From: Caldifarciminota bacterium
GTDB lineage: Bacteria; Hydrothermota; Tepidihabitantia; SM23-42
Direction of reading: 5' to 3'
NCBI GenBank assembly: GCA_027026255.1
Contig: JALVOT010000004.1
Span: forward strand, 103,061 to 167,060
Length of the DNA: 64,000 nucleotides
Shown: one piece after another, positions 1 to 64,000 of the stretch
Position numbering within the stretch: position 1 is the stretch's first letter
How the letters are laid out: every line of letters starts with the position of its first letter
The notes under the pieces: generated by a model
Told to the model about the DNA's origin: nothing
The model's input: the letters and a program-made list of their open reading frames with translations, nothing else
The model's database searches: none
Program-made: the position numbers and the translations under genes

Positions 1-1129
1 GGAGGTCACCATCCTCTAAATTCAGACCGTGTATAATATTTTCATCAATAATTCTGGCTATACTTCCGCTTACCGGGCCGTCCTTTTTTGCCCAGAAAAT
101 CCCTTCCAGCCCCTTTTTCTTTGCTTCCTGATTCAATTGGTCCAGAGTTTTACGGGAAATCTGTTTTCCATCTTTCACCACAAGTCCTCTTATCTCTGGT
201 TTTCCCTGGAATGGAGGGAAATCCTTTTCTGAAAAGAACGGCTTCATATCCATTATTTCCATTCCAAAACGCAGGTCCGGTTTATCCGTGCCGAATCTTT
301 CAATTGATTGATTAAATGTAATTCTGGGAAACGGTATGGATAAATCTCTGTTTAAGACCTTCTTAAAAATATGAAGAAACATCCCCTCAATGAGTTTAAA
401 AATATCTTCTTCATCAACAAAGGACATTTCAATGTCGAGCTGGGTATGTTCAGGCTGTCGGTCATGCCTGGGGTCTTCATCGCGCAGGCAACGGGCGATC
501 TGATAATAGCGTTCAAATCCTGCAACCATAAGAAGTTGTTTATACATCTGGGGTGATTGTGCCAGGGCATAGAACTTTCCGGGATAGAGCCTTGAAGGAA
601 CAAGATAATCCCGGGCTCCTTCAGGCATACTCCGGGTGAGAATTGGAGTTTCAATTTCAATAAAGTTATAGCTATTTAAATATTCACGGATTGCGGTTAC
701 AATCTTATGCCGAAAAATAATGTGGTCCTGCATCACCTTGCGGCGCAGGTCGAGATAACGATAATGAAGCCTCAATTCCTCATTCGCCTTTACATCATCC
801 TCAACTACAAACGGCGGCACCTTTGACTTTCCCAGAATTTCAAGCCGTTTTACGGTAAGTTCAACATCCCCGGTCTTGAGATGAGGATTTTTTTGCTTTT
901 CCGGTCTTTCCCTTACCTCACCCTCAGCCATTATGCAATCCTGAAGGGACAGTTCCTTTGCGACGGGAATCTTATTCGGGTCGATAACAAGCTGTAGTAT
1001 TCCTGAACGGTCGCGCAGATTTAAAAAGACCAGACCGCCGAGATTTCGGATTCTATCCACCCAGCCAAAGACACAATGATTTTTTCCAATCTCGTTCTTA
1101 TCTATTTCTTCGAGAAAAAATCTTTTAAT
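1..1129 (-). CDS. aspS: Aspartyl-tRNA synthetase (partial, C-terminus beyond left edge)
   Basis: Class II synthetase that charges tRNA-Asp. About 376 codons are present and the frame runs off the window. The N-terminal OB-fold anticodon-binding domain is clear (GWVDRIRNLGGLVFLNLRDR). It is followed by the class II core with motif 2 (CLRDEDPRHDRQPEHTQLD), and the bacterial insertion domain begins near the left edge. It lies 15 bases after glyS, as the last visible gene of the HD-glyQ-glyS-aspS operon. The start is odd: between the in-frame TAG at 1133-1135 and the conserved N-terminus there is no ATG, GTG or TTG. The best candidate is an ATT at 1127-1129, 6 bases after a GGGGG Shine-Dalgarno-like run. 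A sequencing or assembly error is the alternative. Confidence 0.93.
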   Translation of the reverse strand, partial: MKRFFLEEIDKNEIGKNHCVFGWVDRIRNLGGLVFLNLRDRSGILQLVIDPNKIPVAKELSLQDCIMAEGEVRERPEKQKNPHLKTGDVELTVKRLEILGKSKVPPFVVEDDVKANEELRLHYRYLDLRRKVMQDHIIFRHKIVTAIREYLNSYNFIEIETPILTRSMPEGARDYLVPSRLYPGKFYALAQSPQMYKQLLMVAGFERYYQIARCLRDEDPRHDRQPEHTQLDIEMSFVDEEDIFKLIEGMFLHIFKKVLNRDLSIPFPRITFNQSIERFGTDKPDLRFGMEIMDMKPFFSEKDFPPFQGKPEIRGLVVKDGKQISRKTLDQLNQEAKKKGLEGIFWAKKDGPVSGSIARIIDENIIHGLNLEDGDL

Positions 1130-1144
1130 CTTCTACCCCCGTTA

Positions 1145-3187
1145 CTATCCTTCAATCACAATCTTTGAAAGATCGGCAAATTGAAGAAAAATCTTATTTA
1201 TAAAATTAATCAGGGCAAGCCGATTATTTTTCAAATCCTCTTCTTCACACATCACCAATACATCGTCAAAGAATTTATCAATCTGAGGACGGAGCGAAAG
1301 GAGCAGTTTCAGGATTTCGGTATAATTACCGGTCTGATAAAGCGGTTCAAGCGCAGCGCTTATCTCTTGCCCCTTCTCATAGAGTAGTTTTTCTGCAGAC
1401 TCCTTAAACAGGGTTTTATCAATTTCCTTAAATGCTGTGATGTCCTTGAGAATATTCCGCAGCCTTTTCTGGCCAATGATCAATTGTGTGAAATCCCTGT
1501 GATTGCGAAAACCTTTCAGGGCTTCACAGCGCTTATGGACATCAGCGACATCACCCGACCAGGTTTCCAGCACGGCATTAATCTCATCATAGCGAAAACC
1601 CCGGTTCTGGAGATATCGGGTCAGCCGTTCCCGAAAGAAATCCTTGATAGTAGAAACCGGCACGGGTCGATTATAAAGTTTTTCTAACCGCTCAATCAAT
1701 TTGAAGAGAGAAAGTCCGGAATCGATGTGGTCAAGCAGATTTATTACACCATAACCATTTCTCCGCACGGCAAGTGGGTCATAAGAGCCGGTAGGCAGGT
1801 TACCGCTGATAAAGGCACCGGTCACATTATCCAGTTTATCACAGAGTGAAAGCACCTTAGCCTCATCGGTCTCAGGAAGTCCATCGCCAATTGTTATCGG
1901 TCGATAGTGTTCCTGAATAATCCGGGCAACCAGGTCATCTTCTCCCTGGAATTTTGCATAATAACCACCCATAATCCCCTGGAGAGAAGTAAATTCCTTT
2001 TCCCTTACTATCATTGAACAGAGGTCTGCCTTACATAATTCTGCAGCCCGGGTTAAGGCATCAATATTTAAATTCGGGATACTATCAAATTGGGCAGCAA
2101 GTTTTACCAGACGCCGGGTTTTTTCATAAATACTACCTAAATCCTTAAGCCACATCATCCCTTTGGTCTGCTCCTGCATTTTGTTAAGCCCCTGCTTGAT
2201 ATCTTTTTTATAGTAGAAAAGGGCGTCAAACAGTCTTGCCTGCATAACCCTTTTATATCCCTGCTGAACATTCTGAATCGCCTTTTTCTTGGCACTGAAT
2301 ACACAGATGAATTTATTTGAGTCTTTTATCCAGATGAGATTTCCGTGCGCCTTTAAAACGGTATTTAAGACCTCACCCGGAAGTTCTAAATAGTCCGGGT
2401 CAAACTCATCACCCACAACTTCAGGATACTCAGTTGTCGCATTCAGTTCATCAATCATTTCATCACCAAAAACCGGCGTTCCACCCAGTTTAGCCGCGGT
2501 CTGTTTTATCCTTGAGAGAATCAACTTGCGTCTTTCGTTCGGATCAACTACGACACCGCCGTGTCTTAAGAAATTTATATATTCTCTGGGTTTTTCTAAA
2601 CGGATGGGTTTAAATGAGAAGTGAAAATTGGGCATTGTGTAGCGGTCCGCCTTTACCCCGGCATATTCAAATCTGATTGGTCGACGGTCTAAGAGCGCAA
2701 CAATCCAGCGGATTGGTCTGGGAAATCTCACCCGTGATTCATTCCAGACCATTGTCCTGGGAAATTCCAGACCCTTCACAATCTTTGGCAATTCCTGATA
2801 GAGAATATCTTCCGTTAATTCTCCAGGTTGTTCTTTCTGGCCAAAGATATACTCGCCCTTTTTTAACCGCTTCACAACAATTTCATTCGCTTTAAAATTT
2901 CGGGATTTCATAAAACTCTTCAGGGTTAAACTGGGTTCACCATTTTCATCGTAAGCCATTTTTTTTGGCGGCCCCTGAATCTCTAAAACCTGGGGTTTTT
3001 GTCTCCGGGCAACCCCAAGGATTATTGTTCCAATTCTTCGTGGGGTATAGATTGTTCTGATACTGCGATAAAATATCTTTTTTGTCTTAAATAGATTTTC
3101 AAGCTGGGAAGACAGGAAATGACCGGTCCGGCCGAGAATTCCCGGTGGAAAATCTTCAACTCCGATTTCTAAGAGAAAATCAATCAT
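1145..3187 (-). CDS. glyS: Glycyl-tRNA synthetase beta subunit
   Basis: Beta chain of the bacterial alpha2/beta2 glycyl-tRNA synthetase, 680 residues, near the usual length of about 690. It begins [20 protein letters not shown], matching the family's typical LLEIGxEELP start. Conserved blocks include [20 protein letters not shown] (about residues 142-161) and the central segment [13 protein letters not shown], followed by [13 protein letters not shown]. The C-terminal third is the helical anticodon-binding (DALR-like) region. The start overlaps the end of glyQ by 4 bases, so the two subunits are probably translationally coupled. Confidence 0.97.
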
Positions 3188-4056
3188 CCCTTCTTCTCCT
3201 CTGTGCTGATACTCTTTACATATAATTGTGCCGCCTGATTCGTTAATGCCCTTACCCGGGCGATTAGATTCGCCCGCTCCGAGATACTTATTGACCCGCG
3301 TGCCTCTAACATATTAAAGATATGGGAACATTTTATTGCACAATCATAACCCGGAAAGACAAGACCGGCTTTAAATAATCGCTGTGCCTCTTTTTCATAA
3401 CCGTTAAATAACCTATTTAAAAAAGCCGGGGTTGCATATTCAAAATTATATCGGGAAAATTGAATCTCATTCTCTTTATAGACATCAGCCCAGGTCATCT
3501 CATTATTCCACTTTATATCAAGCACTGAATCTACATTCTGCAATACCATTACAATCCTTTCTAAACCATAGGTGATTTCAACCGGTATGACCTCAAGGTC
3601 GATTCCTCCAGCCTGCTGGAAATATGTGAACTGGGTGATCTCCAGACCATCGAGCCAGACCTCCCAGCCCAATCCCCAGGCACCAAGGGTGGGTGATTCC
3701 CAGTCATCTTCAACAAATTTGATTTCATGCTCATCCAGTTTAATCCCCAGTGCCTCCAAGGAGCGAAGATATATTTTTTGAATATCAGCAGGAGAGGGTT
3801 TCATAATTACCTGGAACTGATAATACTGCTGAAACCTTAAGGGATTTTCTGCATATCTTCCATCCCTAGGACGCTTCGAGATTTCTACATAGCAGACATT
3901 CCACCGCTTCGACCCCAGGATTCTCAAAAATGTCGCCGGGTTAAATGTCCCGGCTCCAACCTCAGAATTATAAGGCTCGAATATAAGACAGCCCTGGTTC
4001 TGCCAAAAGGTCTTAAGGTCAATAATGGCTTTTTCAAAGGTTTTAACCTTTTTCAT
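3184..4056 (-). CDS. glyQ: Glycyl-tRNA synthetase alpha subunit
   Basis: Catalytic alpha chain of the alpha2/beta2 glycyl-tRNA synthetase, 290 residues. Diagnostic stretches are [20 protein letters not shown] near the N-terminus, [20 protein letters not shown], and [15 protein letters not shown]. The frame stays open upstream to an ATG at 4098. I choose the ATG at 4056 because it gives the family's normal N-terminus ([11 protein letters not shown]) and because its ATG overlaps the TGA of the preceding HD gene as ATGA. The longer start would add 14 basic residues overlapping that gene. Confidence 0.96.
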
Positions 4057-4598
4057 AGACCGAGGTCTTCGGATATTTTTTGCATTCCTTTTAGGCATAA
4101 TTCAATAAACTCTTCAAGGTTAAGGCCGATATTTGTGCAGGATGCGATCTGTTCACGATTCGCACCGGCTGCAAACCTCTTTTCTTTATATCGGCGCAGG
4201 ATAAAATTTGTATCCAAACCGGAAAGTTTCTTTTCCGGATGCATCAAGGCACTGGCGACGATAAGTCCGGTCAGCGGGTCAACCGCAAACAGCGCCCAAT
4301 CCAATCGGGATTTTGGTGGAAGATGCCCGGCATGCACCTTAATTGCGTAGAGGATGGAATCTTCAATACCCTTCTTTGCAAGTATTTCACTTCCTGCAAT
4401 CCCATGCCTTTCAGGCTGGTCCTTTGTCGCTTCATAATCTATGTCATGCAGAAGTCCTGCCCGCGCCCAGATTTCTTCATCTTCGCCAAAATGGCGGGCA
4501 AGTTCCTGCATACAGGACTCGACTGCCAGGCAATGTTTGAAGAGATTTTTATTCTTCAGGTGCTCGCCCAATAATTTTAACCCTTCTTCTCTCGTCAT
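4053..4598 (-). CDS. HD-domain phosphohydrolase-like protein
   Basis: A 181-residue HD-superfamily protein, probably a metal-dependent phosphohydrolase. The metal-binding pattern is visible: H22 (FKHCLAVE), the H51-D52 pair in LLHDIDY, H65 ([11 protein letters not shown]) and a later HAGH. The family includes small HDIG proteins acting on nucleotides or phosphate esters; nothing here identifies the substrate. It is the first gene of the glycyl- and aspartyl-tRNA synthetase operon and overlaps glyQ by 4 bases. Its promoter places the transcription start about 2 bases before the ATG, so the mRNA is predicted to be leaderless. Confidence 0.85.
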
Positions 4599-4606
4599 AA
4601 TAAGTT

Positions 4607-4634
4607 ATTATGTATATTTTTTAAAAAAAGTCAA
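4607..4634 (-). promoter_or_regulatory. Promoter of the HD-glyQ-glyS-aspS operon
   Basis: On the minus strand there is TTGACT (4634-4629), a 16 bp spacer and CATAAT (4612-4607). The predicted start of transcription is near 4600 and the ATG is at 4598, leaving essentially no 5' leader. Confidence 0.65.
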
Positions 4635-4914
4635 GAAGATAAAATGCAAACATTAATGTAAATTTTTATTAGCCTGGATTTCCATATTTTTAATTTAGAG
4701 AAGAGATAATTGAATAGTATGCAGGTTCGTTCACAACCTATGGTATCTTTGCAATCGCTGAGATACGAAGATACAAGAGAATATAACCTGTGTAAAAAAT
4801 TTTGCTGGTAATTTTAGATGATCTCAGTAGTGATTCCTTGTGGCTTCTTTGCAATAATCAAAATAAACCAGATAAAACCGCTTCGCTGTAATAAACACGC
4901 TGCGCGCTGTAAAA

Positions 4915-5045
4915 TGAGTAAACACAGGGGCGTCCCGTCCCGACCCGCCGGGCGAGGACGCCCGGCAAGCTTTTTCTGTAGCCTGGCGTGCTTCTCCCAG
5001 CTGAGGGGCGTCCCGCCCCGAGGTACTGCAGGTCGGGATGTTACG
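4915..5045. repeat. GC-rich dispersed intergenic repeat block (copy 1)
   Basis: A GC-rich block inside an otherwise AT-rich spacer. It holds short inverted motifs such as CCGGGCGAGGACGCCCGG and GGGGCGTCCCGCCCC. Long stretches, including a GACCCGCCGGGCGAGG-type core followed by AAGCTTTTTCTGTAGCCTG, recur near 35560-35610, so this is a dispersed family. Open frames crossing it on both strands are repeat translations with no protein-like character. The rest of 4640-5560 holds the tandem repeat below and no gene that I can see. Confidence 0.8.
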
Positions 5046-5050
5046 CACCA

Positions 5051-5525
5051 GACAAACCAGAATGCAGATCGTTGTAAGTTGTTGGGCATCGAAGCCCGTC
5101 TCGTCGGACGGTTTCGTTGTCAGTGGTTTTTTGTCTTCAGCCGATTAACCACAACCTATAACCAAACCGGCATCGACACCGTATAACGAATAACGATTCT
5201 GTATAAACTGACAAACCAGAATGCAGATCGTTGTAAGTTGTTGGGCATCGAAGCCCGTCTCGTCGGACGGTTTCGTTGTCAGTGGTTTTTTGTCTTCAGC
5301 CGATTAACCACAACCTATAACCAGACCGGCATCGACACCGTATAATGAATAACGATTCTGTATAAACTGACAAACCAGAATGCAGATCGTTGTAAGTTGT
5401 TGGGCATCGAAGCCCGTCTCGTCGGACGGTTTCATTGTCAGTGGTTTTTTGTCTTCAGCCGATTAACCACAACCTATAACCAAACCGGCATCGACACCGT
5501 ATAACGAATAACGATTCTGTATAAA
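5051..5525. repeat. Three tandem copies of a 159 bp repeat
   Basis: Copies begin at 5051, 5210 and 5369 and are nearly identical, with only a few substitutions; the third copy stops just short of the full length. Each unit carries two hairpins: GGGC-ATCGAA-GCCC and CCGTC-TCGTCG-GACGG. A diverged partial relative lies at about 19995-20090 (same TTGGGCATCGAAGCC start and a similar GATTAGCCACAACCTA end). The function is unknown. It could be a mobile intergenic repeat or a multi-copy structured RNA. Confidence 0.9.
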
Positions 5526-5560
5526 GATAATTTAAATCCAGAAAGACAAAATCAATTTTC

Positions 5561-5588
5561 TTGACAAAAATCATTATTTAAATATAAT
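5561..5588 (+). promoter_or_regulatory. Promoter of the nusG-like/bioY operon
   Basis: TTGACA (5561-5566), a 16 bp spacer and TATAAT (5583-5588). The predicted transcription start near 5595 leaves a 9-base leader that begins with GGAG, just enough for a Shine-Dalgarno site before the ATG at 5604. Confidence 0.75.
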
Positions 5589-5603
5589 TAGCGTGGAGTT
5601 GAG

Positions 5604-6095
5604 ATGAGCTGGTATGCAGCCTATACTAAATGCAACCACGAACGTGTGGTCGATAAATTACTAAGGGATAAAGGCATCAAAACATTCTTACCTCAGATCA
5701 TTGTGCCGAGTCGACGCCGAGACCGAAAGATTTTAATCAAGAGACCACTGTTTAGAAACTATCTATTTGTTGAGGTTGACCAGGTCCAGGAAAACTGGAT
5801 AAAACTCTATCGGACCCCCGGATTGACAAAGATTTGTGGTAATGGAAAACCTATGCCCATTCCTGATGAGGATATCAAATCAATCCGAATCTTTGTTAAC
5901 AGTGAAAGAAATCTATATCCATTACCATTCTTAACCGTGGGGTCAAGGGTTCAGGTCATTTCCGGACCTTTAACCGGAGCAATTGGAATTTTATTAAAGG
6001 AAGACCATAGACGGAGGAGGCTGGTGGTCTCCATAGAATTAATGGGACAATCGGTTGCCACCACCCTCTATGATGATGAAGTAAGACCTTATTAA
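5604..6095 (+). CDS. NusG/RfaH-family transcription antitermination paralogue
   Basis: A 163-residue NusG-family protein. The N-terminal NGN domain starts MSWYAAYTKCNHERVVDKLL and includes RPLFRNYLFVEVD. The C-terminal KOW domain spans about residues 110-160 (GSRVQVISGPLTGAIGILL). This looks like a specialised paralogue (RfaH/UpxY/LoaP-like) rather than housekeeping NusG, because it is not beside secE or ribosomal genes. Members of this group ride RNA polymerase and suppress termination in particular operons. It is the first gene of its operon, so it may act on this transcript. That target is inference; no ops-like element was recognised. Confidence 0.85.
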   Translation: MSWYAAYTKCNHERVVDKLLRDKGIKTFLPQIIVPSRRRDRKILIKRPLFRNYLFVEVDQVQENWIKLYRTPGLTKICGNGKPMPIPDEDIKSIRIFVNSERNLYPLPFLTVGSRVQVISGPLTGAIGILLKEDHRRRRLVVSIELMGQSVATTLYDDEVRPY

Positions 6096-6120
6096 AATTT
6101 AACCCATTGAAGGAGGCATA

Positions 6121-6714
6121 ATGGAACTTACCAAAACCCTGAATTATTGGCAATATCAAAGGGATAATTTTTATACCTGGTATGACCGTCTTTCTCTAAC
6201 AAAAAAATTATTAATCTGTTTGGGTATGGCAGGAGTTTGTGGAATTGCCGCCCAGATAAGAATCCCCTTACCCTTTACACCGGTGCCGGTAACCGGCCAG
6301 GTTTTTGTTGTGCTGCTCAGCGGTTTGATCTTAAATAATATCTACGGCGGATTAAGTATGGCAATCTACTTTATCTTAGGCTGTGCCGGTCTGCCCTGGT
6401 TTGCCGGTGCTAAAGCTGGCTTTGGCCTGACAACCGGATATATCATCGGTTTTATCCCGGCCGCACTCTATATCGGCCTTTTAACGGAAAGATTTACAAA
6501 AAGACCCAACCTCTTAAGCCTTTTAATGGTCATATTTCCGGCAGTCTTTATTATCTATCTATCCGGGGCAACCTATCTTGCCTTATTTATGAAACTTGAT
6601 TTCAAATCCACCCTCAATTTAGCAGTACTACCGTTTATCCCGGTTGACCTGTTCAAAGCCCTTATTGTTGTATTGATTGCTGGACCCTTATTACCCGAAC
6701 AGAGAAAATCTTGA
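6121..6714 (+). CDS. bioY: BioY-type biotin transporter substrate-binding component
   Basis: Membrane S-component of a biotin ECF transporter, 197 residues with about six hydrophobic segments. The family signature is present (IRIPLPFTPVPVTGQVFVVL) followed by a GLPWFAG-type loop, then FGLTTGYIIGFIPAA. The ATG at 6121 follows a good AGGAGG site. BioY may act alone or with the shared EcfA/EcfT energising module, which is not in this window. No biotin synthesis genes are present, suggesting uptake, but the rest of the genome is unseen. Confidence 0.93.
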   Translation: MELTKTLNYWQYQRDNFYTWYDRLSLTKKLLICLGMAGVCGIAAQIRIPLPFTPVPVTGQVFVVLLSGLILNNIYGGLSMAIYFILGCAGLPWFAGAKAGFGLTTGYIIGFIPAALYIGLLTERFTKRPNLLSLLMVIFPAVFIIYLSGATYLALFMKLDFKSTLNLAVLPFIPVDLFKALIVVLIAGPLLPEQRKS

Positions 6715-6738
6715 CACCCATCAAATAATCGGTAAAAT
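6711..6738 (+). promoter_or_regulatory. Internal promoter for the Mth938-like gene (leaderless)
   Basis: TTGACA (6711-6716), a 16 bp spacer and TAAAAT (6733-6738), overlapping the end of bioY. The predicted transcription start at about 6745 is immediately before the ATG at 6746. Confidence 0.65.
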
Positions 6739-6745
6739 TAATTAT

Positions 6746-7084
6746 ATGATTGAGGATTACCGTTTTGGTGAGATTAAGGTTTCTGGCCAGCGCTATCAGA
6801 ACGATGTGATTATATATCCCGACCACATTGATGACAACTGGTGGCGTAAACAGGGACACCGTCTTGAACTGGAGGATATCAAAGATGTAGTTAAAATAAA
6901 ACCTGATGTAATTATTATCGGTACTGGCAATCTTGGTATGATGCAGGTAGAAAAAAAAACCTTAGAAAAATTGAGCAAGATGAATATCCAGATGATTATT
7001 CTGCCTACAGCCGAGGCCTGCCAGGAATATAATAGAATTTATTCTCAAAAAAAGGTTGTTGCCTGTCTCCATTTAACCTGTTGA
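6746..7084 (+). CDS. Mth938-like domain protein (DUF498)
   Basis: A 112-residue protein of the Mth938/NDUFAF3 (DUF498) fold. The characteristic IEDYRFGEIKVSGQRY start and the IIGTGN-type motif (PDVIIIGTGNLG) are visible. The biochemical role of the bacterial family is not established; the human relative NDUFAF3 assists complex I assembly. An upstream ATG at 6677 in the same frame lies inside bioY. I choose the ATG at 6746 because it gives the family N-terminus and sits exactly at the predicted transcription start. It overlaps the next gene (TGATG). Confidence 0.8.
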   Translation: MIEDYRFGEIKVSGQRYQNDVIIYPDHIDDNWWRKQGHRLELEDIKDVVKIKPDVIIIGTGNLGMMQVEKKTLEKLSKMNIQMIILPTAEACQEYNRIYSQKKVVACLHLTC

Positions 7085-8529
7085 TGATTTGGTTTTTAAA
7101 ATTTTTTTTATTGGGAGTTATAATTATGGCTCAAAATTGTGAAGCAAAGGAGTATCGGGAATCAATCCATGCCGGAACCTGGTATCCTGGGGAAAAGGCT
7201 GAACTTGAAAAGATGATCCAGACATTCTTAAAGAATGCACGGGTAAACGCCCAGGGCAAGATTATCGGTCTGGTTTGTCCCCATGCCGGATATATCTATT
7301 CAGGCCCGGTTGCTGCCTTTTCTTATAAATTAATCAAGAACCAGGAATACGACAATGTCATTGTAATAGGACCATCCCATCATTACAGTTTTTATGGTGC
7401 ATCAGTAGATATAATGGCAGGAAGGATAACCCCCTTAGGAAAGATTGATTATGATTTAGAGCTTGCCCGTAACATTATAAAAGAGAATGAAAATATCCGT
7501 TATCTACCTGCCGCACATCAGCAGGAACATTCAACCGAGATTCAAATTCCATTTTTGCAGACCGTGCTGAAGAAATTTAAACTGGTTGAAATTGTAATGG
7601 GTTCCCAGGACTATGCAACCTGTGAGCTCCTCAGCAAGGCGATCCTCAAGGCGGTAAAGGAAAATAATAAGAAAGTTCTTATTGTTGCAAGTTCCGACCT
7701 TTCCCATTACCATCCGCAGAAGATTGCAGAAAAACTGGACAATCTTGTCGCCGATGCAGTGAATAAATATGATGCGGAACTATTATTTAAAAGATTGAGA
7801 GAGGATAGTTGCGAGGCCTGCGGTGGCGGGCCCATTATTACCACAATGCTGGTAACAAAAAAACTTGGTGCTGACAAAGGCAAGGTGCTCACCTATGCAA
7901 CAAGCGGTGATATAAGCGGTGATTATTCTCAGGTTGTAGGTTATCTTGCCGGCGCATTCTATAAAGAAGAGAAGATGAATGTTGGCGTGGAGCTGGGACT
8001 CAGTGCTGAAGAGAAGAAGCTGCTCAAAGAGATTGCAAGGAAGTCCATTGAGGCTGCAGTCAAAGGTAAACCCCGACCGGTGTTTAAGGACATTCCGAAA
8101 AAATTGCAGGAACATTACGGAGTCTTTGTCACCATAAACCGCCGTGGACAACTGCGCGGCTGTATCGGCCATATTATTGGTGATCAGCCTTTATATATTT
8201 CCTGCGCCCGGATGGCAGAGGCAGCGGCCCTTGAAGACCCGAGGTTTCCACCGATTACAGAAAAGGAACTTCCTGAACTGGAAATTGAGATTTCTGTCCT
8301 TACCCCTTTGCAAAGGGTTTATGACTTTAATGAAATAAAGATTGGCCGGGATGGTCTTTTAATTCGCAAGGGACTTTACAGTGGACTTCTATTACCCCAG
8401 GTTGCGGTGGAATATGGCTGGAATGTTCAGGAATTTCTTGAACATACCTGTCATAAAGCCGGATTACCTTCTGACGCTTACAAATCAAAAGAGGCCGAGA
8501 TCTATAAATTCTCTGCCGAGGTCTTTTAA
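7084..8529 (+). CDS. AmmeMemoRadiSam proteins B and A fused (Memo1-AMMECR1)
   Basis: A 481-residue fusion. Residues about 25-290 are a Memo-like domain (HAGTWYPG, CPHAGYIYSGPVAA, SSDLSHYHP), related to metal-dependent dioxygenases. Residues about 300-480 are an AMMECR1 domain (HYGVFVTINRRGQLRGCIGH, EDPRFPPI). The two domains often accompany a radical SAM partner (AmmeMemoRadiSam system); that partner is not adjacent here. The pathway's chemistry is not known to me. The start is a hydrophobic, signal-like segment ahead of the Memo domain. ATG 7084 overlaps the previous stop codon; a TTG at 7081 is possible. Confidence 0.92.
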   Translation: MIWFLKFFLLGVIIMAQNCEAKEYRESIHAGTWYPGEKAELEKMIQTFLKNARVNAQGKIIGLVCPHAGYIYSGPVAAFSYKLIKNQEYDNVIVIGPSHHYSFYGASVDIMAGRITPLGKIDYDLELARNIIKENENIRYLPAAHQQEHSTEIQIPFLQTVLKKFKLVEIVMGSQDYATCELLSKAILKAVKENNKKVLIVASSDLSHYHPQKIAEKLDNLVADAVNKYDAELLFKRLREDSCEACGGGPIITTMLVTKKLGADKGKVLTYATSGDISGDYSQVVGYLAGAFYKEEKMNVGVELGLSAEEKKLLKEIARKSIEAAVKGKPRPVFKDIPKKLQEHYGVFVTINRRGQLRGCIGHIIGDQPLYISCARMAEAAALEDPRFPPITEKELPELEIEISVLTPLQRVYDFNEIKIGRDGLLIRKGLYSGLLLPQVAVEYGWNVQEFLEHTCHKAGLPSDAYKSKEAEIYKFSAEVF

Positions 8530-8538
8530 TGCCCGGGA

Positions 8539-9216
8539 ATGAAAAAAGAGAAAATATTTATTGACCCCTATGATGATTTAGGTTATGCAAAGATTGATCT
8601 ACATCGTGAAAAGAGAAAGGGCTTTCCTGAAGTAGTATTCTGCAAAGGTAAAACCGAAGCCCAGATTCTTAAAATCGCCCACCGATTTTCTCAAATAAGC
8701 AAAAGGGTGATGTTTACCCGGGTTGAACCCGGGCTTGGCCAGGTTCTTAAAAACAGCTGTAAAAAAGGAAAATATTATAAAGCGGCGCGCATATTCTTTA
8801 TCGGTCAGAAAAAAAGAGCCCGGGGCCTGATTGCAATCCTGACCGGCGGCACTGCAGACATTCCTGTGGCAGAAGAGGCTGCAATTACTGCCGAGATTAT
8901 GGGAAGCAGGGTGGAGCGTTTCTATGATGTTGGAGTTGCCGGGTTGCACCGGATTCTGGCATTTCGCAAAAAGATACAGAAGGCGCGGGTGCTCATTGTG
9001 GTCGCAGGTATGGATGGTGTCCTGGCATCGGTCTGTGGAGGACTCTTTGCAAAACCGATTATTGCGGTTCCGACAAGTATCGGCTATGGGCTCAGTCTGA
9101 ATGGTATCACCCCCCTCTTAACTATGCTCAACTCCTGCGCACCGGGTGTTGCTGTAGTCAATATTGACAATGGGTTTGGTGCTGGATATATCGCCTCAAC
9201 AATCAATCGTTTATGA
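8539..9216 (+). CDS. larB: LarB-type pyridinium-3,5-biscarboxylic acid mononucleotide synthase
   Basis: A 225-residue LarB-family protein with a PurE-like fold. LarB carboxylates and hydrolyses nicotinic acid adenine dinucleotide in nickel-pincer cofactor synthesis. Visible signatures are FPEVVFCKGKT, the PurE-like ILTGGTADIPVAEEAAITAE, VAGMDGVLASVCGGL, and PTSIGYGLSLNGITPLLTML. It overlaps larC by 4 bases. larE, the sulfur-transfer step, is not in the window. Confidence 0.93.
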   Translation: MKKEKIFIDPYDDLGYAKIDLHREKRKGFPEVVFCKGKTEAQILKIAHRFSQISKRVMFTRVEPGLGQVLKNSCKKGKYYKAARIFFIGQKKRARGLIAILTGGTADIPVAEEAAITAEIMGSRVERFYDVGVAGLHRILAFRKKIQKARVLIVVAGMDGVLASVCGGLFAKPIIAVPTSIGYGLSLNGITPLLTMLNSCAPGVAVVNIDNGFGAGYIASTINRL

Positions 9217-10352
9217 AGGTCTTATATTTCGACCCCATCCCTGGTTTAAGCGGTGATATGATCCTTGCCGCACTTATTGACTTAGGAGTCAAAAAGGAAA
9301 ATCTAATAAAAAATCTCGGATTTATTCCGGGTTTTCAGATGAAGGTAAAAACCGTTATGCGCTCCGGGGTTCGGGCAAAACAGGTGGAATTTATCATAAA
9401 AGAAAAGATCGGTGAAAAGAAATTCATTCCGCTTATCAAAAAAAGCAATCTGGCTGCACCTTTAAAGAAACAGGTAATAACCATAATTGAAAAAATATTT
9501 GATGCGGAAAAGAAGGTTCATCATACCCGGCATCTCCATCTCCATGAACTCGGTGATACTGATACCCTGCTCGACATTACCGGTGCGGTCCTGGCTATTG
9601 CCGAACTTGGGGTGGATAGGGTTTTTGCAAAATCTGCAAAGGCAGGAATCGGATTTATCAAAACAAGGGAAGGTAATATGCCGGCGTTCAATTTTGCCAC
9701 CGCCCATCTCCTGGAAAAATTTCCGGTTCAATTTCTTCCCATCCCGGCAGAATTAACCACTCCTACCGGTGCGGCAATCATCAGCTCCCTGGCAACGCCT
9801 GCTGAAGAGCTTCTACTCAATAAGGTGCTTGGTATCGGTCTGGGTGCTGGTTCTTTGCAGATTAAGGGCTACCCAAATTTTTTGCGGGTATTTCTTGGTG
9901 AAGTGGAAGAATCATTGACCGATGAATCCTGGGTAATCGAAACCAATATTGATGATATGAACCCCCAGGATTATGAACTGCTGTTTGAAAAATTGTATAA
10001 TGCCGGTGCCCTGGATGTATTCCTCACCCCAACAATTATGAAGCATTCCCGTCCCGGAATTTTACTCACGGTGCTTGTTCAGAATGGCTACAACAATATC
10101 GCAGATATCATATTTAAACATTCCACCACGATTGGAATGCGTATAAGGAAGACAAAGCGATTGAAGTTAAAAAGGGAAATCAAAAAGATATCCACGCCGT
10201 TTGGGAAAGTCCAGGTTAAAACGACATTCTACAAAAATAAAAAACATCTCTTCTTTGAATACCGGGATTTGAAGCGTATCAGCGAAAAAAAAGATATTTC
10301 CCTGAAAGAATTGCGACAGAAACTGACCGCCTATCTTAACAAAACAGAATGA
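9213..10352 (+). CDS. larC: LarC nickel insertion protein (nickel-pincer cofactor)
   Basis: A 379-residue LarC (DUF111), the CTP-dependent enzyme that inserts nickel into the pincer nucleotide. It begins MKVLYFDPIPGLSGDMILAA. Also present are the HLHELGDTDTLLDITGA segment, ELTTPTGAA, and the C-terminal ETNIDDMNPQDYELLFEKL block. It is encoded in one continuous frame, unlike lactobacillar larC, which needs a ribosomal frameshift. It overlaps its neighbours on both sides by 4 bases, so it is part of the same operon. Confidence 0.94.
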   Translation: MKVLYFDPIPGLSGDMILAALIDLGVKKENLIKNLGFIPGFQMKVKTVMRSGVRAKQVEFIIKEKIGEKKFIPLIKKSNLAAPLKKQVITIIEKIFDAEKKVHHTRHLHLHELGDTDTLLDITGAVLAIAELGVDRVFAKSAKAGIGFIKTREGNMPAFNFATAHLLEKFPVQFLPIPAELTTPTGAAIISSLATPAEELLLNKVLGIGLGAGSLQIKGYPNFLRVFLGEVEESLTDESWVIETNIDDMNPQDYELLFEKLYNAGALDVFLTPTIMKHSRPGILLTVLVQNGYNNIADIIFKHSTTIGMRIRKTKRLKLKREIKKISTPFGKVQVKTTFYKNKKHLFFEYRDLKRISEKKDISLKELRQKLTAYLNKTE

Positions 10353-10936
10353 ATATCAAAGAAAAAGAGCTAAACCAATTTACCCGGGATTTGTCTAAAT
10401 ATCGGGCACTGAGCGATGAAGAGCTCGTCAAATTGGTTCAGGCTGGAGAGTTACAACCATTTGACGAATTGGTGCGTCGAAACGAGGTGCGGATTCATGA
10501 TTTATGTTACAAGATGCTCAGGAATTATGATGATGCCAGGGATATGGCACAGGAGACATTCATCAAGGCATATCGGAAGATCAAAAAATTTGACGGCAAG
10601 TCAAAGTTTTCCACCTGGCTCTATCGAATTGCGGTGAATAACTGTCTGAATTTCTTGAAGAGGCGCAGGCCGACCGAACAGATATATGAAGAAATAACAA
10701 GTCTGGGTAAGGATGACCCGGTGGAACGTTATCGGGCGAAGAAGTTGAAAAATATGATATACGAAGCCGTGGCGAAATTACCTGCAGTGCAGAGGGCGGT
10801 CTTTACTTTAAGAACCCTTGAGGATATGCCTTATAAAGAAATCGGTGAGATTATGAAAAAACCGATCAGCACCATAAAGGTGAATCATCATCTGGCAATT
10901 AAAAATTTGAGAAATTATCTCAGGAAGAAGGTATGA
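10349..10936 (+). CDS. RNA polymerase sigma-70 family factor (ECF type)
   Basis: A 195-residue sigma factor with region 2 (NYDDARDMAQETFIKAYRKI, then FDGKSKFSTWLYRIAVNNCL) and region 4 (LPAVQRAVFTLRTLEDMPYK with a helix-turn-helix). Regions 1 and 3 are absent, as in extracytoplasmic-function factors. It overlaps larC by 4 bases and the following zinc-finger gene by 4 bases. It is probably held inactive by that product. The regulon is unknown. Confidence 0.92.
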   Translation: MNIKEKELNQFTRDLSKYRALSDEELVKLVQAGELQPFDELVRRNEVRIHDLCYKMLRNYDDARDMAQETFIKAYRKIKKFDGKSKFSTWLYRIAVNNCLNFLKRRRPTEQIYEEITSLGKDDPVERYRAKKLKNMIYEAVAKLPAVQRAVFTLRTLEDMPYKEIGEIMKKPISTIKVNHHLAIKNLRNYLRKKV

Positions 10937-11400
10937 ACTGTTTAGAGGCACAGGATAAAATTATTGATCTGATTCTTGGTGAGATATCACCCGAAGAAAG
11001 ACAACAGGTGCAGGAGCATCTTGAACATTGTCCGGTTTGTAAAGAAGAATTCAATTTTCTGTATGATTGTATGCAAATCTGTATTTCAGAAAAGGCTGAC
11101 ACCTGCGTATGCCAGTTTCAGGAAACATACTGGGATGAATTTGTCTATACGATTCATAAAAAAGTCAGTCAGGAAAAGCCCGGACCAGGATTTCCAATAA
11201 AAATTATTCTGCCCATTGCAGCCTCAGCATTGGCTGCAATCGGATTGGGTTATTTTCTACTGTTTCGACCCGGCCCGGAACAGACGGTCAAAAAGGTATC
11301 ACCTGGTTATGAAGGTGATACCTATGAAGAGGTCTATGACCTGACCCCGGAAGAACAGCAGGAATTTATCAAGATGATAAATCAGCGCTACGGTGAATAA
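10933..11400 (+). CDS. Membrane anti-sigma factor with zf-HC2 domain
   Basis: A 155-residue protein. The N-terminal putative zinc-finger (zf-HC2) carries the HxxxCxxC pattern (EHLEHCPVCKEEF) typical of zinc-binding anti-sigma domains, preceded by MNCLEAQDKIIDLILGE. One membrane segment follows at about residues 93-111 (IILPIAASALAAIGLGYFLL). The acidic C-terminal tail ends EEQQEFIKMINQRYGE. Coupling to the sigma gene (4-base overlap) supports a cognate anti-sigma role. It ends 6 bases from the convergent transketolase gene, and no clear terminator is visible between them. Confidence 0.85.
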   Translation: MNCLEAQDKIIDLILGEISPEERQQVQEHLEHCPVCKEEFNFLYDCMQICISEKADTCVCQFQETYWDEFVYTIHKKVSQEKPGPGFPIKIILPIAASALAAIGLGYFLLFRPGPEQTVKKVSPGYEGDTYEEVYDLTPEEQQEFIKMINQRYGE

Positions 11401-11406
11401 CCCCGC

Positions 11407-13308
11407 TCAGCACAATTTCTTTATCAAAGACATCACCGAGTCAACATCCAGGGCATACCTTTTATAAAGAACCTCGGGTCTATCTGAACCCCCATATTTA
11501 GAGATGCCGAGCTTAAACAGTTTCGTCCCCAATCCCATTTCAGCAATCATCTGGCCGATAATACTGCCCAGACCCGATTCGGTAATATGGTCCTCATAGG
11601 TGATTATTAGACCGGTCTTTGATGCCTCAGTGATACAATCCTTATCAATATCAAACGGCGCACTTACATTATAGACGGCGGGCACAATCCCCTGTTTACG
11701 CAAACCATCCCGGACCGCTACAGCCCTGGGAAGCATCGGTCCGAAGGTAAATATCGCACAATCCTTTCCCGGTCTTACAAGGTCGACCCTGCCATATTCA
11801 AACCGGTAGTTCCGACTAAAAAAGATTTTATTGTCTTCTGTCTTTATAATCGGCAGTTTTGTTCTACCCACACCAACCACAAAATTACCCGGTTGATTGA
11901 GCACATATCTCATAATATGCCCGGTCTGATTCGGGTCTCCGGGAATAAGCAATTTAAATCCTAAAAGATTTCTCAAAAGCCCGATATAATCGATACAATG
12001 ATGGGTTTTCCCGTCCGGGCCGACATTCAATCCTAAATGGGTGGCAAATATCTTCAAGTTTGTCCGATTGATGTCATTGAGCCGCAGTTGATTATAGACC
12101 TCATCAATACCGAAGACACCGAAATCACCCCAGATTGTAAGAATCCCATTGATTGATAGGGCGCCGGCAATGGTGGCGGTATTATGTTCACTCACCCCGG
12201 TCTCAAAAAAGTTGTCGGGCATCACCCGGGCAAAGCGGTGGGTTCTGACCGATTCAGTAAGGTCGCAATCAAAAACCGCAATCGGCGCCGAGGGATTAAG
12301 TTTTGCAACCTCTTCTAATATATCACCAAATACATTTCTGGGGTGTGTCGTATCGGTATAGACAGGGATTTTGCCGATTTTAATTCTGGGTGGTAAAACA
12401 TCTTTTCTTTTTTTCTTCTTGAAACCCTTTTTATCCCGCAGACTGAAAAGTCGCTCAAGATCATCTTCTATGTGTAACTCCTTGAGTGCCTTTCGACATT
12501 CATCAATCTTCAGTGATTTACCGTGATATCTCCTTTCTCCCTCCATAAATGATATACCCTTACCAATCGTCGTTTCAGCAATTATTACATAGGGATATTT
12601 ATCATCATTAACCGCTGTTTTCAGGGCATTATATATCTCAGAAAAGTTATGGCCGGAAATTTCCTGCACCTTCCAGCCATCAGCAAGGTAGTTTTCTTTA
12701 ATATTAACCGGCATAATCTTTTCAACCCGACCCGAAATCTGAAAGTGGTTGAAATCGATTATTACGGTTAAATTGTTTAAGTTATACTTAACGGCAAATC
12801 TTCTCGCCTCAGCAACCTGTCCCTTTGCCTGCTCTGCATCACTCATAACAACAAAGACATTATATGGAGTATTATTTACCCTTGAGCCGAGGGCAAACCC
12901 GCATCCGGCAGAAAGTCCCTGGCCCAGATTACCGCTTGACCATTCAATACCCGGAATATTCCTCTCAATATGCCCCTCAAAAATGCTGTCAATCTTACGA
13001 AATCCTAAAATCACCTCTTCGGGTTCAAAGAAGTTTAATCGGGCAAGGCAGGCATATACCCCGGGTGAGGTATGACCATGACTGATCACAATTCTATCCC
13101 GGGCCGGATCATCATAATTTTCCTTAGAGATATTGGCAAATGAATAAAGGGTAAGATAGATATCGATCGAGGACATCGAGCCGCCAGGATGTCCAGAACC
13201 AGCAAGCGTCGTCATCTTTAAAATATCCCCCCGGCAGTGCCGGGCAAGTTCTTTTAGCTTTTTTATCTCGTTATCTGTAAGTTCTTTATCAAAATATTTC
13301 ATAATCAT
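11407..13308 (-). CDS. tkt: Transketolase (single-chain)
   Basis: A thiamine-diphosphate transketolase of 633 residues, moving two-carbon units in the pentose phosphate pathway. Visible are SGHPGGSMSSIDIYLTLY, ISHGHTSPGVYACLARL, WSSGNLGQGLSAGCGFALGS and the diphosphate-binding stretch VVMSDAEQAKGQVAEA. The pyrimidine-binding half includes FFETGVSEHNTATIAGALS. It carries both the N- and C-terminal parts that some lineages split into two genes. The ATG at 13308 (or 13302, two codons later) lies 7 bases after rng; neither has a strong ribosome-binding site. It is the last gene of the long minus-strand operon. Confidence 0.93.
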   Translation of the reverse strand: MIMKYFDKELTDNEIKKLKELARHCRGDILKMTTLAGSGHPGGSMSSIDIYLTLYSFANISKENYDDPARDRIVISHGHTSPGVYACLARLNFFEPEEVILGFRKIDSIFEGHIERNIPGIEWSSGNLGQGLSAGCGFALGSRVNNTPYNVFVVMSDAEQAKGQVAEARRFAVKYNLNNLTVIIDFNHFQISGRVEKIMPVNIKENYLADGWKVQEISGHNFSEIYNALKTAVNDDKYPYVIIAETTIGKGISFMEGERRYHGKSLKIDECRKALKELHIEDDLERLFSLRDKKGFKKKKRKDVLPPRIKIGKIPVYTDTTHPRNVFGDILEEVAKLNPSAPIAVFDCDLTESVRTHRFARVMPDNFFETGVSEHNTATIAGALSINGILTIWGDFGVFGIDEVYNQLRLNDINRTNLKIFATHLGLNVGPDGKTHHCIDYIGLLRNLLGFKLLIPGDPNQTGHIMRYVLNQPGNFVVGVGRTKLPIIKTEDNKIFFSRNYRFEYGRVDLVRPGKDCAIFTFGPMLPRAVAVRDGLRKQGIVPAVYNVSAPFDIDKDCITEASKTGLIITYEDHITESGLGSIIGQMIAEMGLGTKLFKLGISKYGGSDRPEVLYKRYALDVDSVMSLIKKLC

Positions 13309-13315
13309 TAAGATA

Positions 13316-14791
13316 TTACACTACAACAACCTTAAAATCACCCTCGGCGATTGCATAATCACCTCGAATTCTTAAAATAATGTTAAATTTCTTTGCGATA
13401 TTGGCTAAGGTATCAGCATAATGCATACTGAGAAAATCGGCAAGTCGCGGTGAGGTCTGGAGCTCAACCATCTTTCCCCGAAGGGTCTTACCATTCTTCT
13501 TAAACCAGCGTTCAATATAACCAACCGCACTCTGTCGCGAAATCGTTCTGCCCCGACCCCGACACATCGGACAGGATTCACTGAGGACATAGGTAACACT
13601 TGCCCGTGAGCGTTCCCGGGTGAATTCCAGAAGGCCAAATTCACTTATTCCTCCAATCTTATATTTGGCTCGGTCCTCTTTTATTAAACTGCGAAATTCT
13701 CTTAATAACTTATCATTATTTTCCTTCTTCTCCAAATCAATAAGGTCAATCACAACCAGACCTCCGATATCCCTGAGACGCAGCTGACGGACGATTTCCC
13801 TTAATGCCTCAAGATTGGTGGCAAAGGCGAGTTTCTCTGCCTGCTTTTCCTTGGATGACTTTCCGGTATTTACATCAATTGAGACAAGGGCCTCGGTCTG
13901 GTCAATAACGATATAACCACCGCTTGGTAACCAGATTTTTCTTTCCAGAATATTCATCAGTTGATCTTCAATATTATACCGCTGGAATATGGGAATCGGG
14001 TCATTATACAATTTTACCCTTGACCTCATTCGGGGTGAAACCCTGCCCAGATACCGGATAATCTTACGGTATTCTTCTTCAGAATCCACATAGAGATTTC
14101 GAATTTCACTGTTAAAAAGGTCGCGCACGGTCTTGATAAGGGCATCGGGTTCCTGATAGATAAGGGTGGGAGCCGGGGTTTTTGCCTTTTCTAAATCTCT
14201 TGCCCATTCCCGTTTCAGGACTTCAACCTCTTTTTTAATCTCCTCGGGTCGGGCACGGGCGGCAGCGGTTCTTATGATTAATCCCATCCCCTGAGGTTTT
14301 ATCTGCTTGGCAATCTTGAAGAGCGTATCACGTTCGCGCCGGTGTCGAATCTTACGAGAAACCCCGATATTTTTTGCATTGATAAGCAGAACCACATATC
14401 TTCCCGGTATTGAGATATAAGAAGTCACCCTTGGACCCTTTATCCCGTAGGAATCCTTGGTCACCTGGACAATAATTTCTTGATTCTCTTTAAGTTTTAT
14501 CTCCTCCGGTCGACACTCCTGCTCCATCTCAACTTCACTCTCAAATAACTCAGAAAAATCTTCAAAAGGAATCTCATTTAAGGGTAAAAATCCATTCTTT
14601 TCCACCCCGATATCAACAAATGCTGCCTTTAAACCAGAAATCAAATTGAGCACCTTCGCCTTATAGATATTACCGACCCGGCTTGATTGTTCTGCCCGTT
14701 CTAAATAGAATTCAATGAGTTTGCCGTTGTCAGTAACTGCAATCCTTGTTTCGGTTTCAGAAACATTCACTAAAATCTCTTTCTTCTTCAT
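13316..14791 (-). CDS. rng: Ribonuclease G/E family endoribonuclease
   Basis: A 491-residue RNase G-like endoribonuclease acting on rRNA precursors and mRNA. It has the S1-like RNA-binding segment near the N-terminus (RVGNIYKAKVLNLISGLKAA) with VDIGVEKNGFLPLNEI. The catalytic DNase I-like subdomain includes SIDVNTGK and GGLVVIDLIDLEKKEN, with the metal-binding aspartates in the usual places. The zinc-link CPMCRGRGR (about residue 420) is intact. There is no long C-terminal scaffold, so it is closer to RNase G than RNase E. It overlaps the upstream radical SAM gene by 4 bases. Confidence 0.94.
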   Translation of the reverse strand: MKKKEILVNVSETETRIAVTDNGKLIEFYLERAEQSSRVGNIYKAKVLNLISGLKAAFVDIGVEKNGFLPLNEIPFEDFSELFESEVEMEQECRPEEIKLKENQEIIVQVTKDSYGIKGPRVTSYISIPGRYVVLLINAKNIGVSRKIRHRRERDTLFKIAKQIKPQGMGLIIRTAAARARPEEIKKEVEVLKREWARDLEKAKTPAPTLIYQEPDALIKTVRDLFNSEIRNLYVDSEEEYRKIIRYLGRVSPRMRSRVKLYNDPIPIFQRYNIEDQLMNILERKIWLPSGGYIVIDQTEALVSIDVNTGKSSKEKQAEKLAFATNLEALREIVRQLRLRDIGGLVVIDLIDLEKKENNDKLLREFRSLIKEDRAKYKIGGISEFGLLEFTRERSRASVTYVLSESCPMCRGRGRTISRQSAVGYIERWFKKNGKTLRGKMVELQTSPRLADFLSMHYADTLANIAKKFNIILRIRGDYAIAEGDFKVVVV

Positions 14792-17223
14792 CTTATTTCC
14801 ATCGGGCTATATAATACCCCTTTTTTCTTTATAAACATTGTAGTCCTGGTTACCGGATATCGTTTTGCCTGTTCAGTGGGTAATTCGGTGAGATAGGCAA
14901 GAAGGTCATAGATATTTATTCCACCCGCACCAAAATATAATCCGCAATTTAATTTACCATCTGATTTTGAAATTGATTCAATTCCCGCACTGAGATTCTT
15001 CATACCGCTCCGCGTCGGGATATAGACCGGGTCATCCGGGGAAATTTTCAGCGACGATTTTATCTCAGCATCAGGAATTTCCACCTCATAGAATATAAGA
15101 TTGATTGAACTGGAAAGTGAAGGCATACCCGGTGCAATAGACCTGGTTTCTAATATCCTTATACCGGGAGGAAAACAGGCATTCAATTCCCGGGAGATGT
15201 TTCCAAAATATTCACTTTCTAAGTAGCAATCAAAATAGTCACCCTTACATATCTGCCCCACGCTCTTGGGCGGGCAGAATGAAACCTTAGGTATCGGTGA
15301 ATAGCCCTGGGTATATTTGATCGGCAAATTCGACCTTCTCAAGGCACGGTATATAGTGCGTGTAATATCTCTGTGTGATGCATAACGGAACGGTTCACCG
15401 ATAGAATATTTAATTCTATATACTACACCTTTGGTTTTTTTCCTTGCGACAGGTTGAGATGCAAGATATTTTTCTTCTTTAGTGTAGTATTTAATTTGCG
15501 AACCATCACAGGCACCACATTTTGTGCACTTTTTATAGAAGCAGTTGTCGGTGGTGATTCCTGCCTGCGCCCGCTGGAATTCTTTTTGCAAAAATTCACG
15601 CGTTACACCGATATCAATAAAGTCCCAGGGATAGTCATCCCTCGGTTTGAGATATTCATCCGGGTTAACACCCTTCTTTTCCAATGCCGATTTCCAGCGC
15701 GTAAAATCAAAGGATTCACGCCACTGCTCGAATACGCCGCCGCTTTTATAGACCTCTTCAATAACTGGAAACAGTCTTTCATCACCCCGGGAAAGAACCG
15801 CTTCAATATACGAAACCTCCGGAGTCTGATACTTCACCTCAACCCGACGCTGGCGGAATTTCTTAATAATCGAAATTTTATGATACAACTCATCAATGGG
15901 TGCAAAGGGAACAACCTCAAATGGTGTATGGGGCTTTGGTATAAAAGGACTGACTGCCATCTTTATTGAACCCTTAGGACAGGCCCGGGTGATCTCGTTA
16001 ATTAATCGTTCCATCTCGGTTATATCATTTTCGGTCTCAAAGGGCAGGCCGATCATAAAGTATAATTTCACCTGACGCCAGCCCAGGCGGTAGGCGGTAT
16101 TAATAGACTGGATGAGCCGCTGATTAGAGAATGACTTATTCAGACGATTGCGCAGTTGTTCAGTAGCAGTTTCCGGGGCAAATGTAATACCGGTCTTTTT
16201 TATCTCTTTCAAGAGCAGGGCGAGTTCTTCAGTAAAAAGCTCTCCCCTCATCGCCGGCAGAGAAACACTCACCATCCTTTTTTTCAATATCTCATTCAGA
16301 CGCCGGATAAGATTTAATAAATCAGGATAATCCAGGATAGAGAATGATAAAAGAGAAATCTCTTCCCAGCCGGTCTTTCTAATCCCTTTTTCCACCGCCC
16401 TCAATATGTCAGATTGGGAGCGAACTCTTAAAGGACGGTTTGTATATCCACCCTGACAGAACCGACAGCCCCAGGTGCAGCCCCGCATAACCTCAATTGC
16501 CAGTCGGTCATGGGTAATATCACAGATGGGCAGAATTGGTGGAAAGGGAATCTGTTCTTCAGTAAGTTTATCCAGCACCGCCTTTTTTATTTTCTTATCA
16601 TAGTGATGTCGTACAGGAACCCAGACACCTTCAATCCTGGCAATCGCGGAAAGCCTCTCTTCTTTTTTATCCCGGGGGATTTCTTTTAGAATCTGGGCAA
16701 TTTTCATTATCGGATACTCACCATCACCAATCACAAAGAGGTCAAATACCGGGGCGACCGGTGTCGGGTTAAGAGTTGCCGGGCCGCCCGCCATTATAAT
16801 GGGATGGCGATTATCCCTCGCCTCAGTCCGAATCGGAATCCCGGCAAGGTCCAGCATATACAATACAGTAGTATAAGAAAGTTCACTCTGTAAGGAGAAA
16901 CCGAGCAGGTCAAAATCAGAGAGTGGTCGTTTTGTCTCTAAACTGTAAAGGGGGATATTTTTTTCTTTCAATTTTTCACCAAAATCCGGCCAGGGTGCGA
17001 AAATCCTTTCACACTGTATTTCCGGAAATTGATTCAGCAGGTGGTAGATGATTTTTATCCCCAGATTCGACATCCCCAGTTCATAGATTTCCGGGAAAAT
17101 AATCCCCGCATAGATTTGAGGTTTGGTTTTAATAGTAATATTGTATTCTCCACCGGTATATCGTATCGGCTTCTTTACCAGCGGCAGAATCTCTCCAAGT
17201 GTTTTGTTTGTAGTATTATTCAA
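14788..17223 (-). CDS. Radical SAM protein with B12-binding-like and DUF2344 domains (TIGR03960/TIGR03936 fusion)
   Basis: An 811-residue fusion. The N-terminal part resembles a cobalamin-binding domain followed by a radical SAM core with the cluster motif RGCTWGCRFCQGG. The C-terminal 200 or so residues match DUF2344 (VVYRIKYSIGEPFRYASHRD, then YTQGYSPIPKVSFCPPKSVG). In many genomes this protein sits next to RNase G and ribosomal protein genes, as it does here beside rng. A role in RNA or ribosome maturation is often suspected but not proven. A Cys cluster near residue 600 (CFYKKCTKCGACDG) may hold a second metal centre. Confidence 0.88.
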   Translation of the reverse strand: MNNTTNKTLGEILPLVKKPIRYTGGEYNITIKTKPQIYAGIIFPEIYELGMSNLGIKIIYHLLNQFPEIQCERIFAPWPDFGEKLKEKNIPLYSLETKRPLSDFDLLGFSLQSELSYTTVLYMLDLAGIPIRTEARDNRHPIIMAGGPATLNPTPVAPVFDLFVIGDGEYPIMKIAQILKEIPRDKKEERLSAIARIEGVWVPVRHHYDKKIKKAVLDKLTEEQIPFPPILPICDITHDRLAIEVMRGCTWGCRFCQGGYTNRPLRVRSQSDILRAVEKGIRKTGWEEISLLSFSILDYPDLLNLIRRLNEILKKRMVSVSLPAMRGELFTEELALLLKEIKKTGITFAPETATEQLRNRLNKSFSNQRLIQSINTAYRLGWRQVKLYFMIGLPFETENDITEMERLINEITRACPKGSIKMAVSPFIPKPHTPFEVVPFAPIDELYHKISIIKKFRQRRVEVKYQTPEVSYIEAVLSRGDERLFPVIEEVYKSGGVFEQWRESFDFTRWKSALEKKGVNPDEYLKPRDDYPWDFIDIGVTREFLQKEFQRAQAGITTDNCFYKKCTKCGACDGSQIKYYTKEEKYLASQPVARKKTKGVVYRIKYSIGEPFRYASHRDITRTIYRALRRSNLPIKYTQGYSPIPKVSFCPPKSVGQICKGDYFDCYLESEYFGNISRELNACFPPGIRILETRSIAPGMPSLSSSINLIFYEVEIPDAEIKSSLKISPDDPVYIPTRSGMKNLSAGIESISKSDGKLNCGLYFGAGGINIYDLLAYLTELPTEQAKRYPVTRTTMFIKKKGVLYSPMEIR

Positions 17224-17255
17224 ACTGCTTCGAAAATTAACAATAAATTTTTTGG

Positions 17256-17789
17256 CTACAGAAAATTGTAGCCTCTTTCCAGGGCTTGATCATTAAGATT
17301 CAGTTGTTCCTCAGATGCCTTTTTATAACGAACACGCTGCGCCTTTTTCAAGGTATCAAGTTTAAGCAATGTCGTCTTCTTCGCCATTACTCCAAGCATC
17401 ACCATATTTGCAATCCTGCCCTGACCGAGCTCTTCAGCAATTGCGTTTGCCGGCACCGGAATGATTGTAATATCTGTTCTCTTCGGTTCCGATTTAATAA
17501 GTGTTTTGTTGTAGAGTAACAACCCCTGAGGTTTTAACTGGGGTTCAAATCGAATAAGTGAAGGTTCATTCATTATTATCAGGATATCGGGTTCGGCGAC
17601 AATCGGTGATGCAACCGGTTCGGATGAAATCACCACTGAACAGTTTGCAGTGCCGCCCCGCATCTCAGCACCGTATGATGGAAAAAATGTAACATGTTGG
17701 TCTTCCAGCATCCCGGCATGCGCCAGTATAATCCCTGAAGAGACCACGCCCTGACCACCAAACCCCGCAATGATAAGTTCCCTGGTCAT
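17256..17789 (-). CDS. 2-oxoacid:ferredoxin oxidoreductase gamma subunit
   Basis: A 177-residue gamma subunit. It starts with the glycine-rich motif MTRELIIAGFGGQGVVSSGI and has FFPSYGAEMRGGTANCSVVI and IMNEPSLIRFE. In this family the gamma chain completes the coenzyme A-dependent oxidative decarboxylation complex. It overlaps the beta gene by 4 bases, giving the order delta-alpha-beta-gamma along the transcript. Confidence 0.94.
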   Translation of the reverse strand: MTRELIIAGFGGQGVVSSGIILAHAGMLEDQHVTFFPSYGAEMRGGTANCSVVISSEPVASPIVAEPDILIIMNEPSLIRFEPQLKPQGLLLYNKTLIKSEPKRTDITIIPVPANAIAEELGQGRIANMVMLGVMAKKTTLLKLDTLKKAQRVRYKKASEEQLNLNDQALERGYNFL

Positions 17790-18535
17790 TTTTCCTCCTT
17801 GGCACGATTTCTGAATTCACCTAAGGGATAGTATTTACTCATCACCTCACTGATCCATTTTTTCGACTGCACCGGAGTCATACCCCACCCGGTCGGACAC
17901 ATTGACAATATCTCCACCAGGGAAAATCCTTTATTATTTATCTGATTCTGGAATGCGGTCTTCAGCACCTTCTTTGTTCTGATAATATTTTTTGGAGTAT
18001 CCAGTGCACAACGTTCCAAGTAGTATGGTCCATCAAGTCCGGCGAGCAGTTCACAAACCTTTATAGGATAACCCTGTTTACCTGTATCCCGGCCCTGAAC
18101 CGAGGTTGTGGACCTCATTCCCGGGAGTGTTGTTGGCGCAAGCTGGCCTCCGGTCATTCCATAGATTGCATTATTGATGAATATTACGGTTATATTCTCA
18201 TTGCGTGCCGCAGCGTGAACCGTTTCTGCGGTTCCAATTGCGGCAAGGTCACCATCACCCTGATAACTGAAAAGGATACAATCAGGCCTTGCCCTTTTAA
18301 TCCCGGTCGCCACGGCCGGGCCCCGACCATGGGGAGGTTGAATCATATCACAGTTGAAGTATTCATCGGCAAATACTGCGCAGCCGACCGGCGCAATACC
18401 CACAGCCCTTTCTCGAATATCAAGCTCGACAAGCAACTCGGCGATAAGGCGATGGACAATACCATGACCACAACCCGGACAATAGCGCTGGTTGACCTCG
18501 GTCAATCCTGCAGGACGGCCAAATATGAGTTTCAC
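17786..18535 (-). CDS. 2-oxoacid:ferredoxin oxidoreductase beta subunit (thiamine diphosphate)
   Basis: A 249-residue beta subunit carrying the thiamine-diphosphate site. Visible are YCPGCGHGIVHRL near the N-terminus and the diphosphate-binding SYQGDGDLAAIGTAETVHAA with IFINNAIYGMTGGQLAPTT. The enzyme oxidises a 2-oxoacid plus CoA to acyl-CoA, CO2 and reduced ferredoxin. It overlaps the alpha gene by 4 bases. Confidence 0.95.
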   Translation of the reverse strand: MKLIFGRPAGLTEVNQRYCPGCGHGIVHRLIAELLVELDIRERAVGIAPVGCAVFADEYFNCDMIQPPHGRGPAVATGIKRARPDCILFSYQGDGDLAAIGTAETVHAAARNENITVIFINNAIYGMTGGQLAPTTLPGMRSTTSVQGRDTGKQGYPIKVCELLAGLDGPYYLERCALDTPKNIIRTKKVLKTAFQNQINNKGFSLVEILSMCPTGWGMTPVQSKKWISEVMSKYYPLGEFRNRAKEEK

Positions 18536-19599
18536 TGTGCACCTCCAAGAATCTCCTCAATCTTTTTTAAGACCTCAGGTGGATTAGGCACTCCTCCTCC
18601 GGGTCTGCCGTGGAAATGAATTTGGGGACGGAATCTGGTTGCTGCCCTGACATCATCAATCATCTGACCACAATTCATCTCTACGACCAAAAAATTGTTT
18701 ATGCGTGCACCGAGTTCCGCAAGCTTATCTTTGGGAAATGGCCAGAGCGTAATCGGCCTTAAAAGTCCAACCTTTAAGCCCTTATCCCGTGCCATCTTCA
18801 TTGTTGCAGCCGCAACCCGGGCACAGGTTCCGTAGGCGACAATCATCAAGTCGGCATCATTATCATTAATTACCTCATACCGCTGTTCATTCTTTATAAT
18901 TTCTTGATATTTTTTATACCGTTTCCAGTTAAGTTCCTCTAATTTACCAGAACGCAAATCATAAGACCGCACCACCCTGCGCTCTCTTCCCTTACAACCG
19001 GTGAGGGCATAGTTCTTTTCCGGTAATGTCTTGGGGTCAATCGGTTCAAATGTGAATTCCACGGGTTCCATCATCTGACCTAACAGGCCATCAGCAAGGA
19101 TTAATGCAGGATTTCGATACTTTTCCGCCAGTTCAAATGCCAGCCGGGGAAATTCGAATAATTCCTGAACGGAATTTGGTGCCAGGGTGATTGTAAAATA
19201 GTCACCATGTCCACCACCCCTTGTTGCCTGATAATAGTCAGATTGTGCTGGAGCAATATTGCCCAGACCCGGACCACCCCGCACCACATTGATTATCAGC
19301 ACCGGAATATCAGCACCGGCAATATAAGAGATACCTTCCTGCATCAGACTTATTCCCGGGGAGGATGATGAAGTTGTTGCCCTTACCCCGGCAGCGCCGG
19401 CTCCAAACAGCATATTTATCGCAGCAATCTCACTCTCGGTCTGGAGGAACACACCGCCCTCTTCATTCATTCGGATTGACATATATTCCGGGACCTCATT
19501 CTGTGGGGTAATTGGATAACCGGCAAAAAATCTGCATCCCGCATAGATAATCCCTTCCACTAAGGCGTGATTTCCGTACATCAATCTCTTTTCCACCAT
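18532..19599 (-). CDS. vorB: 2-oxoacid:ferredoxin oxidoreductase alpha subunit (VorB-like)
   Basis: A 355-residue alpha subunit. The sequence closely fits the VorB pattern (branched-chain 2-ketoacid type): AGCRFFAGYPITPQNEVPEY, then TTSSSSPGISLMQEGISYIA and RGGPGLGNIAPAQSDYYQAT. Substrate preference between 2-ketoisovalerate and 2-oxoglutarate cannot be settled by eye, so the symbol is provisional. It is 8 bases after the ferredoxin subunit gene. Confidence 0.9.
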   Translation of the reverse strand: MVEKRLMYGNHALVEGIIYAGCRFFAGYPITPQNEVPEYMSIRMNEEGGVFLQTESEIAAINMLFGAGAAGVRATTSSSSPGISLMQEGISYIAGADIPVLIINVVRGGPGLGNIAPAQSDYYQATRGGGHGDYFTITLAPNSVQELFEFPRLAFELAEKYRNPALILADGLLGQMMEPVEFTFEPIDPKTLPEKNYALTGCKGRERRVVRSYDLRSGKLEELNWKRYKKYQEIIKNEQRYEVINDNDADLMIVAYGTCARVAAATMKMARDKGLKVGLLRPITLWPFPKDKLAELGARINNFLVVEMNCGQMIDDVRAATRFRPQIHFHGRPGGGVPNPPEVLKKIEEILGGAQ

Positions 19600-19607
19600 T
19601 ATACCTC

Positions 19608-19817
19608 CTATTTATAGACCTCGATTGCGGGTTCTGGACAGGTAATATAGCAATAACCGCAGCCAGTGCATTTTTCCATATCCGTCACCGTTGCTGGATG
19701 ATAACCACTCGAATTTATCCGATTCGGAGATAGGATAAGAATATTGACCGGACAGATACCATCACAACATAGACCGCAGCCCTTGCAGACATCTTCCAGG
19801 ATCTTGACCTCTGGCAT
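19608..19817 (-). CDS. Ferredoxin subunit (delta) of the 2-oxoacid oxidoreductase
   Basis: A 69-residue ferredoxin. The first cysteine set is CKGCGLCCDGICPVN and the second is CTGCGYCYITCPEP, the usual pattern for two [4Fe-4S] clusters. It is the first gene of the oxidoreductase operon and provides electron transfer from the catalytic subunits to free ferredoxin. A good ribosome-binding site (AGGAGG) precedes the ATG. Confidence 0.94.
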   Translation of the reverse strand: MPEVKILEDVCKGCGLCCDGICPVNILILSPNRINSSGYHPATVTDMEKCTGCGYCYITCPEPAIEVYK

Positions 19818-19910
19818 CTAATCCTCCTTTCAAATTTTATAGATAAATTCTCTTCATAAAATTAAATTGCGCATTATATTAAACAGTTCTAAAAAGATAT
19901 CCTGATTATT

Positions 19911-19938
19911 ATTATATCCATTCCTTAATGAAAGTCAA
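19911..19938 (-). promoter_or_regulatory. Promoter of the ferredoxin oxidoreductase-rng-tkt operon
   Basis: On the minus strand there is TTGACT (19938-19933), a 16 bp spacer and TATAAT (19916-19911). The leader to the ATG at 19817 is about 87 bases. The seven downstream genes to 11407 have gaps of at most 32 bases or overlap, so this may drive them all. Confidence 0.7.
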
Positions 19939-19994
19939 GGCAACCCCAAGGCGGAAATTTTAAATTAAAAACACCGAATAAACATCGCTATACG

Positions 19995-20090
19995 CTGTTG
20001 GGCATCGAAGCCTGTCTCGTTTTACGGCATCGTTTTTCGTAATTTTTATGTTTTTACGGTTGTAACCGATTAGCCACAACCTATGTGGCG
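19995..20090. repeat. Diverged relative of the 159 bp repeat
   Basis: Begins TTGGGCATCGAAGCC and ends near GATTAGCCACAACCTA, as in the tandem array at 5051-5525. The middle is replaced by a TTTTACGGCATCGTTTTTCG segment, and a close match to that segment also occurs near 23525-23550. The rest of 19818-20138 contains only the promoter above. Confidence 0.65.
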
Positions 20091-20137
20091 GATAAAGAAT
20101 CTCAAATCCATAAACATTAAAAAGTGAATATTAATCA

Positions 20138-20521
20138 ATGTAAATTCTATTGACATCTCTGATTTTTGTCCCGGTTTTTTGTAAACTATGTTACAATATA
20201 GCCGAGGGGCGTCTCGCCCCGAGGCAGGGCGCCTGGCGAGCTGCAGGAGTTTCTGAAACGAGTTAAGAATGATAAACCTCCAGCGGGCGGCGGGGACGCC
20301 GCCCACGCTGAGAAAAATTGAACCGGGCGAAGATGGTAGAGAAATTTTTCAAATGACAAATAAATACAAAGTAAAACGAAGTTGTTGAATATTTTCCGTC
20401 CTGGTTTAATAATCTCAGGGAAGTTTATTCTATCCAGAATACCGTTGCAATTAATCCAGGAGGCATAATGAAAAAAATGGAGAGGAGTCAGATGTAAATT
20501 CTATTGACATCTCTGATTTTT
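20138..20521. mobile_element. MITE-like element, copy 1, inside a 30 bp direct duplication
   Basis: A core of about 325 bp (20168-20491) is homologous to 52820-53136. It is flanked by identical 30 bp direct repeats at 20138-20167 and 20492-20521 (ATGTAAATTCTATTGACATC...). The right end keeps the GGAGAGGAGTC terminal sequence. The left terminal repeat seen in the other copy is replaced by the duplicated target. The core holds GC-rich palindromes (GGGGCGTCTCGCCCC) and a 9-codon frame with a good ribosome-binding site at 20468-20497. There is no transposase. The right duplicate supplies the -35 box of the next gene. Confidence 0.75.
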
Positions 20522-20532
20522 CTTTATATAAT
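20504..20532 (+). promoter_or_regulatory. Promoter of the TPR membrane protein gene (leaderless)
   Basis: TTGACA (20504-20509), a 17 bp spacer and TATAAT (20527-20532), a perfect consensus. The predicted transcription start falls on the A of the ATG at 20539, and no ribosome-binding site precedes it. Confidence 0.8.
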
Positions 20533-20538
20533 CTATCT

Positions 20539-22263
20539 ATGGCTATTTTTATCTTCATCTGTGCCCAATTCTGTTTCCGGTATAGCCAGTTTGTAAACTC
20601 TCCGGCAAGTGATTCCATATTCAACGGCTTAACCCGGGGCGATTATAAGATAACCCAATTTTCTGACAATCCTGTTGTCCTCTGGTTCTGGCATAATAAC
20701 TCAAATAACCCCCTGGTTGATTCCCTGCTTAAGCGTATATCGATGCGAAGAAACTTCTATCTCGCTGCAGTTTTAAGATGGGAGGCAGGGCAAAAGAAAG
20801 ACTATAATAATATTTTGAGTAAATTAAATCTTGCCGTCCACTTTGACTCGTTATCTATAGAAAATTTTGTCTCCCTGTTATCCTTAGGATTAAAATATCA
20901 TCGGTATAAACCCATTCTTCAGGCTTTTAATCTCCCAATACTAAAAGATTTTCGGAATCAACTTTTTTTAATAACAAATTTTGTTGTCTATCTTTTTCTG
21001 ACAATCCTGATGACAACAATCATCTATATAGCGGTAAAAACCATCTACTATTTTCCGGTTCTGAGCCACCGATTAGACCCGCAAGGGCATAATCGAACCA
21101 AGGGTCTGCTGGGGTTTATGTTTCTTCTTGCCCCCCTGCTCATCCTTCGGCAACCATATCTTGCCCTGCTCTGCTATGCAATTTTATTGATGTTTATTCT
21201 CATCCTTCGCGAAAAAAACTGGCTAAGATTACTATTTATATTAATCTTAGTTATCTTTGTTTGTACCCTGCCGATTAATAACTTTATAAAATTTTTGAAT
21301 AATAAATGCCGCACCTATAAACTCTATAAGCTTACTAACTTTGACACCAGGCTGAACCTGAAACCGAAAAACGAAGAAGAAAAATATCTTATTGCATACG
21401 GACTGAAACAGCAGGGAAGACTCGATAAGGCGATGTCATTATATGAAGATTTATATTATAATAAAGGGGTCCGGGATATCGCCGTAGTCAACAATCTGGC
21501 AAATATATATTTATTCTATGATGACCTACCCCGGGCTGAGGAACTTTATAAATCGATTATTTATAATCAACCCCGTGGTGAGCCTTATTTTAATATGGGG
21601 TTATTAAAATTAAAAGCAATTGAATATTCTGCATCATCAAGATATATGGAAGAGGCACGAAAAAGAAATTTCTCCCGTCTGCTGAAGGAGCCCGTGGATA
21701 TCAAACCCGGTAATAAAGAATTTTATAATTTACTCCTTGCTGAAAAAATGAAACTTACAGGTATCATTAATTTTTACTATCTTATTCCTCTTTTATTAAT
21801 CCTGATCCTCAGCTTTATTCCCATTCGAATGGCGCCTCCATATTATTGCACAACCTGCAGCCGACCTTTATGTGCCGATTGTTTTGAGGAAATTGAAGAT
21901 GAGGTGCTCTGCCAGGATTGCTTTACAAAATTCAAGTCCACAAAGTCAACAGAGCTCGAGGCTTCTCTACGGGAATCAGTAGGTCGGGGGGCACGTCGGA
22001 TAAAGAGATTTTTAACCTATTTTATTAATTTAATTATCCCGGGTGCCGGTTTGATTTATATGAATAAAAATTTTCTCGGACTTATCTTTACTACATTTAC
22101 AATGATTGGATATGTTCCGCTTCTTTTCTCGCATTACTTTATCAAACCCTCAGGATGGGTTGCCTTGTCGTCCCGGCCAATCTTTGTTTTCACTGCTGTC
22201 ATGATTGCAATCATTTCATATATTTTATCTTTTCTCTTAATAAAGGGAAGCTATGCCGATTGA
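20539..22263 (+). CDS. Membrane protein with TPR-like repeats and a zinc-binding Cys cluster
   Basis: A 574-residue protein that I cannot name. Visible order: an N-terminal region without clear motif; membrane segments at about residues 140-260; a cytosolic or periplasmic stretch with tetratricopeptide-like helices (about 300-395, EEKYLIAYGLKQQGRLDKAM, then NNLANIYLFYDDLPRAEELY); a further membrane helix near 415; a paired-Cys module (CTTCSRPLCADCFEEIEDEV, CQDC) resembling a B-box-like zinc finger; then two or more terminal membrane helices. Codons overlap the next gene by 11 bases. The predicted mRNA is leaderless, starting at the ATG. Confidence 0.7.
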   Translation: MAIFIFICAQFCFRYSQFVNSPASDSIFNGLTRGDYKITQFSDNPVVLWFWHNNSNNPLVDSLLKRISMRRNFYLAAVLRWEAGQKKDYNNILSKLNLAVHFDSLSIENFVSLLSLGLKYHRYKPILQAFNLPILKDFRNQLFLITNFVVYLFLTILMTTIIYIAVKTIYYFPVLSHRLDPQGHNRTKGLLGFMFLLAPLLILRQPYLALLCYAILLMFILILREKNWLRLLFILILVIFVCTLPINNFIKFLNNKCRTYKLYKLTNFDTRLNLKPKNEEEKYLIAYGLKQQGRLDKAMSLYEDLYYNKGVRDIAVVNNLANIYLFYDDLPRAEELYKSIIYNQPRGEPYFNMGLLKLKAIEYSASSRYMEEARKRNFSRLLKEPVDIKPGNKEFYNLLLAEKMKLTGIINFYYLIPLLLILILSFIPIRMAPPYYCTTCSRPLCADCFEEIEDEVLCQDCFTKFKSTKSTELEASLRESVGRGARRIKRFLTYFINLIIPGAGLIYMNKNFLGLIFTTFTMIGYVPLLFSHYFIKPSGWVALSSRPIFVFTAVMIAIISYILSFLLIKGSYAD

Positions 22264-23227
22264 AGGTGATATAAAAAGTCTTAATCTTGCCAGTGTGCTG
22301 CAATTAATTGCCCAGGAACAACTCAGCGGGGTGCTTAAGGTTAAAAGAAATAATGAGATTGTTGATGTTGGATTTATTGATGGGCAGATAACCGGGGCCT
22401 TTTATGAACGGGGGGAAAATGTTGAGCGGTTAGAATCTTATCTTGTGCGTTCCGGTTTGCTGGGCAAGAATGTATATGAGCTTATTGAAGATATCCATCG
22501 CGAGACAAAACGCCCAATAATGAATATAATCCTTGAAGATAAATATTTAAATATCAAAGAAGTTGAAAGGATAATAAAATTTAAGATTCAGGAAGTAATC
22601 GATGAACTCTTCACCTGGAAAGAAGGTTCATTCAAATTTGAAGAGGGTGCGGTAATATATCCAAAGAGTATCATTAAAATCAGAATGCATACTGAAGGGC
22701 TGATTCTTGAAGCGGCGCGCAGGATGGACGAATGGCCCAGAATTACAAAGGCAATCCCCTCCGGGGACCTTGTTTATAAAAAAGTTGAAAGGCCCGAGCT
22801 TAAACTGGAACCCCGGGAGGATGAGGCACGGGTTCTTTCTCTGATTGACGGCCATCGGAGTGTTGATGATATAGTAGAACTTTCCGGGTTCGGAAAGTTT
22901 CATACCTATTCCGCCCTTTATCACCTCTTATCTACCGGGCAGATTGAACTTGCCTATGCCAAGCCGGCGGTTAAAAAGATAAAGCCGAAAAGGCAGATTT
23001 CCTTAAAATTTCTTACTTTACCCCTCTGGGTCGGTCTGGCAATAATAATCTTTATCGGTGAATTTCTTATCGGTAACTATATCTTTAAAAAAGGATTTCT
23101 CTCTTTTGAGATAATAAACAAAGAACTCTATACCCCCCAATATGATGATTATAAAGAAATATTTTTCTATAAATATAACCGCTATCCATCTATTCCAGAA
23201 ATAGAAGATATCTTTAAAATAAAATAG
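22253..23227 (+). CDS. DUF4388 (PATAN-like) domain protein with C-terminal membrane helix
   Basis: A 324-residue protein. The first 100 or so residues match the DUF4388/PATAN pattern (IEGDIKSLNLASVLQLIAQE, then LSGVLKVKRNNEIVDVGFIDGQI). This domain is found in signalling proteins, often with response regulators. A middle helical region follows (LSLIDGHRSVDDIVELSGFG, winged-helix-like). One hydrophobic segment near residues 250-275 is followed by a short tail. It overlaps the TPR gene and probably works with it. Function is otherwise unknown. Confidence 0.75.
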   Translation: MPIEGDIKSLNLASVLQLIAQEQLSGVLKVKRNNEIVDVGFIDGQITGAFYERGENVERLESYLVRSGLLGKNVYELIEDIHRETKRPIMNIILEDKYLNIKEVERIIKFKIQEVIDELFTWKEGSFKFEEGAVIYPKSIIKIRMHTEGLILEAARRMDEWPRITKAIPSGDLVYKKVERPELKLEPREDEARVLSLIDGHRSVDDIVELSGFGKFHTYSALYHLLSTGQIELAYAKPAVKKIKPKRQISLKFLTLPLWVGLAIIIFIGEFLIGNYIFKKGFLSFEIINKELYTPQYDDYKEIFFYKYNRYPSIPEIEDIFKIK

Positions 23228-23230
23228 ATT

Positions 23231-23431
23231 TTATCTGATATCGGATTTCGGGATGGTCTTATCAATATCAAAATTATACTGGCTCAGTGTGAAAACCTGC
23301 ATAATCTCTTCATAGGTGAAGCGGGCATTGCAGTGCGGGCAGATGTATAGACCATCTTCATTAAAGATGAGGTCAACATATCGAGCAGTAAAGATACAGA
23401 CCGGACAGAGCAGTTTATCAATCTTTGCCAT
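23231..23431 (-). CDS. Small zinc-ribbon protein
   Basis: A 66-residue protein with two CxxC pairs, CPVC at about residue 9 and CPHC at about residue 31, forming a likely zinc ribbon. No further family could be recognised. It is convergent with the DUF4388 gene. A consensus promoter lies immediately upstream, so the mRNA should be leaderless. Confidence 0.7.
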   Translation of the reverse strand: MAKIDKLLCPVCIFTARYVDLIFNEDGLYICPHCNARFTYEEIMQVFTLSQYNFDIDKTIPKSDIR

Positions 23432-23436
23432 AGGTG

Positions 23437-23464
23437 ATTATAACAAAAAATAGATAAATGTCAA
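23437..23464 (-). promoter_or_regulatory. Promoter of the zinc-ribbon gene (leaderless)
   Basis: On the minus strand there is TTGACA (23464-23459), a 16 bp spacer and TATAAT (23442-23437). The ATG begins at 23431, six bases after the -10 box ends, so transcription is predicted to start at the ATG. Confidence 0.8.
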
Positions 23465-23566
23465 TCATTTTGAATCTTCGATTTTAAGCCGATAACCAGA
23501 ATTTAAAAGGTTCAGCCGCTCCTCACCTTTTACCGCATCGTTTTTCGTATTTCACCTTCAATCTGA

Positions 23567-24886
23567 TTAATCTCCCGGGACATTCGTTTCTGTCAGCCAC
23601 CTCTCTAACCTTATGATGCAACTGCCATCTTTATCATATTTAGAAAGATGTTTTTTAAACTCATCGTAGGTAAGAATTCCGCCCCTGAAATCTTTATAGA
23701 TATCTTTAAGAAATTTCTCCCAGTTCTCATCACCGATAAGGTTGCGCACCCGGTCTAACACCCAGGGTCCTTTTCCGTAAATAACCATACCTTTTTCCCT
23801 TGTATTCGGGAAATCAACCTCGATTATGGGCACATCTTTATCTGTACCGGCAATCTTTTTATATGCATCCAGCCCTCTTTGCAATCCCTTATCAAACGCA
23901 TCCCTTCCCCCGGTTTGTTCAAGATACATAAGGCGCAGATAGTGCGGTAAAGATACCTCGAGAAACCAGAAGCCTTTACCAAAAAACTTAAAAAACACTC
24001 CCGCAGCAAACCACTGGGCTGCGATAGAAAAATGAAGCCCCCTATAATAACCTTTTTTGAATTCATCGATACTGGTTGACCCGAGCATTAAAAGGGCAGT
24101 TGCTATGTTAATTCCCTTCAGTCCAGGTATTTCTATCAATGTTAATCGGTTATGAGGATATTCTCCGATAAACCCGCTAAAGAATTTAAATATCCGGCAA
24201 GCTTCTGAGACAATCTTTTTCCCTGTTTTTTCATCAATTGTAGAAGAATAGAGATAAATCTTTTTGCCGTCTATCTCTTTAACGGTTTCTTTATAAATGC
24301 CGGTTTTTGTGACAATCAATGGTATTTTGAACACAGGGATTTTACTTTCCCAGATAAATTGGGAATACTCAGGGAATGTCTTTTCTTCAACCAAGTTACC
24401 AGCGGAAAAAACAACATAATCACAGGGCACTTCTGCGGTAAGCTTGAATCTGGCAATCTGGTCAAGGATGAGCGGATACCAGCGGTGTCCCCGGTCTAAA
24501 ATCATCAAATCTTCTGATTCACTGACCGGCAAAGTATACTCAAAATCTATGGTCAGCTCCTGGCTTGATGCCAATGCCGGGGGAATCGTTAAACGCAAAG
24601 TATCCTTTCCGGTAAAATCATAGGGGATATTAATCCATTTATGGTTCATTTTAGACCTTACAGAACGCACCTCTGCATCAGAAGTTAATAACATCTCAAA
24701 GCCCTTAATCATATCCGCCTTCTGCAATTCTATGCAAGCTGATACACTTAAACGGTTATCAGACATCCTCAGGTTTACCTTAATATTATAAGAAATCATC
24801 TCTATCCTGGACGTTTGACAAAATGCATTGTGAGACAGTAATATGAACAAAGTAAATATTATAATTTTTAAATTATTCCAGCACAT
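23567..24886 (-). CDS. Secreted M1-peptidase-like protein lacking catalytic residues
   Basis: A 439-residue protein with an N-terminal signal peptide (IIIFTLFILLSHNAFCQ). The order of domains resembles an M1 (gluzincin) aminopeptidase. A beta-rich N-terminal domain is followed by a helical region. The expected HExxH site aligns with residues 285-292, which read HFSIAAQW, so the catalytic glutamate and at least one histidine are missing. The GxMEN substrate motif reads GLKGINIA. A non-enzymatic secreted protein is likely. Its upstream region is an attC-like site, and its 5' end is duplicated at 27397-27463. Confidence 0.7.
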   Translation of the reverse strand: MCWNNLKIIIFTLFILLSHNAFCQTSRIEMISYNIKVNLRMSDNRLSVSACIELQKADMIKGFEMLLTSDAEVRSVRSKMNHKWINIPYDFTGKDTLRLTIPPALASSQELTIDFEYTLPVSESEDLMILDRGHRWYPLILDQIARFKLTAEVPCDYVVFSAGNLVEEKTFPEYSQFIWESKIPVFKIPLIVTKTGIYKETVKEIDGKKIYLYSSTIDEKTGKKIVSEACRIFKFFSGFIGEYPHNRLTLIEIPGLKGINIATALLMLGSTSIDEFKKGYYRGLHFSIAAQWFAAGVFFKFFGKGFWFLEVSLPHYLRLMYLEQTGGRDAFDKGLQRGLDAYKKIAGTDKDVPIIEVDFPNTREKGMVIYGKGPWVLDRVRNLIGDENWEKFLKDIYKDFRGGILTYDEFKKHLSKYDKDGSCIIRLERWLTETNVPGD

Positions 24887-24907
24887 ATATCCTCTTTATA
24901 AAATTTC

Positions 24908-24989
24908 GTTTAACGTGTTGCGGATAAACGAAGGTTTGCGAAGCAAACTTTGGACGAGCGTAAGCGAGTCGTTTATCCGCTTGTTAAGT
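24908..24989 (-). repeat. attC-like recombination site 1 (82 bp)
   Basis: On the minus strand the outer boxes are ACTTAAC and GTTAAAC, fitting RYYYAAC and GTTRRRY. The inner arms are GCGGATAAACGA and TCGTTTATCCGC, a 12 bp perfect inverted pair, with two further small hairpins in the centre. It lies directly after the 25048-26265 gene and before the M1-like gene, as expected for the tail of an integron cassette. Confidence 0.75.
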
Positions 24990-25047
24990 GACCCCGTTAG
25001 GGGCAAGGTGTGAAGCACCGCAGAGTCGTGGGCGAGGAGTCTTGTAA

Positions 25048-26265
25048 TCATCTTAGTCCCCCTCTACATATTCCCTTACTAACACCTTCTTTAATAATAC
25101 AATCATCCTCTTTACATTTGGCGATATAACCACAACTTAATAAAGCTACAGGACAATATTTGTTTTTTGTCGGAATACAAATAAAATCAACGCCATTGTT
25201 CCCGAAAAGACAAACATTACATAATTTTTTATTGCACATTCTAGGAACAAAATCAAAGGTAATATCAAATTGTTCTGGATAAAAATCTTTAACTCTGTCC
25301 TTTACTTCGTTGTCACTTTTTAATTGTTCATAAACATCTCTAATAATTTTGGGCATATTCCAAGTTTTGGAAATGCTATTAAGATCTAACACATCCGCAA
25401 ATAAGTTATTCCTGAATAAAGGGCTGTTATTCCAGACATCACCAGGTAGTTCTATTTGATTCATAAGTGGCTTCTTCCATATATTGATTAATTTTTTTAC
25501 ATTATTATTGAGCACCACTTCCTTTATGGCGTTGTTAAATATCTCATGATATAACCCTTTTTTATAATCTCTAAGGCAACACCATAATCTCTTTTTCCCG
25601 TTTGTAGAAGTCCTTTTAAATTCCTTGAGTTTTTCTTCAAATTCCGCATCGTCTTTTAGAATTTGTATAATTTTATCAGGAATCGCCTTCTTTTTCTTTC
25701 CGTCAAGTTGATAAGTTAATAAATGTAAAGTACATGCTACTCTTATAAGAAGATCGCCTTTCCCCTCAAATCTTTGAATAAAATGCAAAATGAAAGCAAT
25801 AATATTTCGTTTATGTTTTTTCCCATTTATGGCTATTTCGTACTTATCCAAAATTTCTAAAGTTTGGAGTATGTTTTGATAATCATCGGTTACATATCTG
25901 GATGCAAAGGTAATATTGTTAGTTTTAGATTTAAATCTGAATCGTTCTTTGCCCTTCTTATCTTGATATTTTTCATAATGTTCTTTAAGACTTTCCTCCG
26001 GAGATTTTTTATTCCTTAAATATTCATATACCAACTCAGAAAAGACATATCCTCCTTTATCCCAAACAATTTCAAATGGCATTTGTCTATCTGTAATATA
26101 ACAAATCCAATGTGTGAGAATTTTTTCACAGTTAGTTAAATCATTTCTAAAGAAGTTTACAAAGTTATAGTTATCTTCTGTATCCCATCTCCGTGTATCC
26201 AACCAAGAAATTGTTTTGAAAATTCTAAAAAGTAAATCTTTGTTTTCTATTTTTACCTTACTCAT
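25048..26265 (-). CDS. Hypothetical cassette protein with C-terminal Cys-rich region
   Basis: A 405-residue protein that I do not recognise. The N-terminal two thirds are helical and basic. The C-terminal 70 residues contain nine cysteines (CNKKLCNVC, then CIPTKNKYCPVALLSCGYIA, then KCKEDDC and a last CRGG), suggesting one or two metal centres, perhaps an Fe-S cluster as in radical SAM SPASM-like tails; that is inference. Codon use is AT-rich. It is flanked by attC-like sites at 24908 and 26289 and is the second of two cassettes. Its start is 29 bases after the cassette boundary. Confidence 0.6.
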   Translation of the reverse strand: MSKVKIENKDLLFRIFKTISWLDTRRWDTEDNYNFVNFFRNDLTNCEKILTHWICYITDRQMPFEIVWDKGGYVFSELVYEYLRNKKSPEESLKEHYEKYQDKKGKERFRFKSKTNNITFASRYVTDDYQNILQTLEILDKYEIAINGKKHKRNIIAFILHFIQRFEGKGDLLIRVACTLHLLTYQLDGKKKKAIPDKIIQILKDDAEFEEKLKEFKRTSTNGKKRLWCCLRDYKKGLYHEIFNNAIKEVVLNNNVKKLINIWKKPLMNQIELPGDVWNNSPLFRNNLFADVLDLNSISKTWNMPKIIRDVYEQLKSDNEVKDRVKDFYPEQFDITFDFVPRMCNKKLCNVCLFGNNGVDFICIPTKNKYCPVALLSCGYIAKCKEDDCIIKEGVSKGICRGGLR

Positions 26266-26288
26266 CCTAACACATCGCCCACGATTTC

Positions 26289-26375
26289 ACTTAACGTTTG
26301 GCGGGTATCTGAAGTCGCCAAAGGCAATTTAGGTTAAGGCTCTGCAAGAGCCGAACCTCATATCCACTGTTAAGT
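26289..26375 (-). repeat. attC-like recombination site 2 (87 bp)
   Basis: On the minus strand the outer boxes are ACTTAAC and GTTAAGT, perfect complements. Inside them are imperfect arms (GTGGATATGAGG and CAGATACCCGCC) and a central hairpin GGCTCTTGCAGAGCC. It follows the 26435-26920 gene. The predicted exchange point (G/TT) is at 26295/26294, and the next cassette begins TTAAGTGAAATCGT. Confidence 0.78.
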
Positions 26376-26434
26376 GACCCGAGCGGAACGCAGTGAAGCG
26401 AAAGCGCAGCGTGGCTTGAGTCGTAGTCTGGATA

Positions 26435-26920
26435 TTATTCTTCATCTTCAACTGGAAGAATAGTCGCTAAATCTTTTTCGACATCAATTCCATAAGTAAC
26501 GGCAATTTTTGCTATATGAATCCCGAAAACGCCTCGTAATTCTCCTACAGAACCATTAAATTCCCAGCTTGCCCAATGCCCTCTATTTGCACCATATCTG
26601 ATTATATCTCCATTTCTCATTCCAGTTTTATCGAGAAATTTTCTGCAAGCTGCACGCATAGCTTTTAGAGATTTTGCCAATTCAGTGTCCTCTGAAATCT
26701 TTCCTATTGTTGATGTAAGAAATTTTCTTATTTTTAAGACTGAATCTACGCAATGCTGAGGCACTTCCATTTCAGAAGGGTTATATAATACTCGTCTATC
26801 TTCTAGAAATATAATCACTTCTTTGGCAAAATCTCTCTCTGTGTTTTCGGGATTCCAAGAGACTCCAAAAATTGGAGAGCTAATCCCTGTAATACGTTTA
26901 ATGATTTTTTTGAATTTCAT
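26435..26920 (-). CDS. DUF6650-like cassette protein
   Basis: A 161-residue protein. It resembles from memory the DUF6650 family (ITGISSPIFGVSWNPENTER, then FLEDRRVLYNP, then AMRAACRKFLD, then GHWASWEFNGSVGELRG), which is of unknown function and often found in accessory DNA. It is the first cassette after an attI-like junction. The cassette begins TTAAGTGAAATCGT at 26979, 59 bases before the ATG. That beginning complements the first box of its own attC, as expected of a cassette inserted by site-specific recombination. Confidence 0.7.
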   Translation of the reverse strand: MKFKKIIKRITGISSPIFGVSWNPENTERDFAKEVIIFLEDRRVLYNPSEMEVPQHCVDSVLKIRKFLTSTIGKISEDTELAKSLKAMRAACRKFLDKTGMRNGDIIRYGANRGHWASWEFNGSVGELRGVFGIHIAKIAVTYGIDVEKDLATILPVEDEE

Positions 26921-27026
26921 AATGTTGAAAAAGATATTAGTTTATATAAATTTTCCGTCCAGACTACGATTTCACTTAATAGGAGTATATGCGAACTATT
27001 TAGTATATTTATCCCTCTATTTGGAA

Positions 27027-27278
27027 TCATGTTTCCTTTTCCATAATATTATCCAGTGGATTTTTTATTTTTGTAAGGCTTGTTTTGCTACCATACGTAT
27101 AAATTTCTGTCGTTTTTGAACTTTTATGCCCTGAAAGTTCCTGAATATATCTTACATCTGTTCCAGCTTCTAAAGAAATCTGGATTATAACCCTGTTATT
27201 TCTTCCCAGTTCAGCCTTTACAGCAAAGATTTTGCCCGCCTGTGCAGGTAAGTATTTTGCCGTCTTCTCAACAATCAT
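27027..27278 (-). pseudogene. Truncated tyrosine recombinase (C-terminal remnant), copy 1
   Basis: An 83-codon frame. Residues about 37-80 match the C-terminal end of integron/Xer-type tyrosine recombinases (EAGTDVRYIQELSGHKSSKT, then TEIYTY and KIKNPLD). The catalytic tyrosine and the preceding GH histidine are kept. The upstream HxxR box and everything N-terminal to it are missing, and the first 30 residues look like joined fragments. It cannot be an active enzyme alone. It may be maintained as a leader for the downstream cassettes. Confidence 0.75.
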
Positions 27279-27333
27279 TATTTTTAAATCCTTTTTAATT
27301 CATCAGGATTTATTGTTGTTAACCACATATATT

Positions 27334-27361
27334 AATATATAATAAAAAACCAAAAAGTCAA
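27334..27361 (-). promoter_or_regulatory. Candidate cassette promoter, copy 1
   Basis: On the minus strand there is TTGACT (27361-27356), a 16 bp spacer and TATATT (27339-27334), reading through the recombinase remnant toward the two cassette genes. It is conserved in the second platform copy. Confidence 0.65.
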
Positions 27362-27369
27362 GTTGATTT

Positions 27370-27457
27370 TTAAAAATTTTTTTCTTTCAAGGAAGGCATT
27401 CTCAGTCCAGCTATTAATAAAGTAAATATTATGATTTTTAAATTATTCCAACGCATA
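27370..27457 (-). pseudogene. Duplicated 5' fragment of the M1-like gene
   Basis: The ribosome-binding region and first codons (MRWNNLKIIIFTLL) match the start of the gene at 24886 (MCWNNLKIIIFTLF) at DNA level over about 50 bp (27410-27463). The frame then diverges and stops after 28 codons. It follows an attC-like site just as the intact gene does. This suggests a tandem duplication of the platform that cut the gene. Confidence 0.75.
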
Positions 27458-27467
27458 TATCCTCCCT

Positions 27468-27597
27468 TATAACGGTTACGTGTATGAGTAGTGGCGGGAT
27501 TTCCCGCACTTTTGTCCATTATTGCACTATTGTTGATATTACTCATATTGTTCATTTTTAGCATTTTGCCCGCCATTACTTATACACAATGTTAGGT
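27468..27597 (-). repeat. attC-like recombination site 3 (130 bp)
   Basis: On the minus strand the first box is ACCTAAC. The arms are TGTGTATAAGTAATGGCGGG and CCCGCCACTACTCATACAC, and the last box is GTTATAA (one mismatch to GTTRRRY). A long central segment holds a further hairpin. It lies 5 bases after the methyltransferase gene, as the tail of the four-gene defence-like block. Confidence 0.65.
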
Positions 27598-27602
27598 GTA
27601 GA

Positions 27603-28868
27603 TTATTTTTTTTCAAGTATTATTACACTTTCTCTTAATGTTTTAATATCAGGGCTATATTTAGTTTTTCTTTTACGTATGTTTCTTAAAACACCTATTT
27701 CTTTTAAATACCAGCCATTTTTTGTAGCAATATCAGATAAAATTAAATCTACCGGTATTTCTTCATTTGCGTATGCAGAGTTAGATACAATCATCCATAA
27801 ATGAGCGTTTTTGTTTGAATGTTTACTTAAAGCACCAAATATCAATTTCATATCCTCAAAATATGCTAAAATCATTTGTGGGATTCTAGGATGCATTAAT
27901 AATTCTTTATTTTTTGATAAACGTTTAAAAACATCATTGAGTAGAATACTGTCTAATTCACTTACATTTGGAAGTTTCCATTTTACTTGTATGTGAGACC
28001 GTATTGTCTTCAATCGTAATTGGGATAAAGCTTCTGAATTTAAAATGAATTTTCCAAGAAATAATTCTGGCCTATAAATATCTGTATAATCAAAAGTGTT
28101 TAAATAAGGTGGAGACGTAATAATTAAATCAAATTTGCCATTTTTGTTATTATTTAAAGCATTTCGTGTATCTGAATTATATATTATAGGTTGATTTTTA
28201 ATTTTACTACTTTCTATATCTTGCTCAATCTTAATATAATTAGAAATAAATGCCTTAATAAAATCATTTTTATTATATTGTATTTTTTGCCATTTCGTTT
28301 TATACCGCAAACATTTACCATCTTTTTTAGCATTTGCCACTTCCATTACTGAGGTAAGCAATACAAGTTTAATTAAATCCGATGCATTTGATTTAATTTT
28401 TTCTACAAAACTGTAACCACCATAAAAAGCTCTTAAAACTTCAAGATTAAAAAGCCATTTCTTTTTATTCGAAAGTTCTGTAAATGTTGAATATTTTTCT
28501 AACTCTGGAAATTCCTTCCCTATATTTATTTTCTCATAGGTTTTCTCAAAAAGTTCAGACAATACTTTTTTCTTAGTATTTAGGGCTTTCGTTTTTGAAA
28601 CAAATGCTGTAAAAGGATTTACTTCGATTCCAACTGATCTAATATTATTTTCGGAAGCTGTGAGAGTCACTGTTCCACTGCCATTAAAAGGGTCTAATAC
28701 TAATTGATTAGGTTTTATTTCATATGTTTCGATGGCTTCTTTAACTAAACTTGGTGAAAATCCTTCTTTGTAATAATACCAGCGATGTCGTGGCAATTGG
28801 CTTGCCTCAATAAAATTAGAAAAATCTTTGTCTTTTAATTTAAAACTATTGTTAATAACTGAATTCAT
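27603..28868 (-). CDS. Site-specific DNA methyltransferase (N4/N6 type)
   Basis: A 421-residue amino-methyltransferase. The S-adenosylmethionine motif LDPFNGSGTV is at residues 58-67 and the catalytic TSPPY at 251-255, typical of N6-adenine or N4-cytosine enzymes. The N-terminal PRHRWYYYKEGFSPSLVKEA also fits this group. It is the last gene of a four-gene operon with a nuclease and an SMC-like ATPase. It probably marks self DNA, though a purely regulatory methyltransferase is possible. AT-rich composition sets the operon apart from flanking genes. Confidence 0.88.
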   Translation of the reverse strand: MNSVINNSFKLKDKDFSNFIEASQLPRHRWYYYKEGFSPSLVKEAIETYEIKPNQLVLDPFNGSGTVTLTASENNIRSVGIEVNPFTAFVSKTKALNTKKKVLSELFEKTYEKINIGKEFPELEKYSTFTELSNKKKWLFNLEVLRAFYGGYSFVEKIKSNASDLIKLVLLTSVMEVANAKKDGKCLRYKTKWQKIQYNKNDFIKAFISNYIKIEQDIESSKIKNQPIIYNSDTRNALNNNKNGKFDLIITSPPYLNTFDYTDIYRPELFLGKFILNSEALSQLRLKTIRSHIQVKWKLPNVSELDSILLNDVFKRLSKNKELLMHPRIPQMILAYFEDMKLIFGALSKHSNKNAHLWMIVSNSAYANEEIPVDLILSDIATKNGWYLKEIGVLRNIRKRKTKYSPDIKTLRESVIILEKK

Positions 28869-28871
28869 AAA

Positions 28872-29936
28872 TTAATCACAAATTGGTTCAACAAACATTC
28901 TTATAGGTTTTTCAATTTCTGGATAACTTTCCCAATATTTTTTGTCATCTTTAATATTCAATTCTTTGTTTTGATAAAAGTATCCATCAGTTCTTGAAAT
29001 CGAAGTAACTTTTAAAGATGAAATATTTCTTCTTCTAACATCAATAACAATAAGATATCCTTTAGTAATTGTTGTTGGATTATCTGATCTATTCAAGTCT
29101 ATATATTCTTTAATTTGTTTCATACCATCATTCACGCGTTTATTAGAATACTTCGTGCCTAACGTTCCATCTTCCTTCAATGATTGTCCCATCCACTTTA
29201 ATTCTATTAGGGCAGCTCTATTGGCTTCTCTCCAATAAACCCTAACATCAACCGGTTTACTTGCGCCAAGATTAAATTCCCTGTCAACATTTATACCTCT
29301 TACTCTACTTTTTAAAAATTCCGAAAGTGATATTTGCATACAAGTTTCTGGTTTATTTTTTAAATAAATCCATTTTTTGTCAGCCCAACACTTTTTTAAG
29401 TGTTCACAAGAGACATTTCTTACACGTTCTATTTTATAATCTTGTAAAGCTTCATACAGATAATGGTATTGTAAAGCAAAAATACTTGGGCAACTGTAAT
29501 TATTTTTAATTTCAATTTTTTTTCTATTCACAATAAAATATTCTATTTGTTTATTACCATCAAAAAGATAAGCAATAAATCCATCTTCTTTATTTAATAA
29601 ATCTTTAATTTCTTGCTCGATTACATTCATCCAGTATAAAGGTAAATTTTGCTCATCTTCTTGTAGCTTAATAACAATATTTGAGGAAGTACCACTAAGA
29701 ATTGCTTTATCATATAGCTCTTCTTTTTCAATATTTTTGAAATCGAAGGAGTTTGAAAAATCAAAAAATATAATAAGTTGACCATTAAAGTGACTAGGTT
29801 CTATATGCCTAAAAACTTCTTTTACAAGTTCGATTATTTTTTTAGTTTTATCTGTATAATTCCTATCTTTTGTCAGCTCAAATATTTCGAGCAGATAATT
29901 TTCTTTTCTTACTTTTTCAACTAGTCTATCTGTCAT
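28872..29936 (-). CDS. Predicted PD-(D/E)XK nuclease of the defence-like operon
   Basis: A 354-residue protein. The C-terminal part shows a PD-(D/E)XK pattern: E220, then D230 in KPVDVRV, then E245-L-K247 in AALIELKWM, and a following conserved-glutamine helix GMKQIKEYI (Q274). The first 200 residues are not recognisable and may sense or bind partners. It lies 3 bases before the methyltransferase gene and 5 bases after the small middle gene. It is probably the effector that cuts DNA. The catalytic call is from visible motif only. Confidence 0.72.
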   Translation of the reverse strand: MTDRLVEKVRKENYLLEIFELTKDRNYTDKTKKIIELVKEVFRHIEPSHFNGQLIIFFDFSNSFDFKNIEKEELYDKAILSGTSSNIVIKLQEDEQNLPLYWMNVIEQEIKDLLNKEDGFIAYLFDGNKQIEYFIVNRKKIEIKNNYSCPSIFALQYHYLYEALQDYKIERVRNVSCEHLKKCWADKKWIYLKNKPETCMQISLSEFLKSRVRGINVDREFNLGASKPVDVRVYWREANRAALIELKWMGQSLKEDGTLGTKYSNKRVNDGMKQIKEYIDLNRSDNPTTITKGYLIVIDVRRRNISSLKVTSISRTDGYFYQNKELNIKDDKKYWESYPEIEKPIRMFVEPICD

Positions 29937-29941
29937 AATTA

Positions 29942-30523
29942 TTAATCTTCTTTTAATTCATTTTTTAAAAGATAATCAATCCAAGAAATAGCTGGCAGTA
30001 AGAGTTCATCAGCGGGAGCTCCTAATTCTTTAGTAATTTCTTTTAGTTTAACATTGGAAAATTCAATCCAATCTTGATTTTTAAGTTTTGATGCTTTAAT
30101 TAAATTAGGGTCATTAAGTAGAGCCTTAATCGTTTCTTTATAAGGAATTAATACGCTTGTAGAGCATGCAGCATCTATAAACTCTTCTCTTTTTTTATTT
30201 CGTACTTGCCTTCTAAACTTATAAAATTCGTCGGTTCCTCTACCTGTAATAATCATAAAGTTTTCAGTATCTTCAAAATATCCATTTTTTATGTTTCGTT
30301 CAATTGCATCATTTAGCTCTCTTGAATGTGGATATTTATCTGATCCTATAACAAATTTATATTTCCAATCACTCACAGGATTTCCAGCATAATGAAAAAG
30401 GATTGCCGAGAAATAAGCAAAAAGATGTATTTCTCTTTGCTCAAATCCATCAAGAAAGTTATCTAATTTATGAGCAATTGATAAACTATCAAAATAGGCT
30501 TCTGGTAAAATTTGTTTATTCAT
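29942..30523 (-). CDS. Small middle component of the defence-like operon
   Basis: A 193-residue, largely helical protein without a named motif. Its place between an SMC-like ATPase and an effector nuclease is that of the middle component (LmuC or ABC-3C MC) in Lamassu-type systems. That assignment rests on size and position, not on sequence. It overlaps the ATPase gene by 8 bases. Confidence 0.6.
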   Translation of the reverse strand: MNKQILPEAYFDSLSIAHKLDNFLDGFEQREIHLFAYFSAILFHYAGNPVSDWKYKFVIGSDKYPHSRELNDAIERNIKNGYFEDTENFMIITGRGTDEFYKFRRQVRNKKREEFIDAACSTSVLIPYKETIKALLNDPNLIKASKLKNQDWIEFSNVKLKEITKELGAPADELLLPAISWIDYLLKNELKED

Positions 30524-32522
30524 TATCTTTCCTATTTAAAATTTTTTCAATGTTATGATATACCTTTTCAAAGAGATGTTCTCCTTCCCTCTGAATCTCT
30601 GTTAAATCAGTCCAATTAAGCATTCGCCGAAATCTCATTTTTTCTTTACCGCATTTCTCAGCCAATGAAATAAGTAATTGTGAAGCATTTATATTTGCAG
30701 TCATTATTATGTTTTGATCATAATCTATTACAAAATCAGCAAACATTTTTCCAACTCTACTTTCATAAGCAATATCCAGAGAACCTTCCGGCGTATCAAT
30801 TAATAATGTAGCCTCATTGTCTGGTTTCGATAAATATACTGCTAATGCCATTCTTAAAGCAATATCAAGAAAAAACCTTTGACTTTCAGACACCTGATGC
30901 GATTCTGTTCTTGCTGATCCTAAAAGCTCAAAATTAAGTGCAATATCTTTACTCCCTTTTTGTTGGAAATTTATATTTAAATCTAAACCGATAAAACTTT
31001 TTGCAAATTTTTTAAATAATGGCACAAAAATACCTTCTGCTTCTTTATAAGCATTATTTACTTTTTGTATTAAATTCTCGTATTCAGGTTTAATTTTATC
31101 TCTCTTTTTATAATAATCCTTAGCTTTTTTATCTTCTTTTTTAAAGCGTTCTATGTATGATTCAAGGATACCATCAGTTATAATATCTCCGGTTTTTTTA
31201 AAATCTATATGTGAATTGATTTTTACAAATTTTTCAAGCTTTTCTTTTGCGGAAAAATAATCGTATTCAGCTTTTTCAAGTTCTACCTTTTTAGCGTCAG
31301 TTTCAAAAATAAGATTTTCAATCTCTTGATTCTTTTTCTCAATCAATCGGTCTATATTTTCCAGTTGGGACAATAATTCTTTTTGTTCTTTGGTTTTTTT
31401 ATTTTTATCGTTGATTATGGTGCCACAAACAGGGCATTTATCTTGATATAATTTTTTTTCAATGTTTTCAACAACTTTATGTCCGGTTGCTCCACATAAA
31501 AAACATTTATTTTCTTTTTTTGAATAACTTATATATTTGTTATTCAGCAATTTAGAACGTGGTTCTGAATATTGGGAAAAAAGTTTTTTATACTTTGTTT
31601 TTAATTGTAATATTTCAGAACTAATTATGTTTTGCCTTTTTAGTAGTGTGTCGTATTCAACTTCTATATTGTGGTATAACTTTTCCAAATTATCAACATT
31701 AATAGATAATTGATCATATTCTTTTTTTAGTTCATCAAAATTTGTTAGCTCTTTTTCTTTTTTAGTTGCCAAAAGTCTTTCGTATTCTTTCTTAATTTGA
31801 GTTGCTTGCCATCTGGCGTTTCTACCATAAGATTCTAATGTTTCCATTCCTCTCTTTAACTCTATAATCCGATTTGTATCATTTAAGTCATAATTAAAAG
31901 CAATAGAAAGAGCGTTTGTAGAAGCACGGTCATTCCAAAAAATCATTCGCCTATTCTCATCAAAAGTTAATATGTACAATTGAAAGAATACGAAATATTC
32001 AAATTTTCCAATTCCAATATCAGCAGTTATTCTTTGTTCATAGAGAACATTTAATTCATTTGGACTTTTTTTATTTGTGTCAATTAAAGAGATAGCTTTA
32101 TTCTGCTCAATTTTATATATTTCAAGTTTTCGTAAAGAATCTCTATCAGTAAATCCACGTATAATTCGATATTTATTGTTATTTACAGTAAAAAACAGTT
32201 CTACTTCTGCATTTTCTTTATCACTTGCCTTTATTCTACCTTCGAAATACCTTTCGGTATATCTCTTGTTTAACTTTACGATTTCACTTGGTGAATAGAC
32301 TTCTTTGTTAGGTTCTAAAACTAATCCAGTTAAAGCATAATTGATTATATTTAAGAAAGTTGTTTTTCCCAATCCGTTTGCACCGGCAAGACAATAAACC
32401 CCATTATTAATATCTTCATCTATAATCTGAACAACATTATTTTTTGTATATAGAGAAAAGTTCCTAATAATGACTTTTTCTATTTTAATAAAATTATATT
32501 TACCTTTAATTCTCATTGTCAT
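30516..32522 (-). CDS. SMC/Rad50-like ABC ATPase of the defence-like operon
   Basis: A 668-residue ATPase. Walker A is GANGLGKTT (residues 47-55), the ABC signature region SESQRFFLDIALRMA starts at 545, and Walker B TLLIDTPEGSLD starts at 572. Between are coiled-coil helices interrupted at 340-366 by two CxxC pairs (CFLC, CPVC), which would form an intrachain zinc finger rather than the single CxxC hook of Rad50. The architecture fits LmuB/ABC-3C ATPases. It is the first gene of the four-gene operon; the leader from the platform repeat is about 75 bases. Confidence 0.85.
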   Translation of the reverse strand: MTMRIKGKYNFIKIEKVIIRNFSLYTKNNVVQIIDEDINNGVYCLAGANGLGKTTFLNIINYALTGLVLEPNKEVYSPSEIVKLNKRYTERYFEGRIKASDKENAEVELFFTVNNNKYRIIRGFTDRDSLRKLEIYKIEQNKAISLIDTNKKSPNELNVLYEQRITADIGIGKFEYFVFFQLYILTFDENRRMIFWNDRASTNALSIAFNYDLNDTNRIIELKRGMETLESYGRNARWQATQIKKEYERLLATKKEKELTNFDELKKEYDQLSINVDNLEKLYHNIEVEYDTLLKRQNIISSEILQLKTKYKKLFSQYSEPRSKLLNNKYISYSKKENKCFLCGATGHKVVENIEKKLYQDKCPVCGTIINDKNKKTKEQKELLSQLENIDRLIEKKNQEIENLIFETDAKKVELEKAEYDYFSAKEKLEKFVKINSHIDFKKTGDIITDGILESYIERFKKEDKKAKDYYKKRDKIKPEYENLIQKVNNAYKEAEGIFVPLFKKFAKSFIGLDLNINFQQKGSKDIALNFELLGSARTESHQVSESQRFFLDIALRMALAVYLSKPDNEATLLIDTPEGSLDIAYESRVGKMFADFVIDYDQNIIMTANINASQLLISLAEKCGKEKMRFRRMLNWTDLTEIQREGEHLFEKVYHNIEKILNRKDNE

Positions 32523-32645
32523 TCCTATTTTTCTTGTTGTTCGTCAAATTTACGCCCAACTCATCCATATACACAACATTGCGTATATACCTCCAAATTA
32601 GGATTATATGCGAACTATTTCGTATATTTATCCCTCTGTTTAAAA

Positions 32646-32897
32646 TCATGTTTCCTTCTCCATAATATTATCCAGTGGATTTTTTATTTTTGTAAGGCTT
32701 GCTTTACTTACATACGTATAAATCTCTGTCGTCTTTGAACTCTTATGCCCTGAAAGTTCCTGAATATATCTTACATCTGTTCCAGCTTCTAAAGGAAGCT
32801 GGATTATAACCCTGTTATTTCTTCCCGATTCAGCCTTTACAGCAAAGATTTTGCCCGCCTGTGCAGGTAAGTATTTTGCCGTCTTCTCAACAATCAT
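32646..32897 (-). pseudogene. Truncated tyrosine recombinase (C-terminal remnant), copy 2
   Basis: An 83-codon frame from ATG 32897, nearly the same as copy 1 (LEAGTDVRYIQELSGHKSSK, then TEIYTYVSKA). The tyrosine box is kept and the HxxR box is lost. Both copies have kept an open frame of equal length despite several substitutions, which is notable for dead sequence. Confidence 0.75.
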
Positions 32898-32952
32898 TAT
32901 TTTCAATTCCTTTTTAATTCATCAGGATTTATTGTTGTTAACCACATATATT

Positions 32953-32980
32953 AATATATAACAAAAAACCAAAATGTCAA
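32953..32980 (-). promoter_or_regulatory. Candidate cassette promoter, copy 2
   Basis: On the minus strand there is TTGACA (32980-32975), a 16 bp spacer and TATATT (32958-32953), reading through the recombinase remnant toward the SMC-nuclease-methyltransferase operon. Confidence 0.65.
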
Positions 32981-33161
32981 GTTGATTATTTTTTCCTTAT
33001 GCGGATAGGCTGGAAAGATATTTTGAAAGGGTTTGAAACAACCATCAAAACGGCTTCTTAAATTTTATTATCTTTTTGTATAACATCTTGTATTTGTGTA
33101 TAATAAGAAATTTTTCCTCTCAATTAACACCTGAAATTTCATTAAATTTATAAGGTCTATC

Positions 33162-33177
33162 TGGCACGGTTTTTGCA
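33162..33177 (+). promoter_or_regulatory. Sigma-54 (-24/-12) promoter
   Basis: TGGCACG, 4 bases, then TTGCA, with GG and GC ten bases apart: a full match to the sigma-54 consensus. Predicted transcription starts near 33188, leaving a 9-base leader with GTGGAG before the ATG at 33197. Confidence 0.85.
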
Positions 33178-33196
33178 TATAGATATTGTGGAGTTA

Positions 33197-33742
33197 ATGA
33201 TGAAATACTTAATGGTCATATTAATCATTATTATCCCGGCTTCAGCAGGAAGATTGGGTCTTACCATTGCTGGAGGTGGTGAATATCAGGAGAACTACCA
33301 ATCCATTACCTTAGAAAGTTCTGCTGAACTCTTCTACGGAGCAAAGTTTTCAGTATCAACCCAGGCCCTGCCCAATGTCTATTTAGAACCGAATATCCTC
33401 TATTTCAATAATCCGGTGCTCAGAAATTCAGCCGGTGGTGTCGGACTGAAACTCAATATTCAACCCCGTTTAGGAAATTTCTTTCTTGCCCCGTCCTTTG
33501 GGATTGAAGGAAACATCCTTTTTTATAATAATGAGAATCTTGCAGACCAGGTAGCAGCCGGTCGATTAAAAAAATACATTGAAACCTCGCATCCAAGATT
33601 GATGGGCGCTGGCTTCGCTGGACTCAGCCTCTTCTTAGGAAGGGCGGTATCCATCGACTGCAACTATCAATACCATCAGATTTCACCTCAACTCGGTATT
33701 GAGATGGTCTGGGCTGGAATCTCTTATTATATCAACTGGTAG
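33197..33742 (+). CDS. Secreted or outer-membrane beta-rich protein
   Basis: 181 residues with a signal peptide ([20 protein letters not shown]) and then a beta-rich body with glycine-alternating strands, ending in aromatic-rich ISYYINW, as in small outer-membrane barrels. The frame is open to an ATG at 33173, but I use 33197 because it lies just after the predicted sigma-54 transcription start and begins the signal peptide. It overlaps the convergent regulator gene by 11 bases. The ligand or role is unknown. Confidence 0.72.
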
Positions 33743-35237
33743 TCTCTTTCTTATATTCGTGCAGAAGCCGGGAAAGATATGAGGGCTGGATCTTGAGTAT
33801 CCTGCTTGCCCGGGTCTGATTTCCTCCGCACTGCTTGATTGTTTCAAGGATATAGTTTATCTTAAATCTCTTTACTGCATCCTTCAGTCCAAGCCCAATT
33901 TCTATCTTTGGTTCAGGCCCGGGCTGGGGAAGCATCAAACAGTCAAGCCCGATTTTATCGGTTGTCGCCAGAACAACCGCCCTTTCAATTACATTCTGAA
34001 GTTCCCGCACATTACCGGGCCAGGAATATTCAATCAACTTTTCCATTGCCTCTTTATTAATCCCTTTTATCGGTTTATTCATCTCACGGGAATAGAGTTC
34101 AAGAAAATGTCGGGCAAGGACCGGAATATCATCTTTACGATACCTTAATGCCGGGATTGATATGGGAAAGACATTCAGTCGGTAATAGAGGTCCTCACGA
34201 AATTCATTCTCTTTAATTTTGTCCTGAAGATTTTGATTGGTTGCAGCAATAATCCTTACATCCACCTTTACCGTCTTTGTGCCACCAAGCCGTTCAAACT
34301 CCCTTTCCTGCAAGACCCTTAAAAGTTTAATCTGGGTCTCCAATGCGATATCTCCAATCTCATCAAGAAATATGGTGCCTTTATGGGCAAGTTCAAATCT
34401 ACCTTTACGGGTTGAGGTCGCTCCGGTAAATGCACCTTTTTCATAACCGAATAGTTCGCTTTCTAAGAGTGTGGTAGGCAGTGCTGCGCAGCTGACGGCA
34501 ATAAAAGGTCCGGGCCTTTTACTTAAGCGATGGATATAGCGGGCGACCAGTTCCTTACCCGTGCCATTTTCACCCTGGAGCAAAACTGTAGTATTACTGG
34601 GCGCAACCCTGGCTGCAAGGTTAAGCACCTCTTGAAATTCTGCACTCTTTGATACAATTGCATATCGGGCATCTACCTCATTCTTTAATAATCGCTGGAA
34701 TTGTTGAATCTCTAAATGGACCCGGGCATTCTGGATTACCCGGGCAGCCTGCAATGCAATGATTATCAAAAGTTCCCGGTCTTCTTCGGTCCAGCCCTGG
34801 TCTGGAATTTTTTTATTCAAGACCTCAATCACACCGATTGTCTTACCGGCAATGACAAGGGGCGCAGCAATTATTGAACGGGTGATAAAACCGGTCTTCT
34901 CATCAATATTTGGGTAAAACTCCTGTTCGTTTTTTGTATTATTCACAATCCTCACCTTACCGGTGCGCACACAGGCACCGGCAATCCCCTTATCAATCGG
35001 AACTATGAGATTCTTTACCCTTTCTGCTGCCCTGCCTGTGGCACTGGCAAAATAGAGTTCATTTGTGGTTTCATCAAGTAATAATAGAGAACTTGCCTCG
35101 GCCTTAAGCAGATTTTTGGCGCTATCAATAATTATTTCAAGAATTTTTGGAAGTTCTAATGTGGATGAAAGAGAACTTGACATCTGAAATAGAATTTCAA
35201 GTTCTTCCCGGCCGATCTTTTTTATGAGATTTTCCAT
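33732..35237 (-). CDS. Sigma-54-dependent transcriptional activator (GAF, AAA+, Fis)
   Basis: A 501-residue enhancer-binding protein. A GAF domain covers about residues 20-175. The AAA+ domain includes Walker A GENGTGKE, the sigma-54-contacting motif GAFTGA (in [18 protein letters not shown]), and [20 protein letters not shown]. The C-terminal Fis-type helix-turn-helix is [20 protein letters not shown]. It faces the gene with the sigma-54 promoter at 33162 and probably controls it. The GAF domain should bind a small ligand; which one is not visible. Its own promoter is of the leaderless type. Confidence 0.95.
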
Positions 35238-35243
35238 CTCTTG

Positions 35244-35271
35244 AGTATATTTTAAATATATCTGATGTCAA
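35244..35271 (-). promoter_or_regulatory. Promoter of the sigma-54 activator gene (leaderless)
   Basis: On the minus strand there is TTGACA (35271-35266), a 16 bp spacer and TATACT (35249-35244), then six bases and the ATG at 35237. The predicted transcription start is the ATG itself. Confidence 0.8.
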
Positions 35272-35337
35272 GACAAACCCCGGTTGACTTTTTCCAACCT
35301 TCGGCTTGATTTTTGAGAGTTATATGAGTTACAAGAG

Positions 35338-35414
35338 AGAGCGGAGCTCTGGAAGGGATCGCTGTCGCGATGGAAGTGAGGACTTCGTCCTGGAAGTTAT
35401 TCGCTGTCGCGAAT
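35338..35414. repeat. Array of four small hairpins separated by GGAAG spacers
   Basis: Hairpins AGAGC-GGA-GCTCT (35338-35350), ATCGC-TGTC-GCGAT (35358-35371), AGGAC-TTC-GTCCT (35379-35391) and ATTCGC-TGTC-GCGAAT (35399-35414) are each followed by a 7-base spacer beginning GGAAG or GGAAT. Stem sequences differ but pairing is perfect in each, so structure rather than sequence is conserved. Confidence 0.75.
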
Positions 35415-35504
35415 GGAATTTCAAATTAAAAGCACCAAATAAACGAGATAAACTAAACAAACCAGAAAAACGCTGATGCTGTACTGAACGCACTTCGCGC
35501 TGTA

Positions 35505-35735
35505 AGCACAGGGGCATCCCGCCCTGACATTTCCATCTGAGCATCCTCTCGCATCGACCCGCCGGGCGAGGACGCCCGGCAAGCTTTTTCTGTAGCCTGA
35601 TTGCCCTTCTTCCAGCTGAGGGGCGTCTCGCCCCAAGGCACCGCAGGTCGGGACGACCTGCAGGCTGAAATGAGTAAGCACAGGGGCGTCCCGCCCTGAG
35701 GCTGGCGCCGGGGACGCCACCAGCGATGTAAATTG
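35505..35735. repeat. GC-rich dispersed intergenic repeat block (copy 2)
   Basis: Shares the CCGGGCGAGGACGCCCGG core, the following AAGCTTTTTCTGTAGCCTG segment and GGGGCGTC-CGCCCC-type palindromes with 4915-5045. A CACAGGGGC motif occurs twice (near 35510 and 35680). With the hairpin array, it fills the gap 35238-35790, in which I see no gene. Confidence 0.75.
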
Positions 35736-35790
35736 TAGGACAACCTGCTGGCTGGATAACTTCAGAAATATCTATTTACAATAAACCTTT

Positions 35791-36237
35791 ATGAATCACC
35801 GGGGTCTAAATATTATAATGTCTACCACAACAGTAGGTTTTTTTAAACCATCAACCAGGGCAAGATATGGGTTAAGGCTTGTGCTGGCACTTGCCCGGAC
35901 CCGGAAAAAGACCCTTGCCTTGAATACGCTTGCAAAACAACTCGGGGTATCCAAGAAATATTTAGAAAAGATCAGCCGCATCTTAAAAGAGCAGGGTATA
36001 ATCGAAGCAACCCGGGGTAAAAAAGGCGGATATAGACTTATTCCAGACCCGGACCAGATTAATCTGCTTAAACTCCTTACCGCACTTGAAGGAGAATTGG
36101 CATTGAGCCGGTGTTTTACTCCAGACTGTCCAAAACTGGGCAATTGCCGGGCAGGTAATTTCTGGCAAAGCCTGGGAAGAAATATAAGCCAATTTCTTGA
36201 CAAGACAACAATTGCGGATATTATAAAGGAGGTATGA
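35791..36237 (+). CDS. Rrf2/IscR-family transcriptional regulator
   Basis: A 148-residue winged-helix regulator. The core starts STRARYGLRLVLALART, with the recognition region KQLGVSKKYLEKISRILKE and GGYRLIPDPDQI. Three cysteines in RCFTPDCPKLGNC are placed as Fe-S ligands in IscR-like proteins. It sits directly upstream of cysteine desulfurase and overlaps it by 4 bases, so it probably represses this Fe-S operon when clusters are sufficient. An alternative ATG at 35818 would remove 9 residues. A TACAAT -10-like box at 35777 favours the longer start. Confidence 0.9.
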   Translation: MNHRGLNIIMSTTTVGFFKPSTRARYGLRLVLALARTRKKTLALNTLAKQLGVSKKYLEKISRILKEQGIIEATRGKKGGYRLIPDPDQINLLKLLTALEGELALSRCFTPDCPKLGNCRAGNFWQSLGRNISQFLDKTTIADIIKEV

Positions 36238-37388
36238 TGATTTATCTTGACTATAATGCAACCGCACCCGCCGACCCGGAGGTGATTGAGGCGATGAAGC
36301 CGTATTTTAATGAACTCTATGCAAACCCTTCTTCCATTCATACCCCTGGACAAAAGGCAAAACAGGCTGTAGAACATTCAAGAGCGATATTAGCGCAGTT
36401 TTTGAATACCCGGGTTGATGAGGTCTATTTCACCTCAGGTGGAACCGAGGCTGACAACCTGGCAATTAAGGGATTGGCATTTTCCCGGAACAAAAGAAAG
36501 AAGATTATCTATTCAAGCATTGAACACCATGCAGTGATGAATACCTGTAAATATATGGCAAAATTTGGATATGAGGTAATTGCGGTGCCGGTTGATAAAT
36601 ACGGTGTGGTTGACCTTGACTTTATCAGGGATAAGATCGATGATAATACCCTGATTGTCTCAATAATGCATGCCAATAATGAAGTGGGCACGATTGAACC
36701 GATAAAAGAGATTGCGCAGATTGCACATAAATACGGTGCGGTCTTTCATACCGATGCAGTTCAAACCGTGGGCAAACTCAGGATTGATTTTAAGGAATCA
36801 GGGATTGATATGCTTTCTTTATCCGGACATAAGTTCTACGGACCAAAAGGGGTGGGGGCATTAATCGTTAAAAAGGGGTTAAGGTTTGACCCGCTCCTGC
36901 ACGGCGGACATCAGGAAAAAAACCACCGTGCAGGAACTGAGAATGTTCCCGGGATAGTTGGCCTGGCAAAAGCCTGTGAACTTGCCCAGAAAGAATTTCC
37001 TCAAGAAGAAAAAAGACTCAGGCAGCTGCGGGATAAATTATGGCGGGAAATAGATTCCCGGATTCCTGAAATCCAATTGAATGGTCATCCTGAGACAATG
37101 CTTGCCAACACATTAAATATCAGTGTAAAATATGTTGAGGGTGAATCCTTAATTTTAAATCTTAATGCCGCCGGCATCTATGCCTCTACCGGGTCGGCCT
37201 GTTCATCCGGCTCGTTGGAGCCTTCTTATGTTCTGCTTGCAATGGGTATTCCTGCCGAGGTTGCGCATAGTTCATTAAGGTTTTCCCTGGGAAGATGGAC
37301 AGGGCAGGAAGATATTGATAAGGTGATTGAGGTCCTGCCCGGGATTGTGGAAAAATTGCGCGCAATGTCGCCGCTTTATAAAAAATGA
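36234..37388 (+). CDS. Cysteine desulfurase (NifS/IscS type)
   Basis: 384 residues; a pyridoxal-phosphate enzyme supplying sulfur for Fe-S cluster assembly. It begins MMIYLDYNATAPADPEVIEA. The pyridoxal lysine is in SLSGHKFYGPKGVGAL and the catalytic cysteine in STGSACSSGSLEPS. Also present are SSIEHHAVMNT and HTDAVQTVGK. A strong GGAGG site precedes the ATG. It overlaps both neighbours by 4 bases. Confidence 0.96.
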   Translation: MMIYLDYNATAPADPEVIEAMKPYFNELYANPSSIHTPGQKAKQAVEHSRAILAQFLNTRVDEVYFTSGGTEADNLAIKGLAFSRNKRKKIIYSSIEHHAVMNTCKYMAKFGYEVIAVPVDKYGVVDLDFIRDKIDDNTLIVSIMHANNEVGTIEPIKEIAQIAHKYGAVFHTDAVQTVGKLRIDFKESGIDMLSLSGHKFYGPKGVGALIVKKGLRFDPLLHGGHQEKNHRAGTENVPGIVGLAKACELAQKEFPQEEKRLRQLRDKLWREIDSRIPEIQLNGHPETMLANTLNISVKYVEGESLILNLNAAGIYASTGSACSSGSLEPSYVLLAMGIPAEVAHSSLRFSLGRWTGQEDIDKVIEVLPGIVEKLRAMSPLYKK

Positions 37389-38287
37389 TTAAAGAGATAA
37401 ATCGATTAAAAAAAGAGTTGAATGCGATTATCTTAGCGCATAATTATCAACCTCCTGAGGTTCAGGATATTGCGGATTTTGTCGGTGATTCATTGGACCT
37501 GGCAAAGAAGGGTGCCCGGACCGAGGCATCAATAATTGTCTTTTGTGGGGTCAGGTTTATGGCTGAGAGCGCCAAGATTCTTGCCCCGGAAAAGACCGTC
37601 TTATTACCGGTTCAGGATGCCGGATGTGCAATGGCTGATATGGTTGATGAAGATAAACTTAAAGACTTGAAACAGAAAAACCCTGATGCTAAGGTTGTCT
37701 GTTATGTTAATACTACTGCCCGAACCAAGGCGCTCTGCGATTACTGCTGCACATCAGCCAATGCCCTGGCAGTTGTTCAGTCCATACCGGAGAAGAAGAT
37801 TATTTTTGTTCCGGATAGAAATCTCGGCCACTGGGTCAAGACCCAGACCGATAAAGAGATAATTCTTTATCCTGGTTATTGTTATGTCCATAAGAAGATA
37901 AAGAGGGATACGGTCTCAAAGATAAAATCTGCCTATCCTGATGCTGAGGTTCTGATTCATCCTGAAGCCGACCCTGAGACATTAGAACTTGCCGACTATG
38001 TCCTCTCCACAAATGGAATGGTCAATCAGGTTAAGAAATCCCGGGCAAGAAGATTTATTATCGGAACAGAATCCGGGTTAATCCATCGTTTGAAAAAAGA
38101 GAATCCTGGAAAAGAGTTCTTTTCTGCGGGAGATGCCCTGGTCTGTGTAAATATGAAGAAGACCCGGCTCTTTGATATATTACACGCATTGGAAAATATG
38201 GAGTATAAGATAGAGATTGAGCCCGCAATAATGAATCAGGCAAAAAGGGCTCTGCAAAAGATGGTTGAAATTCAAAGGGGTGCATAA
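37385..38287 (+). CDS. nadA: Quinolinate synthase A
   Basis: 300 residues. It condenses iminoaspartate with dihydroxyacetone phosphate to form quinolinate for NAD synthesis and uses a [4Fe-4S] cluster. Likely ligand cysteines lie in DYCCTSANA, PGYCYVH and CVNMKKTRLFDIL. Other signatures are ILAHNYQPPEVQDIADFVGD and FCGVRFMAES. Its place behind cysteine desulfurase fits its need for a cluster. nadB and nadC are not in the window. Confidence 0.96.
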   Translation: MIKEINRLKKELNAIILAHNYQPPEVQDIADFVGDSLDLAKKGARTEASIIVFCGVRFMAESAKILAPEKTVLLPVQDAGCAMADMVDEDKLKDLKQKNPDAKVVCYVNTTARTKALCDYCCTSANALAVVQSIPEKKIIFVPDRNLGHWVKTQTDKEIILYPGYCYVHKKIKRDTVSKIKSAYPDAEVLIHPEADPETLELADYVLSTNGMVNQVKKSRARRFIIGTESGLIHRLKKENPGKEFFSAGDALVCVNMKKTRLFDILHALENMEYKIEIEPAIMNQAKRALQKMVEIQRGA

Positions 38288-38691
38288 TGGAAGAGATCGG
38301 TAAGGTTGCAGAAAAAGAAGACGGTATTGTGGTAGTTCACATCCCGATTAAAGGACACTGTTCACATTGTGGAATGTCCGGGGTCTGCACGGCATCAGGC
38401 AGAGATTACCGCAGCCTCAGGGCAAGAAATATTATTGATGCAAAGATAGGTGATACGGTAAAATTAAAGATCAATCCCGGTAAAAGACTTTCCCTTTCCT
38501 TTCTTGTATTTGGACTTCCGGTATTACTCGGCATCATTGGAATATTAATGGGCCAGCCCTATGGAGATTTAGGAACCGTTATCGGTGCAATAATCGGGCT
38601 TGGTGCCGGGTTGTTGATTGTGAAACTGGTTGATATATTATGGGGCAAACAGGAACTTCCCGAGGTTATTGAAATCTGTAAGGAGCAATAA
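38287..38691 (+). CDS. RseC/MucC-like membrane protein
   Basis: 134 residues. The N-terminal Cys cluster (GHCSHCGMSGVCTASG) is followed by two membrane helices at about residues 68-110. This matches the RseC family (positive regulator of sigma-E and SoxR-reducing system). The start overlaps nadA by one base and the end overlaps the nifU-like gene by one base. In this operon an electron-transfer or redox-sensing role is plausible but unproven. Confidence 0.85.
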   Translation: MEEIGKVAEKEDGIVVVHIPIKGHCSHCGMSGVCTASGRDYRSLRARNIIDAKIGDTVKLKINPGKRLSLSFLVFGLPVLLGIIGILMGQPYGDLGTVIGAIIGLGAGLLIVKLVDILWGKQELPEVIEICKEQ

Positions 38692-39137
38692 TGGAATATT
38701 CTGAAAAGGTGATGGAACATTTTATGAATCCAAAGAATGTTGGGGAGATAAAAGACGCCGATGGTGTCGGCACCTGTGGAAACCCGGTGTGTGGTGATTT
38801 GATGACTTTTTACATAAAAATAGAGCCGAAGACCGATGACTTGAATGCGGCCCGTATTGTTGATATTCGATTCAAGACCTTTGGTTGTGCGGCAGCAATC
38901 GCCGTGGCATCTATGGCCAGTGAGATGGTGAAGGGTAAGACATTAATGGATGTAAAAAACCTGAGCCGGAATGAGGTTGCCGAGGAACTGGATGGTCTGC
39001 CGCCAGTAAAGATGCACTGTTCAAACCTTGGTGTGCAGGCAATTCAGGAGGCGGTTAAGGACTACCTCAAAAAACTCGGCCGTGATGACCTTGCCGATCA
39101 GATTCGCGGATGTCTTGAATCCAAAGAATCTGAATAA
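38691..39137 (+). CDS. NifU/IscU-type Fe-S scaffold
   Basis: 148 residues. The scaffold fold is clear: YSEKVMEHFMNPKNVGEIKD, then CGNPVCGDLMTFYI, then FKTFGCAAAIAVASMASEMV, and PPVKMHCSNLGVQAIQEAV. The three conserved cysteines and the aspartate are present. It assembles clusters from sulfur provided by the upstream desulfurase. Confidence 0.95.
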   Translation: MEYSEKVMEHFMNPKNVGEIKDADGVGTCGNPVCGDLMTFYIKIEPKTDDLNAARIVDIRFKTFGCAAAIAVASMASEMVKGKTLMDVKNLSRNEVAEELDGLPPVKMHCSNLGVQAIQEAVKDYLKKLGRDDLADQIRGCLESKESE

Positions 39138-39314
39138 TAATATTTATCTTTTCAAAAATTAATTACCCGGAAGATAATTTATTTCTTATCGAGATTTTTT
39201 TGTTTTTGTCCTTTTGGATGGGAAAAAGACTGCTCGAACAAAACCGCCATTAACAATATCAATGTTTAAAACCTATTTTCTCCCTTTGGAAAGAGAATAA
39301 AAGCGAAATTTATT

Positions 39315-40595
39315 CTATGGGAATATACCCCTTTCCTTAAAAACCCTTTCCAATCGTCTGAGTGCCACTATATAGGCAGCCGTGCGCCAGTCTGTTTTAT
39401 ATGTTTCTGCCGCTGCAGTGACTTTTTTATAACCGTTGATAATAATGCGATGCAATTTTTTATCGATTTCTTCAAGTTCCCAGAATTCACTCCGTTTATT
39501 CTGGAGCCATTCAAAATAACTGACAATGACACCGCCGGCATTGCAGAGGATGTCCGGAATCAAATCAATCCCTTTTTCCTGAACAATCCTATCACCCTCA
39601 ATATCGGTCGGGCCATTTGCCCCTTCGGCAATCAGCCTGACATTTAAATCGGGTGCGGTCCGGGCAGTAATCTGATTTTCTAAGGCGGCAGGAATAAAAA
39701 TATCCGCCTTGATACGAAGGAATTCATTATGGTCAATCGGTTCTGCCTTAGGATAGCCGGCAATGGCATAATTATTTTTCTCAATATATTCACAAAGGTC
39801 ATCAGGGTCAATACCGGCTGGATTTATAATTGCGCCTGAGGCATCCTCAACCCCAACCAGTCGGGTTCCGAACTTTTTCAACAGTCTTGCTGCCCAGGAA
39901 CCGACATTTCCAAAGCCCTGAACAAAGTATGTGCCGTTTGTCAGGTCAAAATTATTGTCCTTTGCCCACTGTTCAATCACAAAAACCACACCCTGACCGG
40001 TTGCCTTGTCCCGACCTGCACTGCCTCCAGATTCAATGGGCTTCCCGGTTACAACATGGGTGGAACGGTATCTTTCACCCGGTGATTTCATCTGGAGATA
40101 GGTATCAAGTATCCATGCCATAATCTGGGAGTTTGTATTTACATCCGGAGCTGGAATATCATAATCCGGACCGATATTATCTCCCAAGGCAAAGGTAAAT
40201 CGTCGGGTGATTCTTTCTAATTCTCTTATTGAATATTTTGATGGGTCAATCTGGATACCCCCTTTTGCTCCACCCAGAGGGATATCTGCAACTGCGGTCT
40301 TCCAGGTCATCCAGGCAGCAAGTGCCCTTACCTCATCTAAATCAACCGCCGGGTGGTAACGAAGTCCACCCTTAAATGGACCCAGGACATTATTATGCTG
40401 GACACGATAACCACTGAAGATTTCAATCCTGCCGTCATCCATCTTGACCGGAAAATTAACACTGATTTCATTCATCGGCTTTGCCACAATTTTTCTTATA
40501 TCCGGGTCAAGATTTATTGTATCTGCAGCGGTATTGAATTGTCTCAAGACAGTTTGAAAAAGATTTTTCTTCGGTGATGTTTCGTTGGCTGACAT
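39315..40595 (-). CDS. gdhA: Glu/Leu/Phe/Val dehydrogenase (glutamate dehydrogenase)
   Basis: 426 residues, hexameric glutamate dehydrogenase family. It links 2-oxoglutarate and ammonia to glutamate. Visible are FKGGLRYHPAVDLDEVRALA, the catalytic lysine region PLGGAKGGIQIDP, and the Rossmann motif VQGFGNVGSWAA. Whether it uses NAD or NADP cannot be settled by eye. It is transcribed alone from its own promoter and lies just beyond the 5S rRNA terminator. Confidence 0.94.
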   Translation of the reverse strand: MSANETSPKKNLFQTVLRQFNTAADTINLDPDIRKIVAKPMNEISVNFPVKMDDGRIEIFSGYRVQHNNVLGPFKGGLRYHPAVDLDEVRALAAWMTWKTAVADIPLGGAKGGIQIDPSKYSIRELERITRRFTFALGDNIGPDYDIPAPDVNTNSQIMAWILDTYLQMKSPGERYRSTHVVTGKPIESGGSAGRDKATGQGVVFVIEQWAKDNNFDLTNGTYFVQGFGNVGSWAARLLKKFGTRLVGVEDASGAIINPAGIDPDDLCEYIEKNNYAIAGYPKAEPIDHNEFLRIKADIFIPAALENQITARTAPDLNVRLIAEGANGPTDIEGDRIVQEKGIDLIPDILCNAGGVIVSYFEWLQNKRSEFWELEEIDKKLHRIIINGYKKVTAAAETYKTDWRTAAYIVALRRLERVFKERGIFP

Positions 40596-40620
40596 TTTAA
40601 TCCTCCTTCTAAGATTTTTT

Positions 40621-40648
40621 ATTATCCTTAAAAATATTACTTTGTCAA
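40621..40648 (-). promoter_or_regulatory. Promoter of the glutamate dehydrogenase gene
   Basis: On the minus strand there is TTGACA (40648-40643), a 16 bp spacer and GATAAT (40626-40621), followed by a short leader with AGGAGG before the ATG at 40595. Confidence 0.7.
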
Positions 40649-40669
40649 GCTTTGTTTATAAATAAAAAA

Positions 40670-40786
<117 letters not shown>

Positions 40787-40824
40787 AATAATATATTGAA
40801 ATTTTAAGAAGATGGCGGAAGGAA

Positions 40825-43955
<3,131 letters not shown>

Positions 43956-44018
43956 AGACCTTCCGCCAATCTTCATAAATTTTCAAAGATCAAATTTAAT
44001 TCAAATTTGAGCTGATAT

Positions 44019-44046
44019 ATTATAATCAAATTTTAACAATTGTCAA
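44019..44046 (-). promoter_or_regulatory. rRNA promoter P2
   Basis: On the minus strand there is TTGACA (44046-44041), a 16 bp spacer and TATAAT (44024-44019): perfect hexamers about 65 bases before the 23S 5' end. Confidence 0.85.
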
Positions 44047-44078
44047 GGTGCAACAAACATTTTAAATATAAGCTTATG

Positions 44079-44106
44079 ATTATATCGATATTTTATTATT
44101 TGTCAA
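44079..44106 (-). promoter_or_regulatory. rRNA promoter P1
   Basis: On the minus strand there is TTGACA (44106-44101), a 16 bp spacer and TATAAT (44084-44079): perfect hexamers 60 bp upstream of P2. Together they drive a 23S-5S unit that has no 16S. Confidence 0.85.
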
Positions 44107-44109
44107 GAG

Positions 44110-44568
44110 TTAGAAATAGAATCTGAGACCCAATCCACCTTCGAAATCAAAATCAGTCCCGGGAATAAGGTCAACCACCGGATATAGTTCTAAAAATGTA
44201 TCAAACCGACTGAACTGATAATCTAAACCACCACCCATTCTCAATCCAATATGAAAGTCGGCATCTCCATCTATAGTTTCTATTACTATGAATCTGGTAC
44301 CGATCCCGGCATAAAGGTCAAACCCTTCTACTCTTTTTCCTTCTTCAGTAACAAAGGTCTGGGGAAAGATAAATTGATAATCTCCGGTTATATGAAGACC
44401 GATTCTATGCCAGAATGACCATCCGGCATTTATTTCAATTGCTGAGTGTGGACTAAAAAAATATCGGCTGCTGAGTCCGGTTGGACTGCCAATAATAATT
44501 CCTATACCCAGACCTCGAGCCGAGACAGAAGTGGTAATTAAAAATATTAAGATATATAATTTTTTCAT
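44110..44568 (-). CDS. Small outer-membrane barrel-like protein
   Basis: 152 residues. The signal peptide MKKLYILIFLITTSVSARGL is followed by glycine- and aromatic-alternating strands ending in GGLGLRFYF, a typical outer-membrane C-terminus with terminal phenylalanine. It begins 1 base after the dnaN stop (TGATATG), so it is cotranscribed with dnaN. An earlier in-frame ATG at 44586 would overlap dnaN. No specific function is recognised. Confidence 0.75.
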   Translation of the reverse strand: MKKLYILIFLITTSVSARGLGIGIIIGSPTGLSSRYFFSPHSAIEINAGWSFWHRIGLHITGDYQFIFPQTFVTEEGKRVEGFDLYAGIGTRFIVIETIDGDADFHIGLRMGGGLDYQFSRFDTFLELYPVVDLIPGTDFDFEGGLGLRFYF

Positions 44569-44569
44569 A

Positions 44570-45664
44570 TCAATCCCATCCATCAATTCTTAAAGGCATT
44601 AAAAGATAAATGAGTTCCTCTTCAGTTTTAGGTCGAACCAGTGCAGCACTTGATTGTGAAGTCAATTGCATTATAACATCCTGGGCACTGATGTGTCTTA
44701 AGATTTCCAGGAGAAAACCGGCGTTAAACCATATCCCGAGTTTTTCACCTTCGTATACACAGGGCACCTTCTCTTTTGCCTCCCCAAAATCTGGAGAGGA
44801 TGCAGAAAGCATTACACTTGATTCCTGGAATTCAAATTTTACATTCTTAATCTGGGGACTGGAAACCAGAGAGACCCTTTTTAAGGCACCGGTTAAAAGT
44901 TCCTTTTCAATCGTGCAGTTGCCGGTAAATGATTTCGGTATAACCTCTTCATATTTTGGGTATGGACCTTCAATCAAGCGGGCGATTATCGTTGTATCCA
45001 TAAACTTTACACCCATCATCCGCTCTTCAATGTAGAGTGCAACCTTTTCTTCTGGTTTGTTGGCGGTAATTAAATCAAAAAGTTTTGTTGCAACAATCAA
45101 TTCACCGGGATTCTCAATCTTCTTTTTCTTATTGAGCGCAAGCCGGGCACCATCGGTGGTGACAAATCTCAATTCATCGTCTTTTATCTGAATCAATACA
45201 CCATTCATTGGCCGGCGGCTGATATCCCGAGCAACCATAAAGATGGTTGAGTTCACCATCTCACCAAGTTCACCAATGCTTAATTCAAACCATTTCTTTT
45301 CTGGAAATTCAGGAATCTCCGGAAATTCCTGAGGATCGAGTGAAGGTATATTAAAATGGGCACTGCCCGCGGAAATTTGAAGATTAAGTTCTTTCAGTTT
45401 AAATTTTATCTCTTCAATATTTGATTCTCTGGTGATTTCCAAAATTTTCTTTCCAGGAATCAAGACCTTTCCTGGTTCTTTAACTTCAGCAGGAACTACT
45501 TTTTTTACAAAGATATCAAGGTCGGTTCCCTGTATTGCAATTGTATTATCTTTTGCTTCTAGTATAATATTCTGGAGAATGGTATAGGTGCTTTTAGGTG
45601 GAATAATTTTTACCACGCTGCCCATTGTTTTTTCTAAAACATTTTTCTGAATTTTAAATTCCAT
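44570..45664 (-). CDS. dnaN: DNA polymerase III beta sliding clamp
   Basis: 364 residues forming the ring-shaped processivity clamp. The three-repeat fold is visible. MEFKIQKNVLEKTMGSVVKI begins domain 1 and FVTTDGARLALN is in domain 2. The C-terminal LLMPLRI fits the family's YLLMPMR ending. It lies downstream of dnaA with 199 bases between, containing an inverted repeat of AACAACAACAA with TTGTTGTTGTT. A good AGGAGG site precedes the ATG. Confidence 0.95.
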   Translation of the reverse strand: MEFKIQKNVLEKTMGSVVKIIPPKSTYTILQNIILEAKDNTIAIQGTDLDIFVKKVVPAEVKEPGKVLIPGKKILEITRESNIEEIKFKLKELNLQISAGSAHFNIPSLDPQEFPEIPEFPEKKWFELSIGELGEMVNSTIFMVARDISRRPMNGVLIQIKDDELRFVTTDGARLALNKKKKIENPGELIVATKLFDLITANKPEEKVALYIEERMMGVKFMDTTIIARLIEGPYPKYEEVIPKSFTGNCTIEKELLTGALKRVSLVSSPQIKNVKFEFQESSVMLSASSPDFGEAKEKVPCVYEGEKLGIWFNAGFLLEILRHISAQDVIMQLTSQSSAALVRPKTEEELIYLLMPLRIDGWD

Positions 45665-45863
45665 ATAGCCTCCTTATAATAACAACAACAAATAATAATT
45701 AATAATAATATTATATTGTTGTTGTTGGGTTGGTGGAAATGTTGATAAACCCTGAAGCCGTTCAAATTTAAGGAGTATATTCTTATTGAATGGTTGATAA
45801 TCTTGTGGATTGACCTTGATAATTTCGCAAAATTTTTTATTGAAAATTTTTATCCTCATCTTA

Positions 45864-47183
45864 TCAACCATTTATCCTATTAATTATCCTCTCTAATCTC
45901 TGTCGGTATTCAAGGTCTGTCTTTTTTAAGTTTTCAATCTTTTCTATTGCATGGATAACTGTAGTATGGTCCTTGCCACCGAAGAATTGTCCGATTTCTG
46001 CAAGAGAAAGGTTCATTAAGGTGCGAATGAGATACATTGATGTCTGGCGGGCAAGGGCAAGTTTCTGGGTCCTCTTTTTGCCCTTCAGTTCATTTTCACT
46101 GAAACCAAACTCATCAATCACTGCATTAAGAATCATATCCTTGGTGATTCTTCCACTGGAACCCAGAAGCTCCTTGAGCACCTCTTCAGCAAGTTGTTCG
46201 GTTATCTCCTGACCGGAGAGTGAAGCCATTGCTAAAAGTCTTGTAAGACATCCTTCTAATTCTCTAATATTGGACTTTACCCTTGATGCGATATAATAGG
46301 CAACATTATTCGGTATGCGCACATTATCCTGCTCGGCTTTTTTTTGCAGAATAGCAATTCTGGTTTCTAAGTCTGGAGGCTGAATATCAACAACCAGCCC
46401 ACCCTGGAATCTTGATGTCAGCCTTTCTTCTAATGTGGGAATCTCCTTGGGTGGTCGGTCCGAAGTAATCACAATCTGTTTGCCCTGAATATATAGATAA
46501 TTAAATGTATGAAAGATCTCTTCCTGAAGCCGCTCCTTTCCATAAAGGAACTGTATATCGTCAATCAAGAGGATATCTTTGGTCCGATACTTCTTCTTAA
46601 ATGCCATCTGTTGATTCTTCTGGATCGCCTCAATCAGTTCGGTCATAATATTTTCAGCCTGGGTATAATAGACATTAAGATTTTGATATTGATGCCGGAC
46701 AAAATTTCCTATTGCCTGCATCAGATGGGTTTTACCAAGACCCACTCCACCGTAAAGAAATAGTGGGTTATAAGCCTGCCCGGGTGCTTCAGCAACCGCC
46801 AGGGCAGCGGCATGGGCAAATTCATTATTTTTACCGACCACAAAATTCTCAAAACTGAATTTTTCCTGAAGTTTTGTAGAATCATGGGTGATGATAAACC
46901 TTTTTTTTCTGCGCAGGGGCCGATCCGATTGCTTACGATGGGCCTTGAATGCAAGCCGGAGTCTGTTTCCATTAAGAGAATTGACCGCCTCCTCAAGGAT
47001 ATTGTAATAATGTTCTTCAATCCAGTCGATAAAAAAACTGTTGGGGAATTCAATAAGCAAAACATCGTCTTTCAGTTCAACACCCTGACTGCTGCTGAAC
47101 CAGGTGGTAAAGGATTGAGGATTTATCCTCTCCTTCACATAGCCCAGAATATTTTCCCATGTAGTCTTTGCTTTTTCACTCAT
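45864..47183 (-). CDS. dnaA: Chromosomal replication initiator DnaA
   Basis: 439 residues. Domain I (WENILGYVKERINPQSFTTW) is followed by the AAA+ domain with Walker A GGVGLGKTHL and Walker B ILLIDDIQFL, then LTSRFQGGLVVDIQPPDLET. The C-terminal DNA-binding domain includes the signature GGKDHTTVIHAIEKI. The frame is open to a GTG at 47219, but those 12 codons are the DnaA boxes, so I choose ATG 47183, which gives the family N-terminus. It probably represses itself through the upstream boxes. Confidence 0.95.
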   Translation of the reverse strand: MSEKAKTTWENILGYVKERINPQSFTTWFSSSQGVELKDDVLLIEFPNSFFIDWIEEHYYNILEEAVNSLNGNRLRLAFKAHRKQSDRPLRRKKRFIITHDSTKLQEKFSFENFVVGKNNEFAHAAALAVAEAPGQAYNPLFLYGGVGLGKTHLMQAIGNFVRHQYQNLNVYYTQAENIMTELIEAIQKNQQMAFKKKYRTKDILLIDDIQFLYGKERLQEEIFHTFNYLYIQGKQIVITSDRPPKEIPTLEERLTSRFQGGLVVDIQPPDLETRIAILQKKAEQDNVRIPNNVAYYIASRVKSNIRELEGCLTRLLAMASLSGQEITEQLAEEVLKELLGSSGRITKDMILNAVIDEFGFSENELKGKKRTQKLALARQTSMYLIRTLMNLSLAEIGQFFGGKDHTTVIHAIEKIENLKKTDLEYRQRLERIINRING

Positions 47184-47185
47184 CC

Positions 47186-47345
47186 CGATTTTTCCACAAT
47201 AATCCACATAGTTATCCACATCCCTTTCACTAAAATATTATGAAATTCAATCATTTTCATCATTCCAAAAAAAAATTTGTGAATAAAAAATAAAATGTGC
47301 CATAAGTTTATTCAAAAAATAACAAAAGTCAAGAAAAAAGTATAT
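47186..47345. other. Probable replication origin (oriC) with DnaA boxes
   Basis: Three DnaA boxes in direct orientation: TTTTCCACA (47190-47198), TAATCCACA (47200-47208) and a perfect TTATCCACA (47212-47220). An AT-rich stretch with A- and T-runs (about 47240-47345) could be the unwinding element. Genes diverge here: dnaA-dnaN leftward, the GreA fusion rightward. The whole gap 47184-47614 contains this, the dnaA promoter, the greA promoter and no convincing gene. Confidence 0.7.
47305..47332 (-). promoter_or_regulatory. Promoter of dnaA
   Basis: On the minus strand there is TTGACT (47332-47327), a 16 bp spacer and TAAACT (47310-47305). The leader of about 115 bases crosses the DnaA boxes. 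Confidence 0.6.
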
Positions 47346-47580
47346 CTACACCAAAATTACCCGGCATAAAATTTGCATCAGTAAAAAAATACTTTAATGA
47401 CCAAGCAAAATCATTAAAGATTAAATCAAATTTAAAATTCTTCAGTCATACAGTGCAGGATTAGAATAATGCTGAAAAACCCAGTCCATTTAATACCCGG
47501 GATGCAGCGGTTAGTCCGATTTCTGCAGGCGCCGGTATCTCTTTTGTCCGGAAAATCCTTTTTAATAGAATCTCCTGGTA

Positions 47581-47608
47581 TTGAAATTATTTCATATCTG
47601 ATTATACT
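47581..47608 (+). promoter_or_regulatory. Promoter of the GreA fusion gene (leaderless)
   Basis: TTGAAA (47581-47586), a 16 bp spacer and TATACT (47603-47608), then six bases and the ATG at 47615, which is the predicted transcription start. No ribosome-binding site is present. Confidence 0.7.
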
Positions 47609-47614
47609 TAGTAT

Positions 47615-49690
47615 ATGATTGAATATATTAATCGTGCCTTAGATGCGATTGAGAAGAAGGACTTTGATAAATTAGAAGATATCTGGACCGAGATGATGCT
47701 TGATAAAGATGTAGATTTAAAAGACTTTTTAAAGATAATCGATGCCTTAAAATTGAATAGAAAGGATGAACAAGCACTCCTGCTCCTTGATGTCCTTGGT
47801 AACAACTATGAAGCTGAAGGTCGATATAATCAGGCCCTTACTATTTATAAAGAGATGTTGAAGATAAAGAAAGAGGATTCTGAAATAAAGAATAGAATTG
47901 TTAATCTATTCAAAAAACAATATAAAAACAGTGAACATCTTGATGAATACCTGAAATGTTCGGGACTTACCCAGGGTGCACCGATTATGAAGGCGTTAAA
48001 TAAATTTGAAGAATTCATAAAGTATGATGTCGGGAAATACTTCTATTTTGAACGGTATGGACTGGGTGAAGTAAAGGATATAAATCCGGCAAAACGGGAG
48101 GTGGTGATTGATTTTGAAAAGAAGGGTCGGGATTTTCTTTCCATTGATGTCGCCAACGGCCTTCTGATCCCGGTTGTTCAAGGAGATTTTCTCTATAAAA
48201 AGTATAAAGAACCTGAGACTTTAAAAAATCTGGCACAAAGTAAACCGATAGAACTGATTAAATTAATCTTAAAAAATTTTAACCAGCCCTTATCCGCTTC
48301 CCAGATAAAACAGAACCTTTCAGGAATAATCAAAAAAGAAGATTTAAACCGCTGGTGGGAAAAAGTGCGTAAATCCCTGGAAAAAGACGATAATATACAG
48401 ATATCCGGTCGGGGAACAAAGACCTATACCTATACCGCACTGAAAACCGACAGAACCGATGAGTTGATTAAACGGTTTCGCTCGGCACAAAACAAAGAAA
48501 AGATTGAACTCGCCCTTGAATTTGCAAGAAAGCTGCCGCGATTCTTCCGGGAAATTAAACAAGAACTGGTTGCAATTGCTGATAACTTCTATAAAGAAAG
48601 ACCGGAGCTTAGCCTGAATATCCTTTTCCTCTTTGATGAACTCAAACAGCAGGGTGATTTTCAATGCACCATTGAAGAGATAATTAAAAATAATAGCTTT
48701 ATTGACCTTTTTATAAAAATATCTGATTTCGCTCATCAAAAACGATTACTAAAATTACTTGATATCTATTATCCGGATGAAAGATATGAAATTTTAAAGC
48801 AACTCTTTTTTAAGATAAACAATACAAAATTACTCAACGAAATTGGTCTTCAACTTATTAAGGAGATGGATAAATTCAATGAAATATACTTTACGGTTTT
48901 CTCGATACCCCGTCAATATCCGGTCCAATATCAATGGTTTCTGCGGCGCATACAGTCCGGAGAACTTGAACGATTTTTAAAACCGGGCGTCATACCGCGT
49001 ATCCTTGAAAGTCTTGAATATATAACCGGGGTGCGCTCAATAGTAAACAAAATTTTGGACTTAAAGAGATTTGACCAGTTATTAAAAAATGCCGCGGAGG
49101 ATGAGGCGGAACTTATTATTAAAACAATAAAGAAGAATAGTATTCTGCCTGAATCACAGAAACAGGATATGCTCAGAATTGTTGAATATTATTTCCCACA
49201 GTTTTTTGAGAAGAAAGAAGATTTTATCTGGACGACAAAGCAGGCGTTGATAAAAAAAGAAGAAGAACTCCAGCATCTGCTCAAGGTTGAGATTCCGGAA
49301 AATAAAAAAGATATAAGCCGGGCACGGGAATTTGGTGATTTAAGTGAAAACTTTGAATATAAGGCAGCAAAGGAAAAACAGGATCAACTTTATCAAAAGG
49401 TTCGTATAATAGAAGAACAATTGAGAAAGGCAAAAATACTACAGCCGGAAAATATCAATACCGACTGTGTAAACATCGGAACCCGGGTAAGCCTTAAAGA
49501 TATTAAAGAAAATAAGATTATCGTTTATACAATCCTCGGTCCCTGGGATAGTGATTTAAAAAAGGGCATCATTGCATATAATGCACCGGTTGCAAAATCC
49601 CTTCTGGGTAAGACCTGTGGTGAGAAGGTGGAGATAAATAAAAAATATTACAAAATAATCGGAATAGAAAGATGGCAGCCCGGAGGTTAA
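47615..49690 (+). CDS. GreA/GreB transcript-cleavage factor with long N-terminal extension
   Basis: 691 residues; normal GreA has about 158. The last 150 residues are a complete Gre protein. The coiled coil carries REFGDLSENFEYKAAKEKQD with the acidic tip, followed by the C-terminal FKBP-like domain (IGTRVSLKD to KIIGIERW). The first 540 residues are helical, TPR-like near the N-terminus (ALLLLDVLGNNYEAEGRYNQ), with a central region around YFYFERYGLGEVKDINPAKR. A similar long GreA is known from Chlamydia. It rescues backtracked polymerase; the extension's role is unknown. Confidence 0.85.
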   Translation: MIEYINRALDAIEKKDFDKLEDIWTEMMLDKDVDLKDFLKIIDALKLNRKDEQALLLLDVLGNNYEAEGRYNQALTIYKEMLKIKKEDSEIKNRIVNLFKKQYKNSEHLDEYLKCSGLTQGAPIMKALNKFEEFIKYDVGKYFYFERYGLGEVKDINPAKREVVIDFEKKGRDFLSIDVANGLLIPVVQGDFLYKKYKEPETLKNLAQSKPIELIKLILKNFNQPLSASQIKQNLSGIIKKEDLNRWWEKVRKSLEKDDNIQISGRGTKTYTYTALKTDRTDELIKRFRSAQNKEKIELALEFARKLPRFFREIKQELVAIADNFYKERPELSLNILFLFDELKQQGDFQCTIEEIIKNNSFIDLFIKISDFAHQKRLLKLLDIYYPDERYEILKQLFFKINNTKLLNEIGLQLIKEMDKFNEIYFTVFSIPRQYPVQYQWFLRRIQSGELERFLKPGVIPRILESLEYITGVRSIVNKILDLKRFDQLLKNAAEDEAELIIKTIKKNSILPESQKQDMLRIVEYYFPQFFEKKEDFIWTTKQALIKKEEELQHLLKVEIPENKKDISRAREFGDLSENFEYKAAKEKQDQLYQKVRIIEEQLRKAKILQPENINTDCVNIGTRVSLKDIKENKIIVYTILGPWDSDLKKGIIAYNAPVAKSLLGKTCGEKVEINKKYYKIIGIERWQPGG

Positions 49691-49833
49691 GGAATAGAAA
49701 ATATTAAAATCACGGATAACGATACGATAAAAAGAAATCGGCTGAACCAATAAAATTATTGTGGATAAAAGCGTTATCTGAAAATCAGCAGGACCTGGAC
49801 GCCGCTGATTTAGAGGGTTAAATGTATCCATTG

Positions 49834-49858
49834 CGCCCGGGCCAATCGCCCCGGGCGA
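49834..49858. promoter_or_regulatory. Palindrome just upstream of the PDZ gene promoter
   Basis: CGCCCGGG and CCCGGGCG, a perfect 8 bp stem with an 8-base loop, end about 2 bases before the -35 box. It could terminate the greA transcript (no long T-run) or serve as an operator. Confidence 0.45.
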
Positions 49859-49859
49859 C

Positions 49860-49887
49860 TTGACTTTATAGCTGCTGATGATATACT
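49860..49887 (+). promoter_or_regulatory. Promoter of the PDZ gene
   Basis: TTGACT (49860-49865), a 16 bp spacer and TATACT (49882-49887). The leader is about 23 bases and contains AGGAGG before the ATG at 49917. Confidence 0.65.
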
Positions 49888-49916
49888 TAATTGAATATCT
49901 AAAGATGAAAGGAGGA

Positions 49917-50429
49917 ATGATGGGGCGAAGACTTTTCTTGCTGCTCTTGATATTTATCCCTGTTTTGAGCTTTGCGCAGGACCAGGTTGGTTATCTCGGG
50001 GTTGGAACAAAGGAGTTGAGTCCTGCGATGAAAAAGGCGATCGGGGTTGAATATGGGGTCCTGGTTGAAAAGGTGGTAAAGGACTCACCTGCAGAAAAGG
50101 GTGGATTGAAAACAGGCGATGTCATTATGGAAATTGATACCGAGAAGATTTTCGATAAAAGAATATTGACCGGGCTTGTGGAAAATAAGCCGGGGAAAAA
50201 GGTCAAACTTTTAATCTTGCGGAATCACCATAAAAAACTGCTCAAGATTACCCTTGGTGCGATAGAGAAGGCAGCCATCAAAGTGGAGATGAACTTTCCC
50301 AGAATTCCGGATTTCAATGCCATCCTGGGGCGGGATACCAGGGAGTTGATGAAGGATATGGAGGCGATAAAAAAGGAACTTAAAGAAGTAAAGAAGGAGA
50401 TAGAGGATTTGAAGAAAAAAATGAAATAG
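49917..50429 (+). CDS. Secreted PDZ-domain protein
   Basis: 170 residues. A signal peptide (MMGRRLFLLLLIFIPVLSFA) is followed by a PDZ domain at about residues 22-115 with the glycine-rich carboxylate loop region (GYLGVGTKEL) and SPAEKGGLKTGDVIMEIDTE. The last 30 residues form a charged coiled coil (KDMEAIKKELKEVKKEIEDL). No protease domain is present, so it probably acts as an adaptor or peptide-binding protein in the envelope. An ATG at 49878 is in frame but the Shine-Dalgarno and signal peptide favour 49917. Confidence 0.82.
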   Translation: MMGRRLFLLLLIFIPVLSFAQDQVGYLGVGTKELSPAMKKAIGVEYGVLVEKVVKDSPAEKGGLKTGDVIMEIDTEKIFDKRILTGLVENKPGKKVKLLILRNHHKKLLKITLGAIEKAAIKVEMNFPRIPDFNAILGRDTRELMKDMEAIKKELKEVKKEIEDLKKKMK

Positions 50430-50444
50430 ACGATTTAAAGGAGT

Positions 50445-50472
50445 CCGGCCATTCTACATTTAGAATGGCCGG
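50445..50472. terminator. Strong hairpin between convergent genes
   Basis: CCGGCCATTCTA, loop CATT, then TAGAATGGCCGG: a perfect 12 bp stem placed between two convergent genes. It may stop transcription in both directions, although neither side has a clear T-run. Confidence 0.6.
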
Positions 50473-50491
50473 AGAGGTCAAAAACAGAATG

Positions 50492-51622
50492 CTATATCTC
50501 CTTTTCGGTCTTTTGTTTAATCTTTATCAGGGAGTATATTACACCACCGATTCCAATCGTTCCGGCGACATATAAGATTACCATACCCAGCATAAATATA
50601 AAAGAGCCGAAAAATCCAAATCCACGCAGGAGTATTCCGATAATCGGAATTATCATTAATGCTATCCAGCCTGTGCTGAAGAGTCCGATTAAATTGGTGG
50701 TTGACCATTCAATACCCTGACAGATCTGTTTGCCGATAACAAGTGAAAATGAAGTTAACCCGAAGAGCAGTCCGAAAAATACTGCAAGGACAAAGAGTGG
50801 AATTAGAGGGATACCGATAATAGAAAGGGTGAAGAGTAGTATTAAAGGAATATAAAGAATTTCTAAACCGATACCGATTCCAAGAACCGCCCAGACATTT
50901 TCTCTTATTCTCTCTTCAATACGACCGATTGCATTGGGGAAGATAAGTAAGAGCAGAAGGTTAATTATATAAATTACAATGATTGCGGAGATTGAGAAGA
51001 GTCCTTTAAAAAGTCTTCTTCCGGGTAGTTTTTCCTGAAATCGAAAAGCCCGGGCGATATCCGGTAATAATCGGTTAAATCTTCCAAGTTCAATAGACTT
51101 TATTTCACCCTCGACCTTTGCATAATCATCACGGTCAACACTTCCCCCGATCATTGCAATATCACCACTGATTACAGAAGCGGAATCGAGTCTTACGGTT
51201 CCCCCCATCACAAGGAGGTCACCATTTATCATTCCTCTGTTTATAACATTACCACCCATAACCGCAGCATTACCATCAATCATTCCGGGAATGGTTAAAT
51301 TGCCTCCGGCAATCGCAACATCACCCAGAACCTTTCCGTTGATTTCCACCTCACCACCCATTACGGCAAGGTCACCATCAATTACTCCATCAATCCGGGC
51401 ATTGCCGTCACGGACTGCAACATCTTCTTTAATCGTATCGGTTGCAGGAAGATTGAAATCACTGTTATAGGTGCGGGAACAGGGGATTGTATTTGAATCA
51501 AATCCTTTATCGAAAACAATCGCCGGGATAGAAACGGCATATCCCGGACCCCTTTCCAGAGAGGGGTTTGTCGGCATTATGGTTGATAAAATAATGAAAC
51601 TTGCCTTTATTAAAGAGAACAT
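50492..51622 (-). CDS. Membrane protein with polymer-forming (bactofilin-like) repeats
   Basis: 376 residues. After a signal-like N-terminus, residues about 68-175 are imperfect hydrophobic/glycine repeats (DGDLAVMGGEVEINGKVLGD, then VAIAGGNLTIPGMIDGNAAV, VMGGNV, GDLLVMGG), suggesting a right-handed beta-helix like polymer-forming proteins. Four or so membrane helices follow from about 205 to 370. It overlaps the anti-sigma gene by 13 bases and has a GGAGG site inside it. It is probably the target or envelope partner of this ECF operon. Confidence 0.72.
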   Translation of the reverse strand: MFSLIKASFIILSTIMPTNPSLERGPGYAVSIPAIVFDKGFDSNTIPCSRTYNSDFNLPATDTIKEDVAVRDGNARIDGVIDGDLAVMGGEVEINGKVLGDVAIAGGNLTIPGMIDGNAAVMGGNVINRGMINGDLLVMGGTVRLDSASVISGDIAMIGGSVDRDDYAKVEGEIKSIELGRFNRLLPDIARAFRFQEKLPGRRLFKGLFSISAIIVIYIINLLLLLIFPNAIGRIEERIRENVWAVLGIGIGLEILYIPLILLFTLSIIGIPLIPLFVLAVFFGLLFGLTSFSLVIGKQICQGIEWSTTNLIGLFSTGWIALMIIPIIGILLRGFGFFGSFIFMLGMVILYVAGTIGIGGVIYSLIKIKQKTEKEI

Positions 51623-52134
51623 TCTGCCTCCTCTTTTATTATCTTGCTCAGGATATAAAATAATAGCATACTCATTATTATTCCAGAAATAAAATATCCC
51701 GGGTTGAATAGACTGTGTATATAGGGTTTAATAAGATTGAGCATTGCATTAATCGCCAATGATATATTTTCATAAACAGAAAAGATTTCGGGCGACTTTA
51801 TTAATAGCTGGTTTAGTAATCGGCCGGGCCAGGGTATAATCAGGCAAAAGATAAGAGAGACCAGCCATAAGACGAATGCACCGATTCCAATCCGTGATCG
51901 GGCGAATCCGTGCCGTATACCCAGTGCCCTGACTACCCGCTCGTTAAATTCGTGACCCGGGTAGAATTCAATTAGATTGAGCAGTCCCTGATTTATGGCA
52001 ACCAGGTCATTATAATATGTCTGGCATTCAGGACATCCTGAAAGGTGTGTATTAAGTAATTGCTTTTCCTCGGAATTTAATCCCTGGTCAAAGGATTTTT
52101 CAATTAATTGTTCAATATGATTATGTCTCATCAT
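51610..52134 (-). CDS. Membrane anti-sigma factor with zf-HC2 domain
   Basis: 174 residues. The N-terminal zinc-finger has the HxxxCxxC motif (THLSGCPECQTYY). Two membrane helices follow (about 90-115 and 145-166). It lies 29 bases after the ECF sigma gene and overlaps the repeat membrane protein gene, so it is very probably the cognate anti-sigma. Confidence 0.83.
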   Translation of the reverse strand: MMRHNHIEQLIEKSFDQGLNSEEKQLLNTHLSGCPECQTYYNDLVAINQGLLNLIEFYPGHEFNERVVRALGIRHGFARSRIGIGAFVLWLVSLIFCLIIPWPGRLLNQLLIKSPEIFSVYENISLAINAMLNLIKPYIHSLFNPGYFISGIIMSMLLFYILSKIIKEEAECSL

Positions 52135-52163
52135 AGGTAATACGAAAAAGAAGATTTAAGGTT

Positions 52164-52697
52164 TCACCCAATTTTGAGCAATTCCCTCAGCCGATTTCGC
52201 GCCCTGTGCAATCTTGTCTTTATTGTGGTTATCGGAAGGTTGAGGATTTCGCTGATCTCTTTGTAGGAATGTTCTTCTTTATGAAAGAGGATAATGATTT
52301 CACGGTCTCCGGGAGATAATCGGGCGATAGCCTTCTCAAGTTTCTCAAGGCTCTTCTTCTTTTCATAGCGCATTGCAGGACTATCCTTAGAAGGATAATG
52401 CTCATCTAAGTATTCATATTCTATCCGATGCCTTCTAAAAAAATCTATTATCTGATTATGTGCAATGGAGAACAACCAGGGAGTAAAAGGCCGGGAAATG
52501 TCAAACCGTTTTAAATTTTTAAAACATTTAATAAAAATATCAAATGTAATATCTTCGGCATCGTAATAATTTTGCACCATCCGATATACATAACTGAAGA
52601 TTCTCCCTTTGTATAAATTGAGGATTCTGTTATAAGCATCTTCATCTTCTTGCATTGCCCTTTTTATCAAATCTATAATATCATCATTATTTGCCAT
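52164..52697 (-). CDS. ECF RNA polymerase sigma factor
   Basis: 177 residues with region 2 (NYYDAEDITFDIFIKCFKNL, then PFTPWLFSIAHNQIIDFFRR) and region 4 (LSPGDREIIILFHKEEHSYK with NLPITTIKTRLHRARNRLRE). It heads a three-gene operon with an anti-sigma and an envelope protein. TGAAACT upstream resembles an ECF -35 box, so autoregulation is possible. It differs in sequence from the sigma at 10349. Confidence 0.92.
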   Translation of the reverse strand: MANNDDIIDLIKRAMQEDEDAYNRILNLYKGRIFSYVYRMVQNYYDAEDITFDIFIKCFKNLKRFDISRPFTPWLFSIAHNQIIDFFRRHRIEYEYLDEHYPSKDSPAMRYEKKKSLEKLEKAIARLSPGDREIIILFHKEEHSYKEISEILNLPITTIKTRLHRARNRLRELLKIG

Positions 52698-52796
52698 AAT
52701 CTACAATATAATAGCCAGTTTCAATAAAATTACAATTGGTTTCTTAAGCCCGGGATTCCATTTGTTTTTATCGTGCATTTACCGGGAATGAGATGA

Positions 52797-53146
52797 ATTT
52801 CTGAACCGACTCCTCTCCACTTTTTATCCCGGTTTTTTGTAAGTACAATATAGCCGGGGGGCGTCTCGCCCCGAGGCAGGGACGCCGCCCGCGCTGAGAA
52901 AAAAAGGGATGCCGCCTGCGCTGAGAAAAATGGAAATACCACCCGCGCTGGTAAAAATTGAACCGGGCGAAAATAGCAGAGAAATTTTTCAAATGACCAA
53001 TAAAATAATATAAAAAAGTAAAACAAAGTTGTTGAGTATTTTTCGTCTTATTTTACTAATCTCAGGGAAGTTTATTCTGTCCAGAATACCGTTGCAATTA
53101 ATCCAGGAGACACAATGAAAAAAGTGGAGAGGAGTCAGATTTCTGA
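52797..53146. mobile_element. MITE-like element, copy 2, with terminal inverted repeats
   Basis: Perfect 18 bp terminal inverted repeats: GACTCCTCTCCACTTTTT at 52808-52825 and its complement at 53119-53136. An 8 bp direct repeat ATTTCTGA flanks them (52797-52804 and 53139-53146), a likely target duplication. The 329 bp interior holds three diverged GGGACGCCGCCCGCGCTGAG-type units and is homologous to 20168-20491. It encodes no transposase. A 14-codon frame with a ribosome-binding site starts at 53115. This fills most of 52698-53196. Confidence 0.82.
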
Positions 53147-53150
53147 AGCC

Positions 53151-53178
53151 TTGACTTGAGTAAATTTTTAATTAAGAT
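53151..53178 (+). promoter_or_regulatory. Promoter of recA
   Basis: TTGACT (53151-53156), a 16 bp spacer and TAAGAT (53173-53178), 5 bases after the end of the mobile element. An AGGAGG site precedes the ATG. No SOS-box-like palindrome was recognised. Confidence 0.6.
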
Positions 53179-53196
53179 TAAAGAAAAAGGAGGCGT

Positions 53197-54237
53197 ATGG
53201 CAAAGGATGATAAAGATAAGGTCTTGAATCTCGCAATCAGTCAGATTGAAAAACAGTTTGGTAAGGGTTCAATTATGCGTCTGGGTGATAAGGGGGCAAA
53301 GGTTGAGGTGGATGTTATTCCAACCGGGTCCCTGGGTCTTGATTATGCCCTGGGCATTGGTGGATTTCCCCGGGGCCGGGTGGTTGAGATATACGGGCCT
53401 GAAGCAAGCGGCAAAACCACCTTGGGTCTTGAGGCGATCGCCCAGGCACAGAGGGCAGGGGGCACGGCAATCTTTGTGGATGCAGAACATGCCTTTGACC
53501 CGAGTTATGCCCAGGCATTGGGGATTAATCTGAATGAACTTCTGATCTCCCAGCCTGATACTGGAGAGCAGGCATTGGAGATTGCCGAGATACTTACCCG
53601 TTCCGGAGGAGTGGATATTGTGGTGGTGGATTCGGTTGCTGCATTGGTTCCCAAGGCGGAAATTGCCGGGGAGATGGGCGAGATGCAGGTTGGTCTTATC
53701 GCCCGTTTGATGTCCCAGGCATTAAGAAAACTGACCGGCGTCATTAGTAAATCAAAGACCTGTGCAATCTTTATAAATCAGATTCGGCATAAGATCGGCG
53801 TGATGTTTGGTTCTCCGGAAACAACTCCCGGTGGCCTGGCATTGAAATTCCATTCCTCGGTGCGCTGTGATATCAGAAGAATTTCTTCAATAAAAAAGGG
53901 TGATGCAATTATCGGTAATCGAACCAAGGTGAAGGTGGTGAAGAATAAACTTGCTCCGCCGTTCAGGACTGCGGAGTTTGATATCATCTATGGTGAAGGA
54001 ATTTCACGATACGGAGAACTGGTTGACCTTGGTGTCCAGCATAATATACTGCAAAAAGCCGGCTCCTGGTATTCTTTCGGTGATGAGCGAATCGGCCAGG
54101 GACGGGATGCGGTGATTGAATTTCTTAAAACAAATAAAGACATTGCCCAGAAGATAAATAAAAAATTGCGCTCAATACTATTCGGCAAAACTTCAGACGG
54201 TGAAGATAAGCAAAATCGAACCCCAAAAAAGGCATAG
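53197..54237 (+). CDS. recA: Recombinase RecA
   Basis: 346 residues; catalyses strand exchange and SOS co-proteolysis. It begins [20 protein letters not shown] and has [11 protein letters not shown], Walker [10 protein letters not shown], the loop [20 protein letters not shown], and [21 protein letters not shown]. Length matches the family. Its 3' end overlaps recX by 38 bases. Confidence 0.97.
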
Positions 54238-54805
54238 AGGGCGTTCTTCTATCTTTATTGATGACCGGTTCGCCTTTGGTATCCAGAATGATTTGCTCAT
54301 CAAGTATGATTTAAAACCCGGGGATGAGATAGATGAAGCCTTACTCAATAATGTATTAAGGGCGGAGGAGAAGCAGAAGATTAAGCAGCGGGCATACAGG
54401 TTGTTAAATTATCGGGAGCGTGCCGTGAAAGAGATGAGGGAACGATTACTAAGGGCCGGTTATGACCGGGTTCTGGTTGATGAGGTGATTGACGAATTGA
54501 TTAATGAAGGGGCGGTTGATGATGAAAAGTTTGCCCGGGATTTTGTGAGTGATTATACAAACATTAAGCCAAGGGGAAATAGATTTATCATCCAGGAATT
54601 GCGTAAAAAAGGTGTAAAAGAGGATATTATCACCCGGGTTTTAAAAAAGAGAGATGAGATTTCTCTGATAGAAAATTTTATAAAGCAGAAGTTATCCCGA
54701 TTTGATATCCATAATCCGCCGGAGCGGAAAAGAGTTATACAACGTCTATTAAATCGGGGATTTGAATTAAAAAAAATTTATGAAGCACTTAATAAAGAGC
54801 ATTGA
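54200..54805 (+). CDS. recX: Regulatory protein RecX
   Basis: 201 residues. Its tandem three-helix repeats are visible ([40 protein letters not shown]-like, and [13 protein letters not shown]). RecX modulates RecA filaments. A GTG start at 54200 lies inside recA; a strong overlap is common for this pair. It also overlaps alaS by 26 bases. Confidence 0.92.
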
Positions 54806-57380
54806 TTTAAGAAGGAGTTTTCTCGATTTCTTTGCTGCAAGAGGTCATACGATTGTTCCTTCGATGTCATTGGTTCCGAAGGATGACCCCAGTCTTTTAT
54901 TTACGAGTGCGGGGATGGTTCAATTCAAGCCGTTGTGGACCGGTGCGGTTGCCTTACCATATACCAGAGCGGCAAGTATTCAGAAATGTCTTAGACTTTC
55001 TGATCTGGACCAGGTTGGCAAAACCCGAAGACACCATACCTTCTTTGAGATGCTGGGCAATTTTTCCTTTGGTGACTATTTTAAGGAAGAGGCGATTGAA
55101 TGGGCATGGGAATATCTGACTGAAGTTTTATGCATTGATAAAGCAAGATTATATGTATCAGTTTATATTGACGATGATGCATCTTATGATATCTGGTTAA
55201 AGAAGATTGGACTGAAGCCGGAGAGAATTTTTAAACTTGGTGATGAAGACAATTTCTGGGGACCGGCAGGAAATTCAGGCCCTTGTGGTCCCTGTTCGGA
55301 AATATTTTATGACCTGGGACCAGAATTTTCCTGTGGTAAAAAAGACTGTGCCCCGGGATGTGATTGCGACCGTTATACCGAAGTCTGGAATCTGGTCTTT
55401 CCACAATTTAACCAGACCGTTAAAGGTGAACGATTGCCGCTCAAGAATCGAGGGGTTGATACCGGGATGGGATTGGAAAGGCTCTTATCCATTCTTCAGA
55501 AAAAGAGTTCAAATTTTCATACCGACCTATTCTTCCCGATTATCAAAGATATTACAGAGATGGCAAAACTTGAATACGGCGGTGATAAAGATAATGATGT
55601 CAGTATAAATGTCATCGCCGACCATATCAGGGCATTGGTCTTTGCCATCGGTGATGGGGTTATTCCTTCAAATGAAGAAAGGGGTTATGTGGTGCGCCGG
55701 ATTCTGAGAAGGGCGGTAAGACTCTGCAGGAATCTCGGCATTGACGGCCCGTTTCTTTATCGACTTGTGCCCGGGGTTGTTGCCCGGTATCAAGAACCAT
55801 ACCCGGAACTTTTAGAACGGAGGGAAGAGATCTCTCTGGTTATAAAATCCGAAGAAGAGAGGTTTCTTACGACATTGGAAAGGGGACTTTTGCAATTTGA
55901 AGAAATGCTTAAACAGGGCAGGGAGATATCCGGAGAACTGGCATTTAAACTTTATGACACCTATGGATTTCCTATTGAACTTACAAAGGAGATTGCCCGG
56001 GAAAAGGGTATAAAAGTGGATGAGCAGGGTTTTAAGAAACATTTAGAACAGGCAAAAGAACACTCTAAGGCAAGGGCAAAGTTTATTCCTAAGGGTGAAT
56101 GGCAGATAATTAAAGAGGGAAATGGAGAATTTATCGGTTATGAAACGAATGAGATTGAGACGGAAATTTTGAGATTCAATAAGTATGATAATAAGATTGA
56201 GCTCGTTTTGAAAGAATCGCCATTTTATGCTGAGGCCGGAGGCCAGGTTGGGGAACCCGGTGAGATTCTGGGAAAGGATTTTAAGATTAAGGTTATTGAT
56301 ACATACTGGTTCCAGGGGATGAGGGTGTGTCATGGTGAGGTGGTTGAAGGAAGCTTTAGCCCGGGTAAGGTTCAGGCAAGGGTTGATATAAATCATCGAA
56401 AAGAGAGCGCCCGCGCCCATACCTCCACCCATCTTCTCCATGCTGCCCTGCGCCGTGTCTTAGGAGAACACGCCCGACAGGAAGGTTCGTTTGTTGAACC
56501 GGGTCGATTTAGATTTGATTTTACACACTTTAACCCTTTAACCGATGATGAGATCGGGGCGGTTGAAGAACTGGTAATTGAGCAGATTTTAAATGACCTT
56601 CCTGTAGAAAAATTCCATACTACATTACCGGAGGCAAAGAAACTCGGTGCGATGGCGATATTCGGTGAGAAATACGGCGAGAGGGTGAGGGTGGTAAAGA
56701 TTGGTGATTTCTCAATCGAGCTGTGCGGCGGTATACACTTAGACCGCACCGGTGAGATAGGAATGTTTAAGATTGTTAATCAGGAATCTGCTGCCGCAGG
56801 GATTAGAAGGGTTGAGGTCCTGGTGGGAAAGAGACTTTATCAGGAGATAAAAAAGAATATAGAACTTACCAAAGAGTTTGCGCAGATTCTGGGAACGGAT
56901 AAGGGGTTGATTAAGAGGCTCAAGGAATGGCAGAAGAGAATCAAGGAATTGGAACAGGAAAATCAGAAAAACCGTGATTATCTCGCCCGACTCGATGCCG
57001 AAAAAATGCTTGAAGAAATTAAAGAGAAAAATATTAAGATAATCATCAAAAAGTTTAACTATGACCGTGATACAATGAGAATGATTGCGGATATTATTCG
57101 CGCCGAAAAGAAGGATTGTATCGGGCTGCTCTATCGTGTTGTGGATAAGAGGGTGGATTACCTTGTCTTTGCAGGTGAAGACGAGAAGGCAAAAAATCCT
57201 GCGGATAAACTTATAAAATCATTAAGCAAAATTCTTGGAGGAGGAGGAGGGGGTAAACCCCATCTTGCTGAAGGGGGGGGCGGAAACCCGGAAAATGTAT
57301 CTAAGGTAATTTCTTATCTCGAGGAGAAATTTGGCAAGGGGAATATCCTTATCGATTCCCCTCCCCGGAAAAGAATATAG
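54780..57380 (+). CDS. alaS: Alanyl-tRNA synthetase
   Basis: 866 residues, full length. The class II core begins [20 protein letters not shown] and includes LFTSAGMVQFKPLWTG. The editing domain carries the HTSTHLLHAALRRVLG zinc-ligand motif with the paired CGGIHLDRTGEIG. The C-terminal C-Ala/DHHA1 region includes GGGGGGKPHLAEGGGGNPE. A run of G-rich codons at about 57237-57290 could form a quadruplex. It completes the recA-recX-alaS operon. Confidence 0.97.
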   Translation: MKHLIKSIDLRRSFLDFFAARGHTIVPSMSLVPKDDPSLLFTSAGMVQFKPLWTGAVALPYTRAASIQKCLRLSDLDQVGKTRRHHTFFEMLGNFSFGDYFKEEAIEWAWEYLTEVLCIDKARLYVSVYIDDDASYDIWLKKIGLKPERIFKLGDEDNFWGPAGNSGPCGPCSEIFYDLGPEFSCGKKDCAPGCDCDRYTEVWNLVFPQFNQTVKGERLPLKNRGVDTGMGLERLLSILQKKSSNFHTDLFFPIIKDITEMAKLEYGGDKDNDVSINVIADHIRALVFAIGDGVIPSNEERGYVVRRILRRAVRLCRNLGIDGPFLYRLVPGVVARYQEPYPELLERREEISLVIKSEEERFLTTLERGLLQFEEMLKQGREISGELAFKLYDTYGFPIELTKEIAREKGIKVDEQGFKKHLEQAKEHSKARAKFIPKGEWQIIKEGNGEFIGYETNEIETEILRFNKYDNKIELVLKESPFYAEAGGQVGEPGEILGKDFKIKVIDTYWFQGMRVCHGEVVEGSFSPGKVQARVDINHRKESARAHTSTHLLHAALRRVLGEHARQEGSFVEPGRFRFDFTHFNPLTDDEIGAVEELVIEQILNDLPVEKFHTTLPEAKKLGAMAIFGEKYGERVRVVKIGDFSIELCGGIHLDRTGEIGMFKIVNQESAAAGIRRVEVLVGKRLYQEIKKNIELTKEFAQILGTDKGLIKRLKEWQKRIKELEQENQKNRDYLARLDAEKMLEEIKEKNIKIIIKKFNYDRDTMRMIADIIRAEKKDCIGLLYRVVDKRVDYLVFAGEDEKAKNPADKLIKSLSKILGGGGGGKPHLAEGGGGNPENVSKVISYLEEKFGKGNILIDSPPRKRI

Positions 57381-57499
57381 ATAATCCATACTTTTCGATA
57401 TCTTCGCTTTAATGATTATGAACGGGTTTTTAAGATAACCCCTGATAACAAAAAGGTAAGGATGAAGATATTTGCACTGCGCAGGAGAATTGAACCGGT

Positions 57500-58996
57500 C
57501 TATTTAACGAGATTTTTTGTATGTTCTACAAACATCCTTCGGAAATGGTATCCATAAATTGCAAATGATACTACATAGGGAAATGTATTTATCTTTTTTA
57601 CCAGAGACCAGAAGAACAGCCTCCAATAGTAGAGTTTTTCCCGGCCGATGATGCCAAGATACCATATCGATTTTAGAAATGCCTTAAGATGCACCGGGCG
57701 AAAATAGATTGGTCTCAACCTTGGGGGTTCAAATTCAGTGAGAAATTTTTTCACCCGATTATAATAGTGCCGGGGTGAGTAGATATTTGACAGGACATTC
57801 TTGTAACCCTGGATTAAGGTTTTGTAGTCCATCCTGGGGATGAAGTTTAGAGAGAAGTCGGTATTGTCTCCGCTGGTCTCTTTTATGAGACGCTTTTCAG
57901 CCTGCAGCCGGGCATAGAGCTTTGAACCTTTTGGGGCGTTTAAGAGCCCGACCATTGCGGTGACGATTCCTGTATTCTGGATAAAATCAGTAAGCCGAAC
58001 AAATATCGATTCCGGATCACTGTCAAATCCAAGGATAAAGCCGGCCTGAACTTCAATTCCGAATCCCTGAATCTTTTTGATACTGGCAATCAAATCCCGG
58101 GCAATATTTTGTTTTTTGGCACACTCCTGAAGACTCTCTTCATTGGGTGATTCAATGCCAACAAATACGGTCTGGAATCCTGACTTTATCATCAAATCTA
58201 TCAATTCTTCGTCATCAGCAAGGTCAATGGAGAGCTGGGTTGAAAATGTAAATGGATACCTATGTTCCTTCATCCATTGATGGACCGCTGGTAATATATC
58301 CTGCTTCAACTTTTTCTTGTTGCCGATAAAGTTGTCATCAACAAAGAATACTGCATCACGCCAGCCCCAGTTGTATAATGCCTCAAGTTCACGAATAATC
58401 TGTTCCCTGGTTTTTGTCCTGGGTCGATGTCCATTCAGAATCGTAACATTACAGAATTCACAGTTGAATGGACAGCCCCGGGAATACTGAATATTCATCA
58501 AACTATACTTTTTCTTATTGACCAATTTCCAGAGGGGAACCGGGGTTTTTGTAATATCAGGATAGGATTCAGCACGGTAGATATGTTTTAACTTATTATT
58601 CTTTAAGTCATTTATAAATTGCGGCATAGTATCCTCAGCTTCACCAATAAACAGATGGTCGACATCATCAAAAATATCCGGTTCGGTTGTAAATAGCGGT
58701 CCACCAGCAACAATCTTTTTATTAAATATTTTACAGCGATCAATTACCTCCCTTGCTGACCGCCTCTGCAGTGCCATTCCACTGATAAATATGTAGTCAG
58801 CCCATCTTATATGTTTATCCTTGAGCCTTGAGGTATTCAAATCAACAAACCGTTTTTCCCATTCTTCAGGAAGCATTGCGGCAATCGTCAGCAGCCCAAG
58901 GGGTGGTGATGTAGATTTCCTCGAGATAAATCTCAGGGCGTATTTAAACCCCCAAAATGTTACAGGAAACTGGGGATACACAAACAAAACCTTCAC
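57500..58996 (-). CDS. B12-binding-domain radical SAM protein
   Basis: 498 residues. An N-terminal cobalamin-binding-like domain (KVLFVYPQFPVTFWGFKYAL; VAGGPLFTTEP) precedes a radical SAM core with YSRGCPFNCEFCNV. The DUF4070 tail follows. Relatives include HpnJ-like and magnesium-protoporphyrin cyclase-like enzymes; substrate unknown. I choose GTG 58996 because AAAGGAG lies just upstream. An ATG 27 bases earlier would put the ribosome-binding site inside the gene. Confidence 0.87.
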   Translation of the reverse strand: MKVLFVYPQFPVTFWGFKYALRFISRKSTSPPLGLLTIAAMLPEEWEKRFVDLNTSRLKDKHIRWADYIFISGMALQRRSAREVIDRCKIFNKKIVAGGPLFTTEPDIFDDVDHLFIGEAEDTMPQFINDLKNNKLKHIYRAESYPDITKTPVPLWKLVNKKKYSLMNIQYSRGCPFNCEFCNVTILNGHRPRTKTREQIIRELEALYNWGWRDAVFFVDDNFIGNKKKLKQDILPAVHQWMKEHRYPFTFSTQLSIDLADDEELIDLMIKSGFQTVFVGIESPNEESLQECAKKQNIARDLIASIKKIQGFGIEVQAGFILGFDSDPESIFVRLTDFIQNTGIVTAMVGLLNAPKGSKLYARLQAEKRLIKETSGDNTDFSLNFIPRMDYKTLIQGYKNVLSNIYSPRHYYNRVKKFLTEFEPPRLRPIYFRPVHLKAFLKSIWYLGIIGREKLYYWRLFFWSLVKKINTFPYVVSFAIYGYHFRRMFVEHTKNLVK

Positions 58997-59109
58997 GCTT
59001 TCTCCTTTCAATAATATATACAAGTATAACTAAATTCTATTTATTGTCAATGAATAGATTATCAAAAGTATACAAGATACTTTAGTTTGACCGCCCCAAC
59101 CCGATTTTG
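58995..59109. repeat. 115 bp direct repeat, copy A
   Basis: Matches 62321-62435 with one difference. It holds the ribosome-binding site and promoter of the radical SAM gene plus the last 16 or so codons (VGAVKLKYLVYF) of a DUF5916-like gene. The remaining 59110-59351 has a further few codons in that frame (LTFIADVICAIYIPLR) and no intact gene. Confidence 0.9.
59023..59050 (-). promoter_or_regulatory. Promoter of the radical SAM gene
   Basis: On the minus strand there is TTGACA (59050-59045), a 16 bp spacer and TATACT (59028-59023). The leader of about 20 bases has AAAGGAG before the GTG. An identical promoter is duplicated at 62349-62376. Confidence 0.75.
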
Positions 59110-59351
59110 TCTGAGAGGGATATATATTGCACAGATAACATCCGCAATAAAGGTCAAAATATTCTTTCCTGCGGAGACTAAGGTATCTGCAGGAAGTCCC
59201 TGGACGGCATTTACATCGCCGCTCAAGCGGGACATCAATTAGCCGGTCTTTTTTTTCGCAAAGAAGAAGGTAAAAAGCCCCTTACTCCGGTAGGGTTTGA
59301 AAAAATTTAGAACTTTATATTTTGCATCTTTTCCCGTCCAAACACAATAAT

Positions 59352-61364
59352 TTAAAAAGATAATCTGTAAGTAATCTTAAATAAAAGAATCCTTTTTCGG
59401 AAATCTGTATTGAATATTGAACCGGTTTTTTGCCGTTCTTCATTTAAAATAAAATATATATGACTGCCGGAAGCGATATTATAATCAAACATAAAGTTGG
59501 CATTTAAGAGTTTTGATAAGTCACTGAATTTAAAGAAATTTCTGAAGCAAATATTTTTAGAAATAAACCAGGCGATTTTAAGATTAGCTAAATTATTGGT
59601 GGTTGTCTTTTCACCATTATTTAAGGTTTGTGATTGCAAATTCAATTCTAAATTAATCCGATTTGCGATATTTAAATTACCCAACATTAAAGATAAAAAG
59701 TTGATGTATTGACCAAAATAGTCTCCAAAGTAATAACCTAAGGTTATGCTAAATTTCCTTTCAGGACTAATGTTAAACGACAAATAATTTGTAATATTAT
59801 CATAAAGCTTTCCTCCCAGCCGTCGTCGCTCAAGAGTATAAGTATAATAGATATATAATGGCTTTATAAAAGTTATACTGGCAAACGGCATCAGATTTTG
59901 ACATAGAAGGTCGTTGGAAAGCAAAGTACGATGTAAACCAGAACAACCGATGTCTATGCTCTGAATTATTTTACGATTTAAAAGGTTGAACCAGGCTATA
60001 TTTCCGTAAGTTTCACGCATATTCTTAAAAGGAATATAACCCAACGGCGCGGCAAATGATGAATCAATCATTTTGTGATACATTGATGCTCTTATACCGG
60101 TGAAAACTAAACGATCAAAGGAGATGTAATATGCCCGTGCACTACTTGCTTCTGTCCAATCAAGAGCGAATTGTCCGGAAAATGAAAAATCTTTTGGGAG
60201 TGGTTGATAAAGGGTGACCTCCAGATCGTTATTATATGAAGAAGATGTATATTTATTGATAAAAAGAAATCTAAAAGTTGTTCTTTTAAGAACATCTGCA
60301 TTAAAAGCAATATTTGAAATTTGAGCCCGCGGCTCGGTACTGGTTGAATCCGTAGTCACATGCCATCCTTCAATTGAGGTATTTCTTGCACTTAGTTTCA
60401 TCTTACCGCCATAATTAATTTCTTTCATACTTCTTGTGTACATAATTTCTATTGGCGTTTTAATATTTTCATAGCTACTTAAGAAAAAATTTCTCTTTTC
60501 CGGTAATCGCCTTATTGTCTTTGATAAATCAATCTCTTCCGGATCGGCCTCAATCTGAGAAAAATCCGGATTGATAATAAAGTCAAAATCAGCAAAGGTA
60601 AATGCTGAGAAATTCACCTCCCCGCCTGTTTTATACTTTACCGAAGTTGTTGAATCAGAGAAAAAGTTTTTCTGAGCCGTGCCATAAGGGATAAAGGCGG
60701 TTTTGCTCCAAAAGGGTATTTCCTCATAAAAGTAGAGGCGGCCAAAGTCTGAGGGGCGGATTAATTCATAAACGGGCTTTGCCCAGCGAATCAGTATTTG
60801 TTGATCTGCCACATATGTCTCACGAGTTATTTCAAGCCCCCAATATTTTTGGCCGAAACCTTCTTTAAATACCATAAATGGAATTTTTAATTCGCAACTC
60901 CATCCATTAGCGTTCTTTTTAACCTCCGAATACCAAACTCCATCCCAATCAATCATTTTCTCACCATTATTCAGAATTTTGATGTCAATCTGGGTATTAA
61001 GAGGTGAAATAAAGAGTGCATAAGCAGTGCTTTGATCATTGTTGGGGCAAAAGAGGATACTAATTTTTTCGTCCTTTGAAAACTTATCACGAACCCTGTT
61101 ATTAGCAACGATTTTATCACGATTATAACACTCAAATCCCAGATAGAGGTTTTCTTTATCGCACATAATATGACAAATTGTCCTATTTTGAGGTTTTCTT
61201 TCTTGAGCAGGGAAAACTTCTATAAAATCATCAAGAGTAACCGCATATTGCCAAATAGAATCGGCCGTTACCCCGTCAATCCGGGGCCCCTGGTCCACCT
61301 TGGGGCACCATACTGATTTTCCTGAAAATGACATAATGTAGATACTTAAAATAATTGCGATCAT
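59352..61364 (-). CDS. DUF5916 outer-membrane protein with CBM9-like N-terminus
   Basis: 670 residues. A signal-like N-terminus (MIAIILSIYIMSFSGKS) is followed by a CBM9-type domain (PRIDGVTADSIWQYAVTLDD, then VWYSEVKKNANGWSCELKIP). A DUF5916 beta-rich region (DFDFIINPDFSQIEADPEEI, then RRLPEKRNFFL) then leads into long barrel-like strands. The end KITYRLSF is that of an outer-membrane protein. The ATG lies 1 base after the upstream gene's stop with a GGAGG site. Its function is unknown; a role in surface or glycan interactions is conjecture. Confidence 0.85.
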   Translation of the reverse strand: MIAIILSIYIMSFSGKSVWCPKVDQGPRIDGVTADSIWQYAVTLDDFIEVFPAQERKPQNRTICHIMCDKENLYLGFECYNRDKIVANNRVRDKFSKDEKISILFCPNNDQSTAYALFISPLNTQIDIKILNNGEKMIDWDGVWYSEVKKNANGWSCELKIPFMVFKEGFGQKYWGLEITRETYVADQQILIRWAKPVYELIRPSDFGRLYFYEEIPFWSKTAFIPYGTAQKNFFSDSTTSVKYKTGGEVNFSAFTFADFDFIINPDFSQIEADPEEIDLSKTIRRLPEKRNFFLSSYENIKTPIEIMYTRSMKEINYGGKMKLSARNTSIEGWHVTTDSTSTEPRAQISNIAFNADVLKRTTFRFLFINKYTSSSYNNDLEVTLYQPLPKDFSFSGQFALDWTEASSARAYYISFDRLVFTGIRASMYHKMIDSSFAAPLGYIPFKNMRETYGNIAWFNLLNRKIIQSIDIGCSGLHRTLLSNDLLCQNLMPFASITFIKPLYIYYTYTLERRRLGGKLYDNITNYLSFNISPERKFSITLGYYFGDYFGQYINFLSLMLGNLNIANRINLELNLQSQTLNNGEKTTTNNLANLKIAWFISKNICFRNFFKFSDLSKLLNANFMFDYNIASGSHIYFILNEERQKTGSIFNTDFRKRILLFKITYRLSF

Positions 61365-62078
61365 TTAGCCTCCTTCTATTAAATTGATTTTGGCATAAAT
61401 CCTGCCGGTGATTAATGCAAAAAATATCAAAAAATAAAATTTTATAAACCAGGGGATAAAATCACCAATGAAAATTAAGGAAATTCTGAAATAAGTAAAT
61501 AAGATGGCAAGCAAATAAGCAATAACTACTAATATAATATAATAAGGTAGAGATTTTATGACAACCTGTCCAATCAAAACGGGATTTAGTGAAACCATTA
61601 AATCATCAGGTGCAATGCTTGATAGAAAAAATATCGCCGGGAAAAATATCGCAAGGAAAACGAAAAAACCATAATTGACTAAGTGAGTAAAGAAAAATGT
61701 AAAATTGAAACTTTTATTTGACATCCAAACACAAATAAAATAGAAGATAAGGGTTAAAACAAAAGCATATATTACGCTAATGAATATAGAGAATAGGCTC
61801 TCAATTAGCTGTAAAAAATTTAATGAGGGAGTTTTCCAGAAAGGCAGTGTCTTTGCCCCTGAATGAAATGCTCTTAAAACCTGAGATGAATACTGAAAAC
61901 ACAGACAGAATGCGCTAATCTTAATCAAAAATCCTGGTATGCCACCATAGTAACCAATTGTGATACTACCAAATTTTTGTAGGAATTCTCCAATAAATAA
62001 TGCAATCGTACCACCAAGCAGTGCACCGAATCCTCCATTTCTAACAGGTATAGAGATATAATCAATTACTTTATTCAA
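61365..62078 (-). CDS. Multi-spanning membrane protein (DUF4013-like)
   Basis: 237 residues with about six hydrophobic segments (LGGTIALFIGEFLQ, then IFISVIYAFVLTLIFYFICV, LVNYGFFVFLAIFFPAIFFL and so on). The layout resembles DUF4013, small membrane proteins of unknown function. The start is TTG at 62078, overlapping the end of a radical SAM fragment by 8 bases. It is within the 3.2 kb segment between the direct repeats and is followed by the DUF5916 gene. Confidence 0.6.
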   Translation of the reverse strand: MNKVIDYISIPVRNGGFGALLGGTIALFIGEFLQKFGSITIGYYGGIPGFLIKISAFCLCFQYSSQVLRAFHSGAKTLPFWKTPSLNFLQLIESLFSIFISVIYAFVLTLIFYFICVWMSNKSFNFTFFFTHLVNYGFFVFLAIFFPAIFFLSSIAPDDLMVSLNPVLIGQVVIKSLPYYIILVVIAYLLAILFTYFRISLIFIGDFIPWFIKFYFLIFFALITGRIYAKINLIEGG

Positions 62079-62318
62079 GATGTAAAACCTTAATATGTTT
62101 AAATTGTTTTATTACAAAATTCAAATAGTATCGCTTAATGTTTGCCATTATTCTATCAAAAGTTGGTTGTCCAGACTTGAATTTTCTATTAAGATTATGA
62201 ATCTCTGGCGGCCCATCAAGACTAATATTAACCAAGAATTTATATTTAGTCAAGAGTTCAAAAAATTTTTTCATTACAAATCGTTCCATTTGTTACCAAG
62301 TCAAATGAGCCAATAATC
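62071..62318 (-). pseudogene. Remnant of a radical SAM/SPASM peptide-maturase gene
   Basis: The segment translates in two frames to DLVTNGTICNEKIF then FFELLTKYKFLVNISLDGPP, matching the middle of SPASM-type radical SAM enzymes (TNGTLL...ISLDGPPEIHDxxR). The N-terminal cluster motif and the C-terminal half are absent. A one-base slip at A6/T6 (about 62262) breaks the frame. It starts where direct repeat B ends. Confidence 0.75.
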
Positions 62319-62320
62319 TT

Positions 62321-62435
62321 ACGCTTTCTCCTTTCAATAATATATACAAGTATAACTAAATTCTATTTATTGTCAATAAATAGATTATCAAAAGTATACA
62401 AGATACTTTAGTTTGACCGCCCCAACCCGATTTTG
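62321..62435. repeat. 115 bp direct repeat, copy B
   Basis: Matches 58995-59109 with one mismatch. Here it is the natural end of the DUF5916 gene plus a promoter that now points into the radical SAM remnant. With copy A it encloses 59110-62320. Confidence 0.9.
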
Positions 62436-64000
62436 GAGGGACAATCTGTCGGCTTCATTCCGGTTATGGTAATCATTAAATGCGATATAGAGCCAGGATT
62501 TGGGTCTGAAGTTGTACGAGATGAGAAAACCGAAGCGGTTTGAATTGAATTCGGTTTTATCAATCTCTTTTCCCGGAGTGAGAAAAACAAATTCATTAAA
62601 GAGCTCAAGGGTAATATCCGGGGTAATGGTTATTTCCGTCTTCGGGGTCAGCATCGGGGTAATTGCGATTAAGGCGTTTGTGGTATCCCATTCGAACCAG
62701 AAATTTGATTCTAAGGTTAATTCGATTCCAGAAAATAGGTTGTAGTCTGTATCCGTTCGGAAGGAACCCCGGTATGCCAGAAATTTTCGATACCAGTTGT
62801 ATGAATAACCATAATTACCACCTACGGAAAGATGATATCGGGGGCCATTTGCCCAGAGTGCAAGATTGATGCTTCGATTAAGATATTCTGTATCTGCCTC
62901 AAAATATGGACCAAATTTCAGTATAACATTGCCACCCCTTTTATTACGAAAATTGGGATTGAAAATAAGGAGTATAAGTTTAGACCAATTATTTGTTTCT
63001 GGTTCCTGAATCAGGGCAAACCCTGTGCCGAGCCAGAAATTATTCAATAATCCTCTTTTATACGATTGATATGGACCGGTTAAGAAGATGGTTTTCTTTA
63101 TTCCTGCCCAGGGAACAAATCCAATATCTTCAACATCAAATGAATCCTGAATTACCTCTATCATACCCATTGTCAGGTATTTTTTCATCATCCCAAAATA
63201 GCCTGAAGAGAATGCCCAGCCGCGTTTTTTATTATGTTCACTCATCGCCCCCTGGACAATTAATTGATTTATCCCGGCACGATAAACTCCGTCCAGACCC
63301 AGGGCATAGTTATAATCATTGCTATTGGCTGCACTGCTGCTGAATAAAAGGCCGATGTCGGAATTGTGTAGTATAGAATGTTTTAAACGAAAGACGCCAA
63401 AACCCCGGCGTGGTTCAATAAGTGTATCATCCTGAGTTAATTTGTCGGTGTAGGTGCCAAAACAGCCGATATTTAAATTTTCTGATTTTGCGATAAATTT
63501 TAAACCGCTAATTATCGGTACTACATTTCCATTAATCGAGCGACCGATGGTGCGTGAATAGAAAATCTCAAGTGGTGTATAAAATTCTCCGTATTCACCA
63601 AAGTCAGACATTCTAAAGATATCTTTTCCCTCGAGAAAGAATGGTCTTCGTTCTCTCAGATGGGTTGGATATCGTGATAGATTTAAAGTAAAGGGGTCGG
63701 ATTCAATCTGGGCGAAATCCGGATAGGCAGTAGCATTTAGAGTTGTCTGCGATGTTATATCCCATTTGAAATTAAAACTGGCACTCGGCTTTATGCTGGT
63801 CTTATCAGGTGTTTTATCATAGCGGACAAAGGCTTCAGGAAAGAATTCAAAATAATAACCGGCAGCACGGGGTTTTATTTTCTTTAATATCCCATATTTT
63901 GAGACAAGTGCGCCTTCAATCTGGGAATATTTAATCCAGAAATCCTCTTCCTGTTTACCGGCGATATAACGTTTAAAATTAATCCCCCAGGTTGATAATC
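62388..64000 (-). CDS. DUF5916 outer-membrane protein (partial, N-terminus beyond right edge)
   Basis: About 537 codons, open to the window edge. It includes the DUF5916 motifs (TLNATAYPDFAQIESDPFTL, RERRPFFLEGKDIFRM) and long barrel strands, ending VKLKYLVYF. It is a paralogue of 59352-61364 (FFLSSYENIKTP there, FFLEGKDIFRMS here). The CBM9-like N-terminal part lies beyond the window. An internal ATG at 63611 is not the start. Confidence 0.88.
   Translation of the reverse strand, partial: LSTWGINFKRYIAGKQEEDFWIKYSQIEGALVSKYGILKKIKPRAAGYYFEFFPEAFVRYDKTPDKTSIKPSASFNFKWDITSQTTLNATAYPDFAQIESDPFTLNLSRYPTHLRERRPFFLEGKDIFRMSDFGEYGEFYTPLEIFYSRTIGRSINGNVVPIISGLKFIAKSENLNIGCFGTYTDKLTQDDTLIEPRRGFGVFRLKHSILHNSDIGLLFSSSAANSNDYNYALGLDGVYRAGINQLIVQGAMSEHNKKRGWAFSSGYFGMMKKYLTMGMIEVIQDSFDVEDIGFVPWAGIKKTIFLTGPYQSYKRGLLNNFWLGTGFALIQEPETNNWSKLILLIFNPNFRNKRGGNVILKFGPYFEADTEYLNRSINLALWANGPRYHLSVGGNYGYSYNWYRKFLAYRGSFRTDTDYNLFSGIELTLESNFWFEWDTTNALIAITPMLTPKTEITITPDITLELFNEFVFLTPGKEIDKTEFNSNRFGFLISYNFRPKSWLYIAFNDYHNRNEADRLSLQNRVGAVKLKYLVYF

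What the first reader, a model, noticed from the sequence alone, without database searches (positions are those of the whole stretch)
27603..32522. Four-gene SMC ATPase, middle protein, PD-(D/E)XK nuclease and DNA methyltransferase operon
The gene order ATPase, small middle protein, nuclease matches Lamassu/ABC-three-component defence systems, here with a DNA methyltransferase fused into the same operon. Directly seen: Walker A/B and signature in the ATPase, D230 and E245-x-K247 in the nuclease, DPFNGSGT and TSPPY in the methyltransferase, gaps of 3-5 bases or overlap, and AT-rich composition. Inference: a modification-aware Lamassu-like system in which methylation protects self DNA and the SMC-like sensor releases the nuclease. 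I do not know of this exact four-gene combination as a named system.
Basis: partly seen in the sequence, partly recalled or inferred. Interest (0 to 1): 0.88.

Follow-up and report, generated by a model that had tools for sequence, protein, structure and literature searches.

The report
Four-gene SMC, nuclease and methyltransferase system
A set of four neighbouring genes (a DNA-handling SMC-type ATPase, a small adaptor, a DNA-cutting enzyme and a DNA-marking enzyme) recurs across bacteria and archaea and looks like a little-known kind of restriction-modification defence, in which marked DNA is probably recognised as self.

Summary
In detail: four tight genes on the minus strand at 27603-32522 encode an SMC/Rad50-type ATPase, a small middle protein, a PD-(D/E)XK nuclease and a DNA methyltransferase. 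The set is conserved. Eight of 8 viral contigs and both plasmids found by the ATPase also carry a methyltransferase.
Nuclease D/E/K residues are invariant in 28 of 28 and the model has the PD-(D/E)XK fold. The middle protein models as a winged helix. The ATPase has Thr at the usual catalytic Glu position (27 of 27).
ATPase, middle protein and nuclease co-evolve (rank correlation 0.84-0.91); the methyltransferase follows them less (0.46-0.54, still above chance) and seems to have been exchanged while its slot stayed filled. That fits a generic SMC-nuclease machine with an interchangeable self-marking enzyme better than a plain type II pair. Defence and methyl sensing are inferred.
It differs from Lamassu in gene order, effector domain order and Walker B. 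New variant of a known kind. Here it may sit in an integron-like array.

The parts
30516..32522 (-). SMC/Rad50-type ABC ATPase, 668 aa, two CxxC pairs (zinc hook), Walker B IDTPEGSLD (Thr at the usual catalytic Glu position)
   Evidence: LmuB PDLC03859 E 7.4e-24; AAA_23
29942..30523 (-). Middle component, 193 aa, models as a winged-helix protein
   Evidence: pLDDT 91.9; winged-helix regulators Z 6-7; best 7yk3_B Z 10.9 over 138 residues
28872..29936 (-). Effector, 354 aa: N-terminal half without firm assignment, C-terminal PD-(D/E)XK nuclease (E220, D230, E245-x-K247)
   Evidence: pLDDT 91.0; BamHI Z 8.7, EndoMS-like 8.4, McrBC 8.1
27603..28868 (-). Amino-type DNA methyltransferase, 421 aa, motif I DPFNGSGT, motif IV TSPPY (N4-cytosine is a guess from SPPY)
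   Evidence: MTase_II PDLC03224 E 1e-60; N6_N4_Mtase
32599..32998 (-). Flanking repeat copy 2 (378 of 400 aligned bases identical to copy 1) holding a C-terminal tyrosine-recombinase remnant
26980..27386 (-). Flanking repeat copy 1, same recombinase remnant
27463..27592 (-). Weak attC-like imperfect inverted repeat after the methyltransferase (ACCTAAC ... GTTATAA; second box not canonical)
   Evidence: seen by eye; fold -31.7 kcal/mol with RNA parameters, no control. Against: not found by the strict motif scan, and the DNA-parameter fold of 27440-27605 is no better than shuffles (z -0.88)

Best explanation
A four-component, restriction-modification-like anti-invader system. The methyltransferase marks host DNA (perhaps N4-methylcytosine). 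The SMC-type ATPase with its zinc hook and the winged-helix middle protein form a DNA-engaging switch that holds the PD-(D/E)XK nuclease and releases or directs it on DNA that lacks the mark, such as incoming phage or plasmid DNA. Because the usual catalytic Glu of Walker B is replaced, the ATPase probably acts as a slow, switch-like clamp rather than a fast motor. The methyltransferase is an exchangeable module, so the mark, or the methyltransferase itself as a specificity subunit, sets which sites count as self, while the triad is generic. Shown: the genes, their conserved linkage, conserved residues, predicted folds, and tree conflict between methyltransferase and triad. Inferred: complex formation, methyl sensing, cleavage and defence.
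For: 25 of 30 loci recovered by ATPase similarity alone hold all four genes (one of the 25, L016, is the contig of a member of the query profile). 8 of 8 IMG/VR loci recovered by the ATPase have a methyltransferase hit, and so do both plasmid loci. In the 25 the methyltransferase lies in four arrangements (16 downstream same strand, 3 upstream same strand, 5 divergent, 1 convergent), so linkage was kept through rearrangement. Nuclease D230, E245, K247 in 28 of 28; ATPase K53, SESQ, TPE and D583 in 27 of 27; methyltransferase SPPY in 26 of 26. PD-(D/E)XK fold. ATPase, middle and nuclease distances correlate at 0.84-0.91, the methyltransferase with any of them at 0.46-0.54 (26 loci); AU tests on the methyltransferase reject two groupings of the ATPase tree (p 1.3e-64, 1.2e-36). 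Some neighbours match defence or transposon families.
Against: No experiment. Methyltransferase relatives also occur without the triad: 10 of 18 viral-contig loci (some end at contig edges), and 22 of 24 genomes of the phylum with a methyltransferase hit show no nuclease or middle gene beside it in loci with about 1.5 kb flanks. One triad (L034, truncated ATPase) lacks a methyltransferase. Methyltransferase distances still correlate with the triad above chance (0-1 of 1000 permutations), so part of its history is shared. The two AU groups have unstarred support in the ATPase tree (90/93 and 94/90) and were chosen after both trees had been seen. Nothing shows that the ATPase or nuclease senses methylation. 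The defence reading rests on distant LmuB similarity and neighbours.
Confidence: 0.55

Rival explanations
1. A Lamassu-like abortive-infection triad: the ATPase senses DNA ends or replication structures of invaders and unleashes the nuclease on all DNA; the methyltransferase is a safety catch or an accessory with another role.
For: ATPase best matches LmuB profiles (26 of 27 members match PDLC03859), with similar size and zinc hook; replacement of the usual catalytic Glu parallels the Glu-to-Gln change reported for LmuB (PMC10586767, section 9 read). The middle component's best fold match is a chain of the DarTG toxin-antitoxin complex, a faint hint at an inhibitor role.
Against: Lamassu is described as usually three components ('methyl' occurs 0 times in that review); here a methyltransferase is in the set in 25 of 30 loci.
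Confidence: 0.22
2. A type II restriction-modification pair (nuclease and methyltransferase with the same target) whose nuclease is regulated by an SMC-type ATPase and a winged-helix protein.
For: Methyltransferase matches the type II set (PDLC03224, 26 of 26); the nuclease fold is that of restriction enzymes among others.
Against: Nuclease and methyltransferase distances correlate weakly (0.46) and the trees conflict, which a matched-specificity pair could hardly survive; specificity itself was not tested.
Confidence: 0.13
3. A housekeeping DNA-repair or replication module, not defence.
For: Weak ATPase matches to SbcC and Rad50 models; nuclease resembles an EndoMS-like enzyme.
Against: Patchy: a nuclease hit in 2 of 147 genomes of the phylum; copies on plasmids and in contigs of a viral collection; AT-rich stretch between repeats with recombinase remnants.
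Confidence: 0.05

Closest known systems
Lamassu (LmuA-LmuC-LmuB)
   Same: Three of the four parts in kind: SMC-like ATPase of about 650 aa with zinc hook, small middle protein, nuclease effector.
   Different: Order ATPase-middle-effector instead of effector-middle-ATPase (one LmuB locus read, L072); nuclease domain C-terminal, not N-terminal; Walker B DTPE, not DQP; added methyltransferase; no convincing BLAST kinship to that LmuB (best E 0.007).
CxC ABC ATPase-DndE systems (PbeABCD and relatives, PMC10853773)
   Same: Coiled-coil ABC ATPase, DNA-binding partner, nuclease, sometimes cytosine methylases in the neighbourhood; modular recruitment of modification enzymes (passages read).
   Different: Those have a DndE partner with two ribbon-helix-helix domains and an HKD-helicase nuclease; here the partner models as a winged helix and the nuclease is PD-(D/E)XK.
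MADS (methylation-associated defence)
   Same: Weak matches of the ATPase to mad3 (26 of 27) and mad8 (7 of 27) and of the methyltransferase to mad2 (19 of 26).
   Different: Middle and nuclease proteins match no MADS model; that MADS has eight genes is recalled, and no MADS paper was found in the library.
Type II restriction-modification
   Same: PD-(D/E)XK nuclease beside an amino-methyltransferase.
   Different: Linked SMC-type ATPase and middle protein; nuclease distances follow these more than the methyltransferase.

Membership tests
Lamassu | LmuB: SMC-like ATPase about 650 aa with zinc hook | tested here: inconclusive
   PDLC03859 E 7.4e-24 and 26 of 27 members match; CxxC cysteines in 22-24 of 27; but 82.9 bits against 432 and 408 for the two best hits of the phylum, and apart from 6 LmuB-profile hits in the tree (97/95, long branches)
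Lamassu | Walker B with Glu to Gln in LmuB (said of LmuB generally in PMC10586767) | tested here: not met
   Thr in 27 of 27; L072 has DQPSQVYFP
Lamassu | LmuA: effector domain N-terminal, docking part C-terminal | tested here: not met
   PD-(D/E)XK matches span residues about 159-351 of 354
Lamassu | LmuC/LmuA profile match | tested here: inconclusive
   No PADLOC Lamassu hit for 28 nucleases or 28 middle proteins at E 0.01; whether the library models all such parts was not checked
Lamassu | Protection against phage or plasmid | not testable with these tools
   needs experiment
Type II restriction-modification | Amino-methyltransferase of the type II set | tested here: met
   MTase_II PDLC03224, 26 of 26
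Type II restriction-modification | Cognate nuclease of matched specificity | tested here: inconclusive
   Only a proxy was tested: Spearman of distances 0.46 (1 of 1000 permutations as high) against 0.85 with the ATPase; tree conflict
PD-(D/E)XK nuclease | Fold and D...ExK residues | tested here: met
Dnd/CxC ABC ATPase systems | DndE partner (two ribbon-helix-helix domains) | tested here: inconclusive
   Middle protein models as a winged helix and matches no DndE or Pbe model at E 0.01
MADS | Full mad gene set | tested here: not met
   Four genes only, with weak mad2, mad3 and mad8 matches for two of them and none for the other two; the full set is recalled
ABC-three-component (ABC-3C) | Middle component of a described ABC-3C family | tested here: inconclusive
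   0 of 28 middle proteins match a Pfam ABC-3C family at E 0.1; that Pfam holds such families is recalled; defining paper not held

The most novel reading that the evidence does not exclude
An SMC-gated restriction-modification type: a generic Rad50-like clamp, winged-helix adaptor and nuclease read the presence or absence of a methyl mark laid by whichever methyltransferase occupies the fourth slot, a distinct R-M architecture found in bacteria and archaea.
Probability: 0.35. Interest if true: 0.82.

Novelty: new variant of a known kind. Interest (0 to 1): 0.62.

Why it matters
SMC-type defence (Lamassu, Wadjet) is thought to recognise DNA shape, size or ends; restriction-modification recognises marks. 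A conserved system that joins both would show how an SMC machine can be told what is self, and would make that testable with four genes. It also adds a nuclease family and a middle-protein family without a good match in PADLOC 2.0.0, so scans with that library would see only parts of the system.

Tried and rejected
Single-sequence searches for the nuclease in plasmids, phages and IMG/VR found nothing, nor did the ATPase in IMG/VR; profiles were needed. PDB sequence searches with the nuclease gave none. An E. coli search with the Pseudomonas ATPase DNA found none. A nuclease-profile scan of IMG/VR found one locus, already known.

A diadenylate-cyclase (DAC/DisA) fold for the N-terminal half of the nuclease was considered: most of the Foldseek top 50 rows are DAC proteins (best E 2e-3, probability 0.99), but that output does not say which model residues align, the VIA second look shows no DAC entry among its 50 rows, and profile comparison with 25 DAC proteins of the phylum gave no match (the first runs there carried an extra option, the last used the default). 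I leave it as a lead.

The DarTG match of the middle protein (Z 10.9) stands above the next rows (Z 7.0), but the tool warns that helical models often reach such Z by a common arrangement, so I draw no function from it.

The idea that the two flanking repeats belong to a recurrent mobile element was tested: two matches in the genome, both at this place. No empty site was found: only one flanking gene was used as the query, and in 22 other genomes of the family it has at most weak matches (29% identity or less).

Rows dropped before counts: alignments A5-A8 leave out L011, L012, L036 and the plasmid and duplicate copies L001-L006; the ATPase alignment also leaves out the truncated L034, and the methyltransferase alignment L021 and L034, which have none. 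The tree leaves out 12 loci that repeat others and rows under 110 bits or 330 aa. Nuclease starts were chosen near the stop of the middle gene, so the short spacing there is partly by construction. The neighbour scan took 67 of the 158 listed ORFs of 17 loci, picked by hand as mostly the nearest; each table showed the first 25 families only.
Full report
What is there. Four ORFs on the minus strand form one tight operon: ATPase 30516-32522, middle protein 29942-30523, nuclease 28872-29936, methyltransferase 27603-28868, with an 8-nt overlap and gaps of 5 and 3 nt. Their G+C is 27-29% in a window of 40.3%. The window is contig C4:103061-167060 of a 2.1 Mb genome. I take the phylum to be WOR-3: the same-class genome G116 holds a 7953-base contig whose length and gene positions equal those of a public contig titled candidate division WOR-3 (L003, L006 and L016).

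Families. The ATPase matches AAA_23 and, distantly, LmuB (PDLC03859, E 7.4e-24), with weaker PbeC, mad3 and DndD matches. The methyltransferase matches MTase_II (E 1e-60) and N6_N4_Mtase. The window's nuclease has no PADLOC, Pfam or NCBIfam hit at E 0.01 and its middle protein only a weak WH_III-A hit in PADLOC. Over the family, 6 of 28 nucleases touch PDDEXK_9 (best E 6e-5), none of 28 matches a PADLOC nuclease or Lamassu effector (one touches an MTase_II model at E 0.009), and middle proteins match almost nothing (2 of 28 WH_III-A, 1 PDC-S15; seven single weak Pfam hits).

Conserved linkage. In the phylum 2 of 147 genomes have a nuclease match, the window's own and G116, which has the same gene order at 34% nuclease identity. 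Searching their ORFs with profiles of all four proteins showed all four genes in 25; one of these, L016, is the G116 contig. The other five: L011 and L021 end at the contig edge before the methyltransferase slot; L012 is a collapsed remnant that still holds a 29-residue piece of methyltransferase; L034 has a truncated ATPase and no methyltransferase in its flanks; L036 is not a member. Record titles name Bacteroidota, Actinomycetota, Pseudomonadota, Bacillota, Armatimonadota, Kiritimatiellota, Melainabacteria and two archaea, many as metagenome bins. In IMG/VR the ATPase profile gave 8 loci, all with a methyltransferase hit, in one case a fragment at the contig edge; two (L065, L066) have identical profile scores and look like near-copies; the nuclease profile found nothing in L071 and the middle profile nothing in L069 and L070. 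Both plasmids found, Burkholderia and Azospirillum, carry ATPase, middle protein and methyltransferase; the Azospirillum ATPase is split into two frames and its third gene is not matched by the nuclease profile. In L032 and L004 a second ATPase and middle protein lie on the other side of a single methyltransferase (the L004 and L032 second middle hits are weak, about 28 bits); in L032 this second set ends in a further ORF with PD-(D/E)XK-like residues, judged by eye.

Arrangement. In the 27 loci measured the order is ATPase-middle-nuclease. Median spacings are -4 nt and -1 nt, with start codons partly chosen for closeness. Among the 25 loci the methyltransferase is downstream on the same strand in 16, upstream on the same strand in 3, divergent upstream in 5 and convergent downstream in 1.

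Residues and folds. Nuclease D230, E245 and K247 are in 28 of 28 and E220 in 27 of 28. The AlphaFold2 model (28 sequences) has mean pLDDT 91.0. VIA aligns its C-terminal half to BamHI (Z 8.7, rmsd 3.7, 144 residues), an EndoMS-like endonuclease (8.4, 3.0, 104) and McrBC (8.1, 3.8, 129), and most of its 50 rows are titled as nucleases. Z near 8 is modest, and Foldseek gave no PDB match at E 0.001, but the fold agrees with the invariant residues. The middle protein (pLDDT 91.9) aligns with winged-helix regulators over about residues 5-110 (Z 6-7) and best with a chain of the DarTG complex (Z 10.9, rmsd 3.8, 138 residues); for helical models such a Z may mean little. In the ATPase the signature SESQ and the residues T577, P578, E579 and D583 are in 27 of 27, with D or E at 576; Thr stands where ABC ATPases usually have the catalytic Glu (position recalled from general knowledge). 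The four CxxC cysteines are kept in 22-24 of 27 each. Methyltransferase SPPY is in 26 of 26; that SPPY points to N4-cytosine is recalled, and the nearest solved relatives include both adenine and cytosine-N4 enzymes.

Co-evolution. Over the 26 loci with all four rows, pairwise distances correlate at 0.91 (ATPase-middle), 0.85 (ATPase-nuclease) and 0.84 (nuclease-middle), but 0.50, 0.46 and 0.54 for the methyltransferase with ATPase, nuclease and middle; all six exceed nearly every one of 1000 permutations, so the methyltransferase is not free of the triad's history. In the methyltransferase tree (37 linked and 33 unlinked rows) linked ones fall in one group of 33 (99/95), with two unlinked rows inside (L053, at a contig end; L057, beside another ATPase), plus a second group of four. 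The unlinked rows come only from IMG/VR and this phylum. In the ATPase tree L025, L026 and L051 sit near L015 and L017-L019 (90/93), while their methyltransferases group with those of other Pseudomonadota; L049 shows the opposite pattern (94/90). AU tests on the methyltransferase reject the two ATPase groupings (p 1.3e-64 and 1.2e-36); I chose the groups after seeing both trees, so the p values are not those of a blind test. I read this as a slot that is kept while its occupant changes.

Controls. Methyltransferases of this wider family are common without the triad: 10 of 18 viral loci, some at contig edges, and in the phylum 24 of 147 genomes have a hit but only the window's genome and G116 show nuclease and middle gene beside it, in loci with about 1.5 kb flanks. 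LmuB-profile hits occur in 74 of 147 genomes, a count that includes ordinary long SMC proteins and rings in 13 of 14 control genomes, so that profile alone proves little. A true LmuB (L072) lies in the order effector-middle-ATPase, has Walker B DQPSQVYFP and shows no convincing BLAST kinship to the window ATPase (best E 0.007).

Setting. The operon is flanked by two copies of a 400-base repeat (378 of 400 aligned bases identical) holding a remnant of a tyrosine recombinase whose best NCBIfam match is the integron integrase model, far below its cut-off (39.5 and 34.8 bits against 265); these are the two matches found in the genome. attC-like sites were first seen by eye. The one at 24908-24989 scores 12 against at most 8 in ten Markov controls; the one at 26289-26375 has exact boxes but a stem score of 3.5, within the controls; the one after the operon is not found by the strict scan and as DNA folds no better than shuffles. 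A 53-base start of the downstream gene is repeated after the operon. An integron-like cassette array is my inference, well supported at one site only. Among 67 nearby ORFs in 17 other loci, PADLOC hits among the first 25 of 40 families include SoFic (2), PDC-S04 (2), and one each of PDC-S02, SduA, DrmD, TniQ and MTase_II; PHROG hits among the first 25 of 34 include transposases and an integrase.

How it works. I favour an R-M-like system: the methyltransferase marks self, and the ATPase with the middle protein restrains and triggers the nuclease on unmarked DNA. Matched type II specificity looks less likely, because the nuclease follows the ATPase more than the methyltransferase. Abortive infection without methyl sensing remains possible. 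No function has been measured.

Literature. I read section 9 and passages of PMC10586767 and passages of PMC10853773, PMC12839542, PMC8565338 and one reference-list passage of PMC12707154. Searches for Lamassu, ABC-3C, SMC-like and ABC ATPase with methyltransferase terms returned no or few papers, and none that I could recognise from title and start of abstract as describing this four-gene set (12 of 15 listed). Krishnan et al. 2020, the likeliest place of an earlier notice, is not held and was not read here, so an earlier mention is not excluded.

Check of this report. Against the first version I softened the integron reading, told the permutation result, the choice of AU groups and the profile misses, and moved two membership rows to inconclusive.

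Noticed in passing
window 24908-24989, 26289-26375, 27463-27592: Three attC-like sites after successive gene units in a candidate-phylum genome, with integrase remnants in two 400-base repeats; only the first stands out from controls. If the operon is a cassette, at 5 kb and four genes it would be a large one.
   Followed up: partly
window 26435-26920: Cassette-like gene of the DUF6650 family (E 5e-26), function unknown.
   Followed up: no
window 25048-26265: 405-aa ORF with no match at E 0.01 in PADLOC, Pfam or NCBIfam, 30% G+C, followed by the best attC-like site.
   Followed up: no
window 24842-24894 and 27412-27464: 53-base duplicate (91%) of the start of the downstream gene, placed after the operon, as if two versions of the array had been joined.
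   Followed up: partly
L032 5957-16123: Two ATPase-middle-effector sets flank one methyltransferase; a second ATPase and middle protein also lie beside the L004 (Burkholderia) set.
   Followed up: partly
L057 9932-15368: Related methyltransferase on an IMG/VR contig with a lysozyme-like gene, next to an 849-aa ORF with two Walker-type ATPase stretches instead of the SMC set, judged by eye.
   Followed up: no
G134:C47 19144-26990: LmuB-profile ATPase (808-aa frame) about 3.4 kb from two tandem methyltransferase hits; its locus L088 is not matched by this family's profiles.
   Followed up: no
window 40669-43952: 23S and 5S rRNA genes.
   Followed up: no

What the first reader, a model, noticed from the sequence alone, without database searches (positions are those of the whole stretch)
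35338..35414. Tandem array of four hairpins with conserved spacers and variable stems
Four perfect stem-loops of 5-6 bp, each followed by a 7-base spacer beginning GGAAG or GGAAT. Stem sequences differ but pair fully, implying selection on structure. It lies between a sigma-54 activator and the Fe-S operon. I know of no named element like it; it could bind a protein or form an RNA with beads of hairpins.
Basis: seen in the sequence. Interest (0 to 1): 0.62.

Follow-up and report, generated by a model that had tools for sequence, protein, structure and literature searches.

The report
Hairpin-array half of a mobile-like element
Four tandem mini-hairpins next to an iron-sulfur gene cluster are one arm of a dispersed insertion found across a little-known bacterial lineage, apparently a gene-less relic of selfish-looking elements that carry a 'four-helix-bundle' gene whose function is unknown.

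Summary
Window 35338-35414 holds four perfect hairpins (5, 5, 5 and 6 bp), each followed by a 7-nt linker (GGAAGGG, GGAAGTG, GGAAGTT, GGAATTT). The genome has seven further, partly decayed copies. A model of the unit finds arrays in 10 genomes, all of the window's order (Candidatus Stahlbacteria/WOR-3). The linker is kept while stems vary by paired changes or are swapped whole.

Relatives show the complete element: hairpins, a centre, then hairpins in the opposite orientation; the window keeps one arm. In several genera a four-helix-bundle (FHB, PF05635, '23S rRNA intervening sequence protein') gene lies between the arms, and gene-less copies retain what looks like its start codon. FHB genes generally, even on cyanobacterial plasmids, often lie between inverted arrays of short repeats, and array type follows FHB subfamily.

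A same-genus relative has the neighbouring genes but lacks the ~495-bp block holding the array, so this is an insertion, not a conserved regulatory RNA.

Best reading: a gene-less relic of an IVS-like FHB element. Mobility and mechanism are inferred; no target duplication or movement was shown, and RNA folding does not favour 'beads' in the window copy.

The parts
35338..35350 (+). hairpin 1, AGAGC-GGA-GCTCT
   Evidence: sequence; scan
35351..35357 (+). linker 1, GGAAGGG
35358..35371 (+). hairpin 2, ATCGC-TGTC-GCGAT
35372..35378 (+). linker 2, GGAAGTG
35379..35391 (+). hairpin 3, AGGAC-TTC-GTCCT; paired counterpart AGGGC-TTC-GCCCT in copy C8:73736
35392..35398 (+). linker 3, GGAAGTT
35399..35414 (+). 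hairpin 4, ATTCGC-TGTC-GCGAAT; the best conserved hairpin among the genome's copies
35415..35436 (+). linker 4 plus centre, GGAATTTCAAATTAAAAGCACC, shared with other copies in the genome; corresponds in position to the centre between the two arms of complete elements
35437..35473 (+). degenerate array of AAAC/CCAGA-type repeats; the same motif flanks an FHB gene in the same-genus genome G001 (L243)
35488..35505 (+). hairpin of the second linker class (ACGCACTTCGCGCT + GTAA); the order GGAA-hairpins then TGTAA-hairpins is also seen beside the FHB gene in G012 C48
35506..35750 (.). cluster of GC-rich dispersed palindromes (GGGGCGTCCCGCCC type)
35279..35773 (.). inserted block (~495 bp, ends approximate) absent from the orthologous intergenic region of G001

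Best explanation
The four hairpins are one arm of a gene-less, degenerated copy of an IVS-like element. The complete element has two arms of hairpin-plus-linker units in opposite orientation, and in its gene-bearing form a four-helix-bundle (FHB/S23, PF05635) gene between them. Shown: two-armed architecture, dispersed copies at different sites, presence/absence at one orthologous site, FHB genes between the arms in several genera, retention in gene-less copies of a stretch matching the FHB start, and array type tracking FHB subfamily. Inferred: gene-less copies arose by internal deletion; the arms are the ends on which the element's spread depends, probably because the FHB protein (or a host enzyme) recognises the repeated hairpin/linker pattern in RNA or single-stranded DNA; in transcripts the structured arms would allow RNase III trimming, as for 23S rRNA intervening sequences, so that insertions are tolerated. 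Which enzyme does the cutting and joining is unknown.
For: Own-genome copies and their shared right end. Unit model hits in 10 of 65 genomes of the class, all in families f1/f2 of the window's order. Complete two-armed copies. Linker-defined chains: 67/148 units with stems of at least 4 bp against 0/26 control; among 24 distinct 13-nt hairpins chosen on three pairs, pairs 4 and 5, not used in the choice, are each paired in 20 of 24, with several pair types. FHB gene between arms: L079 (G025), L118 (G011), interrupted copy in L151 (G012); PF05635 confirmed for the first two. Centre of gene-less copies ATGAAGGGAATTAAAAC against FHB start ATGAAAGGAATTAAAAC in G011 and MKGIKTFKDLKVL in G014. Empty site in G001. 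FHB flanks: upstream against reverse complement of downstream, median 12.5 against 7.0 for cross-locus pairs; 17 of 62 loci above the 99th percentile, 0 of 166 control genes. Array similarity tracks FHB protein similarity at sites without similar neighbourhoods: 33% of pairs above 0.5 protein similarity, 0% below 0.35; 0 of 500 permutations reach the cross-side correlation, which is weak (rho 0.10). Cyanobacterial plasmid FHB genes between inverted heptamer arrays. Coxiella IVS: S23 ORF inside terminal inverted repeats with tandem heptamers before its start, excised by RNase III (PMC4990558).
Against: No copy in the window's own genome holds an FHB gene, and the window's centre does not itself resemble an FHB start, so for this copy the link rests on architecture and relatives. 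The copies in G000 look one-armed. Only a few of the FHB loci examined have the GGAA hairpin type; most have other repeats, some have direct rather than inverted arrays, and many fall within the control range. No target-site duplication was found and no movement observed. Absence in G001 could be a deletion. RNA folding favours long-range pairing over beads. The FHB-start match is short (17 nt) and was noticed after the fact.
Confidence: 0.66

Rival explanations
1. REP/BIME-like palindromes mobilised by a Y1 (RAYT/TIRYT) transposase, unrelated to FHB genes, which merely insert near or in them.
For: Tandem and inverted palindromes with a short constant tag resemble BIMEs; the genome has 5 Y1 transposase genes and 44 of 61 relatives have some.
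Against: No GGAA hairpin chains were detected at the Y1 loci fetched; the Y1 gene looked at closely has 22-bp perfect terminal inverted repeats instead, the 'TIRtron' pattern of PMC3733652. Tags are GGAANNN between hairpins, not GTAG or CGTC; stems are not a conserved sequence. Y1 loci were only partly sampled.
Confidence: 0.13
2. A conserved regulatory RNA or DNA site for the divergent activator/Fe-S genes, such as a multi-hairpin RNA or a protein-titrating array with exposed GGA motifs (CsrA-like).
For: Divergent intergenic position; GGA motifs between hairpins resemble CsrA-binding RNAs (from general knowledge).
Against: Absent from the orthologous intergenic region of G001; other copies lie at unrelated sites and in both orientations; beads are not the predicted RNA fold of the window copy. 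CsrA presence was not tested.
Confidence: 0.06
3. Mutational by-product: tandem short repeats that a template-switching process keeps turning into perfect palindromes, with no selection on structure and no element.
For: Perfect arms with varied sequences are also what quasi-palindrome correction would give; repeat arrays of other kinds flank FHB genes without hairpins.
Against: Regular 7-nt linkers, an invariant A-T closing pair among the 13-nt hairpins and ordered two-armed copies at many sites need more than a mutational process; it may still contribute to stem evolution.
Confidence: 0.08
4. The hairpin arrays are independent repeats and FHB elements preferentially insert into them.
For: Gene-less arrays outnumber gene-bearing ones in the genomes examined.
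Against: Arrays abut the start and stop of the gene, differ between FHB subfamilies and follow them to other sites; gene-less copies contain an FHB-start-like centre.
Confidence: 0.07

Closest known systems
23S rRNA intervening sequences (IVS) with S23/four-helix-bundle ORF (Coxiella, Leptospira)
   Same: FHB gene between complementary arms; tandem short repeats just before the gene in Coxiella; variable and decaying ORF, gene-less forms known (PMC4990558).
   Different: Here the copies lie in intergenic DNA rather than in 23S rRNA helices, and the arms are arrays of separate variable hairpins with a fixed linker.
REP/BIME palindromes and REPINs with RAYT transposases
   Same: Short dispersed palindromes in tandem and inverted arrangement in intergenic DNA; thought to be non-autonomous mobile DNA.
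   Different: Stem sequence is not conserved, tag is GGAANNN rather than GTAG/CGTC, and Y1 genes are not flanked by them in the loci examined.
Cyanobacterial STRR heptamer repeats; TAACTGA repeats of Beggiatoaceae and cyanobacteria
   Same: Tandem ~7-nt repeats between genes, reported to form a hairpin; function stated as unknown (PMC2670836) or mechanism of spread 'not evident' (PMC4679880). Heptamer arrays flank FHB genes on cyanobacterial plasmids.
   Different: Units are bare heptamers, not hairpins plus linker. Identity of the plasmid heptamers with named STRR families was not tested.
MITEs
   Same: Gene-less, two-armed, dispersed, apparently derived by internal deletion of gene-bearing elements.
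   Different: Arms are arrays of hairpins, not simple terminal inverted repeats; no target-site duplication found.

Membership tests
IVS-like FHB (S23) element | PF05635 gene between the arms | tested here: inconclusive
   Met in relatives (L079, L118; interrupted in L151); not met for the window copy or any copy in its genome.
IVS-like FHB (S23) element | Two arms of opposite orientation | tested here: inconclusive
   Met in G012, G015, G017, G014 and G025 copies; the window keeps one arm.
23S rRNA IVS proper | Location in a 23S rRNA helix | tested here: not met
   The array lies at 35338-35414; 23S rRNA is at 40823-43952.
23S rRNA IVS proper | Excision by RNase III | not testable with these tools
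   Needs RNA.
REP (GTAG/CGTC palindromes) | GTAG or CGTC tag at one end | tested here: not met
   Linkers are GGAANNN; definition from PMC3733652.
REP (GTAG/CGTC palindromes) | RAYT gene flanked by the repeats | tested here: not met
   No chained units at the Y1 loci fetched; only part of the Y1 genes were sampled.
Known structured RNA (Rfam 15) | Match above the gathering score | tested here: not met
   Only 23S and 5S rRNA in the window.
MITE | Target-site duplication | tested here: inconclusive
   Only one presence/absence pair, and the inserted block is composite.
CsrB/RsmZ-like RNA | CsrA in the genome | not tested

The most novel reading that the evidence does not exclude
Four-helix-bundle (S23) genes define a widespread class of small selfish elements whose ends are inverted arrays of short repeats, with the repeat type peculiar to each FHB lineage; the Stahlbacteria hairpin arrays and at least part of the unexplained cyanobacterial heptamer repeats would be their gene-less derivatives, and the 23S rRNA intervening sequences one special case.
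Probability: 0.4. Interest if true: 0.85.

Novelty: new variant of a known kind. Interest (0 to 1): 0.68.

Why it matters
The four-helix-bundle family is widespread and of unknown function, and short tandem intergenic repeats in cyanobacteria and other bacteria are described as unexplained. If the arrays are the ends of FHB elements, both questions get one testable answer, and the hairpin-array form offers a clear substrate on which to test what the FHB protein binds.

Tried and rejected
Rfam search of the window: only rRNA. Exact-pattern scan of named genomes with the window's own right end: none. Generic TGGAAG-spacing pattern: swamped by chance hits, 50 against 57 in the control. Y1 transposase as owner: loci show no arrays. 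GIY-YIG nuclease as the element's gene: first suspected from G014, but the ORF begins like an FHB and in G012 a GIY-YIG ORF with its own inverted repeats interrupts an FHB gene; 30 GIY-YIG loci showed no comparable arrays by a simple count. RNA folding as proof of beads: not supportive. The 15-nt GGAAG repeats in G014 C467 (L084) were set aside as probably coding. No relative of the FHB protein was found in viral contigs.

Full report
1. The observation. The four hairpins and four 7-nt linkers are exactly as described, and a scan of both strands of the window finds perfect stems of 5 bp or more with a 3-4-nt loop followed by GGAAG/GGAAT in register only there. Counting chained units (hairpin closed by A-T, preceded at 7 nt by another linker), the window has 3 and 40 Markov-shuffled windows have 4 between them.

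2. It is a dispersed family in its own genome. The 121-bp region has 8 matches in the 2.10-Mb assembly including itself, down to decayed ones. They share hairpin 4 and the centre GGAATTTCAAATTAAAAGCACC. Hairpin 3 (AGGAC-TTC-GTCCT) has a paired counterpart AGGGC-TTC-GCCCT at C8:73736.

3. Distribution. A covariance model of two units with three linkers (R1), built from sequences of the relatives G003 and G025, finds arrays in 10 of 65 genomes of the class; all lie in families f1 and f2 of the window's order, none in the other families. Strict filters were used, so weak members may be missed. Named genomes that carry the genus-g2 form are Candidatus Stahlbacteria and candidate division WOR-3 assemblies.

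4. Structure is kept, sequence is not. Chains defined by linkers only, without asking for hairpins, gave 71 arrays and 148 distinct units, 67 with a Watson-Crick stem of at least 4 bp, against 13 arrays, 26 units and none in reversed sequences. Among 24 distinct 13-nt hairpins chosen for three or more pairs, the outer pair is always A-T; pairs 4 and 5, not part of the choice, are paired in 20 of 24 each, with several pair types. Whole hairpins are exchanged: AGCACGTAGTGCT against ATCCCGAGCATGTCGAGGGAT at the same place, or a hairpin with a loop of about 100 nt.

5. The complete element is two-armed. In G012, G015, G017 and G014 (and with other stems in G025) four hairpins with linkers GGAANNN lead to a centre, followed by hairpins with linkers NNNTTCC. 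Left and right linkers are often complementary (GGAAGAG/CTCTTCC). The window's array with its GGAATTT centre corresponds to one arm.

6. The gene between the arms. In G025 (L079) and G011 (L118) a gene of PF05635 lies between the arms; in G012 (L151) an FHB gene interrupted by a GIY-YIG ORF does. The centre of gene-less g2 copies, GGAATGATTTAAA-ATGAAGGGAATTAAAAC-TGTTCC, contains an ATG stretch that matches the start of the FHB gene in G011 in 16 of 17 bases and in G014 exactly, where the ORF reads MKGIKTFKDLKVL before turning into a GIY-YIG domain. This suggests, but does not prove, internal deletion.

7. FHB genes and inverted arrays in general. At 62 distinct FHB loci of the order, similarity of the 130 bp upstream to the reverse complement of the 130 bp downstream has median 12.5 against 7.0 for pairs taken from different loci; 17 exceed the 99th percentile of those, and 0 of 166 control genes do. 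The motif differs per locus; some loci have direct arrays (L243, L246). Array similarity goes with FHB protein similarity also where the wider neighbourhood is not alike: 33% of pairs above 0.5 against 0% below 0.35 share an array type; the overall correlation is weak (rho 0.10) but reached by 0 of 500 permutations. Some of these pairs may be diverged orthologous sites. On cyanobacterial plasmids, 4 of 11 FHB genes examined (L291, L292, L294, L295) lie between inverted repeats above the 99th percentile of their cross-pairs (13.4), for instance (GGGAGTA)n-FHB-(TCCCTAC)n between nrdB and nrdA in Nostoc edaphicum; one has a direct heptamer array (L293); neighbours in other cases are cas genes.

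8. Presence and absence. The same-genus genome G001 has the activator (87% identical), Rrf2 regulator and IscS in the same arrangement, with about 104 bp between the divergent genes; the window has 553 bp, and the block 35279-35773 has no counterpart. That block also holds an AAAC/CCAGA array of the kind that flanks an FHB gene in G001, a TGTAA-linked hairpin and GC-rich palindromes, so it is composite. Since its parts are repeated elsewhere in the genome, insertion is likelier than loss, but loss in G001 is not excluded.

9. How it may work. Shown are architecture, dispersal, presence/absence and the association with FHB genes. Inferred: the arms are the functional ends; FHB protein or a host enzyme recognises the hairpin/linker pattern; gene-less copies are parasitic or dead derivatives. 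Predicted RNA folds favour pairing between arms or between hairpins over separate beads; the G025 element folds far better than shuffles (z -5.0), the window array only slightly (z -1.8). As single-stranded DNA the window's beads are within 0.2 kcal/mol of the minimum. Which nucleic acid is recognised is open.

10. Comparison. Closest is the 23S rRNA IVS with an S23 ORF, in Coxiella preceded by tandem heptamers and enclosed by a 28-bp stem, excised by RNase III (PMC4990558). REPs are a formal parallel but fail on tag and transposase association. STRR heptamers in cyanobacteria are said to have no known function (PMC2670836); TAACTGA repeats are said to have no evident means of spread (PMC4679880). 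No paper in the searched library links such arrays to FHB genes, which does not show that none exists.

Noticed in passing
window 5051-5525: Three copies of a 159-bp tandem repeat (98% alike) containing GACAAACCAGAATGCAGATCGTTGTAAGTTGTTGGGCATCGAAGCCCGTC; the same sequence lies beside several hairpin-array copies elsewhere in the genome (L002, L003, L005, L006).
   Followed up: partly
window 4927-5018, 20206, 35511-35696, 52858: GC-rich dispersed palindrome GGGGCGTCCCGCCC, 7 matches with up to 2 mismatches against 0.43 expected.
   Followed up: no
L074 (G000 C14:146700-150500) 1430-2480: Y1 transposase gene flanked by 22-bp perfect inverted repeats GGGTCAAATCTCGACATTGGAC, a TIRtron-like element.
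   Followed up: partly
L151 (G012 C48) 1030-1735: FHB gene interrupted by a GIY-YIG ORF that is bounded by inverted repeats CCCTGTGTAATA/TATTACACGGGGC: one mobile-looking element inside another.
   Followed up: partly
L118, L160, L208, L213, L215, L218: The site just 3' of an SLBB polysaccharide export gene holds FHB elements with different array types in different genera.
   Followed up: partly
L291, L293, L301: FHB genes inserted between CRISPR-associated genes (cas10/cmr3, cas6/cas4) on cyanobacterial plasmids; L292 between nrdB and nrdA.
   Followed up: no
window 40823-43952: 23S rRNA gene about 200 nt longer than the model, with short extra stretches in the 5' half.
   Followed up: no
L084 (G014 C467) 850-1100: 15-nt repeats built on GGAAG with some palindromic units, probably inside a coding repeat.
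   Followed up: no
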